Shown here: piece by piece, positions 1 to 39,495 of the stretch | Layout of the letters: each line of letters starts with the position of its first letter | Numbering within the stretch: the stretch's first letter is position 1 | DNA from: an uncultured Nitratifractor sp. | GTDB taxonomy: Bacteria; Campylobacterota; Campylobacteria; Campylobacterales; Sulfurovaceae | Assembly: GCA_947311565.1 (NCBI GenBank) | Contig: CAMZLH010000039.1 | Location: forward strand, 1-39,495 | Length of the DNA stretch: 39,495 bases | Direction of reading: 5' to 3' | Made by a program: the position numbers and the translations under genes | Notes under the pieces: generated by a model | Databases searched by the model: none | Told to the model about the DNA's origin: nothing | The model's input: the letters and a program-made list of their open reading frames with translations, nothing else

Positions 1-79
1 TAAATGTTGACCTTTTTACACCTACTACTCTCTTAAATTTATCTTCATCTATTTTCTCAAATTTATCTATTTTTCTCAT
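1..79 (-). CDS. IS5-like transposase, N-terminal fragment cut by window edge
   Basis: Reading leftwards from an ATG at 79, about 26 codons are open to the window edge. They begin MRKIDKFEKIDEDKF and continue into KRVVGVKRSTF. The pattern 'F+R+VGVK+xTF' just after the start is typical of the N-terminal helix-turn-helix of IS5-type DDE transposases. No catalytic residue is visible because the rest lies outside the window. No strong ribosome site is seen before the ATG. It forms the outer edge of a transposon-rich patch. The family assignment is by recognition of a very short stretch, so it is tentative. Confidence 0.5.
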   Translation of the reverse strand, partial: MRKIDKFEKIDEDKFKRVVGVKRSTF

Positions 80-279
80 GTTATAATTTTAGCATATTTT
101 TAGTTTTGCAAGAAGTCTAAGGATGATTTGTAAAGCACCAACGGTGCAATGACTTTTGCTAGTTTGGTAAGTTCTATTGAATATTTTAGGATAATAAAAA
201 AGCATGACAAAACTATAGGTGAACTTGATGTTCATATAGATTTTATGAGACAGTAATTAATACAAATAAAGGAAGTAAC
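80..279. other. Short non-coding stretch with a 35-codon remnant
   Basis: This stretch separates the edge transposase from the secreted-protein gene at 280. A reading frame at 149-256 (+) runs 35 codons from MTFASLVSSIEYF to LDVHIDFMRQ and stop. Its composition looks protein-like, but it has no clear ribosome site and I do not recognise it. It may be the tail of a decayed gene. A small palindrome, GCACC-AAC-GGTGC, lies at 135-147 just before it. The ribosome site AAAGGAAG for the next gene lies near 268-275. Confidence 0.25.
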
Positions 280-654
280 ATGAAAAGAGAAAACTTACAT
301 ACAAGTTTAAAAATAGGTGCTTTAGCAATTATGCTCATGGGAATCACTGCATTAGAAGCAGCTAAACCAAAACTAGAAGGTTTTGTTTTAAGAGGGGATG
401 TAGCCAGTGGTTCACCAGGATTGCGTAATCACTTTGACAATCCAAATGGCTCAAGTTGGGCTAGTAGTGTAGATGGTATTGTAGTAAGTGCTGAATGGGC
501 ACATTTACAAAAAAGAAGAAATGGACCAATTACTAGTAATAATATTATCGACAGAGCGGTTGCGGCAGTAAAATCTTATAATCGGGGTAAAGATAAAAGC
601 AAACATTTACATGTCAAGTTTCACCACATTGTTCCATTCCTCTTAAAGCAATAG
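280..654 (+). pseudogene. Truncated secreted protein, 3' end replaced by IS remnant
   Basis: The start ATG follows AAAGGAAG at good spacing. Residues 1-28 look like a signal peptide: basic MKRENLHTSLK, a hydrophobic core GALAIMLMGITA, and a cleavage site near LEAA. The following 82 residues include FVLRGDVASGSPG, DGIVVSAEWAHLQ and IDRAVAAVKSYN. The spacing of 'DGI...W..L' and 'ID.A..A' resembles the first beta-alpha units of secreted TIM-barrel glycosidases, which is only a weak guess. From base 612 the frame runs into the end of an IS481-type remnant (TGTCAAG...), so the last residues FHHIVPFLLKQ belong to the transposon. No continuation of the gene is found beyond the insertion, so it is a 5' fragment of about 110 native codons. 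Confidence 0.6.
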
Positions 655-842
655 CATAAAATTCATCAGGTGAAATCTTAAATATTTTAGGTTCTATTTC
701 GAACCACCTCTTGAGTGCTTCATATGGTGTTCTAACTTTCAATTCTTTTCTTAGTCCACCGTGTTTTCTATTTATATTGTAGTATATCAAAAAATTTATT
801 TAAATCTTTTTTTAACTCTTCTATATTTTTATACTCTGTAGA
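614..842 (-). pseudogene. IS481-type transposase C-terminal remnant, frameshifted
   Basis: Read on the minus strand, this gives EYKNIEELKKDLNKF. After a one-base frame change near 788-795 it continues YYNINRKHGGLRKELKV, then RTPYEALKRWFEIEP and KIFKISPDEFYA, to a TGA at 614-616. This is the C-terminal end of an rve-type (IS481/IS3-like) transposase. The slip lies in a run of T/A bases. The outer end TGTCAAGTTTC at 612 begins with TGT, as IS481 ends do. The intact element at 843-1856 abuts it, so this is the older layer. The other end of this older element was not found in the window. Confidence 0.75.
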
Positions 843-1800
843 TGTTTAGTCCCACTAACTTATTCTCAGGATTTAGCTTGAAATACTCAGGGTTATCCTG
901 ATATATTTGTATCATTGTATCATAAGGTGTTTTAAACTTTAAAGCTTTGAGTTTTTTTTGATAATTATATAGAAGTAAAAAACTCATTACATGTTTTTTT
1001 AACTCTTCTAATGAATCATAATGATATAGTTTTACAGTGTGAGATTTAATAATTTTATTCATTATTTCAACTTGTCCATTTGTCCAAGGATGTCTGAATT
1101 TTGTCAGTCTGTGTTCAATCTTGTGCTTTTGGCATAAGGTATCAAATGGATGTATCTTATTTTTTGGTCTTAGATGTTTAGCTAAAAGTTCATAGGTAAA
1201 TTGTGCACCATTGTCGGTTAGTATAGTATGAATCTTAAAAGGTACATCTTCAATAAAGTTTTCTAGAAATTTACAAGCGATAGCCTGTGTCATTCTCGTA
1301 TGTATTTCAACGTATGCATACTTTGTAACTCTATCTATAGCTACAAACATATAGGCTTTACCTTCTTCACTATGGACTTCTGATATATCTATATGTACAT
1401 ATCCTATATGATACTCCTTAAAACTTTTCTTCTCTTTTTTAATACTATCCTCTTTTGGTAATCGACTCAATCCATGTCGCTGTAAGCATATGTGTAGATT
1501 TGAACGAGTCAGTTTAGGTATCTCATCTTTTAAAGCTATAAACACATCATCTAGTGAGAACTTGGTAACTCTTCTAAATTCACATATGATTTGTTCTTCT
1601 CGTTCTGTGAGTACTGTTGACCTTGGTAGTGTTGGTCCACTCTTCTTATCTGTTATTCGTCCTGCATTTTTCCATTTTGCCACTGTCTTGGGATTTAAAG
1701 ATAATCTAGCTGCTAACTTTGCGATACTCTCTTTAGACTCTTGTATCTCTTTTCTGATTCTTGGCGTTGTCTTGGCATTAGCGTGTTGTATATTTCCCAT
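829..1800 (-). CDS. IS481-family transposase
   Basis: A 323-residue DDE transposase that would cut and paste its own element. Residues 20-50 look like a helix-turn-helix (IAKLAARLSLNPKTVAKWK). The rve integrase-core triad is visible as D138 (HIDISE), D196 (TDNGAQF) and E245 (NGQVEIMNK). C-terminal residues 262-317 match the usual TPYDTM... tail. Length and motifs are complete, so it may be active. The frame reads through the left inverted repeat, and the last codons (ending IYRV-stop) lie outside the element, so its stop codon is supplied by flanking DNA. It is on the minus strand, with its start close to the right-hand repeat. Confidence 0.88.
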   Translation of the reverse strand: MGNIQHANAKTTPRIRKEIQESKESIAKLAARLSLNPKTVAKWKNAGRITDKKSGPTLPRSTVLTEREEQIICEFRRVTKFSLDDVFIALKDEIPKLTRSNLHICLQRHGLSRLPKEDSIKKEKKSFKEYHIGYVHIDISEVHSEEGKAYMFVAIDRVTKYAYVEIHTRMTQAIACKFLENFIEDVPFKIHTILTDNGAQFTYELLAKHLRPKNKIHPFDTLCQKHKIEHRLTKFRHPWTNGQVEIMNKIIKSHTVKLYHYDSLEELKKHVMSFLLLYNYQKKLKALKFKTPYDTMIQIYQDNPEYFKLNPENKLVGLNIYRV

Positions 1801-1856
1801 AAATCTACTCCTTTTATGAAATTATAGCTAACTCCATGAGAATTTGGGACTAAACA
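843..1856. mobile_element. Complete IS481-family insertion sequence, about 1.01 kb
   Basis: The ends are perfect 12-base inverted repeats: TGTTTAGTCCCA at 843-854 and TGGGACTAAACA at 1845-1856. Both terminate in TGT/ACA, as in the IS481 family. One transposase gene fills the interior. The flanking bases (CTGTAGA on the left, GCTATAT on the right) show no convincing target-site duplication. This suggests a later rearrangement, or insertion followed by deletion, at one side. The left neighbour is the remnant of a related but diverged IS. Confidence 0.82.
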
Positions 1857-2149
1857 GCTATATATACTTTTAAATAGTTTAACTGTTTCATATTAATTTC
1901 CTCATATTTTATATTTAGTTTGTATTACTACATATAAATAGTAGCTAAATAATTATTATAATAATATCAATTACCATCAATATAATGGATATATTCTTAA
2001 CTAATGAATATTAAATATATAAGAGTTAAGAAACTAGTTAAATTAAAAAAAGATATTATCAGAGTATCTAAAAGTTTTATTTAAGTTTAAATTTTTTTAA
2101 AGAGAAAGAAAATAATTTTAGAATATATAACATAATTTTAATCTATAAA
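1857..2149. other. AT-rich gene-free stretch
   Basis: About 290 bp of very AT-rich DNA lie between the insertion sequence and the end of valS. I see no coding frame, RNA gene or clear repeat. It is probably decayed sequence beside the transposons. It holds neither the lost 3' part of the secreted-protein gene nor the missing end of the older IS. Confidence 0.5.
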
Positions 2150-2178
2150 AGGAGAGGGAGTCTAGAGTTGAACTCCCT
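2150..2178 (-). terminator. valS terminator-like hairpin
   Basis: Immediately after the valS stop codon on the minus strand lies the inverted repeat GGGAGT (2156-2161) / ACTCCC (2172-2177), with a 10-base loop. Continuing on the minus strand is CTCCTTTTAT, a short T-tract a few bases past the stem. It is a modest but well-placed intrinsic terminator. Confidence 0.5.
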
Positions 2179-2185
2179 TATTATA

Positions 2186-4801
2186 TTACTTAAGTGAGCT
2201 AAGCTCATTTTCTACTTTTTGTAGTTTCTCTTTTGCCTCATCAATAGCTTTTTGATTCTGCTCTATTACCTCTTTAGGTGCATTTGCTACAAATTTTTCG
2301 TTGTTTAGCATTCCACTTAGTTTGTTAATCTCTTTTGTAAGCTTCTCTTTTTGTTTTGTAAGCTTATTTATAATTGGATTTAAATCTATATCTCCTGTAG
2401 ATATATAGCTTTCTACTCCATTTGCAACATCTACTACACTGCTATCTGGCTTGGTATCTACAAACTCAAGCACTTCAACTTTTGCTAACTTCTCTATAAA
2501 TGGCTTTAGAGTTTGGCTATCTACTTCATTTGTAAACTTAATATAGGCTCTCTCTATCTTTTTGTTCCCCATATCAACTAAAGTTTTGCAGCGTCTTAGT
2601 GATACAATTGCTTCGATAGCTAAATCAAAGTTACTAGAACTCTCTACCTCTTTTACCTTTGGATATCTTTTTACCATTATTGAGTTCTCTTTGTTTAGCT
2701 CATCGCCACTTAGTTTTTGGTATAGATACTCGGTAATAAACGGCATAAATGGGTGTAGTAGCTTCATAGACTCTTTAAATATTGCCCCAAGTTCGGCAAT
2801 ACTATCTTTACTTGCTTTACTAAGCTCAATCCCCCAGTCACAAAACTCTCCCCAAAGGAAACGATATAGGGTTGTAGCACCATCATTAAAGCGATACTGC
2901 TCTATGTAGCCTCTTGTCTCTTCTACAGCAACATTAAATCTACTTAAGATATATTTACCAAGTGGTGTTTTAATCTCGATATTATCTAAATCTTCAAACT
3001 TATCTACATTCATCTGTAGAAAGTTACTTGCGTTAAATAGTTTATTAGTAAAGTTACGACTCTGCTCTAACTTATCTTCGCTTAGTTTAATATCGCGTCC
3101 TTGCACTGCTAAGACTGCTAGGGTAAACCTCATTGCATCTGCACTATATTTATCTACCATCTCTAGAGGGTCTATTACATTCCCTTTTGATTTACTCATC
3201 TTCTCACCATGCTTATCTTTTACAAGAGCATGTAGATATATATGCGGAAATGGCAACTCTCCTGTTAATTCTCTACCCATCATAAGCATTCTAGCTACCC
3301 AGAAGAAGATAATATCAAATCCAGTAATTAGTAGATTATTTGGATAGAACTCTCTCATATCATCCTCAAACCACTTTTCATTTTTTAAAGCTTCACCATT
3401 TCCCCATCCAAGTGTACTAAATGGCCAAAGCCCCGAGCTAAACCATGTATCAAGCACATCTTCATCTTGGCGAATATTATTTTGACTACACTTTTCGCAT
3501 TTGCTTGGTGTATCACCCTCAAATGCCCACTGATGACCACAATCATCGCAATACATTACAGGAATTTGATGCCCCCACCAAAGCTGGCGGCTAATACACC
3601 AATCTCTTAACTCTCTCATCCATGCATTGTAGCTGTTAATCCAGTGCTCAGGAAAATATTTACTCTTGCCACTATTTACATCAGCAATTGTATTATCAGC
3701 AAACTCTTTTTTAATAAACCACTGTTTTGAGATATATGGCTCAACTATATTTTTACATCTATAGCAGTGTCCAACTTGATGAAGATGCTCCTCTATCTTC
3801 TCTACAAAGCCTTTATCTTCTAGTTTTTTTACTATTTTCTCTCTGGCTTCTAATCTCTCTTGCCCCTCAAACTCGCCACAGTAGCTATTTAAAATACCCT
3901 TCTCATCAAAGATAGTAATAAATTCTAAATTATGTCTCTTGCCAACTTCATAGTCATTAGTATCGTGTGCTGGAGTAACCTTTACAACCCCTGTTCCAAA
4001 CTCTCTATCAACATGCTCATCGGCAATTATCTTAATCTCTCTCTCTATTAGAGGTAACTTAACACTTTTTCCAATAAGATGATTATATCTTTTATCTTCA
4101 GGGTGTACCATTACGGCAGTGTCTCCAAAGTATGTCTCTGGTCTAGTAGTTGCAACTATAAGATCTCCACTCTCATCACTTAGAGGGTATTTAATATGAT
4201 ATAATGCTCCCTTATGATCTTCATGTTCTACTTCGATATCACTTAAAGCTCCATCGTGAGTACACCAGTTAATCATATAGTTGTCTTGTACGATATGACC
4301 TGCATCGTACATTGTTTTAAATGCTTTTTTAACTGAATTTGCAAGTCCATCATCCATAGTAAAACGCTCTCTGCTCCATGCAGGGCTAACACCAAGTACT
4401 CTTAATTGGCTTGTGATTGCATCTTTTGACTCCTCTTTTTGCTTAAAGCAGAGCTTTAAAAACTCCTCTCTACCAATCTCCTCTTTTCTCTTGCCATCTG
4501 CTAATAGCTTCTTCTCTACAACATTTTGTGTTGCAATACCTGCATGGTCAACACCTGGTTGCCAAAGTGTCTTAAAGCCATCCATTCTTTTATATCTAAT
4601 AATAATATCTTGTAGAGTAAATGTTAATGCATGACCTATATGCAATCTTCCTGTTACATTTGGTGGTGGCATCATAATGGTAAATGACTCTCCATTTTGA
4701 ATACTTCTATTTCCATCTATCTCAAAAAAGTTCTGCTCTTCCCAAAATTTATAGTAGTTACTCTCAATCTCACTTGGATTGTAACGATTTTTCTCACTCA
4801 T
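2186..4801 (-). CDS. valS: Valine-tRNA ligase
   Basis: Class I aminoacyl-tRNA synthetase that charges tRNA-Val in the cytoplasm. At 871 residues it has the normal bacterial length. HIGH is at 54-57 within PPPNVTGRLHIGHAL, and KMSKS is at 534-538. The editing (CP1) domain carries the TTRPET signature. Two Cys clusters are present (CYRCKNIVEP, and CDDCGHQW with CEKC). The tail after about residue 800 is a lysine/glutamate-rich coiled coil (KLTKQKEKLTKEINKL), the usual ValRS tRNA-binding arm. It is monocistronic, with a hairpin after the stop and a TATAAT about 28 bases before the ATG. Confidence 0.98.
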   Translation of the reverse strand: MSEKNRYNPSEIESNYYKFWEEQNFFEIDGNRSIQNGESFTIMMPPPNVTGRLHIGHALTFTLQDIIIRYKRMDGFKTLWQPGVDHAGIATQNVVEKKLLADGKRKEEIGREEFLKLCFKQKEESKDAITSQLRVLGVSPAWSRERFTMDDGLANSVKKAFKTMYDAGHIVQDNYMINWCTHDGALSDIEVEHEDHKGALYHIKYPLSDESGDLIVATTRPETYFGDTAVMVHPEDKRYNHLIGKSVKLPLIEREIKIIADEHVDREFGTGVVKVTPAHDTNDYEVGKRHNLEFITIFDEKGILNSYCGEFEGQERLEAREKIVKKLEDKGFVEKIEEHLHQVGHCYRCKNIVEPYISKQWFIKKEFADNTIADVNSGKSKYFPEHWINSYNAWMRELRDWCISRQLWWGHQIPVMYCDDCGHQWAFEGDTPSKCEKCSQNNIRQDEDVLDTWFSSGLWPFSTLGWGNGEALKNEKWFEDDMREFYPNNLLITGFDIIFFWVARMLMMGRELTGELPFPHIYLHALVKDKHGEKMSKSKGNVIDPLEMVDKYSADAMRFTLAVLAVQGRDIKLSEDKLEQSRNFTNKLFNASNFLQMNVDKFEDLDNIEIKTPLGKYILSRFNVAVEETRGYIEQYRFNDGATTLYRFLWGEFCDWGIELSKASKDSIAELGAIFKESMKLLHPFMPFITEYLYQKLSGDELNKENSIMVKRYPKVKEVESSSNFDLAIEAIVSLRRCKTLVDMGNKKIERAYIKFTNEVDSQTLKPFIEKLAKVEVLEFVDTKPDSSVVDVANGVESYISTGDIDLNPIINKLTKQKEKLTKEINKLSGMLNNEKFVANAPKEVIEQNQKAIDEAKEKLQKVENELSSLK

Positions 4802-4828
4802 AATACTGCCTTAAAGAGTTTTTTTGAG

Positions 4829-4834
4829 ATTATA
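4829..4834 (-). promoter_or_regulatory. Putative -10 box for valS
   Basis: On the minus strand GGTATAATCTC gives a perfect TATAAT about 28 bases upstream of the valS ATG. No clear -35 box is seen, which is common in this phylum. Confidence 0.45.
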
Positions 4835-4960
4835 CCTAATATATACTTTTGTCTTATTTTAGGTGCTTTAGTAGTTAAAAATCAATATTATTTATAAATG
4901 TTTAACCCAAATAAATCTAATTATTATTTTTATTTTAACATTATTTTAACATTTTTATCG

Positions 4961-4966
4961 TATAAT
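4961..4966 (+). promoter_or_regulatory. Putative -10 box for the gene at 5001
   Basis: TCGTATAATAGCG holds a perfect TATAAT 34 bases before the proposed ATG. Upstream are two TTTTAACA repeats (near 4933-4951), either of which could be a poor -35 or an operator half-site. Confidence 0.45.
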
Positions 4967-5000
4967 AGCGTAATTTAACAAAGAAAGGATATTGTATATT

Positions 5001-5483
5001 ATGAAAGAGATTGTATCAGTATCTGGTTTTTTATTATCTTATGCATTAGATATATTAGAAGAGCATAAGATTGTTAAGCCAACATTTATTGGTTATACTA
5101 AGGATAATCGTGAAATTAAAGAGATACCTAAAGGGTTATCTTTAGAAGAGACTATACCAAAGGTTTTAGATCTATATGAGAATAATAAAATGGAACTATC
5201 TAAAGCAACAATATGTTTTCCTGCTGAGCTAGAGAACGAGAGTGGAGTAAGAGAGAGTGTAGTTATAATAATGGTTCAAAATTATGAGACAAAAGAGTAT
5301 CTAACAATATCTCATCCGTACAAATTTAGTGATTCTAAGTTAATACTTTCAGAGTTTGAACTATTAGATTATAGTCCATTTCTTTTAGAGGAGTTACCTA
5401 AGCTTGAGAAGTGCTTTATCCAAGGTGCGCTATCTTGTAGTGATGCAGAACATATTTGGAGTGAAAGATTTAAAGCAAGTTAA
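5001..5483 (+). CDS. Conserved-looking hypothetical protein, 160 aa
   Basis: I do not recognise this family. The protein begins MKEIVSVSGFLLSYALDILE and is soluble and acidic, with no signal peptide. It shows alternating beta and alpha segments (ATICFPAELEN, ESVVIIMVQN, EYLTISHPYKF) and two cysteines near the end. A TTG at 4992, only 4 bases from AAAGG, would add three residues. I chose the ATG at 5001 because it gives a natural N-terminus, but the AAAGG at 4984-4988 is then 12 bases away. A strong TATAAT lies upstream. It is followed 32 bases later by a LysE-type exporter on the same strand, so the two may be co-transcribed. Confidence 0.7.
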   Translation: MKEIVSVSGFLLSYALDILEEHKIVKPTFIGYTKDNREIKEIPKGLSLEETIPKVLDLYENNKMELSKATICFPAELENESGVRESVVIIMVQNYETKEYLTISHPYKFSDSKLILSEFELLDYSPFLLEELPKLEKCFIQGALSCSDAEHIWSERFKAS

Positions 5484-5515
5484 GCTATACTATATGTTAA
5501 ACTATAAGGAGTTTA

Positions 5516-6109
5516 ATGTTAAGTTGGTACATACCACTACTAATATTTATTATAGTTGCAGGTTTTACACCTGGACCAAATAATATAATTGCACTAAATA
5601 TAGGTTTTAATTTTGGCTTTAAAAAGGTAGTACCACATATCTTTGGTGTTGCAGTTGGTTTTCCTATTATGCTTTTAGTTGTAGCTATTTTAGTAGAAAA
5701 TATCTTATATAAGTATCAATATATCTTTGTTATACTAAAATATTTGAGTTCCATATATCTTTTATATCTAGCATATATCATAGCTACTGCTTCTACCGAT
5801 ATTAAAAAAGATATTAATTTTAAGCCAATTAGCTTTTATGAATCTTTGCTCTTTCAGTGGATTAACCCAAAAGCTTGGGCTGGAGCTATTGCTACAATAT
5901 CTTTATATATTCCACATGAGATATTTAGATATGCTCTAAATATTGCAGCTTTAACATCGGCAGTTGTAATAATTTTTGCAATATCTTTATGGGCATATTT
6001 AGGACAAAGTGTAAAACTCTTTTTTCAAAATAGCCAAGAGATAAGATTTTTTAACTATATAAGCTCTAGCTTACTTATATTATCTATTATTTTAATACTA
6101 TTCTCATAG
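5516..6109 (+). CDS. LysE/RhtB-family amino-acid exporter
   Basis: An inner-membrane protein of 197 residues, the standard length for LysE/RhtB translocators, which export amino acids or related small molecules by proton antiport. The family signature GFTPGPNN is at residues 16-23, followed by the glycine-rich second segment (GFNFGFKKVVPHIFGVAVGF). About six hydrophobic segments are visible, and FQWINPKAW in the middle is typical. The start ATG follows AGGAG. The substrate cannot be told from sequence. Confidence 0.9.
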   Translation: MLSWYIPLLIFIIVAGFTPGPNNIIALNIGFNFGFKKVVPHIFGVAVGFPIMLLVVAILVENILYKYQYIFVILKYLSSIYLLYLAYIIATASTDIKKDINFKPISFYESLLFQWINPKAWAGAIATISLYIPHEIFRYALNIAALTSAVVIIFAISLWAYLGQSVKLFFQNSQEIRFFNYISSSLLILSIILILFS

Positions 6110-6205
6110 TATATATTTTAGTTTTTTTAGTTAGAATTATATATCTAAGTGAGATAGAATAATCTATTATATAGATTTATTGGATATTAATAGTTGGAGT
6201 GGCTT

Positions 6206-7225
6206 TTGAAACATGATATTATACTTTTTATAATTAGTTATATTTTTACTATTACTGCAATTATATATATTGTTACACACTTCTTAATGTATAGACCAGT
6301 AGTAATACAGAAATACAAAGATAAAAAAAAGAGTAAAAATAATAAAAAGAAGTGTAGAGTAGTAGAGAGAGCTTATAAAACTAGGCTTTGGCAAGAGTTT
6401 TTTTGGGAAACTCCTAAAAAATTTTTAAATATTAGTTTTGTATTTTTTCTACTTATTTTTATAACCATTAACACTAGAGAACTCTTTTTTATATTTATTG
6501 GTTTACTTATATTAATTTTTTATATATACTTTATATATCAATCTTACCTTAAGTATAAAATTTTTCCAATAGAAGCTAAAAAGAGAATAGAGGAGTTTGA
6601 AACTCCTATAAGAGATGGTGTAAGTAAAGCTGTATCTTTTCCAGGAGATACAGTAAAGCAGTATCTTCTTGGAGACGAATTAACATCACAAGATTTGCAT
6701 AATATTATTATTATAGAGCAGGTACAAGATGTAAAGAAGATCGATTATCCACCATTTATACCAGATAAAGATAAAGCAATTATATCAGAAAGAAAACTAT
6801 CTTTCGTAGTCTTTACAAATGAGTTTATATGTGCATTTGTTGGTGCAAGTAAGTTTAATCTTATTAAACCAGATAGAAAAGAGGAGAAAGATGGCTGCGA
6901 AGAGAAGCTAAAGGGTACACTAGGAGGTACAGAACAAGAGCACTACTACTCTAAGATTGAGTTTGGCAAGTTTGAAGAGAATACATTTAAAATATACTAT
7001 AGAGATGGTAGAGAATTTGAGTTAGTAACATTAGCAGGTAAAGCACCAGAACTAAAAGATAAAAAAGCAAAAGTTATGGCGGCACTTAAGTTAAAACTTA
7101 GAGTTACAGAGAGACAAGTTTTAAGAAAAGTAGATGAGTATACAAAATTAGAACAGCTTAAAATATTAAGAGAAGATAGTAAAGAGAGAGATAGTGAAGG
7201 AAAAGAGGAAGATGATAAAGAATAG
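6206..7225 (+). CDS. Unknown three-TM membrane protein with soluble C-terminal domain
   Basis: I do not recognise this family. With a TTG start at 6206 (GGAG six bases upstream) the protein has 339 residues. An earlier TTG at 6194 would add four. Hydrophobic segments lie at about 2-24, 72-90 and 94-112. Between the first and second is a very basic loop (KYKDKKKSKNNKKK). The soluble part from about 115 has a series of short beta-like strands (KLSFVVFTNEFICAFVG, TFKIYYRDGREFELVTL) followed by a helix. This could be a small beta-sandwich of the bacterial PH-like kind, which is a weak guess. The tail after about 310 is highly charged. It stands between the exporter and the TRAP genes with separate spacing. 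Confidence 0.72.
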   Translation: MKHDIILFIISYIFTITAIIYIVTHFLMYRPVVIQKYKDKKKSKNNKKKCRVVERAYKTRLWQEFFWETPKKFLNISFVFFLLIFITINTRELFFIFIGLLILIFYIYFIYQSYLKYKIFPIEAKKRIEEFETPIRDGVSKAVSFPGDTVKQYLLGDELTSQDLHNIIIIEQVQDVKKIDYPPFIPDKDKAIISERKLSFVVFTNEFICAFVGASKFNLIKPDRKEEKDGCEEKLKGTLGGTEQEHYYSKIEFGKFEENTFKIYYRDGREFELVTLAGKAPELKDKKAKVMAALKLKLRVTERQVLRKVDEYTKLEQLKILREDSKERDSEGKEEDDKE

Positions 7226-7247
7226 AGCCATAATTTGTAACCAATAG

Positions 7248-7253
7248 TATAAT
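7248..7253 (+). promoter_or_regulatory. Putative -10 box upstream of dctP
   Basis: AGTATAATATG contains a perfect TATAAT about 86 bases before the dctP start, implying a leader of roughly 80 nt. A second weaker candidate (TATACT) lies nearer the gene. I saw no sigma-54 -24/-12 pair (GG-N10-GC) here. Confidence 0.35.
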
Positions 7254-7338
7254 ATGTTTACTTTTTTAACTACAGAACTTGATTTTTTTTATAAATTAAA
7301 CTATACTCTATAGATAAAATTAAATCTAAAGGATTATT

Positions 7339-8331
7339 ATGGTTAAAAAAATTCTACTCTCAACTGTTTTAGCAGTTTCTATGAGCACATCCGCAGCAGC
7401 GGCAGATTTTGTATTAAAATTTAGTCATGTTGTAAGCGAGAATACACCAAAAGGTAAAGCGGCTCTATTTTTTGAAAAACGTCTAGAGGAGCTGAGTAAG
7501 GGTAAAATTGATGTTCAAATATATCCTAATTCGCAGCTATATAAAGATAAAGCTGTCTTAAAAGCTATTAAATTAAACTCTGTTCAAATGGCTTGTCCAT
7601 CATTCTCTAAGTTTACAAAAACAGTTCCTCAATTAGCTATTTTTGATTTACCATTTTTGTTTAAAGATATGAACCATGTTCATAAAGTACAAGATGGTGA
7701 AGTTGGTCAAAAATTAAAAGATTTAGTATCTGCAAAAGGTTTTGTTGTATTAGATTATTGGGATAATGCATTTAAACAGTTAAGCTCTGCAAAAAAAGCT
7801 CTTTTAATGCCAGATGATGCAAAGGGACAAAAGTTTAGAATAATGAGTTCTAAGGTTTTAGAAGCACAGTTTAAAGCAGTAGGTGCAAATCCACAAGTTA
7901 TGCCATTTAGTGAAGTTTACTCTGCACTTCAACAAGGTGTAATTGATGGTCAAGAGAATACTAACTCAAATATCTATACTAAAAAGTTTTACGAAGTTCA
8001 AAAAGATATGACACTATCTAATCATGGATATTTGGGTTACTTAGTAGTAATGAGTAAAAAATTCTACGACTCTTTACCAAAAGATCTTCAAGAAGCAGTT
8101 AACACAGCAATTAAAGATGCAACAGCTAAAGAGCGTGAGTATGCAGCACAGCTAGATAAAGAGCAACTAGATAAGATTAAAGAGTATGCTAAGAAAAGTG
8201 GAAAGCTTACAATTCATGAATTAGATGACAAGCAAAAAGCTGCATGGAGAGCATCTATGGAAAAAATATATCCAGAGTTTTATGATAATGATAAAATTGG
8301 AAAAGATTTAATAGAAGCGGCGAAAAAGTAG
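7339..8331 (+). CDS. dctP: TRAP transporter substrate-binding protein, DctP family
   Basis: Periplasmic solute receptor of a tripartite (TRAP) uptake system, 330 residues. A signal peptide (residues 1-22) with a cut near SAAAAA|DF is clear. DctP hallmarks follow: FRIMSSKVLEAQFKAVGANP with R167, the arginine that in this family salt-bridges the substrate carboxylate, then FSEVYSALQQGVIDGQEN around 190-207. The ligand is therefore probably a C4-dicarboxylate or another organic acid, but the exact ligand is unknown. The ATG has AAAGGA upstream. The membrane subunits follow after a 156-base gap with two hairpins. Confidence 0.95.
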   Translation: MVKKILLSTVLAVSMSTSAAAADFVLKFSHVVSENTPKGKAALFFEKRLEELSKGKIDVQIYPNSQLYKDKAVLKAIKLNSVQMACPSFSKFTKTVPQLAIFDLPFLFKDMNHVHKVQDGEVGQKLKDLVSAKGFVVLDYWDNAFKQLSSAKKALLMPDDAKGQKFRIMSSKVLEAQFKAVGANPQVMPFSEVYSALQQGVIDGQENTNSNIYTKKFYEVQKDMTLSNHGYLGYLVVMSKKFYDSLPKDLQEAVNTAIKDATAKEREYAAQLDKEQLDKIKEYAKKSGKLTIHELDDKQKAAWRASMEKIYPEFYDNDKIGKDLIEAAKK

Positions 8332-8354
8332 CCACAATTAAGCTTATCATTTTG

Positions 8355-8376
8355 CTCCAAAGCCCCAGCTTTGGAG
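8355..8376 (+). promoter_or_regulatory. dctP-dctQ intergenic hairpin 1
   Basis: A perfect 9-base stem CTCCAAAGC (8355-8363) / GCTTTGGAG (8368-8376) with a 4-base CCCA loop, 23 bases after the dctP stop. It lacks a T-tract (TGTATATTG follows), so it looks more like an mRNA-stabilising or attenuating structure than a full terminator. Such a structure would allow more receptor than membrane subunit. Confidence 0.6.
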
Positions 8377-8406
8377 TGTATATTGATATATAAAGTCCTA
8401 TATGCA

Positions 8407-8428
8407 TTCCCAATGTGGATATTGGGAA
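8407..8428 (+). promoter_or_regulatory. dctP-dctQ intergenic hairpin 2
   Basis: A second perfect inverted repeat TTCCCAAT (8407-8414) / ATTGGGAA (8421-8428) with a 6-base loop, followed by an A-rich run. On the plus strand it has no T-tract. It could instead be an operator for a dimeric regulator. The stretch 8429-8475 holds further AAGCTT-rich repeats. Confidence 0.45.
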
Positions 8429-8487
8429 AAAGAAAAAAGCTTTGTGCTTTATGTATTTAGCTTAAAGCTTAAAAATTGGAGGTTTTT

Positions 8488-9048
8488 ATGAACTTTATAC
8501 TACATATTAGTAAAATAATCACTGCAGCTGGAATTGCGGGTGGAGTTGCTTTGGCATTTGTAAATGTTGTAGCTAGATATGCTTTTGAATCTTCTATTAG
8601 TTGGGCTAGTGAGCTTACTATATATCTATTTTTGTGGAGCACCTTTTTTGGGGCAGTTTACTGCTTTAAAAAAGATGCTCATATTGCTGTTGATGTTATA
8701 TTAATTAAAACACCACTTAAAGTTAGAAAAATATTAATGTTGTTATCTTTAGTAGTTGCACTAATATTTGTTAGTGCAATATCTTATTATGGATATGAGT
8801 ATGTTCTATTATATATAGATTTAGGTGAAGTCTCTGTAGATTTAGATATTCCTCTTTGGATACCTTATGTTGTTGTACCGGTATCTTTTGCATTTAGTGC
8901 AATTATTTTAACTCAAAAGGTAGTAGAGTTACTTAAGACTCCAAGTGATAAGATAGAGATAAAGTCAGAGGTAGATGAACTAATGCAAGAGATGGAGGTC
9001 GAAGCGATGATTAAAGAGATTAACAAGAAAACTGGAGGTATGCTATGA
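8488..9048 (+). CDS. dctQ: TRAP transporter small membrane subunit DctQ
   Basis: Inner-membrane small subunit of the TRAP transporter, 186 residues with four hydrophobic segments. The DctQ signature region is visible: NVVARYAFESSISWASELTIYLFLW, with ARY-F and the W-x-x-E pattern, then AHIAVDV. The ATG at 8488 sits five bases after GGAGG; a TTG at 8476 lies in front of that site and was rejected. The tail is acidic (VDELMQEMEVEAMIKEI). It overlaps dctM by four bases (ATGA), so the two are translationally coupled. Confidence 0.93.
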   Translation: MNFILHISKIITAAGIAGGVALAFVNVVARYAFESSISWASELTIYLFLWSTFFGAVYCFKKDAHIAVDVILIKTPLKVRKILMLLSLVVALIFVSAISYYGYEYVLLYIDLGEVSVDLDIPLWIPYVVVPVSFAFSAIILTQKVVELLKTPSDKIEIKSEVDELMQEMEVEAMIKEINKKTGGML

Positions 9049-10325
9049 GTATTGCACTTTTGTTTGGTCTCTTTTTTGGACTTTTAATTATTGGTTCGCC
9101 TATAGCTATTGCTCTTGGTGCTTCTACATTTTTAACTCTTGTTACAATGACTGCAACAAGCCCGGTAGAGATTGCAGGCATGATATATCAAAAGATAGAT
9201 AGCTACTCTTTAATGGCAATACCAATGTTTATATTAGCAGGAAATTTACTTTCAAAAGGTAGTAGTGCTTCTCGAATTATAGAGTTTGCTAAATCTCTTG
9301 TTGGACATCTGCCAGGTGGTTTACCTATGGCTGCTATTTTTGCAAGTATTATATTTGCAGCCGTTAGTGGTAGTTCACCAGCAACCGTTGTTGCTATTGG
9401 ATCTATTATGTTTGGAGCAATACAGAGTGCTGGGTATCCAAAGAGATATGCAATTGGAACGATTGCAACAGCAGGTAGTTTAGGTATTTTAATCCCACCA
9501 TCTATTGTTTTGATTGTATATGGAGTAACAGCTGAGGTTAGCATTGGTAAGCTATTTATGGCAGGTGTAATTCCAGGTATTATGATTGGTATTATGATGA
9601 TGCTAGTTACATATATTGGTGCTGTTAGACTAGGGTTTAAGAAAACCCAGCCAGAGCCGTGGAGTATTAGAGTAAAGAAGTTTTTTAATGCGACCTGGGC
9701 TTTAATGACAATTATAATAGTTATAGGTGGAATATATGGTGGCATATTTACTCCAACAGAGGCAGCAGCTGTAGCAGCAGTATGGGCATTTTTTGTATCT
9801 ATGTTTATATACAGAGATATTAAGTGGAAAGATCTATATGCTATTTTTTTAGATGCTGGAAAGACATCTGCAATGATTATGTTTATTATTGCAAATGCTA
9901 TGATTTTTGCACATTTTTTAACCTTAGAAAATGTCCCTCATATGATTACACAGACACTTATAGACGCACATGTAGGACCAATTATGTTTCTACTTTTTGT
10001 AAATATTCTACTCTTTTTTGCTGGTGATTTTATGGAACCTAGTGCAATTATAATGATTATGGTTCCTCTTCTTTTACCTGTTGCAACAACACTAGGAATA
10101 GACCCAATACACTTTGGTATAATTATTACAATAAATATGGAACTAGGTATGATCACACCACCAGTTGGGTTAAATCTATTTGTTACAAGTGGTATTACAG
10201 GTGTTAGCTTAAAAGATGTCGTAATATATGCTTTGCCTTGGGCTAGTGTGATTTTATTTGGACTTATACTTGTAACTTATATTCCTCAAATTTCTCTTTG
10301 GTTACCAAACTTAATGTTTGGTTAG
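9045..10325 (+). CDS. dctM: TRAP transporter large membrane subunit DctM
   Basis: The 426-residue channel subunit, which uses an ion gradient (normally sodium) to import the DctP-bound solute. It is almost entirely hydrophobic with 11-12 segments. Family motifs include IPMFILAGNLLSKG near residues 58-71, AAVSGSSPATVVAIG near 105-119, AGSLGILIPPSIVLIVYG near 143-160, and GMITPPVGLNLFVTSG near 368-383. The GTLIPPS/TPPVG-type pair forms the two re-entrant substrate regions in this family. Length is normal and the gene is intact. Together with dctP and dctQ it makes a complete transporter; no DctBDR-type regulator is in the window. Confidence 0.96.
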   Translation: MSIALLFGLFFGLLIIGSPIAIALGASTFLTLVTMTATSPVEIAGMIYQKIDSYSLMAIPMFILAGNLLSKGSSASRIIEFAKSLVGHLPGGLPMAAIFASIIFAAVSGSSPATVVAIGSIMFGAIQSAGYPKRYAIGTIATAGSLGILIPPSIVLIVYGVTAEVSIGKLFMAGVIPGIMIGIMMMLVTYIGAVRLGFKKTQPEPWSIRVKKFFNATWALMTIIIVIGGIYGGIFTPTEAAAVAAVWAFFVSMFIYRDIKWKDLYAIFLDAGKTSAMIMFIIANAMIFAHFLTLENVPHMITQTLIDAHVGPIMFLLFVNILLFFAGDFMEPSAIIMIMVPLLLPVATTLGIDPIHFGIIITINMELGMITPPVGLNLFVTSGITGVSLKDVVIYALPWASVILFGLILVTYIPQISLWLPNLMFG

Positions 10326-10500
10326 CCATAGAGAGCTATAAATTTTATACTTATACATATATATTTATATTTGCAATCACTAATATAAATATATTACCAA
10401 AAGTTATAATCATTGTTAAAATATCACTATTTCTCACTTTTTATATAACTTATTTATCTAAATTAGAGTATTATAGCAATATACTTTATAAAGGAACAAT
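10326..10500 (+). promoter_or_regulatory. Leader and likely promoter of the YeeE/YedE genes
   Basis: This 175-bp AT-rich gap holds no gene. A TATTAT at 10469-10474 (GAGTATTATAGC) is a plausible -10 box about 26 bases before the ATG, and TAAAGGA just before the ATG is the ribosome site. There is no clear terminator for dctM, so read-through from the TRAP genes is possible. Confidence 0.35.
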
Positions 10501-11022
10501 ATGAAAAAAGATTACTGGAATCCATACTTTGGTGGTGTAGTTTTGGGAACAATGCTATTTTTAACTTTTGCTATTGCATCGCAAGGGTTTGGAGCTAGTG
10601 GAACATTCTCTAGACTTACTGCAGAGTATTTAGTAAATTCAGATAAAAGTTGGCTCTCTAATGCCTATGTTGCGAGTTACTTTAAACACTCTGACTCTGC
10701 TCTAATGAATTGGACTGTTTTAGAGACAATTGGGATATTCTTTGGTGGATTTGCAAGTGCACTACTTGCAGAAAGATTAATGTTTAAAGCAGATAAAGCA
10801 AGAAGTTATCCTACTACTAAAAGACTATTTTGGGCATTTGTAGGTGGTGCTATTGTAGCATTTTCTACAAGATTTGCAAGAGGTTGTACAAGTGGACAAG
10901 GACTAGATGGAATGGCAACATTCTCTGTTGGTGCTTGGATATTTATGTTTACGACATTTGCTGCAGGTTTAATATTCTCTCCACTATTTAGAAATCAGTG
11001 GGTAGATAAGGAGGAGAAATAA
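10501..11022 (+). CDS. YeeE/YedE-family sulfur transporter, first half (PmpA-like)
   Basis: A 173-residue inner-membrane half-transporter of the YeeE/YedE family, which in characterised members imports thiosulfate or related sulfur compounds. It has about four hydrophobic segments. The family signature RGCTSGQG is at residues 127-134, and C129 is the only cysteine. A second typical motif, GFGASGTFSRL, occurs near residue 29 but lacks a cysteine. The ATG has a good AAAGGA. Its stop overlaps the next start by one base (TAATG). Substrate specificity cannot be read from the sequence. Confidence 0.9.
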   Translation: MKKDYWNPYFGGVVLGTMLFLTFAIASQGFGASGTFSRLTAEYLVNSDKSWLSNAYVASYFKHSDSALMNWTVLETIGIFFGGFASALLAERLMFKADKARSYPTTKRLFWAFVGGAIVAFSTRFARGCTSGQGLDGMATFSVGAWIFMFTTFAAGLIFSPLFRNQWVDKEEK

Positions 11023-11624
11023 TGGAAACTCTACTTTTACCACTATTTAAAAATGGCTTTCTAAGTCCAGAAGCAAACTTTTTCTTTGCTATATTAATGG
11101 GCTTTGTATTTGGTTTTGTCTTAGAGAGAACAGGTTTTACAAGAGCTCAATATATAGCAGATACATTCTATTTTAAAAACTTGGCAGTACCTAAGATTAT
11201 GGGTATAACTATAATTACGACAACAACTTGGTTTATTCTATTTGCTTATATGGGATGGATTGACTTAAATGCTCTATTTACACCAGGTACTTATGTATGG
11301 CCATATGTTATAGGTGGATTGCTATTTGGTCTTGGTATGGTAATGGCAGGATACTGCCCAGGAACAGCAGTTGCAGGTCTAGGGACAGGTAAAAGTGATG
11401 CTTTAGTATTCTTGCTTGGTGTAATTGGTGGAATGTTATTATACTTCTATCTTTACGATTTTGTTGCAGCATTTGCGAGTACAACAAAAGTTGGAACAGT
11501 TAAGTTGCAAGATCTATTTGGTGGAAACAACTATAGTTCATACATAATTACAATAATCTTAGAGGTAGGTATTATCTCTTTCTTAATGTTTTTACAAAAA
11601 TTATCAAATAATGGGAGAAATTAA
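11022..11624 (+). CDS. YeeE/YedE-family sulfur transporter, second half (PmpB-like)
   Basis: The partner half-transporter, 200 residues with about five hydrophobic segments. It has the motif GFVLERTGFTRAQYIAD near residues 31-46 and the signature MAGYCPGTAVAGLGTGK near 108-124, where C112 is its only cysteine. In full-length family members the two halves are fused and conserved cysteines relay the sulfur compound through the pore. Here the halves are separate and translationally coupled to each other and to the next small gene, whose start directly follows this stop. Read-out as a heterodimeric transporter is inference from the family. Confidence 0.9.
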   Translation: METLLLPLFKNGFLSPEANFFFAILMGFVFGFVLERTGFTRAQYIADTFYFKNLAVPKIMGITIITTTTWFILFAYMGWIDLNALFTPGTYVWPYVIGGLLFGLGMVMAGYCPGTAVAGLGTGKSDALVFLLGVIGGMLLYFYLYDFVAAFASTTKVGTVKLQDLFGGNNYSSYIITIILEVGIISFLMFLQKLSNNGRN

Positions 11625-12011
11625 ATGGCAAGTACAAGTAAAGTAGCCGTTGGCGGTGGAATAGCAATATTAATAGGTGGATTAGCTTTAGCATTTTTTA
11701 CAGCTAGTAGTGCTCCTGCACTAAAAGCAGCAAATGCAAAGGTAATTGCAAAATATAGTGCAATTGTAGATAAATCACTATCTAGTGGAGATCAAAAAGC
11801 AGCTTTAAAAGCAGCTAAATCTGCACTTGCTGTTGATGCAACAAATAAAGTAGCTTTAGAAGCATATAAAAAAGTTATTTTAGCAGATGCACCAAAAGCA
11901 GTAGCATCTGTAAAAGTAGAAACTAATACAGAGACAAAAAGTGCTACTCCTGCAGAAGCAGCGCCTGCTAAACCTAAAGCAGAAGAAGAGGAAGAGATGG
12001 GCTGTATCTAG
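11625..12011 (+). CDS. Small membrane-anchored protein with single C-terminal cysteine
   Basis: A 128-residue protein of unknown function. Residues 8-27 form one hydrophobic helix (VAVGGGIAILIGGLALAFF). Residues 30-92 are Ala/Lys-rich and suggest a TPR-like helical pair (GDQKAALKAAKSALAVDATN). A flexible Ala/Pro/Lys/Thr linker follows, then an acidic tail EEEEEMGCI. C127, next to the C-terminus, is its only cysteine. The gene begins immediately after the YeeE/YedE second half with no gap, so it is surely made with it. A membrane-tethered thiol on a swinging arm would fit a sulfur carrier or relay for this transporter, which is my inference. A hairpin follows the gene. Confidence 0.8.
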   Translation: MASTSKVAVGGGIAILIGGLALAFFTASSAPALKAANAKVIAKYSAIVDKSLSSGDQKAALKAAKSALAVDATNKVALEAYKKVILADAPKAVASVKVETNTETKSATPAEAAPAKPKAEEEEEMGCI

Positions 12012-12045
12012 ATATAATGTATAGAGCTTATATCTTTTAAAGATA

Positions 12046-12070
12046 AATTATCGGGTTAAGCCCGATAATT
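12046..12070 (+). terminator. Hairpin after the YeeE/YedE operon
   Basis: A perfect 10-base inverted repeat AATTATCGGG (12046-12055) / CCCGATAATT (12061-12070) with a 5-base loop, 34 bases after the stop. No T-run follows on the plus strand (AAAATCATAC), so termination would be inefficient or the stem may protect the 3' end. It lies before the Sel1 gene. Confidence 0.6.
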
Positions 12071-12103
12071 AAAATCATACTACTTAAGAGAGGAAAGGAT
12101 ATT

Positions 12104-12862
12104 ATGAATAACTTTATAAAACTGACTCTCTTGACTCTGTTAATAAACGTACTTTACGCAACAAATTCCAATGTTAAAAAGGGAATTGAACTTTTTAATG
12201 AGAAAAAATTTCATAAATCTTTTAAAATTCTAACTCCTTATGCTAAAAATGGAGATAGAGAGGCAGAGTTTTTCATTGGATTAATTTATGATATGGGAAG
12301 TATCGATTTAATGGATAAAGAGAAGGCAGTTGAGTGGTATCTGAAGGCTGCTAAAAAAGGTTACCCTAGGGCTGAGTATGATATGGGCGTCATGCTTTCA
12401 AAAGGTGAAGGTATTAAAAAAAATCTAAAAGAGGCACTAATTTGGTATAAGAAAAGTGCAAATCATAGCGATAAAAATGCAATGTTTAATCTTGGAGTAG
12501 CTTATCAGAGAGCTTATGGTACTGAAAAAAATATTACTACAGCTAAAGAGTGGTATCAAAAGGCTATAGAGTTAGATATGCCAAAAGCAGCATATAATCT
12601 TGCAACTATTTATATAAAAGAGGGTAAAAAAGATAGAGCTATAAAACTCTATAAAAAAGCAGCACTTGGTGGACATACTGAAGCAATGTTTAATTTAGGA
12701 TATATATACCATGAGCAAAATAGTACAGAAGATGCTATAAAGTGGTATAAGGAGGCATCAATTAATGGACATAAAGATGCAAGAGCAAACTTATCTCATA
12801 TATTAGGTTCTATTGGAAAAAAAGATGAAGCTAGTTTTTGGAAAAGTAGAGTTAACTATTAA
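12104..12862 (+). CDS. Exported Sel1-repeat (TPR-like) protein
   Basis: 252 residues with an N-terminal signal sequence (MNNFIKLTLLTLLINVLYA). From residue 27 onward it is built of Sel1-like repeats of about 36 residues, ending in patterns such as A-x-x-WY-x-KAA-x-x-G and AEYDMGVMLSKGEG. At least five or six are visible (EKAVEWYLKAAKKG, KEALIWYKKSANHS, TTAKEWYQKAIEL, DRAIKLYKKAALGG, EDAIKWYKEASING). Such alpha-solenoids bind other proteins or glycans in the periplasm. In Campylobacterota, cysteine-rich Sel1 paralogues (Hcp) are beta-lactamase-like, but this one lacks their regular cysteine pairs. GAGGAAAGGATATT precedes the ATG. The role is unknown. Confidence 0.9.
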   Translation: MNNFIKLTLLTLLINVLYATNSNVKKGIELFNEKKFHKSFKILTPYAKNGDREAEFFIGLIYDMGSIDLMDKEKAVEWYLKAAKKGYPRAEYDMGVMLSKGEGIKKNLKEALIWYKKSANHSDKNAMFNLGVAYQRAYGTEKNITTAKEWYQKAIELDMPKAAYNLATIYIKEGKKDRAIKLYKKAALGGHTEAMFNLGYIYHEQNSTEDAIKWYKEASINGHKDARANLSHILGSIGKKDEASFWKSRVNY

Positions 12863-12865
12863 GAG

Positions 12866-13576
12866 TTATAAATTTTTAGAGAGAAGATGCATTTTATAAA
12901 ATATTTTATGTGCATCTATGTTCTCTATAAATGAGTTATTATATGGGTGTTCAATAAAAATTGCTTTCTGCTTTGGTTTAAACTTTTTCTCTATAACTTT
13001 AGCAAAGTTACCAAATAAAATTAGATCTATATCTCTATCTATATTTTTCAATAAATGCTCTATAAATGGTTGCCACATTTTAGCATGATAGCTAGATTTT
13101 GATTTATCTTCAAAAATTAAAGCGCTATTTAAAAGCAACACTCCACTCTTTTCAAAGTTATCTTTTAGCTCATGAATTGAGTTAATTAAGTCACTTTTAT
13201 CTATTTTAGCAATTTGCTCTTGTGAAGGCTCTTTAATTAAATTTTCAGCCATAAGTACCATTTTTATAAAGTTTCTAAGGCTTGTAGCTCTGTTTACCTC
13301 TTTACTAAGACCACTTTGGCTAAATATCTCTTTAACTCCTCCATCTATAAATGCAACACCAATTGCACTTACTTCTCTAGGGTATGGGTCTTGCCCAAAT
13401 AAGATATATTTAACCTTATTTTTTGGCATAGAAAAAGCATTAAATAGGCGACTATTGGTTGGTAAATAGCTACTGTTTATTAAAAAGTTTTTGTAGTTTG
13501 GATCAAGTTTATTGCAGCACTCAAGTAGTAGCGAGTGCCACGATTTGTCTGTATATTTTTTAACTATCTCAACCAT
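12866..13576 (-). CDS. Uracil-DNA glycosylase-like protein
   Basis: A 236-residue member of the uracil-DNA glycosylase superfamily, which removes uracil from DNA in base-excision repair. Motif A appears as GQDPYP at 61-66, with the water-activating D63. The stacking phenylalanine is F76 (GVAF), the uracil-binding asparagine is N150 (LLLNSALIF), and the motif B histidine is H210 (EHPYNNSF). The canonical Ung motifs are GQDPYH and HPSPLS, so two positions depart from the family-1 consensus while all key catalytic types are kept. The start overlaps the end of mqnP by 8 bases. It is the third gene of a pssA-mqnP operon. It may be a divergent Ung or a sister family. Confidence 0.8.
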   Translation of the reverse strand: MVEIVKKYTDKSWHSLLLECCNKLDPNYKNFLINSSYLPTNSRLFNAFSMPKNKVKYILFGQDPYPREVSAIGVAFIDGGVKEIFSQSGLSKEVNRATSLRNFIKMVLMAENLIKEPSQEQIAKIDKSDLINSIHELKDNFEKSGVLLLNSALIFEDKSKSSYHAKMWQPFIEHLLKNIDRDIDLILFGNFAKVIEKKFKPKQKAIFIEHPYNNSFIENIDAHKIFYKMHLLSKNL

Positions 13577-14429
13577 AAATTGTAATATCCAAAATGGTTA
13601 GTATAAAGAAGATAAAGCCTAAATAGCCATTAACTGTAAAAAATGCTCTATCTATTTTGGTAAAATCTTTACGAACTAAGTAGTGCTCATACGCTAACAT
13701 AATAGCACTAAAGATAATAGCTAAATATCCAAAAAGGTGTAACGCAGATTCATTTATATATAGATACCAAAAGAGTATAGTAATAGTGTGAAAAATCAGA
13801 GCTAAAGCTAGAGTCTTTTTTGCACCAAGACTGCTAGGTATTGAGTGTAGGTTATTCTCTTTATCAAACTCCATATCTTGCAAAGAGTATAGCAAGTCAA
13901 ACCCTGCAACCCAAAATGTAACGCCTATACTTAGATATACTACCCAGGTAGGAATGCTACCAAGTACTGCAACAGCTCCTGCAATTGGTGCAAGACCTAG
14001 AGATATGCCTAAAATTATATGAGCTAGTGCGCTAAATCGTTTAAATATTGTATATATAGCTAAAATAGCCAAAATCGGAATAGATAAGATAAATGCTAAA
14101 GTGTTTATAAAGTATGCAACTAGTATAAAAATAGAGGCATTTACTACAATAAAAACTAGCATCTCTTTTGTGCTTACCCTTCCATCTACAGATGGGCGAT
14201 TTTTGGTGCGAGGGTTTAGAGCATCTACATCTCTATCTAAATATCTATTTACTGCCATAGCAAAGTTTCTTGCACTTATTGCCGCAAATAGCCCTAGTAT
14301 TAAGAGCTTAAACCCAAACCAACCTCTTTGTGCCACAACCATTGCAATAAATATAAATGGTAGCGAAAAGATAGAGTGCTCAAAAACTACAAGCTCATTA
14401 AAGTTTTTTAATTTTTGCTTTATGCTCAT
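13569..14429 (-). CDS. mqnP: UbiA-family prenyltransferase, probably menaquinone MqnP
   Basis: A 286-residue polytopic inner-membrane enzyme that attaches the polyprenyl tail to the quinone ring. The first Asp-rich motif is NRYLDRDVD at 61-69, and the second is YSLQDMEFD near residue 190. Both bind magnesium-diphosphate in UbiA enzymes. Campylobacterota make menaquinone by the futalosine route, in which this prenyltransferase is MqnP. The assignment to MqnP rather than UbiA rests on that lineage knowledge. It begins one base into the pssA stop and overlaps the downstream glycosylase gene, so all three are translationally coupled. Confidence 0.88.
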   Translation of the reverse strand: MSIKQKLKNFNELVVFEHSIFSLPFIFIAMVVAQRGWFGFKLLILGLFAAISARNFAMAVNRYLDRDVDALNPRTKNRPSVDGRVSTKEMLVFIVVNASIFILVAYFINTLAFILSIPILAILAIYTIFKRFSALAHIILGISLGLAPIAGAVAVLGSIPTWVVYLSIGVTFWVAGFDLLYSLQDMEFDKENNLHSIPSSLGAKKTLALALIFHTITILFWYLYINESALHLFGYLAIIFSAIMLAYEHYLVRKDFTKIDRAFFTVNGYLGFIFFILTILDITIYG

Positions 14430-14968
14430 TATGGGTGAGGTACTTTAACTTTAGAGTTTAGCAAATAGCCAACAACTGCTACTAAAATAGCAATAATAAA
14501 TGGCGAACTAACAATACTAAAAGAGTGAAGCAGGTACAAAATCCAAAGTAAAATAGCCCCAAGTGGTGTTGGAACTCCTTCAAAATATTTAGCAACTTCA
14601 CCAGTTTCTACTTTAAGATTAAAGGCGACAAGGCGTCTAAGCCCACTAATAATATAGTAGATAAATATTGCTCCAATAAAAATATTGCTACTCTCAAGAG
14701 AGTAAAAGAGCAAAAATGCTGGCATTATAACAAAACTTAAAAAGTCTGCAAAGCTATCTAGCTGAATACCAAATTCTGTAGATAGATTGTACTTTCTAGC
14801 AACCTTTCCGTCGGCAATATCAAGCGCCCCTGCGATCCAAGCTATAATAATAGCAACTGTAAAGTTGTGCTGTGTAACAAAGTATAGAGCCAAAGTTCCA
14901 CACGCTACATTTGCAAATGTAATAATATTTGCTGCATTAAAGTGATTATCTTTGTCAAATAGGTTCAT
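14429..14968 (-). CDS. pssA: CDP-diacylglycerol-serine O-phosphatidyltransferase
   Basis: Inner-membrane enzyme making phosphatidylserine, the precursor of phosphatidylethanolamine. With the start at 14968 (AAAAGGAGTAAAATG on the minus strand) it has 179 residues. An upstream in-frame extension overlaps miaA and was rejected. The full CDP-alcohol phosphotransferase motif is present, DGKVAR-x8-G-x3-D-x3-D (through FGIQLDSFAD), and about five or six hydrophobic segments follow. The length is short compared with E. coli PssA but matches the Gram-positive/epsilon type II enzymes. It heads the pssA-mqnP-glycosylase operon and is divergent from miaA, with 49 bases between starts. Confidence 0.93.
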   Translation of the reverse strand: MNLFDKDNHFNAANIITFANVACGTLALYFVTQHNFTVAIIIAWIAGALDIADGKVARKYNLSTEFGIQLDSFADFLSFVIMPAFLLFYSLESSNIFIGAIFIYYIISGLRRLVAFNLKVETGEVAKYFEGVPTPLGAILLWILYLLHSFSIVSSPFIIAILVAVVGYLLNSKVKVPHP

Positions 14969-15017
14969 TTTACTCCTTTTGTGTAATTTTAGCAAAATTT
15001 TGGATAAAATATCTTTT
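14969..15017. promoter_or_regulatory. Divergent pssA/miaA promoter region
   Basis: Only 49 bases separate the two starts. TAAAAT occurs on the minus strand at 14986-14991 (TTTTGCTAAAATT read leftwards) as the likely pssA -10. TAAAAT at 15005-15010 on the plus strand is close to the miaA ATG, so miaA would have a very short leader if this is its -10. The core AATTTTAGCAAAATTTT is partly palindromic. Confidence 0.4.
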
Positions 15018-15902
15018 ATGAAAAATATTTTTGCAATAATTGGACCAACCGCATCAGGAAAGAGTAATTTAGCTATAAAATTAGCAAAAGAGCTAGATGC
15101 AATAATTTTATCGGCTGACTCTTTAAGTATATATAAAGAGATTGATATAGCTTCGGCTAAGCCTACAAAAGATGAGCAAGATGGCATTTTACACTTTGGA
15201 ATAGATATTGTAGAACCTAATGAAAACTTTGATGTTATAAAGTTTATATCTGAATATAATAGAGCACTCAACTATGCTCAAGAGCATAATAAAAAACTTA
15301 TAATAGTTGGTGGTACAAGCTTTTATATAAAGGCTTTAACACAAGGTATTAGCCACTTACCTGTAGCTACAATAGATCAAAAAAAACTTCTCAAAGAGAT
15401 ATTAGAAGATAAAGATAAAGCATATAGATATCTGCAGCAAATAGATCTTGAATACTCTAAGAGAATTAAGCCAAATGATATATATAGATTAGAAAAAGCA
15501 TTAAATATCTATATTATAACTCGTGAAATCCCATCTAAATATTTCAGAAATAATCTACCAGTACCAATAGCTAAAGATTTAGATATTTACGAAATTGCAG
15601 TAGATAGAGAGACTTTAAGAGATAGAGTTAAGTTAAGAACTAAAAAGATGATATCTATGGGCTTAATAGATGAGGTTAGTTACTTAGAGCATAAATATAC
15701 AAGGGCAATCCAAGCAATGGGTGCAATTGGAGTAGTAGAAGTTTTAGATTACTTTGATGGTAAATTAAATATAAGTGAGTTAGAGAGTAAAATAATTACA
15801 AATACAATGCGCTTAGCTAAACGACAAGTTACTTTTAATAAATCACAACTAAATATAGAATATAAAGAGAGTATAGAGAGTATCTATAGATCAATAATTT
15901 AA
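15018..15902 (+). CDS. miaA: tRNA dimethylallyltransferase
   Basis: Transfers a dimethylallyl group to the N6 of A37 in tRNAs that read codons beginning with U. The 294-residue form starts MKNIFAII, with the P-loop GPTASGKS at residues 9-16. It is followed by ADSLSIYKEIDIASAKPT, the family's DSxQVY/GTAKPT region in its Campylobacterota spelling. TSFYIKALTQGI and the QAMGAIGVVEVLDY region near 235 complete the family pattern. An in-frame ATG-like extension upstream lacks a ribosome site and overlaps pssA, so it was rejected. The partner enzyme MiaB is encoded in this same window. The stop overlaps the yidD stop by four bases (convergent). Confidence 0.95.
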   Translation: MKNIFAIIGPTASGKSNLAIKLAKELDAIILSADSLSIYKEIDIASAKPTKDEQDGILHFGIDIVEPNENFDVIKFISEYNRALNYAQEHNKKLIIVGGTSFYIKALTQGISHLPVATIDQKKLLKEILEDKDKAYRYLQQIDLEYSKRIKPNDIYRLEKALNIYIITREIPSKYFRNNLPVPIAKDLDIYEIAVDRETLRDRVKLRTKKMISMGLIDEVSYLEHKYTRAIQAMGAIGVVEVLDYFDGKLNISELESKIITNTMRLAKRQVTFNKSQLNIEYKESIESIYRSII

Positions 15903-16234
15903 TCTATATTCATAGCCCTAAAATCTTTTAAAATATAGTAATCTTTACCATTAAAAATAAACCAATACTCTATATTAACTCTTTTATAGTATAAATTTTT
16001 TAAAGATAGCAGAGATGGACTTTTGTAAGATACACTAGGATAATCAACTCCACCAATAAAGAGTTGATTACACCTAAGTACTCTTAGAGCACTCTTTGCT
16101 GTAGCAGAGATAAAATTACTATTTTCATATAACCATTTTGCATACTCAGAGCAAGTTGGATAGTAGCGACAACTAGGGGGTGTAAGTTTTGATATATATT
16201 GGTACCACTTTAGTACTTTAGGAGCTTTTTTCAT
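15899..16234 (-). CDS. yidD: Membrane protein insertion efficiency factor YidD
   Basis: A 111-residue member of the YidD/haemolytic family, which aids YidC-dependent insertion of membrane proteins at the inner face of the membrane. The hallmark is PPSCRYYPTCSEYAKWLYE near residues 18-36, followed by RVLRCNQLFIGGVDYP. The three conserved cysteines and the CR+xPTCS core are intact. The tail beyond about residue 70 is longer than in most YidD proteins. It lies two bases downstream of lnt on the minus strand. The neighbouring yajC-secD-secF genes share its theme of membrane targeting. Confidence 0.93.
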   Translation of the reverse strand: MKKAPKVLKWYQYISKLTPPSCRYYPTCSEYAKWLYENSNFISATAKSALRVLRCNQLFIGGVDYPSVSYKSPSLLSLKNLYYKRVNIEYWFIFNGKDYYILKDFRAMNID

Positions 16235-16236
16235 CT

Positions 16237-17538
16237 TTAACCTTGTGAGTGTGGCATAATAATATATGCTTTAGAGCCATTAATAGAGTGATATATAGTT
16301 GTGCCATACCTTTTTGAAAAATACATTATAATAATCTTTTGTAGAGTATGCTCAATTGATGGCTTAAACCATGCATCGTTACTAATTAGGATAAGATGTT
16401 TAGGGTAATCTTTATATGTATTTTTAGCAGTTCCTTCATAGCATATTGCTACTTTTATATCTCTATTCAATACATTAATTGTAGTATAGTTACTATCTGC
16501 TTTGTAATCTACAGCACCATCAAAAAATATCTTATTAACAATAGAGCTTAAGAAATCTGGTAGTGGATTTGCTTCACCAAAGGGTACTAAAACAACTTTA
16601 TTTGCAACTTTATAGTTGCCATTTTTTATAATATATGCAGAGTTTCTAAAGTTGTTTTTACCTTTGTAATATAGTGCACCAATAATAATTGTTATCTCTT
16701 TAGAACGCTCTAACAGTGGCTTTAGCCTACTCTGCTCTATATTTAAAAAATATGGTAATAGAGACTCTGGTAAAATAATTAATTTTTTACCTTTTCTAAT
16801 AGCTTTATCAATTTTTAATAGTGCAAGATTTGTATATTTATCTCTATTTTCAGCTCTCCACTTCTCTCTAACATCAATATCTGTAGAGACAAGTTCTATA
16901 TCTCGAAGCGCACTTGGTTTTAGTTCTATTGGGCTATTAAAACTTATAGCCAAAGTTAAAATTAGTAAGATATATATCTTCTTAAATAGTGCAAAACTTG
17001 CTAATACTAAAACAATTAAAATAAAGGCATATGTCTCAGAGCTAAATATAGAGTTAGTATATCCATACTCTATTTTTAGCCAATTAAAACCAAATGGTTC
17101 AATTTGCTCAATAATTACTATAGAGATCGCATTAAAAACTATTCGACTTCTCTCCCAATATATTGCTAAAAAATATCTCTCTACTCTCTTAGCTAAGTTT
17201 TTAGATATATATGCAAATGTTAAAAACAGTACTCCAAAAATTATACCAATTAGTGCAATTACAACTGGTACAAGGTAGGGTTGATTATAGTAAATAAAGC
17301 TAATTGACATCCACCATAACCAAAATATAGATATAAAAAAGCCTATAAAAAACCAAACCTCTATTTTAGCAATAATAACTCTATAGATACCATAAGTTAT
17401 AGTAATTGTGTTAAATATCACTTGTGCATAACCACTTAAAAGAGAAAAATGTTCAATATATATAAAAGCTGAGAGTAATATAGCTAAACCCAAGCCTTCT
17501 ATTATATGGTTGGTGGTAAAATATTTTTTAATTTTCAT
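16237..17538 (-). CDS. lnt: Apolipoprotein N-acyltransferase
   Basis: Adds the third acyl chain to the N-terminal cysteine of lipoproteins at the outer face of the inner membrane. The 433-residue protein has about six or seven N-terminal hydrophobic segments, then a nitrilase-like domain from about 212. The catalytic triad is E258 (LPESLLPYF), K314 (NKVVLVPFGE) and C366 (ICYEGT). It is shorter than E. coli Lnt (512) but usual for Campylobacterota. Its start lies only 13 bases from the divergent yajC start, with a near-palindromic sequence giving a ribosome site on both strands. Confidence 0.93.
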   Translation of the reverse strand: MKIKKYFTTNHIIEGLGLAILLSAFIYIEHFSLLSGYAQVIFNTITITYGIYRVIIAKIEVWFFIGFFISIFWLWWMSISFIYYNQPYLVPVVIALIGIIFGVLFLTFAYISKNLAKRVERYFLAIYWERSRIVFNAISIVIIEQIEPFGFNWLKIEYGYTNSIFSSETYAFILIVLVLASFALFKKIYILLILTLAISFNSPIELKPSALRDIELVSTDIDVREKWRAENRDKYTNLALLKIDKAIRKGKKLIILPESLLPYFLNIEQSRLKPLLERSKEITIIIGALYYKGKNNFRNSAYIIKNGNYKVANKVVLVPFGEANPLPDFLSSIVNKIFFDGAVDYKADSNYTTINVLNRDIKVAICYEGTAKNTYKDYPKHLILISNDAWFKPSIEHTLQKIIIMYFSKRYGTTIYHSINGSKAYIIMPHSQG

Positions 17539-17551
17539 ATAAAGGACCTTT

Positions 17552-17812
17552 ATGTCACAACAGATTATGCAATTTTTTCCAATTATAGCACTTTTTGCTA
17601 TATTTTACTTTTTAATTATTAGACCACAGCAGAAAGCTCAAAAAGAGCATGCATCGATGCTAGAATCACTATCAAAAGGTGATAAAATAGTAACAAATGG
17701 TGGCTTAATAGTAGAAGTAGTTAAAACAGAAGATGAGTTTTTTAAGGTAAAATTAAATGATGAAACCATAGTTAAACTAGATCGTTCTTTTGTATCTAAA
17801 AAATTAGATTAA
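17552..17812 (+). CDS. yajC: Preprotein translocase subunit YajC
   Basis: A small inner-membrane accessory of the SecDF complex, 86 residues. One N-terminal transmembrane helix (residues 6-24, IMQFFPIIALFAIFYFLII) is followed by RPQQKAQKEHASMLESL and the KGDKIVTNGGLIVEV motif that defines the family. AAAGGA precedes the ATG. It is followed 12 bases later by secD, forming the canonical yajC-secD-secF order. Confidence 0.97.
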   Translation: MSQQIMQFFPIIALFAIFYFLIIRPQQKAQKEHASMLESLSKGDKIVTNGGLIVEVVKTEDEFFKVKLNDETIVKLDRSFVSKKLD

Positions 17813-17824
17813 CTTGGTGTAGAG

Positions 17825-19405
17825 ATGGGAAAGTTAAATTATAGAGTAGTAATATTTATTTTAGCCCTAATTTTTGGGGTTGTATTCTCTATACCAAGTT
17901 TAGTACAAAGCGATAGTGGTAAAAAAATAACACTAGGTCTAGATTTACAAGGTGGACTACATATGCTTCTTGGTATTAAGAGTGAAGAGGCTATAAAGTC
18001 ATCTTTAAAATCGACTCTATCTACTGCAAAGTTTGCACTAGATAAAAAAGATATTGTTATTGATGCTATAGAAATTGAAGAGGATAGAGCATCTTTTGAA
18101 GTAGTAGATGAAGATGATTTACAAATTGCAGTTGCTGCAATTAAAGTTCTTCTTAAAGAGGCACAAGTTGAGACAAATAAAAATAGAATCTCTATAATAT
18201 TACCTTCAAAAGAGTTAGAGAAGATTAGACTTAGAGCAATTGATCAAGCAGTTGAGACAATTAGAAATCGTCTAAATCAATTTGGATTAGCAGAACCTAC
18301 AGTTGCTAAGCAAGGTAAAGATAAAATTTTAGTTGAAGTTCCAGGTATTAAGAGTGCACAAGATGAGCAAAGAATTAGAGATCTAATTGCTAAGCAAGCT
18401 CACCTAGTTCAGATGGCTGTAGATGAAGATAGAGCAGACCATGTAAACGATATGAGCGAAGCAGAAGCTAAGAAGTATGGAGATGTTATCTTAAAAGATG
18501 TGAAAAACCCTCAAATTAAGTACCTACTACGTGAAATACCAATTTTAGATGGTGCAATGATTACTGATGCTAAAGCAATATATGATCAGAATGGTAATCC
18601 AATTATTACATTTGTTTTAAATGGTCAGGGCTCTAAAATTTTTGCTAAATTCACAGAGAAAGCAGCACCTAACGATGCAAGGCTAGCTATTGTCTTAGAT
18701 AACCAAGTATATTCAGCTCCACACATTAAAGAGAGAATTGGTGGTGGTCGTGGGCAGATAAGTGGAGGTTTTACAATTAATGAAGCAAATGATATTGCAA
18801 TTGCTTTAAGAAGTGGGGCACTACTTGCACCTGTCTTTGTAATGGAGAAAAGAAGTGTAGGACCTAGTCTTGGTAAAGATAGCATTATAGCTAGTTCAAT
18901 TGCATTAATTGGTGGATTCATACTAGTATTTATATTTATGATTTTATATTATGGAGCTGCAGGATTGATTGCAGATGTTGCACTTATTGGAAACCTATTT
19001 TTGATAATTGCAATTATGAGCCTCTTTGGTGCTACATTAACTCTGCCTGGTATGGCAGGTATTGTACTAACTGTTGGTATGGCAGTTGACGCCAATGTAA
19101 TTATTAATGAGAGAATAAGAGAGCTCTTAAGCGAAGGTAAATCAGTAGCAAAAGCAATTGAAGATGGCTACTCTAACGCATTTACAGCAATTTGGGATGC
19201 CAATGTAACTACGTTAATTGCTTCTACTCTACTCTTCTTTTATGGTACAGGACCAATTAAAGGGTTTGCAGTAACAATGACAATAGGTATTTTAGCATCT
19301 ATGTTAACTGCAATTTTAGGTACACATGGATTGTATCAGATGTTACTACCAAAGATTAAAAAAGATAAATTGGGCTTTTGGTTTGGAATTAAGGGGGTAA
19401 AATAA
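17825..19405 (+). CDS. secD: Protein translocase subunit SecD
   Basis: Large subunit of the proton-driven SecDF motor that pulls exported proteins through SecYEG. 526 residues. One N-terminal TM is followed by GLDLQGGLHMLLGIK (the D-x-x-GG motif) near residue 40. A long periplasmic region (residues ~60-350) includes the IRNRLNQFGLAEP and VPGIKS segments. Five TMs lie in the C-terminal third, with the GMAVDANVIINERIRELL region near residue 419, whose aspartate takes part in proton flow. Intact and of normal length. It overlaps secF by one base (TAATG). Confidence 0.98.
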   Translation: MGKLNYRVVIFILALIFGVVFSIPSLVQSDSGKKITLGLDLQGGLHMLLGIKSEEAIKSSLKSTLSTAKFALDKKDIVIDAIEIEEDRASFEVVDEDDLQIAVAAIKVLLKEAQVETNKNRISIILPSKELEKIRLRAIDQAVETIRNRLNQFGLAEPTVAKQGKDKILVEVPGIKSAQDEQRIRDLIAKQAHLVQMAVDEDRADHVNDMSEAEAKKYGDVILKDVKNPQIKYLLREIPILDGAMITDAKAIYDQNGNPIITFVLNGQGSKIFAKFTEKAAPNDARLAIVLDNQVYSAPHIKERIGGGRGQISGGFTINEANDIAIALRSGALLAPVFVMEKRSVGPSLGKDSIIASSIALIGGFILVFIFMILYYGAAGLIADVALIGNLFLIIAIMSLFGATLTLPGMAGIVLTVGMAVDANVIINERIRELLSEGKSVAKAIEDGYSNAFTAIWDANVTTLIASTLLFFYGTGPIKGFAVTMTIGILASMLTAILGTHGLYQMLLPKIKKDKLGFWFGIKGVK

Positions 19406-20376
19406 TGGAATTATTTAAATACAAAGGTCCAATAAAGTTAATGGATAAGGCTAAATATTTTGCTCTATTATCTATAGTGGTTATACTACTCTCTTGGGGT
19501 CTAATATTTACTAAAGGCTTTAATTACGGTATCGACTTTGCTGGTGGTACTTTAATTCAAGTTAAGTATGAAAAAGATGCACCACTAAAAGAGATTAGAG
19601 ATATACTTAGTAAAACTCAAAAGTATAAAGGTGCATCAGTAACATATTTTGGTAGCAATCAAGAGATTGTTATTAGAATAAAAAGCACCTCTAAAGTTGT
19701 TGGTAAAGATACAGGTGATGAAGTTAGAGAGATACTAAAAAGTAGTGGTAATTTTGAGATTCGCCGTGTAGATATGGTTGGTCCTAAAATTGGTGGAGAG
19801 CTTAGAGAAAAAGGTTTAAAAGCGACACTATTTGCAATTATAGGTATTTTGCTCTACCTTACATTTAGATTTGAGTGGAGATTTGCTTTTGCTTCTGTAG
19901 TTGCTTTAGTGCATGATGTCTCAATTGCATTAGGAGCTATCGCACTATTTGGTGTACCATTTAATCTAGATATATTAGCAGCAATTTTGACAATTTTAGG
20001 ATACTCTCTTAACGATACAATTATTGTATTTGATAGAATTAGAGAGGGTCTTCAGAAGCTTAAAAGTGTTGTTTTAGGTGCTATTATAGATGAATCAGTT
20101 ACTAGAACACTATCTAGAACTACCCTTACATCGCTAACAACTTTCTTTGTTGTTTTAGTTCTATATCTATTTGGTGGAGAGATATTAAAAGGGTTTAGTT
20201 TTACACTTTTAGTTGGTGTAATTGTTGGTACATACTCTTCTATATTTATAGCTTCTCCTGTATTGATGTGGTTAGGTTTTGATGTTAAAGAGTTTAAAAA
20301 TAAAGAGGCAGATAAGAAGAGAAGAGAGATAGAGAAAGAGAAGTTAAGAAACCAATTTGAGCAAGGTGTTGTTTAA
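19405..20376 (+). CDS. secF: Protein translocase subunit SecF
   Basis: Second subunit of the SecDF motor, 323 residues with six predicted TMs. The N-terminal GIDFAGGTLIQVKY motif is present near residue 42, VGPKIGGELREKGL near 127-140, and the TM4-5 region with LGYSLNDTIIVFDRIRE (residue ~200) carries the essential aspartates. The charged tail (KEADKKRREIEKEKL) is cytoplasmic. The stop lies inside a strong hairpin that runs into the gap before dacB. Confidence 0.98.
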   Translation: MELFKYKGPIKLMDKAKYFALLSIVVILLSWGLIFTKGFNYGIDFAGGTLIQVKYEKDAPLKEIRDILSKTQKYKGASVTYFGSNQEIVIRIKSTSKVVGKDTGDEVREILKSSGNFEIRRVDMVGPKIGGELREKGLKATLFAIIGILLYLTFRFEWRFAFASVVALVHDVSIALGAIALFGVPFNLDILAAILTILGYSLNDTIIVFDRIREGLQKLKSVVLGAIIDESVTRTLSRTTLTSLTTFFVVLVLYLFGGEILKGFSFTLLVGVIVGTYSSIFIASPVLMWLGFDVKEFKNKEADKKRREIEKEKLRNQFEQGVV

Positions 20377-20393
20377 GCTAAAGCTTAAGCAAC
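20368..20393 (+). terminator. Hairpin spanning the secF stop
   Basis: GTTGTTTAAGC (20368-20378) pairs with GCTTAAGCAAC (20383-20393) around a 4-base TAAA loop, with one G-U pair. The stem contains the secF stop codon and is followed by only three T. It is therefore more likely an attenuator or processing site tuning dacB relative to secF than a full terminator. Confidence 0.55.
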
Positions 20394-20406
20394 TTTGGAG
20401 TAAAAA

Positions 20407-21801
20407 ATGATTAAAAAAACTATATTTATATATCTACTATTAGTTGCTACACTACACGCTACGCTTCCAGCCGATCTAAATAGTATGATTACAAAAGATA
20501 AGATAGATAGGTCCAAACTTAGCATATTAATTACAAATAAGAGAGATGGATCTATAATTGCATCTTTAAATCCATATAAGTATAGAGTACCAGCCTCAGT
20601 TGCTAAGATTGCTACTGCTTATGCAGTACTTTTAGAGTTTGGTAAAGATTTTAAATGGCCAACACAGATATACTATACAGGTAGCATAAAAGGTGGTGTA
20701 TTAGATGGTAATATAGTTGTTAAAGCTTATGGTGATCCTACGTTAAATGCTAGCGATGTTAAAGGCTTCTCTAAGAGATTGAGAGGTTATGGAATTAGAG
20801 AGATAAAGGGTTCTATCTTAATTGATAGAAGTTTTTTTAAAAATAGTGTAAGAATAAGCTCTGGTTTTGATAAAAACTTTGTTAGCGAATATAATGCAAT
20901 GCCAGATGCACTAATGTTTAATGATCACTTAAATAGATTAGTTATATCTCCAAAAGGGTCTGGTGCCGTAATTCAAAGAAGTTATGGTGACAAAAGTTAT
21001 AAATTGATAAATAAATTAAAAGTTGTAAATGGAAGCTGTAGAGGTTCTCATTCGTGGCCTAAAATTAAATTTTTAAAAGAGGGCTCTGAAGTTGGTCTAT
21101 CTATTGGTGGATCTATTGCAAAAAGCTGTAAACCAATTATTTTAAATAGAGTCTTAAGCTATCCATATAAGAGTTTCTACTCATCATTTAGTTACTATCT
21201 ACAAAAGAGTGGTGTATCATTTAATGGTGGTTTAAAATTAGGTGTTACCCCTAAAAATGCAAAACTCCTATTTACACACTACTCAAAGCCTTTAATAAAA
21301 ATTGTTGCAAAGACTCTTAAAAAGAGTAATAATCTATATGCAAGACATCTATTTTTGATACTAGGTGCAAAAAAGTATGGTTACCCTGCAACATTGGCTA
21401 AATCTAGAAGGGCAATTAAAGAGTTGCTAGGTAGTAAAGGTGTTTTAGAGAGTAACGATTTTATTGTAAATGGTTGTGGACTATCTCGTGACTCTAGGCT
21501 GAGTGCTGTTAGTGCAGCAAAGGTTTTAGACTCAGCATATAGAGATTTCGGAAATAGTTGGATTAATTCGCTATCTATTGCTGGAGTAGATGGCACACTT
21601 AAAAAGAGATTTGCTCATTCAATAGTTAAGAAGAGAGCATTTATGAAAACAGGTACACTAAAAAAAGCTAAAAATATTGCAGGTTTTGTTAAATCGTTAA
21701 ATGGCAATTTATACAACTGTGTAATATTTTATAATGGCGCAAAAATATGGCTAGGCAGAGATATTCAAAATAAGATTATTACTTGGTTAGTTAGACACTA
21801 A
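20407..21801 (+). CDS. dacB: D-alanyl-D-alanine carboxypeptidase/endopeptidase, PBP4 type
   Basis: A periplasmic low-molecular-weight penicillin-binding protein (peptidase family S13) that trims or cleaves peptidoglycan cross-links. 464 residues with a signal peptide (IFIYLLLVATLHA). The active-site triad is complete: SVAK at 64-67, SNN at 307-309 and KTG at 414-416. The ATG follows TTGGAG. It is the usual neighbour type of cell-envelope genes but has no known mechanistic tie to SecDF. Naming as dacB follows family membership. Confidence 0.93.
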   Translation: MIKKTIFIYLLLVATLHATLPADLNSMITKDKIDRSKLSILITNKRDGSIIASLNPYKYRVPASVAKIATAYAVLLEFGKDFKWPTQIYYTGSIKGGVLDGNIVVKAYGDPTLNASDVKGFSKRLRGYGIREIKGSILIDRSFFKNSVRISSGFDKNFVSEYNAMPDALMFNDHLNRLVISPKGSGAVIQRSYGDKSYKLINKLKVVNGSCRGSHSWPKIKFLKEGSEVGLSIGGSIAKSCKPIILNRVLSYPYKSFYSSFSYYLQKSGVSFNGGLKLGVTPKNAKLLFTHYSKPLIKIVAKTLKKSNNLYARHLFLILGAKKYGYPATLAKSRRAIKELLGSKGVLESNDFIVNGCGLSRDSRLSAVSAAKVLDSAYRDFGNSWINSLSIAGVDGTLKKRFAHSIVKKRAFMKTGTLKKAKNIAGFVKSLNGNLYNCVIFYNGAKIWLGRDIQNKIITWLVRH

Positions 21802-21810
21802 AGGTTATAT

Positions 21811-22938
21811 ATGAAGTTTAAAAAATATCCATTTGAGAGATTAAATGAGCTCTTAGCAGATACTACACCTAATAGTAGTTACAGTGAAATAGCATTAACT
21901 ATAGGAGAGCCACAGTTTGATACACCTAAGTTTATTAAAGATGCTTTAATAGAGTCTATAGATAAGCTAAATAAATATCCAAAGAGTAGTGGAGAGTTGG
22001 AGCTTAAAGAGTCTCAACTTAGCTATTTGAAGAGAAGGTTTAATTTAGATTTAAGAGTAGAACAGATTATACCTACCTTTGGGACGAGGGAGGTATTGTT
22101 TAATTTTCCACAATTTTATTTAAGCAGTAAAGAGTCTCCAAAAATGGCATTTGTTAATCCATTTTATCAGATATATGAGGGCTCTGCAATTGCTAGTAGT
22201 GCAGATGTTGTATATTTAAATTTAGATAAAAATAATGGTTTTAAACCTATAATAGATAAAGATCTCTTAAGAGATGTAGATCTAGTAATCTTAAATACAC
22301 CAAGTAATCCTACAGCATCTGTAATGAGTAAAGATGAGCTAAAAAGATGGGTTGAGTTAGCTTTAGAGTTAGATTTTTTATTAATTAATGATGAGTGCTA
22401 TATAGATATATATACAAATGATCCAATAGAGTCTATTTTAAATGCCTCTGTAGAGGTTGGTAATAGTGAATTTAAAAATATCTTAACTCTTAACTCTATC
22501 TCTAAGAGAAGCTCAGCACCAGGGCTTAGAAGTGGTTTTATTGCTGGAGATAAAGATATACTTAAGAGTTACATGAGATATAGAACATATGTTGGTTGTG
22601 CTTCACCACTACCACTACAATTAGCTGCCGCTGCCGCTTGGAGTGATGATAAACATGTAGAGCCATTTAGAGATGTTTATAAACAAAACCTAGAGTTGTC
22701 AAGTGAGATTTTAGGTAGTGATACTCCTGAAGCAACATTTTATGTCTGGCTAGAGGTTAAAGATGCAGTGCAAAAAGCAAAAGAGCTTTATGAAAAGTAT
22801 AGCGTGAAGGTACTTCCAGGTGAGTTTTTAGGTAGAGATGGTGAAGGAGAAGGCTTTTGGAGATTAGCATTAGTACATAAACCAGAAGTAATCAAAGATG
22901 CATTAAGTAGAATAAAAAAGTTTTTAAAGGAGAAGTAG
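21811..22938 (+). CDS. dapC: Succinyldiaminopimelate aminotransferase (class I/II PLP enzyme)
   Basis: A 375-residue fold-type I aminotransferase. PLP-site residues are visible: NTPSNPT at 162-168, D194 (NDECYIDIY), the Schiff-base lysine K232 (SISKRSSAPGLRSGF) and R240. The sequence resembles the epsilonproteobacterial succinyl-DAP transaminases (DapC) of the lysine/peptidoglycan pathway, which would suit its place after dacB. Specificity within class I aminotransferases is hard to read, so the function is probable, not certain. Its last base is the first base of the next gene. Confidence 0.8.
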   Translation: MKFKKYPFERLNELLADTTPNSSYSEIALTIGEPQFDTPKFIKDALIESIDKLNKYPKSSGELELKESQLSYLKRRFNLDLRVEQIIPTFGTREVLFNFPQFYLSSKESPKMAFVNPFYQIYEGSAIASSADVVYLNLDKNNGFKPIIDKDLLRDVDLVILNTPSNPTASVMSKDELKRWVELALELDFLLINDECYIDIYTNDPIESILNASVEVGNSEFKNILTLNSISKRSSAPGLRSGFIAGDKDILKSYMRYRTYVGCASPLPLQLAAAAAWSDDKHVEPFRDVYKQNLELSSEILGSDTPEATFYVWLEVKDAVQKAKELYEKYSVKVLPGEFLGRDGEGEGFWRLALVHKPEVIKDALSRIKKFLKEK

Positions 22939-23537
22939 TGGATAGTGTAGATATAGAGGCATTAAAAAAAGACCCTGAATTTTTAGAGAATTTAAAAAAG
23001 TTAGAAGATGAGGTTGCCAATAGCGACTCTTTAGCAAAATTGTATCAACTTATAGATGCTAAATTAGCAATTGAAGCTAGTGAAGATGAGATTAATGAAC
23101 TCTTTCAAAGAGCAGTTGGAAGTGCATTTAATATACTATCTAGTAAGATTGCAGAGGCTAAAAATTTAGATTTAAGTAACCCAGAAGAGTGGGCAGTAGC
23201 GAGAGCTATCTATGAACATGCTATAGAGAGATATAGCAGTAACGATACAAATGCTGCTCAAGAGTTGTTTTTAGCACTTAACTTTACAATTACAAATAGT
23301 GAAGTTAAAGATGCTATGTTGGTTCATGCAGCTGCTGTAGGAACAGGTTATAGTTTTGATGACTTTTTTAATAAGCTTACAAAAGTATCAGATGCAGATT
23401 TTAACGACCCAATGGCAGTTTTTGTTATAGATTTTGTACAACCAACAGATATACTACTAGAGATTATGAAAGAAGAGGTAGTTAAATTAAATGCAAGGCT
23501 AGATAAACTTAAAAAGGCACAAGAGCAAGCTAAGTAG
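22938..23537 (+). CDS. Unknown acidic helical protein coupled to dapC
   Basis: A 199-residue soluble, acidic, almost wholly helical protein of no recognised family. The GTG start at 22938 overlaps the dapC stop by one base, with AAAGGAGAAG inside the end of dapC as its ribosome site, so the two are made together. Residues 1-60 are charged (MDSVDIEALKKDPEFLENL), the centre repeats helical AxxxA patterns, and residues 170-199 look like a coiled coil (EIMKEEVVKLNARLDKLKK). It has no cysteine. It ends 6 bases from the convergent ycaO stop. Confidence 0.8.
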   Translation: MDSVDIEALKKDPEFLENLKKLEDEVANSDSLAKLYQLIDAKLAIEASEDEINELFQRAVGSAFNILSSKIAEAKNLDLSNPEEWAVARAIYEHAIERYSSNDTNAAQELFLALNFTITNSEVKDAMLVHAAAVGTGYSFDDFFNKLTKVSDADFNDPMAVFVIDFVQPTDILLEIMKEEVVKLNARLDKLKKAQEQAK

Positions 23538-23543
23538 TATTTA

Positions 23544-25172
23544 CTATCTTAACTTAATACTCTTTTCATATAGATCTAGTATATCTTTATACTCTTGAGA
23601 GAAGCTGCTATCTATTAGGGCTTTTTTAGAGTTAAAAATATCTATCGCATCAGTAACTCTTTTTGCACTATATAGTCTCTTAAAAGAGTTAATATACTTA
23701 TCAATATTTACTCTGTTTTGAAAGATTGTGCATATTAGAGCTACTAGATGGTAGGTTGGATTTTTTGACTCTTCTAGTAGATAGCTTACCTCTTCATACT
23801 CTTTTAGTATTAGGTATAGTTGGGCTTTTAACTCGGCATTTGTAAATGGTTTTTTAAATATTACACCTATATATCTACCGATATCTATTGAATCATCTAA
23901 ACTATCTATACTCTCTAGCAGATCTGTTATCTCATTTTTATTTAGTCTCTCTATATTTAAAATATACTCTCTTATATACTTTGAATCGGCTCTATTATTG
24001 TATATTAGATCATCTATAGGGTATATTTCAGATAGTGTTGGTATTACAATTTGTACTGAGCTAAAGTCTAAATAGTTGTGCTCTTTGTAGTATATATCCT
24101 TTTTCTCCCTTTTAGCAATATCTACTAAAAAGTTGTACTCATCTTCTTGACTACTGCCGTTGTATCTCCATGTTTTATACTCAAAGCTTTTATTAATAGT
24201 TAAAAATGTTGCACTAATTACTCCATTAGAGTCTATAAAATGAGACTCTAAATTTGAGCTGTTCTCTACTAAGTCACTATTAAAAGTTACTTGTTGAAAG
24301 TTATCTAAACTATCTACAGATCTCCCTTGCATAAGTTCTGTAAATGTACGCTCTAAAGAGACTTCTAGTATTGGATGAGAACCAAAAGAGAGAAAAATTG
24401 TTGCATTTTTAGGGTTTATTATAGATATAGCTGTTACAGGAAATCTACCACCTAAAGAGGCATCGTAAACTTCTATATAGTAACCTAAAGACTCTAGCTC
24501 TTTAATATCTTCGCTTAGTTTTTTATATTCTATTAAAATCTCTTTAGGAATTAGTGGCAAAGAGTAACCATTTTTGATTACCTCTAGTTTTACATATCTT
24601 TCGTAAATTTCGCTAAGTGCTTGTATTTTTGCCTCTTGCAATGTGTTACCAGTTGCTAAACCATTACTAACATAGAGATTGTGTAGAATATTGAGAGGGA
24701 AATAGTGAGTTTTGTTACTACTTATATTTTTAAATGGCAGTGATACTACTTTGTCACTATAGCTACTATTAAAATCTATTAAATCTCTATTTTCTAAAAG
24801 TTGATCTCGATTGTAGATAGCGCTTAAAGTACTATCTAAAATATCATCACTTAAGCTAAATAGTTTCTGATCTGATGTATATATATTGCTAGGTAGATAA
24901 AATTCACTAAAGTAGTTGTTTGTCTGAAGCCTCTCTATAAATTCACCTAAAGCACTTGCTAATGCGGCTTTAGCTGATACCCCTTTGCCATTAGAGTATA
25001 ACTCATTAGGAGCATTTTTATAAGCTATATTTATCCAATATGTATTTTCTGTTGGATTGTGCTCTTTTTGATATATAAGTTCTATATTAAGCTTTTTTAA
25101 AGAGCTTTTCATATTAGATATTGTTACATCTAATGGGGTATTTTTAGATATCGGTATACTATTATCTATCAT
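23544..25172 (-). CDS. ycaO: YcaO-domain protein, E. coli YcaO type with TPR-like tail
   Basis: 542 residues. YcaO domains bind ATP and activate peptide backbone amides. Stand-alone E. coli YcaO is linked to RimO-dependent methylthiolation of ribosomal protein S12. The nucleotide-binding glutamates are visible in GKGVSAKAALASALGEFIER (E77, E80, R81), ALSEIYERYVK (E188, E191, R192) and ERTFTELMQGR (E279, Q282, R284). Residues ~430-542 form helical repeats, as in E. coli YcaO. No thiazole-peptide precursor, dehydrogenase or E1-like partner is nearby, which argues for the ribosomal type. The C-terminus does not show the PxPxP tail of azoline-forming cyclodehydratases. Confidence 0.88.
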   Translation of the reverse strand: MIDNSIPISKNTPLDVTISNMKSSLKKLNIELIYQKEHNPTENTYWINIAYKNAPNELYSNGKGVSAKAALASALGEFIERLQTNNYFSEFYLPSNIYTSDQKLFSLSDDILDSTLSAIYNRDQLLENRDLIDFNSSYSDKVVSLPFKNISSNKTHYFPLNILHNLYVSNGLATGNTLQEAKIQALSEIYERYVKLEVIKNGYSLPLIPKEILIEYKKLSEDIKELESLGYYIEVYDASLGGRFPVTAISIINPKNATIFLSFGSHPILEVSLERTFTELMQGRSVDSLDNFQQVTFNSDLVENSSNLESHFIDSNGVISATFLTINKSFEYKTWRYNGSSQEDEYNFLVDIAKREKKDIYYKEHNYLDFSSVQIVIPTLSEIYPIDDLIYNNRADSKYIREYILNIERLNKNEITDLLESIDSLDDSIDIGRYIGVIFKKPFTNAELKAQLYLILKEYEEVSYLLEESKNPTYHLVALICTIFQNRVNIDKYINSFKRLYSAKRVTDAIDIFNSKKALIDSSFSQEYKDILDLYEKSIKLR

Positions 25173-25192
25173 AAAAGTTAAGTAGCCTAAAG

Positions 25193-25759
25193 CTACTCTT
25201 GGCAGTAGCTAGCTAGTGTGCCACTTTTTACTTGGTTAAAGCTCTCTTGCCCAACTAGTTGTCTAACTATCTCTAAGGCAAAACATATCGCAGTGGCAGG
25301 TCCTTGTGATGTAATTACTCTATCTTCTACAACTACTAAATCATCGCTTCTATCTTCTGGACGAATCTTATCTTCTACACTTGGGTAACAAGTATATTTT
25401 TTGCTCAATACTCCTGCAACATGTAAAGCGTATGGTGCTGCACACATTGCTGCTACCCATTTATCTTCGCTTTTAAACTCTTTGATTAAATTTTGTGATA
25501 GCTTGTTCTCTGCTAAGTGGTTTGTACCACCCCAACCACCTGGAAGAACTATAATGTCGTACTCATCACAAACAGCACTGTTTATTGCGATATCTGCTTC
25601 TACTGTAATACCATTTGCTCCAACAACCAAGTTTGTTGTAAACTCACCAGTAAGGTAGGCAGTTTGTGTCTCGATACCACCGCGTCTAAGAATATCTATA
25701 ATTGTAACTGCTTCTATCTCTTCGAAACCTTCAACTAAAAGAACTAATGCACTTGCCAT
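25193..25759 (-). CDS. DJ-1/PfpI (YajL-type) family protein
   Basis: A 188-residue DJ-1 superfamily protein, of the YajL/ThiJ length. The nucleophile-elbow cysteine is C106 in AAMCAAPYAL, with the preceding VLPGGWGGTN at 71-80 and the glutamate of EGFEEIE near residue 13-14. These form the oxidation-sensitive active site. Members act in oxidative-stress protection or glyoxal detoxification; some claims are disputed, so no precise function is given. It lies between ycaO and a HIT gene, with small gaps on the minus strand. Confidence 0.9.
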   Translation of the reverse strand: MASALVLLVEGFEEIEAVTIIDILRRGGIETQTAYLTGEFTTNLVVGANGITVEADIAINSAVCDEYDIIVLPGGWGGTNHLAENKLSQNLIKEFKSEDKWVAAMCAAPYALHVAGVLSKKYTCYPSVEDKIRPEDRSDDLVVVEDRVITSQGPATAICFALEIVRQLVGQESFNQVKSGTLASYCQE

Positions 25760-25769
25760 CTATCTCTCC

Positions 25770-26126
25770 TTATATACTTTTGTGAGGATCGTTTTGCTCG
25801 TAATGATTCCATATAAGCTTACCACCACCTAAGATATGAAAGTGTAGGTGTTTTACCTCTTGTCCACCATCGTCTCCAATATTTGTAATTAAGCGGTATC
25901 CATTTTCGTTTAAGCCCATTTTATTAGCTACTTCTTGAATAAATTTACTCATGTTACCCATAATTTCACTACTAACATCATTAAAAGATACTACATGCTC
26001 TTTTGGGATTACAAGCACATGGACAGGTGCTGCTGGATTAATGTCATGAAATGCTAAGAAGTTGTCATCTTCTAAAATTTTATTACTTGGTATCTCACCA
26101 TCTATAATTTTGCAAAAAATACACAT
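25770..26126 (-). CDS. HIT-family (HinT-like) hydrolase
   Basis: A 118-residue histidine-triad protein. The triad is HLHFHI at 93-98 and the N-terminus MCIFCKIIDGEIPS is typical of HinT proteins, which hydrolyse purine nucleoside phosphoramidates such as AMP-lysine. C2 and C5 belong to the zinc-type N-terminus. I chose the ATG at 26126, preceded by ATGGAG at good spacing, over one four codons earlier that contains that ribosome site. It is divergent from pheS with a -10 box on each strand. Confidence 0.93.
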   Translation of the reverse strand: MCIFCKIIDGEIPSNKILEDDNFLAFHDINPAAPVHVLVIPKEHVVSFNDVSSEIMGNMSKFIQEVANKMGLNENGYRLITNIGDDGGQEVKHLHFHILGGGKLIWNHYEQNDPHKSI

Positions 26127-26159
26127 ATAAAACTCCATCTAAATTAAAATATGGTTATC

Positions 26160-26192
26160 ATTATAGCATATTAAAGCGCTTTTAGATACAAT
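26160..26192. promoter_or_regulatory. Divergent promoters of HIT gene and pheS
   Basis: The minus strand has TATAAT at 26160-26165 (GCTATAATGATAACC, reading towards the HIT gene). The plus strand has TACAAT at 26187-26192, 28 bases before the TTG start of pheS. The two -10 boxes point outward and lie about 21 bases apart. Confidence 0.45.
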
Positions 26193-26220
26193 TACGCAAT
26201 AAAATTTAAAAGAGGTCAAA

Positions 26221-27213
26221 TTGGAAGAGTTAAGCATAAAAATAGAAAATTGTACCAATTTAGATGAGCTAGAGAGTATAAGGGTTGAAATTTTTGGTAA
26301 AAAAGGTATTTTAGCTGCAGAGTTTGGAAAGTTAAAGAGTGTTCCACCTGCAGAAAAAAAGGATTTTGCTAAAAATTTAAATGATAAAAAATCTGCACTT
26401 ATGGAGATTTTTGAAGCTAAAAAATCTACACTTGAAAGTCAAGCTTTAGAGCAGCAGCTAAAGAGTGAAGCTTTAGATGTATCTCTTTATGGATATGAGC
26501 AGACAAAGGGGGCAATCCACCCTGTAAAAGATACAATGGATAAGATTATAGACTACTTTGTATCTTTAAACTTTGCAGTAGAGAGTGGACCCTTAGTAGA
26601 GAATGACTTTAATAACTTTGAAGCACTAAACTTGCCAAAGAACCATCCAGCAAGAGAGATGCAAGATACATTCTTTTTTGCAGATAAAAATCTACTTAGA
26701 ACCCATACATCGCCTGTTCAGGTTAGAACAATGTTAAATAGTGATATCCCAATTAGAATGATAGCACCTGGCGCTGTATTTAGAAGAGATTACGACCTAA
26801 CACACACTCCAATGTTCCACCAAGTAGAGGGACTTGTAGTTGATAAGAGTGGAGTTGTATCTTTTGCTAACTTAAAAGCTATTCTAACAGACTTTTTACA
26901 CTATATGTTTGGAGATGTAGAAGTTAGATTTAGACCAAGTTTTTTCCCTTTTACGGAGCCAAGTACAGAGGTAGATATTAGCTGTGTATTTTGTGATGGT
27001 GACGGGTGTAGAGTATGTTCTCATACAGGCTGGTTAGAAGTTTTAGGTAGCGGTGTTGTAGATTCTAATGTATTTAAAGCAGTTGGATATGAGAATGTAA
27101 GTGGATATGCATTTGGTATAGGTGTAGAGAGATTTGCAATGTTACTACATAAAATACCAGATTTAAGAACTCTTTTCGAAGGAGATATTCGTCTATTGGA
27201 GCAGTTTAAATGA
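26221..27213 (+). CDS. pheS: Phenylalanine-tRNA ligase alpha subunit
   Basis: Class II synthetase alpha chain, 330 residues, forming an alpha2-beta2 enzyme with PheT. It begins with TTG, with AAAGAGGTCAAA as ribosome site. Helical tRNA-binding residues 1-85 are followed by motif 2 ([18 protein letters not shown] near 187-204) and motif 3 ([18 protein letters not shown] near 300). The stop overlaps pheT by four bases (ATGA). First gene of pheS-pheT-aroA-ispH. Confidence 0.98.
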
Positions 27214-29546
27214 TAGTTACTAGAAGTTGGTTACAAGAGTATATTGATATTAGTGATATCGACAACGATACACTAAATAAGAGATTTAATGAGATAGGCT
27301 TAGAGGTTGACTCTTTTGAAGAGATTACAATACCAAGTAAAGTTGTAGTAGGAGAGATAAAGAGTTGCTCTAAACATCCAGATGCAGACAAACTAAATAT
27401 TTGCCAAATAGATGTTGGTAACGAAGTAGTACAGATAGTTTGTGGTGCTAGTAATGTAGTTAATGCTCAATATGTTGCAGTTGCGACTGTTGGATCTGTA
27501 CTACCTGGTAATTTTAAGATTAAAAAGGCAAAACTTAGAGGAGTTGAGTCTTTAGGTATGGTCTGCTCTAGTACAGAACTTGGATTACCAGAGTTAGAAG
27601 ATGGTATTATGATACTAGATGATAGTATAGGTGAACTTGTAGTTGGTAGAGAGCTAAATGAGTATAAATCATTTGCAGATACTGTAATAGAGTTAGAACT
27701 TACTGCAAATAGAGGTGATTGCCAAAATATACATGGTGTAGCTAGAGATTTAGCAGCAGCATTCAACAAAGATATAAAAGAGCTAAACTTTGAGCCAAAA
27801 AGACGAACAACTATTGGTGTGGCAAAGGGGCTTCATGTAGATATGAGTGTATCTAGTGAACTATCTTTAGAGTACACAGTATGTAAAATAGATGAACTTA
27901 AGAGTAATTTTTTACAAAGATTACGTTTAGCATTTACAAATACAGATACTAAAGATACAATCGATACTCTACTTAAATATGCTAGACACTCTAGTGGTTG
28001 TATAAATAGAGCATACGATTTTGATAAAATTGCACTAGATGGAAAAGCAACCCTATCGATTAAAGAGGTAGAAGGTAAAATTGTAGTTTTAAGTAACAAT
28101 ATGGAGTTAAGTACCATAGGTGTTAATCAAAATAGCAAGTTTAGAGCAACAGATGAGAGCCAAAGAGTTCTACTAGAGTCTAGCTATATCAACCCAGAGT
28201 TAGTTGTAGATATTGTATCTGATAAAAAGCTAGATAGCGATGATCTATACTACTATAGCTCTAGAGGAAGCGAACCAGATTTGAATTTTGGTATGGATGC
28301 GCTTCAAAAGAGTATCTGCAGTAGCAAAAGTATCGTAGAGTTCTCTAATGGCGAAGTATATGCAGGAGATAAACCAACTAGAAGAAAGTTAGCTATAAAG
28401 ATATCTGACTTAATAGCTATAATTGGTAACGAACTTAAAAGTAGTGAGATTGTAGATATACTTAAATCTCTAGGCTTTAACTTAGTTAAAATAGATAGTG
28501 ACTCTTTTGGAGTAGAGATACCTCTACATGCACATGATATTAAAAATAATCAAGATTTAGCAGAAGAGATTATGAGAATTTATGGAATAGATAACATAAA
28601 AGCTAAACCATCAATTTTAACAGAAAAAAATAGAATTAATGCAACACACAATAGATATAAAGATCTTAGAGATTTAAGACAAAGAGCTGTTGGTAGTGGT
28701 TTTTATGAAGCTCTTACTTATATTTTTGCAAATAAAGATCTTTTAAGTAAGTATCAATTCGATATCTTAAAAGAGGATAAAGAGTTACTAAATCCAATTG
28801 TTAAAGAGTTAAATACCCTAAGAAGTACAATTTTAGTAAACCTATTAGAGTCGGCAAACAGAAATAGTAAATATGGCAAAAAGAGTATTGCACTATTTGA
28901 AGAGGGTACTATTTTTAACTCTAACAGAGAGCAAAGAGATGTAGTAGCATTTATTTTTAGTGGAGAGTATGAACGAGCATCTATTTTAAATAGTGCAAAG
29001 CCTAAAATGGTTGAGATTAACGATTTTGTAACTATGATTGGTGGAGTTATAGGAGAGTTTAATTTAGTAGAGTCTAAAGCTAAAAATGGACTTATGCACC
29101 CATATATAAGTGCTTTAGTTATTAAAGATAATAAAGAGATAGGCTTTTTATCTAAACTACATCCAGTAGTTGCTAAAGAGTTTAATCTTAAAGATACATT
29201 TATAGCAGAGTTAGATTTAGAAGCACTTTTACCAAAACATATAAATGTAAAAGCATTATCTAATTTTCAAGCTGTTAATAAAGATCTATCGATTGTTGTA
29301 GACTCTAGTTTAAGTTTTTATAATGTAGCTAAAGTTTTACAAGATATTAAAGATAGCGAAGAGCTACTAAGAGACTTCTATCCACTCGATATATATAGTG
29401 ATGATAGCTTAAAAGATAAGAAGAGTTTAACTATTAGATTTACAATGCAATCAGATAGTAAAACATTAAGTGATGCAGAGATAGAGTCTGTAATGGATAA
29501 GGTATTATCTAAACTTACTAAAGAGCTTGGAGCAGAACTTAGATGA
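27210..29546 (+). CDS. pheT: Phenylalanine-tRNA ligase beta subunit
   Basis: 778 residues. An OB-fold tRNA-binding domain lies near 45-150 ([22 protein letters not shown] and [11 protein letters not shown]). A B3/B4 editing-type region follows, then the B5 domain around 395-460. The catalytic-like core shows [11 protein letters not shown], and the C-terminal anticodon-binding FDX-ACB domain begins at [14 protein letters not shown] near 688. Length is normal. Overlaps pheS by four bases and aroA by four bases, so the three are translationally coupled. Confidence 0.98.
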
Positions 29547-30853
29547 AAAGTGCAAAAGTAGCTAAAGTAGATGGTAAATTTGATTTAGATTTAAATGAGA
29601 TTGCAGCAGATAAATCTATATCTCATAGATCTGCAATGTTCTCTTTGCTTAGTGATAAACCATCTAAAGTTAGAAACTTTTTAAGAGCCGAAGATACACT
29701 TGCCTCTTTAGAGATAGCAAAGCTATTAGGTGCAAAGGTAGAAGATAACCAAAGAGAGATTACAATAATCCCTCCAAAAGTATTATCGGAGCCATTTGAG
29801 ATATTAGATTGTGGTAATGCTGGAACAGGTATAAGACTATATTGTGGACTGCTTAGTGGGGTTGATGGAAGCTTTATTTTAACTGGCGATAAGTATTTAA
29901 GGTCTCGTCCAATGGCAAGAGTAGTAAAACCATTAAAAGAGATAGGTGCAAAAATAGATGGGAGAGAGCAGGGGAATAAAGCTCCGTTACATATTAGAGG
30001 TGCAAAATTAAAAGCATTTAAATATAGCTCTCCAATTGACTCTGCTCAAGTGAAATCGGCACTAATATTAGCAGCACTAAATGGCGATGATAAGAGCTAC
30101 TACAAAGAGAGCCTTCTTAGTCGTGACCACACAGAGCGAATGCTTAGTGGAATGGGAGCTACTGTTAAAGAGGTAGAGCTTAATGGTGAAAACTGGATAG
30201 AGATAGAGCCACTAAAAGAGCCACTAAAACCTTTAGATATTAGAGTACCTGCTGACCCATCTAGTGGTTTTTTCTTTGCAGTAGCAGCTGCAATTACTAA
30301 TGATTCAAAAGTTGTAATTAAAGATGTCACTCTAAATCCAACACGAGTAGAAGCATATAAGATCCTTCAAAAGATGGGTGCTAATGTTGAGTTTTTAGAG
30401 AAAGAGAATATATATGAACCAATAGGCGACATAGTAGTAAGTAGTGGCGAACTTAAAGCTGTTGAGGTAAGCTCTAATATTGCATGGCTTATAGATGAAC
30501 TTCCTGCACTATCAATTGCTATGGCAGTTGCCAATGGGGTAAGTGTTGTTAAAAATGCTAAAGAGCTTAGAGTAAAAGAGAGTGATAGAATAAGCTCTGT
30601 AATTAACTCTTTAAAACTTTGTGGTGTTGAGTGTAAAGAGTCTGAAGATGGCTATGAGATAATAGGAGGCACTCTAAAAAGTGCAACTATTGATAGTCAT
30701 GGAGACCATAGAGTTGCTATGAGTTTTGCAGTAGCAGGTTTGTTGTGTGGTATGGAGATAGAAGATATTGAGTGCATAGATACATCTTTCCCTAACTTCT
30801 TTGAAATATTGAGTAGAATAGTAGGAGTAGAGTTTGAAGATAGAACTAGCTAA
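29543..30853 (+). CDS. aroA: 3-phosphoshikimate 1-carboxyvinyltransferase (EPSP synthase)
   Basis: 436 residues. Catalyses the sixth step of the shikimate pathway, making EPSP for aromatic amino acids. Signatures: DKSISHRS with K24, S25 and R29; GNAGTGIRL at 91-99; [10 protein letters not shown] near 128; the DQRLPR-type loop near residue 321 ([14 protein letters not shown]); and LRVKESDRI near 350. Links PheRS (which consumes phenylalanine) with a step in its synthesis. It overlaps ispH by 20 bases. Confidence 0.97.
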
Positions 30854-31673
30854 ATCTTACGGTTTTTGTTATGGAGTAAAAAGAGCTATAGATATAGCCG
30901 AAGAGCACCCAAATAGTGCTACTTTTGGACCAATAATACATAATCAAGATGAGATAGATAGATTAAAAAAAGATTATAATGTTGATTTAGTAGATAGTGT
31001 AGATAAAGCACTAGAGCACGATACTCTAATAATAAGAACACATGGAATTACAAAAGAGAGATTAAAGACTCTAAAAAAAGACTCTAAAAAAGTAATAAAT
31101 GCAACTTGCCCCTATGTTACAACACCACAACAAATTGTAGAGAAGATGAGTAAAGATGGCTATACAATAGTAATTTTTGGCGATAAAAATCATCCAGAGA
31201 TAGAGGGAGTTGCTAGTTACTCGGTAGATAAAGAGAGAACTTTTATTGTATTAGACGAGAGCGAACTAGTAGGTTTACCACTAGGTGTTAAAGTGGCTTT
31301 AGTAGCTCAAACAACAAGAAAGCCACAAAAGTACCAAGAGATTGCAGCATCTTTAGTTGTTAGAGTTGCAGAACTTAGAGTTTTTAATACAATTTGTAAT
31401 GCAACCTTCGAAAACCAAGATGCAACAGATGAGTTAGCAAAAAAGGTAGATGTAATGGTTGTAATAGGTGGTAAAAACTCATCTAATACTAAGCAGTTAC
31501 ACTCTATTTGTAAATCTAAACTAGAAGATTGTTATCATATTGAAAATGAGAGAGAATTGAAAAAAGAGTGGTTTAAAGATAAAAAGCATTGTGGAGTAAC
31601 AGCAGGAGCATCTACTCCAGATTGGATAATAAGCTCTGTAGTTGAGAAAATTAAAGAGTTATCTAGTAGTTAA
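30834..31673 (+). CDS. ispH: 4-hydroxy-3-methylbut-2-enyl diphosphate reductase
   Basis: The last enzyme of the MEP isoprenoid pathway, a [4Fe-4S] reductase, 279 residues. The three cluster cysteines are C12 (GFCYGVKR), C92 (ATCPYV) and C188 ([10 protein letters not shown]). Catalytic histidines H36, H70 and H120 are in place, and [11 protein letters not shown] ends the family core. It starts at a TTG with AGGAG six bases upstream, inside the end of aroA. In many Campylobacterota ispH is followed by rpsA; here a small zinc-ribbon gene follows instead. Confidence 0.97.
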
Positions 31674-31696
31674 CTAGAGTAATAAAGGAGCTTACC

Positions 31697-31948
31697 ATAG
31701 ATATTTTTACAATATTTTTCATAGTTTTTATTTTGGTCTCTTCTGTAGTTGGTTATAGTTTTTATTTAAGAGAGAAGAATCAAGAGTTTGATAAGGTAGA
31801 GGAGGGGTTTTGCCCTAAGTGTCGGCAAAAGAGTGTAGAGTTGGTAGATATACGAGGTACTGGTTGTTCACCTAAACTTTTAACCTACAGATGTAATAAC
31901 TGTGGATATGAAAATAGCTTTACTAAGCCATCAAATTGCTCTATTTGA
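31697..31948 (+). CDS. Small membrane protein with zinc ribbon, apparent AUA start
   Basis: Unknown function, 83 residues when started at ATA 31697. No ATG, GTG or TTG is available until TTG 31733, which has no ribosome site and cuts the membrane helix in half. By contrast AAGGAG at 31685-31690 stands six bases from an ATA. From this start one TM helix (IDIFTIFFIVFILVSSVVGYSFYL) is followed by FCPKC near 45-49 and YRCNNCGYE near 68-76: two CxxC pairs forming a zinc ribbon. The stop overlaps the convergent recombinase gene by 8 bases. It could be a genuine AUA start or a recently damaged start codon. Confidence 0.72.
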   Translation: MDIFTIFFIVFILVSSVVGYSFYLREKNQEFDKVEEGFCPKCRQKSVELVDIRGTGCSPKLLTYRCNNCGYENSFTKPSNCSI

Positions 31949-32762
31949 GTGGATGGGCTTTTAGGTAGTTTTTTAGTTTTGTAGAGTTGGTTAGTTTTGT
32001 ATATATTTGGGTTGTTGCCATAGAGCTATGTCCTAAAAGTTCACTAACATCCGAGATTCTAGCTCCCTCTTGAAGCAAGTCACTAGCAAAAGAGTGCCTA
32101 AGCTGATGAGGTGTAGCTTTTACACCTATTGCTTTAAATAGTTTTGATACTCTATATCTAATTTGAGCATCACTTAAATGTTTACTCTCTTTCTCTAGCA
32201 GATATACTTTTGGAGAGTACTCTTCGATATAACTAACTATATCATTTTGTAGACTTAGAACTATTGGAATTTCTCTAAACTTTGAACCTTTACCCTCTAC
32301 TCTAATCCAGCCACTAGATATATCTTTAAGCTTTAGGTTCGATAGTTCACTAACTCTTATACCTAGAGCGTATAGCATCTTAATAATTAATCTATCCTCT
32401 ACCGAAGCACTACTTAAAATAGTCAAAATATCATTTTGTTTTAGGGGCTTTGGTAGGGTCTTTGGTACTTTAATACTTTGTGCACTTTTTAGACTAATAT
32501 CGATATTATGAATACTCTTAATATACTTTATAAAAGATCGTATAGCACTAAGTTTGGTAGATATTGCTCGTTTAGAGTGCTTAGATAGTTTTAACCTAAG
32601 AGGCATTATATTAACTATAATAGTATCTTTTGTTTTCTCAATTTCATGATTATCTATAAGTAGTACGAGTGCTATTTTATATGTTTTTATAGTTTGTGGG
32701 CTGTAGCCTCTTATTTCGTTTAGATAATCTAAAAATTTAGGAAGATAGCTACTTAGCTGCAT
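31941..32762 (-). CDS. XerC/XerD-like tyrosine recombinase
   Basis: 273 residues. N-terminal SAM-like DNA-binding domain at 1-90 (YLNEIRGYSPQTIKTY). The catalytic domain holds all six active residues: R136 (GIRVSEL), K158 (GKGSKFREIP), H219 and R222 (PHQLRHSF), H245 (LLGHSS) and the nucleophile Y254 (TQIYTKL). Such enzymes resolve chromosome dimers at dif or move elements. It has the size of XerC/XerD, not the longer XerH of Helicobacter. No dif-like site was identified in the window. It is downstream of miaB on the same strand, with 3 bases between them, so they are co-transcribed. Confidence 0.9.
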   Translation of the reverse strand: MQLSSYLPKFLDYLNEIRGYSPQTIKTYKIALVLLIDNHEIEKTKDTIIVNIMPLRLKLSKHSKRAISTKLSAIRSFIKYIKSIHNIDISLKSAQSIKVPKTLPKPLKQNDILTILSSASVEDRLIIKMLYALGIRVSELSNLKLKDISSGWIRVEGKGSKFREIPIVLSLQNDIVSYIEEYSPKVYLLEKESKHLSDAQIRYRVSKLFKAIGVKATPHQLRHSFASDLLQEGARISDVSELLGHSSMATTQIYTKLTNSTKLKNYLKAHPLK

Positions 32763-32765
32763 TAG

Positions 32766-34061
32766 CTAAATAACTCCATGTAGTACTGTAATATTTGCTT
32801 TTATAATTTTTACATTTAATATTTTATCAAGTAGCTCTTCGCTACCATCTACCATGATTAATCTGCCCTCATCACTTCTACCTGCTACTTTACCATCGCT
32901 TTTAAGCTCTTCGAAAAGAACTTCTACACTGCTACCAATTTGAGCATCCATAATCTCTTTTTGTATCTCTTTGTGTCTTGCTTGTAACTTTTGTAATCTT
33001 TTAGATGCAACTGCTGCATCTACTTGCTCTATATACTCTGCTGCAGCAGTGTGTGGTCTAGCTGAGTATTTAAAAGAGAATAGTGCATCAAAACGAACTC
33101 TCTCTAGTACATCAAGAGTATCTTCAAAATCCTCTTCACTCTCACCTGGAAATCCAACTATAATATCTGTAGATATTGCAACATTTGGAACTAGCTTTTT
33201 AATTTTTTCACATCTATCTAAAAACCACTCTTTAGTGTAGCCACGCTTCATCTCTTTTAGTAATCTTGTAGAACCACTTTGTAGTGGAACATGAATCTGC
33301 TTACAAATTTTTGGGTTAGAAGCAAACTCTTCTAGAAACTCATTATCCATATGTAGTGGATGTGGAGAGCTAAATCTAATTCTCTCTAAACCATCTATTT
33401 TACTAACCTCTCTAAGTAGCTCAGTAAAGTTTTTTGCTCCACTATCGCTACTACTAAAGCGCCTACCGTAGTTATTAACATTCTGCCCTAAAAGTGTTAC
33501 CTCTTTCGCGCCACTATCTACAGCTTTTTTAACCTCTTGAACTATCAGATTACTAGGTATAGATATCTCTTCACCACGAGTAATAGGTACTATACAAAAA
33601 GAGCACTGTTTGTCGCATCCAATAGAGATATTAACCATAGCTTTAAGAGAGTTTGAGCGAAACTCACCAAACATATAAGTACTCTCATCGTAAGATGTAT
33701 CTATCTCTATAGAGTGCTTTTTATCTATAACTTCTGTAATTTTAGATACATTTCTAGCACCTATTACAAAATCTACATATGGTGCTCTTTTTATAATATC
33801 TTCACCTAAGTGGCTAGCAGTGCACCCAGCTACACCAATTTTTGCACCACTTTTTCTAACTTTTTTAAACTGTCCAAGCTCAGAGAATAGCTTAGAGACA
33901 GGCTTCTCTCTAACTGAACAAGTGTTTATTATAATTAGGTCGGCATCATCAGCATTTGTTGTTAATTCGTAACTCTCTTTTTGGTTTAACTCTGCAATCA
34001 TATGCTCGCTATCGCGAACATTCATTGCACAACCTAGAGTCTCAATAAATAGTTTTTTCAT
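32766..34061 (-). CDS. miaB: tRNA-2-methylthio-N6-dimethylallyladenosine synthase
   Basis: A radical-SAM methylthiotransferase of 431 residues that converts i6A37 (made by MiaA) to ms2i6A37. The N-terminal cluster uses C11 (LGCAMN), C48 (NTCSVRE) and C80 ([11 protein letters not shown]). The radical-SAM cysteines are C149, C153 and C156 ([12 protein letters not shown]). A TRAM domain forms the C-terminus. It starts with AATATG on the minus strand just after the HP0268-family gene. miaB sits on the opposite strand to miaA and 17 kb away. Confidence 0.97.
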
Positions 34062-34067
34062 ATTAAT

Positions 34068-34304
34068 TTATAGAATATGTAGTTCGTAGATGTAGTCTAA
34101 ATCTCCAAGACCATACTTAGCCTCTTTTAAAAATACACTTTTCCCTTTCTCTTCAAAATACTCTTTAAGAGATATTAAATTTTTATGTTCGTTAGTTCTA
34201 TCAAAATAGTAGAACTCTTGTTTATCTAAATTAGACTCTATATCTTCTAGTTTTATCTTTTTGCTCTTAGCTGTTGCTGATTTTTTTGCTAATATAAATT
34301 CCAT
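34068..34304 (-). CDS. HP0268-family small nuclease
   Basis: 78 residues. The sequence matches my memory of the Helicobacter pylori HP0268 family closely: the start MEFILAKKS, the segment EFYYFDRTNEHKNL, EYFEEKGKSVFL and the end DYIYELHIL. In H. pylori this gene also adjoins a miaB homologue (HP0269). HP0268 was reported to have DNA-nicking and RNase activity; I quote that from memory. Conserved basic/acidic side chains (K7, K8, D61-like Asp-Glu positions) are present, but I cannot assign active residues. It is divergent from nusA with mirror-image promoters. Confidence 0.83.
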   Translation of the reverse strand: MEFILAKKSATAKSKKIKLEDIESNLDKQEFYYFDRTNEHKNLISLKEYFEEKGKSVFLKEAKYGLGDLDYIYELHIL

Positions 34305-34330
34305 ACTCTTGCCTTTTGCTTATTTTTTGC

Positions 34331-34366
34331 AATTATAGCAAAATTAAGTTTCTTTTTGCTATAATT
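34331..34366. promoter_or_regulatory. Mirror-image divergent promoters of HP0268-family gene and nusA
   Basis: A perfect 13-base inverted repeat, AATTATAGCAAAA (34331-34343) / TTTTGCTATAATT (34354-34366), is separated by 10 bases. Each half holds an identical extended -10, TTTTGCTATAATT: one points left to the 34304 gene (TATAAT at 34332-34337) and one right to nusA (TATAAT at 34360-34365). There is no obvious -35. Confidence 0.6.
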
Positions 34367-34442
34367 TTTATCTACAAATTAAACAATCCCCTTAAAAAAG
34401 TTTACTGTTAATCTAATTTGGCGATTGAAAAAGAGGAATTTT

Positions 34443-35576
34443 ATGGAAAAAGTTAATACTATAATAGAAGCGATTGCACAAGATAAGGGAATACCAACTA
34501 TAAGTGCTAAAGATGCATTTAAATCGGCACTGATAAATACAGCAAAACGATTAGAAGGAAGAGAGTGTAAATTTGAAGTTATCGATGACTTGGATAATGA
34601 TAAGATAGAGATATACAGAGTATTGACTGTTGTTGACGATGGAGATGATAGATTATATGATACACCAGATGTATATATAACTATAGATGAGGCAAAAGAG
34701 TATGGCGAAGTAGAGATCGGTGATGAGATAAGATTAGACTTTAGGCTAGAAGATTATGGTAGAACTGGCTCTGCAAACTTATATCAAGAGTTAGAGTACC
34801 ATCTGCAAAGAAATGTAGAAAAAGAGCTGTTTGAGAGCTATAAAGATAAAGTAGGTAGCACAATAAATGGTATTGTTACAAGAGTAGATGAGGATGACAA
34901 TACATATGTAGAGATAGGTGAGTTAAAGGGAGTTTTAACACTTAGAAATCGTATTAAAGGTGAAAAATTCAAAAAAGGTGATGCTCTAAATGCACTACTT
35001 AAATTTGTTAAAGTTGAGCCACAATTTGGAATGTTTTTAGAGCTTACAAGAACATCACCAAAATTTTTAGAAGCACTTTTAGAGAGGGAAGTACCAGAGA
35101 TACAAGATGGCAATGTAGAGATTGTATCAAGTGCAAGAATACCAGGAGAGAGAGCAAAGGTATCTTTAACTACAAATAGAGTAAATATCGATGCAGTAGG
35201 TGCAACAGTTGGAACTGCTGGTGTTAGAATAAATGCAGTAAGTTCAGCTTTAAGTGGCGAGAATATAGACTGTATCGAATACTCTGCAGTACCAGAGATA
35301 TATATATCTAGAGCACTATCTCCTGCTGTTGTGCAAAGAGTAAAGATTGTTAGTAATACAGAAAGAGATAAGAGAGCAGTAGTTGATGTAACTAGTGATC
35401 AAAAGGCTAAAGCTATCGGTAAGAGCGGAATAAATATTAGATTAGCATCTATGCTTACTAAATTTACAATAGAACTTAATGATATCGATGGTGTAACACA
35501 AGCAACTAAGAGCTCACAAGAGGAGCATGTAACTAAAACTACAGATCCATCTGCTCTCGAAGATCTATTTAAATAG
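34443..35576 (+). CDS. nusA: Transcription termination/antitermination protein NusA
   Basis: RNA polymerase pausing and antitermination factor, 377 residues. The N-terminal domain (1-~130) begins MEKVNTIIEAIAQDKG. An S1 domain (~135-200; VGSTINGIVTRVDEDD) and two KH domains (~200-345; NVEIVSSARIPGERAKVS, GTAGVRINAVSSALSGENID, SDQKAKAIGKSGINIRLASML) follow. It lacks the acidic repeats of E. coli NusA, as usual in this phylum. I chose ATG 34443 (AAGAGGAATTTT before it) over a TTG six codons upstream. It has its own promoter and a tRNA gene downstream. Confidence 0.96.
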   Translation: MEKVNTIIEAIAQDKGIPTISAKDAFKSALINTAKRLEGRECKFEVIDDLDNDKIEIYRVLTVVDDGDDRLYDTPDVYITIDEAKEYGEVEIGDEIRLDFRLEDYGRTGSANLYQELEYHLQRNVEKELFESYKDKVGSTINGIVTRVDEDDNTYVEIGELKGVLTLRNRIKGEKFKKGDALNALLKFVKVEPQFGMFLELTRTSPKFLEALLEREVPEIQDGNVEIVSSARIPGERAKVSLTTNRVNIDAVGATVGTAGVRINAVSSALSGENIDCIEYSAVPEIYISRALSPAVVQRVKIVSNTERDKRAVVDVTSDQKAKAIGKSGINIRLASMLTKFTIELNDIDGVTQATKSSQEEHVTKTTDPSALEDLFK

Positions 35577-35590
35577 TAATTAAGCAAGTT

Positions 35591-35610
35591 TAGAGTAATA
35601 TTCTACTCTA
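35591..35610 (+). terminator. Hairpin between nusA and tRNA-Arg
   Basis: TAGAGTA (35591-35597) / TACTCTA (35604-35610), a perfect 7-base stem with a 6-base loop. Downstream is AATTTATTAG, only a weak T-tract, and the tRNA begins 10 bases later. It may end nusA transcription partly or mark a processing point. Confidence 0.45.
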
Positions 35611-35619
35611 AATTTATTA

Positions 35620-35696
35620 GCACTCTTAGCTCAGCTGGATAGAGCATCTGATTGCGGTTCAGAAGGTCACAGGTTCGAATCCTGTAGAGTGTACCA
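35620..35696 (+). tRNA. tRNA-Arg, anticodon GCG
   Basis: A complete cloverleaf of 77 nt including an encoded CCA. The acceptor stem is GCACTCT / AGAGTGT (first pair G-U), with discriminator A. The D arm is GCTC-AGCTGGATA-GAGC, with A20, an arginine identity base. The anticodon arm is TCTGA-TTGCGGT-TCAGA and the T arm ACAGG-TTCGAAT-CCTGT. The anticodon is GCG (reads CGC and CGU), where most bacteria carry ACG that is edited to inosine. It follows nusA. Arginine codons in these genes are mostly AGA, so this is a rarely used isoacceptor. Confidence 0.92.
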
Positions 35697-35887
35697 CCCC
35701 TCATTTTAACACTTTTTTTGATTAATTAAAAATTTAACTAAAGATATTAATATTAACTATTGTAAAATTTATTAAAAAAATAGGCTTTTAATTAAGTAGT
35801 AAGAAATTTAAGTAGATATTTTCTATAAGATCTACATAGACTTAGATATACTACTCACAGAAGAGGTCAATTACTAAAGGCATATAT
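35697..35887 (+). promoter_or_regulatory. Leader of the gmk operon
   Basis: AT-rich gap of 191 bases with no gene. TATACT at 35847-35852 (TTAGATATACTAC) is a plausible -10 about 36 bases before the receiver-like gene, and AAAGG is just before its ATG. A T-run after the tRNA (near 35708-35720) may end tRNA transcription. Confidence 0.35.
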
Positions 35888-36457
35888 ATGAATATTTTAG
35901 TGTTAAGCTACTCTACTGTAGTTAAAGAGCTTTTAAAGATGGTATTTAAAGATATTACTACTTGTGAAGCTAGCTCATTAGATGAGGTAGATGGAGATAG
36001 TTATAGTGCCATTTTTATAGATGACTCTCTATCGGATTTAGATGAAGTAGTAGATGAAATTATCAATAATTTTAGTTATACTAAATTAGTATTAATTGGT
36101 TCAGACTCTAATCTAGAAGATAGGGTAGATATATCTATACAAAAACCCTTTTTGCCAAATGAGTTAAAAGATATATTAACAGATATAGAAGAGAGCTCTA
36201 AAAATAGTAAAGAGACAAATATTCTAAATAAGATTGAGATTGATAGAATAAAAGAGTTAATGAGCTTAGATGAAGTGAGAAACAGTAGCTCTTTTGTTGA
36301 TCTACTAGAGAGGAAAGAGAGTTTAAACTTAAAGAGTAAAGGTGCAAAAGAGATGCTTTTTGAGCTATCTACTCTAGATCAAAAAGAGTTAAAAAATTTA
36401 TTAAAGGGTGCAAAAGTCTCTATTAAAATTAAGTTTAAAAGTAGCGATAATGAGTAG
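35888..36457 (+). CDS. Degenerate receiver-like protein upstream of gmk
   Basis: 189 residues. The first ~100 look like a response-regulator receiver fold: the beta strands MNILVLSYS and SAIFIDDSL, with D45/D46 at the usual phosphorylation position, LVLIGSDSN and IQKPF with K86 and P87. The acidic pair expected near residues 7-9 is replaced by S-Y-S, so magnesium binding and phosphorylation are doubtful. The second half is helical and charged, ending LLKGAKVSIKIKF. In H. pylori the gene next to gmk encodes the 'poly E-rich protein' HP0322. I infer a shorter relative. Its stop overlaps the gmk start by eight bases. Confidence 0.78.
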   Translation: MNILVLSYSTVVKELLKMVFKDITTCEASSLDEVDGDSYSAIFIDDSLSDLDEVVDEIINNFSYTKLVLIGSDSNLEDRVDISIQKPFLPNELKDILTDIEESSKNSKETNILNKIEIDRIKELMSLDEVRNSSSFVDLLERKESLNLKSKGAKEMLFELSTLDQKELKNLLKGAKVSIKIKFKSSDNE

Positions 36458-37061
36458 TGCCATATTAGTTCTTTCAGGTCCAAGTGGTGCTGGTAAAAGC
36501 ACAATTATAGATGCTGCTTCAAGTGAGATAGGAGAGTATTATTTCTCAGTATCTACAACAACTAGAGAAGCAAGAGATGGCGAAATAGATGGTGTAGATT
36601 ATAACTTTGTATCTAAAGATGAGTTTGAAAAAGGTATTGATGATGGTGATTTTTTAGAGTATGCAAAGGTGCATGATAACTACTATGGGACATCTTTAAA
36701 GCCTGTTAAAGAGGCTCTAAGTGCAGGAAAATTAGTTATTTTCGATATTGATGTTCAAGGTCATAGGCTTGTAAAAGAGGCAATGGGCGATAGAGTAGTA
36801 AGTGCATTTATTACACCACCGACACTAAAAGAGTTAGAGAGTAGACTCTATAGTAGAGGCAGTGATAATAGTGATATTATTGAAAAAAGAGTCCAAAATG
36901 CAAAAGATGAGATAAAAGCAATTGATGAGTATGACTATGTAATTATTAATGATAATATACAAAGAGCAAAAGAGAGTTTTGTATCTATTGCAAAAGCATC
37001 TAGATTAAAGTGGAGTAAGAGAAAAAGAGATGAGTTTGTAAAGGGGTGGCTTACACTCTAA
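36450..37061 (+). CDS. gmk: Guanylate kinase
   Basis: Phosphorylates GMP to GDP in nucleotide metabolism, 203 residues, the standard length. P-loop GPSGAGKS at 10-17, STTTREARDGEIDGVDY (GMP-binding) near 41-57, and DIDVQGHRLV near 103-112. I chose ATG 36450; an in-frame ATG-less extension upstream overlaps the preceding gene. It shares eight bases with the upstream receiver-like gene, so translation is coupled. It converges on and overlaps the NFACT gene by 11 bases. Confidence 0.95.
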   Translation: MSSAILVLSGPSGAGKSTIIDAASSEIGEYYFSVSTTTREARDGEIDGVDYNFVSKDEFEKGIDDGDFLEYAKVHDNYYGTSLKPVKEALSAGKLVIFDIDVQGHRLVKEAMGDRVVSAFITPPTLKELESRLYSRGSDNSDIIEKRVQNAKDEIKAIDEYDYVIINDNIQRAKESFVSIAKASRLKWSKRKRDEFVKGWLTL

Positions 37062-38391
37062 TTTCTACTCCCTCTTTAAGAACAGAAATTGTCTTATACT
37101 TATCGTACTCTACGCTAGAGCCCTCTTGTATCTTTACAAATTTTCGTTTAGTATAATCTACACTGTAATTCCCTGCCATCTGCGTAGTAAAATCAACACA
37201 TAGCTTTGCAGCAGATTGAATTAAACTATCTGGTAGGTTTTGTTTATCGGTTTTAATTATTACATGAGAGCCTGGTAGCTCTCTTGTGTGCATCCATATA
37301 TCATTACTCTTTGCAATAGATAGTAACTCTTGATTCTCTTTAGAGTTTCTACCAACCATTATTTTGTAGCCCTCTATCCAGAATAGCTCACCAACACTTA
37401 TCTTCTCTTTTTTCTGTTTTGATTTTGCCTGTTTTGGAGATAGCAACTCTATTTGGTCAATATCGGTAGAGTTCTCTATAGCACTTTTAATATTTTGATA
37501 AAAGTTTAATCTATCCTCTAAGTTAGCCCTCTCTATTTTTACATTTTTAGCTTTTCCTTTTGCCTTTTTATTTAAGTTAAAAAAGTATTCACTAATTCTA
37601 TTTTTAGTTATATTTTTTGGTAGTTTAATAGTTATCTCATTACCTTCAAAGTCGTAAGTTTTTAACTCTTTATCGTACTCTTTTATAAGGTGTAAATTTG
37701 CTAAAATTATATTTGCAATATTCTCATTTACTTTAGCCTCATCTTTTAACTGATTTTCATCTAATAAGCCTGCTAGTGCCTTTTGAAGTTTAGATATTTT
37801 TTTATTTACAGAGTTTAACTTGCCACTCTTTACACGATTTAACTCTTTGCTAAATATTTTAGTATACTCACTTTTAAGCATTGCCTCTACATCTTCTACA
37901 TCTCCACTAAATTTGCTCTTAAATGGCAAAAGCTCTTTTAGCTCTACTCCAGGCTTTACAACTCTGTAAGATTTAGAGCTATCTATATGGTGAAGTGCAT
38001 CTAAAATAACTCCATTATTATCTACTAAAATTAGGTTAGTATATTTACCTGTAAGCTCAAACCTAGCCTCTATTGCTAAATCTTTATACTGACTTTTTGG
38101 CTTTAGTTTAAACACAATCACTTTATCGTCGTTTGGTACATATATATCTAAAATCTTAGAGTGCGACAAAAGAGCATTTAGCTGAACATCAAAAGGAGCA
38201 TTGTAGTTATTTATTCGCTTAGCAGGTGCTTTGTATATAGTTGAGTTACCTCTCGTTAGCTCAAAAAATATAGAAAAATCTTGCCCAAAGTTTAGCTCTA
38301 CCACATTATTTGCAACTCTTCTTGCCCGTTTAATAAAGTTAAAGTTCTCTTTTAAATAGTTGGCAACTGCTTTTATCTCGTACTGTTTCAT
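37051..38391 (-). CDS. NFACT-family protein (RqcH-type)
   Basis: 446 residues. The N-terminal NFACT-N-like region (1-~180), a coiled-coil middle (~180-300; NSVNKKISKLQKAL) and the NFACT-R domain (~325-420) with GRNSKENQELL and DIWMHTRELPGSHVII are visible. Bacterial NFACT proteins include RqcH, which tags stalled nascent chains with alanine on 50S subunits, and surface fibronectin-binding proteins. No signal peptide is seen, which fits a ribosome-associated protein. At the position where B. subtilis RqcH has the Asp-Arg pair (D97-R98) needed for tRNA binding, this protein reads D89-K90 by eye alignment. The protein is shorter than RqcH (~570) because the middle helical part is reduced. Confidence 0.85.
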   Translation of the reverse strand: MKQYEIKAVANYLKENFNFIKRARRVANNVVELNFGQDFSIFFELTRGNSTIYKAPAKRINNYNAPFDVQLNALLSHSKILDIYVPNDDKVIVFKLKPKSQYKDLAIEARFELTGKYTNLILVDNNGVILDALHHIDSSKSYRVVKPGVELKELLPFKSKFSGDVEDVEAMLKSEYTKIFSKELNRVKSGKLNSVNKKISKLQKALAGLLDENQLKDEAKVNENIANIILANLHLIKEYDKELKTYDFEGNEITIKLPKNITKNRISEYFFNLNKKAKGKAKNVKIERANLEDRLNFYQNIKSAIENSTDIDQIELLSPKQAKSKQKKEKISVGELFWIEGYKIMVGRNSKENQELLSIAKSNDIWMHTRELPGSHVIIKTDKQNLPDSLIQSAAKLCVDFTTQMAGNYSVDYTKRKFVKIQEGSSVEYDKYKTISVLKEGVEIRV

Positions 38392-38483
38392 TTTTTACCT
38401 TCGGTGTGCTAAATGCTAAAGGCTTAAAGCTTTACATCGCTTTGTTCTTTTGGCTTTATGCTTTTTGCTAAAATCATTGCAAA

Positions 38484-38506
38484 ATTATACCTAAATTAGA
38501 TATAAT
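38484..38506. promoter_or_regulatory. Divergent -10 boxes of the NFACT gene and leuC
   Basis: TATAAT lies on the minus strand at 38484-38489 (towards the NFACT gene, about 93 bases away). On the plus strand TATAAT is at 38501-38506, 27 bases before leuC. AAGCTT/GCTTT repeats fill 38405-38460 and could form stems; I assign no function to them. Confidence 0.42.
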
Positions 38507-38532
38507 TGTGAAAAACTTTTAAAGGTATCAAG

Positions 38533-39495
38533 ATGGGTTTAACCATTACAGAGAAGATTTTTAGTGACCACACAGGGCGTGAAGTAAAGGCTGGAGAGAT
38601 TGTTAGAGTTCCTATAGATATGACAATTGGTAACGATATTACAACTCCAATTTCGATTAAAGCTTTTAAAGAGAGTGGGGCAAAAGAGTTGGCAAATCCA
38701 GATGCGTTTGCTATTGTTATGGATCACTACATTCCAGCAAAAGATATTGCAAGTGCAAATCAGGCAAAGATTAGTCGTGATTTTGCTTATGAGCATAACT
38801 TAAAGCACTTTTTTGATGAGAAAGATATGGGAATAGAGCACGCACTTTTGCCACAAAAAGGGCTTGTAATACCAGGTGATGTAATTATTGGAGCAGACTC
38901 TCACACCTGCACACACGGAGCTTTAGGAGCATTCTCTACAGGTATGGGAAGCACAGATATATCATTTGCAATAATAACAGGTGGCAATTGGTTTAAAGTG
39001 CCAGAGTCTATTAAGGTAGAGCTAACTGGCAAACCAGGTAAACACCTTTATGGGAAAGATATTATATTAGAAGTTATTAGAATTTTAGGCGTAGATGGCG
39101 CACTGTATAAAGCTTTAGAGTTTACAGGCGAGGGGCTAAAACACTTAAATATGTCAGATAGATTTAGCATCTGCAACATGGCAATAGAAGCAGGGGCGAA
39201 GAGTGGAATTATTGCAGTAGATGAGATAACAAAAGAGTATTTAGAGCAAGTAGCAAAAGAGAACGGTAGCTTAAGAGCCGAGCCAAAGGAGTTCTACTCA
39301 GACGATAATGCAACTTATTGCCAAACAATAACAATAGATTTAAGCACACTTTCGCCTGTAATTGCCTACCCATTTTTACCAGAAAACGGCAAACCAATAG
39401 AGAGAGCAGTAGCAGACGATATAAAAATAGACCAAGTAATGATAGGAAGCTGCACAAACGGAAGATTAGAAGACCTTGAAATTGCAGCAAAGATA
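38533..39495 (+). CDS. leuC: 3-isopropylmalate dehydratase large subunit, 5' part
   Basis: Leucine biosynthesis: isomerises 2- to 3-isopropylmalate with LeuD. The frame is open from ATG 38533 to the window end, 321 codons. The N-terminus MGLTITEKIFSDHTGREVKAG is typical of the ~420-residue LeuC type. IGADSHTCTHGALGAFSTGMGSTD (residues ~118-141) is the aconitase-family signature, and GSCTNGR (near residue 307) holds one [4Fe-4S] ligand. The other two cysteines lie beyond the edge. AAAGGTATCAAG precedes the start, and a TATAAT lies upstream. Confidence 0.95.
   Translation, partial: MGLTITEKIFSDHTGREVKAGEIVRVPIDMTIGNDITTPISIKAFKESGAKELANPDAFAIVMDHYIPAKDIASANQAKISRDFAYEHNLKHFFDEKDMGIEHALLPQKGLVIPGDVIIGADSHTCTHGALGAFSTGMGSTDISFAIITGGNWFKVPESIKVELTGKPGKHLYGKDIILEVIRILGVDGALYKALEFTGEGLKHLNMSDRFSICNMAIEAGAKSGIIAVDEITKEYLEQVAKENGSLRAEPKEFYSDDNATYCQTITIDLSTLSPVIAYPFLPENGKPIERAVADDIKIDQVMIGSCTNGRLEDLEIAAKI

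Follow-up and report, generated by a model that had tools for sequence, protein, structure and literature searches.

Within a stretch of DNA of 39,495 nucleotides from an uncultured Nitratifractor sp. (the window, meaning the whole stretch), three tightly coupled genes, A, B and C, occupy positions 10501-12011. We read them, at roughly even odds, as a split YeeE/YedE-type importer (A and B) with a dedicated arm, C, that would deliver sulfane sulfur from the periplasm. Split pairs of this kind are already known, and what is new here is the combination with the proposed arm subunit. How sulfur is presented to SoxT is a proposed step that has been described as open for YeeE/SoxT-type importers (PMC11582611), and C would be a direct candidate for this hand-over from periplasm to importer. 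The preliminary description of this DNA knew of no such third component in YeeE/YedE systems, and the papers that we searched, all open access, likewise contain no description of such a partner or of the related operon reported below.

A split importer pair followed by a third gene

Gene A (10501-11022, + strand) encodes a 173-residue protein corresponding to the C-terminal half of a YeeE/YedE importer, and B (11022-11624, + strand) a 200-residue protein of the N-terminal type. Both match Pfam Sulf_transp (PF04143; cut-off 27 bits), A with 82.5 bits on profile positions 174-308 and B with 62.8 bits on positions 2-147, and on these profile matches they together make up a YeeE/YedE-type sulfur importer, one half each. 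The two reading frames share one base (TAATG), and the start codon of C (11625-12011, + strand; 128 aa) lies immediately 3' of the B stop. The coordinates and sequences first reported for this unit proved correct, as did the count of one cysteine in each of its proteins: C129 in A (motif RGCTSGQG; codon 10885-10887), C112 in B (GYCPGTA; codon 11355-11357) and C127 in C (tail EEEEEMGCI; codon 12003-12005). A promoter scan gave no promoter signal above that of shuffled sequences.

The fused importer StYeeE (TsuA) has three relay cysteines, C22, C91 and C293, of which C22 is on the cytoplasmic side (PMC11073785). B-C112 aligns with C91 in an alignment to 6leo and 8j4c, and A-C129 takes the position of C293, a correspondence reported for halves of the PmpA type (PMC11582611); both cysteines are invariant among their homologues. 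C22 has no equivalent: B has T40 at this place, and a cysteine is found there in no B homologue. The residues through which StYeeE contacts YeeD (R28, R98 and E101) are likewise replaced in B, by A46, G119 and T122. StYeeE with its partner YeeD (TsuB) resembles the trio in belonging to the Sulf_transp family, in having a relay of pore cysteines and in having a small partner with an active cysteine (PMC11073785). However, StYeeE is a single fused protein with three cysteines and YeeD is a cytoplasmic protein of the TusA fold, whereas the trio is split, is without C22 and the YeeD-contact residues, and has an anchored tetratricopeptide repeat (TPR) protein as its third member, and no TusA gene was found in its genome. 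The trio therefore has neither the three relay cysteines nor the YeeD/TusA partner of TsuA, and its best score against the NCBIfam TsuA models, which describe the fused protein, was 44.1 bits against cut-offs of 400 and 645 bits.

The known split pairs PmpAB and YedE1E2 are closer to A and B, in that each consists of two separate half-proteins, and the one conserved cysteine of each half matches StYeeE C91 or C293 in position (PMC11582611; PMC10812762); YedE1E2 imports zero-valent sulfur and requires both cysteines (PMC10812762). The trio differs from them in its longer halves (173 and 200 aa, compared with about 130) and in the third gene that always stands behind B, a partner not described for PmpAB or YedE1E2. 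In nine further split pairs from the taxonomic family of the window (L071-L079), too, both halves contain a cysteine, in most cases the sole one, and C adjoins none of them. The single cysteines of A and B are thus ordinary; it is C, with its relatives, that is of interest. A missing third cysteine was dropped as a peculiarity of the trio, since split pairs generally have one cysteine per half.

Architecture and conservation of C

C lies below every family cut-off in Pfam and NCBIfam, and neither collection gave a DsrC/TusE match. Residues 7-28 (11643-11708, + strand) form a hydrophobic N-terminal anchor by hydropathy, at the place where relatives have a signal peptide; residues 30-88 (11712-11888, + strand) form a TPR hairpin with a cap helix; residues 89-119 (11889-11981, + strand) are a variable linker, predicted to be disordered; and residues 120-128 (11982-12008, + strand) make up the acidic tail ending in MGCI. 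An AlphaFold model based on 22 sequences has one helix of modest confidence (5-28), three of good confidence (30-54, 57-70 and 75-88) and a disordered stretch from residue 92 to 124 (pLDDT < 50), which agrees with the earlier picture of a helical arm with a flexible tail. Profile comparison with TPR chains in the PDB identifies the helical part as one TPR hairpin plus a cap. Foldseek also returned TPR matches, with an rmsd near 1.3 Å over about 50 columns, none of which had an E-value below 0.3 for this short region, and individual C proteins lie below the Pfam TPR cut-offs where scores were given.

We searched 175 genomes of the window's taxonomic family and found the B subfamily (E < 1e-40) in 21. 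C directly follows B in all 19 genomes in which the region could be read, and the remaining two, G040 and G041, have contigs that stop at B. This count includes readings of the DNA in G020, G021 and G025, which placed C after B where a single-sequence search had missed it. Across the phylum (397 genomes), the eight genomes with B (E < 1e-30) are the same eight that have C (E < 1e-11), and two of these, G233 and G462, lie outside the family. Low-scoring matches to the C profile (L035, L037-L048), mostly pieces of longer open frames, were left out of the membership. An apparent 325-residue fusion in G035 is merely an open frame running into B, and the C gene of this genome has a possible ATG start of its own.

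Conservation of the terminal cysteine had been set beforehand as a test of the proposal, and its loss was seen in none of the 22 complete C homologues. Both G126 and C127 are invariant (22/22) down to about 20% identity, every protein ending in GC or GCI, and the mean column identity is 1.0 for these two residues compared with 0.42 for the linker, a degree of conservation in the aligned sequences that exceeds chance. The stretch that starts at residue 89 and runs to the cysteine is 22-59 residues long, depending on the homologue. Together, these observations support C as a real and dedicated partner of A and B. A lone cysteine is a feature of the window's protein but not of the family, as 16 of the 22 homologues carry extra cysteines at about residue 36 and/or residues 84-90, none of them conserved. 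An acidic run is frequent without being universal: two homologues have a basic end (KKKISIDLGC), so that the charge of the tail is not essential, a point that counts against the delivery arm.

These same features bear on the possibility that C, rather than carrying sulfur, serves as a subunit for assembly, scaffolding or redox sensing, in which case the TPR would hold partners and the terminal cysteine would form a regulatory disulfide or bind a metal. TPR hairpins usually bind proteins, an acidic tail with a cysteine could be a metal ligand, and the extra cysteines of the 16 homologues could pair with that of the tail. However, those cysteines are absent from the C protein of the window as well as unconserved, the basic tails and the neutral QFEGC tails of a related family argue against metal binding by acidic residues, and the neighbouring genes are those of sulfur transfer. 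We consider this explanation unlikely.

A sulfur-carrying role would make C comparable in operation to two known carriers. SoxY is a periplasmic sulfur carrier that forms SoxYZ and has a cysteine near its C-terminus, in a GGCGG tail. It is built from a different domain with a different motif; C ends in MGCI and does not match PF13501. DsrC carries sulfur solely on the penultimate cysteine of a flexible C-terminal arm (PMC3397948), and by analogy the position of the terminal cysteine and the disorder of the tail in C would fit such an arm, although DsrC has a different fold, is cytoplasmic and has no membrane anchor.

A related family and the side of the membrane

A profile search turned up, in six genomes from other families, a set of proteins of 110-125 aa that end in QFEGC (hereafter EGC proteins). 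Their homology to C spans the N-terminus and the TPR (hhalign probability 97.3%, E 2e-11); they have the same predicted fold with a disordered tail, and by inspection begin with an N-terminal signal peptide (e.g., SANA-EN or FGFA-EN). The EGC gene adjoins a gene for a PsrB/TtrB-like Fe-S subunit. The operons (L082, L083, L084, L111 and L112) also encode a molybdoenzyme resembling PhsA, a membrane subunit of the NrfD type and multihaem cytochromes like ExtM/ExtN; a Rieske protein and cytochrome b are usually present too, and most of the operons have a double rhodanese. G233 carries both such an operon and the A-B-C trio. The proposed linkage of C to the transporter genes therefore holds for C itself, which was not seen away from B, but not for its EGC relatives, whose operons contain no YeeE gene; this also weighs against a role restricted to the importer, and that of the tail may be more general.

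The EGC operon looks like a Geobacter ext cluster to which a thiosulfate or polysulfide reductase has been added. Like it, the ext cluster has a rhodanese, ExtM/ExtN-type cytochromes, a Rieske protein, cytochrome b and a small protein (PMC5877670). This small protein, ExtJ, has 104 residues and no assigned function (PMC5877670). Neither C nor the EGC proteins matched an Ext model in NCBIfam.

The side of the membrane on which the C tail lies had been called unclear from charge rules, and indeed the charges around the anchor are ambiguous and do not decide it. Most C proteins are without a clear cleavage site. A very short N-terminal tail with a lysine, as in C, is usual for anchors with the N-terminus inside. 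Because the EGC relatives and the neighbouring rhodaneses have signal peptides, and because C and the EGC proteins share gene company, the periplasmic side is the most likely one for the tail, which by the same evidence most likely acts ahead of A-C129, the first cysteine of the pore. The original idea that C127 supplies a missing third pore cysteine is accordingly unlikely: the third cysteine of StYeeE, C22, is on the cytoplasmic side (PMC11073785), where B has T40, and the EGC relatives point to the periplasm.

The main rival comes nearest to that idea and reverses the orientation of C, with its N-terminus outside and its tail in the cytoplasm, where it would replace YeeD/TusA and its cysteine would take sulfur from B-C112 as a third or fourth relay cysteine. 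It is favoured by the lack of any TusA match (PF01206) in the genome of the window, which is 99.99% complete, in a search that matched 11 of 14 control genomes; by the replacement in B of C22 and the YeeD contacts; and by charges around the anchor that are compatible with it. The signal peptides of the EGC proteins, the secretion of the neighbouring rhodaneses and cytochromes, and the short N-terminal tail of C all speak against it, and we give this orientation a low probability.

In the periplasmic delivery that we prefer, the N-terminal helix would hold C in the inner membrane with the remaining chain in the periplasm, and the TPR hairpin would probably dock either with A/B or with a sulfur donor, while the long disordered linker would let the terminal cysteine swing. 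C127 could receive sulfane sulfur from a periplasmic rhodanese, or else from Sox intermediates, and hold it as a persulfide, and the sulfur would then pass from C127 to A-C129, to B-C112 and to a cytoplasmic acceptor other than a TusA/YeeD protein. The position of C, its invariant GC(I) end, the predicted disorder of its tail, the EGC operon, the secreted rhodaneses and the sox neighbours would all be in keeping with such an arm. More tentatively, at somewhat below even odds, C and the EGC proteins could constitute a hitherto undescribed family of arms that carry sulfur in the periplasm, each a TPR hairpin with a disordered tail and terminal cysteine, that serve split YeeE importers and PhsA/PsrA-type molybdoenzymes as a periplasmic counterpart of DsrC. 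The presence of EGC relatives in the PhsA/PsrA-type operon suggests that this type of carrier is used by more than one enzyme.

Neighbouring genes and spread of the trio

A secreted rhodanese gene adjoins the trio in several genomes. In several members of the window's genus, the trio is followed by a rhodanese and multihaem cytochromes of the same kinds as in the EGC operon, and in G462 the trio and a rhodanese have apparent soxB, A, Z and Y genes as neighbours (L081). The genome of the window has no rhodanese gene beside the trio; it encodes a secreted single-cysteine rhodanese (G000:C58) of the type that precedes A in other genomes, and a SoxY match, ending in GGCGG, within a sox cluster away from the trio. 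A comparable arrangement is that of SoxT1A in Hyphomicrobium, a YeeE-like importer tied to sulfur oxidation and encoded adjacent to Hden_0679, a periplasmic thiol protein with a C-terminal cysteine motif (PMC11582611). Unlike the trio, the SoxT1A importer is fused, and Hden_0679 is a DsbA-like thioredoxin rather than a TPR arm.

The ExtM/ExtN-like cytochromes and ExtH-like rhodaneses that adjoin the trio in several genomes, and the EGC gene, could alternatively mean that the trio handles selenium or tellurium, as the Ext names come from selenite and tellurite reduction in Geobacter. The best NCBIfam match of A is also a selenium model, selen_YedE_FdhT, at 53.9 bits, far below its cut-off of 350. 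Neither A nor B reaches the selenium-family cut-offs, sox genes occur beside the trio in G462 and elsewhere in the genome of the window, and this genome gave no match to ExtM, in a search that matched no control either. We regard selenium or tellurium as an improbable substrate, and sulfur as the preferred one.

Metagenome-assembled genomes labelled Thiotrichaceae and Cyclobacteriaceae (L022 and L023) contain a secreted rhodanese gene followed by A-B-C. Because the other 62 genomes of the order of the Thiotrichaceae assembly have no full-length match, transfer out of Campylobacterota or mis-binning of contigs is possible. Homologues in other genera (g4 and g6) share about 75% identity with A and B, compared with about 55% and 45%, respectively, for those of the window's own genus, which suggests, from sequence identity, that the trio was horizontally transferred. 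A plasmid search returned distant B relatives only. The window also contains a transposase-like gene of an insertion element (829-1800, - strand) with what reads as an integrase-type catalytic region.

Genes for a TRAP-type transporter, comprising a solute-binding protein and small and large membrane subunits, lie directly upstream of the trio (7339-10325). Behind it, the window encodes a secreted Sel1-repeat protein (12104-12862), which is a possible fourth component; a similar gene stands beside the trio in G029 (L094), G049 (L070), L022 and L023, on the opposite strand in the last two. A hairpin of ten pairs (12046-12070) separates C from the Sel1 gene and has a terminator score on the minus strand only. 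A secreted DsrE-like protein and a small neighbour gene are found beside soxB in the genome of the window (L110 3450-4342), and G462 has a DsrE-like protein and a small gene between soxB and the trio (L081 8514-9925).
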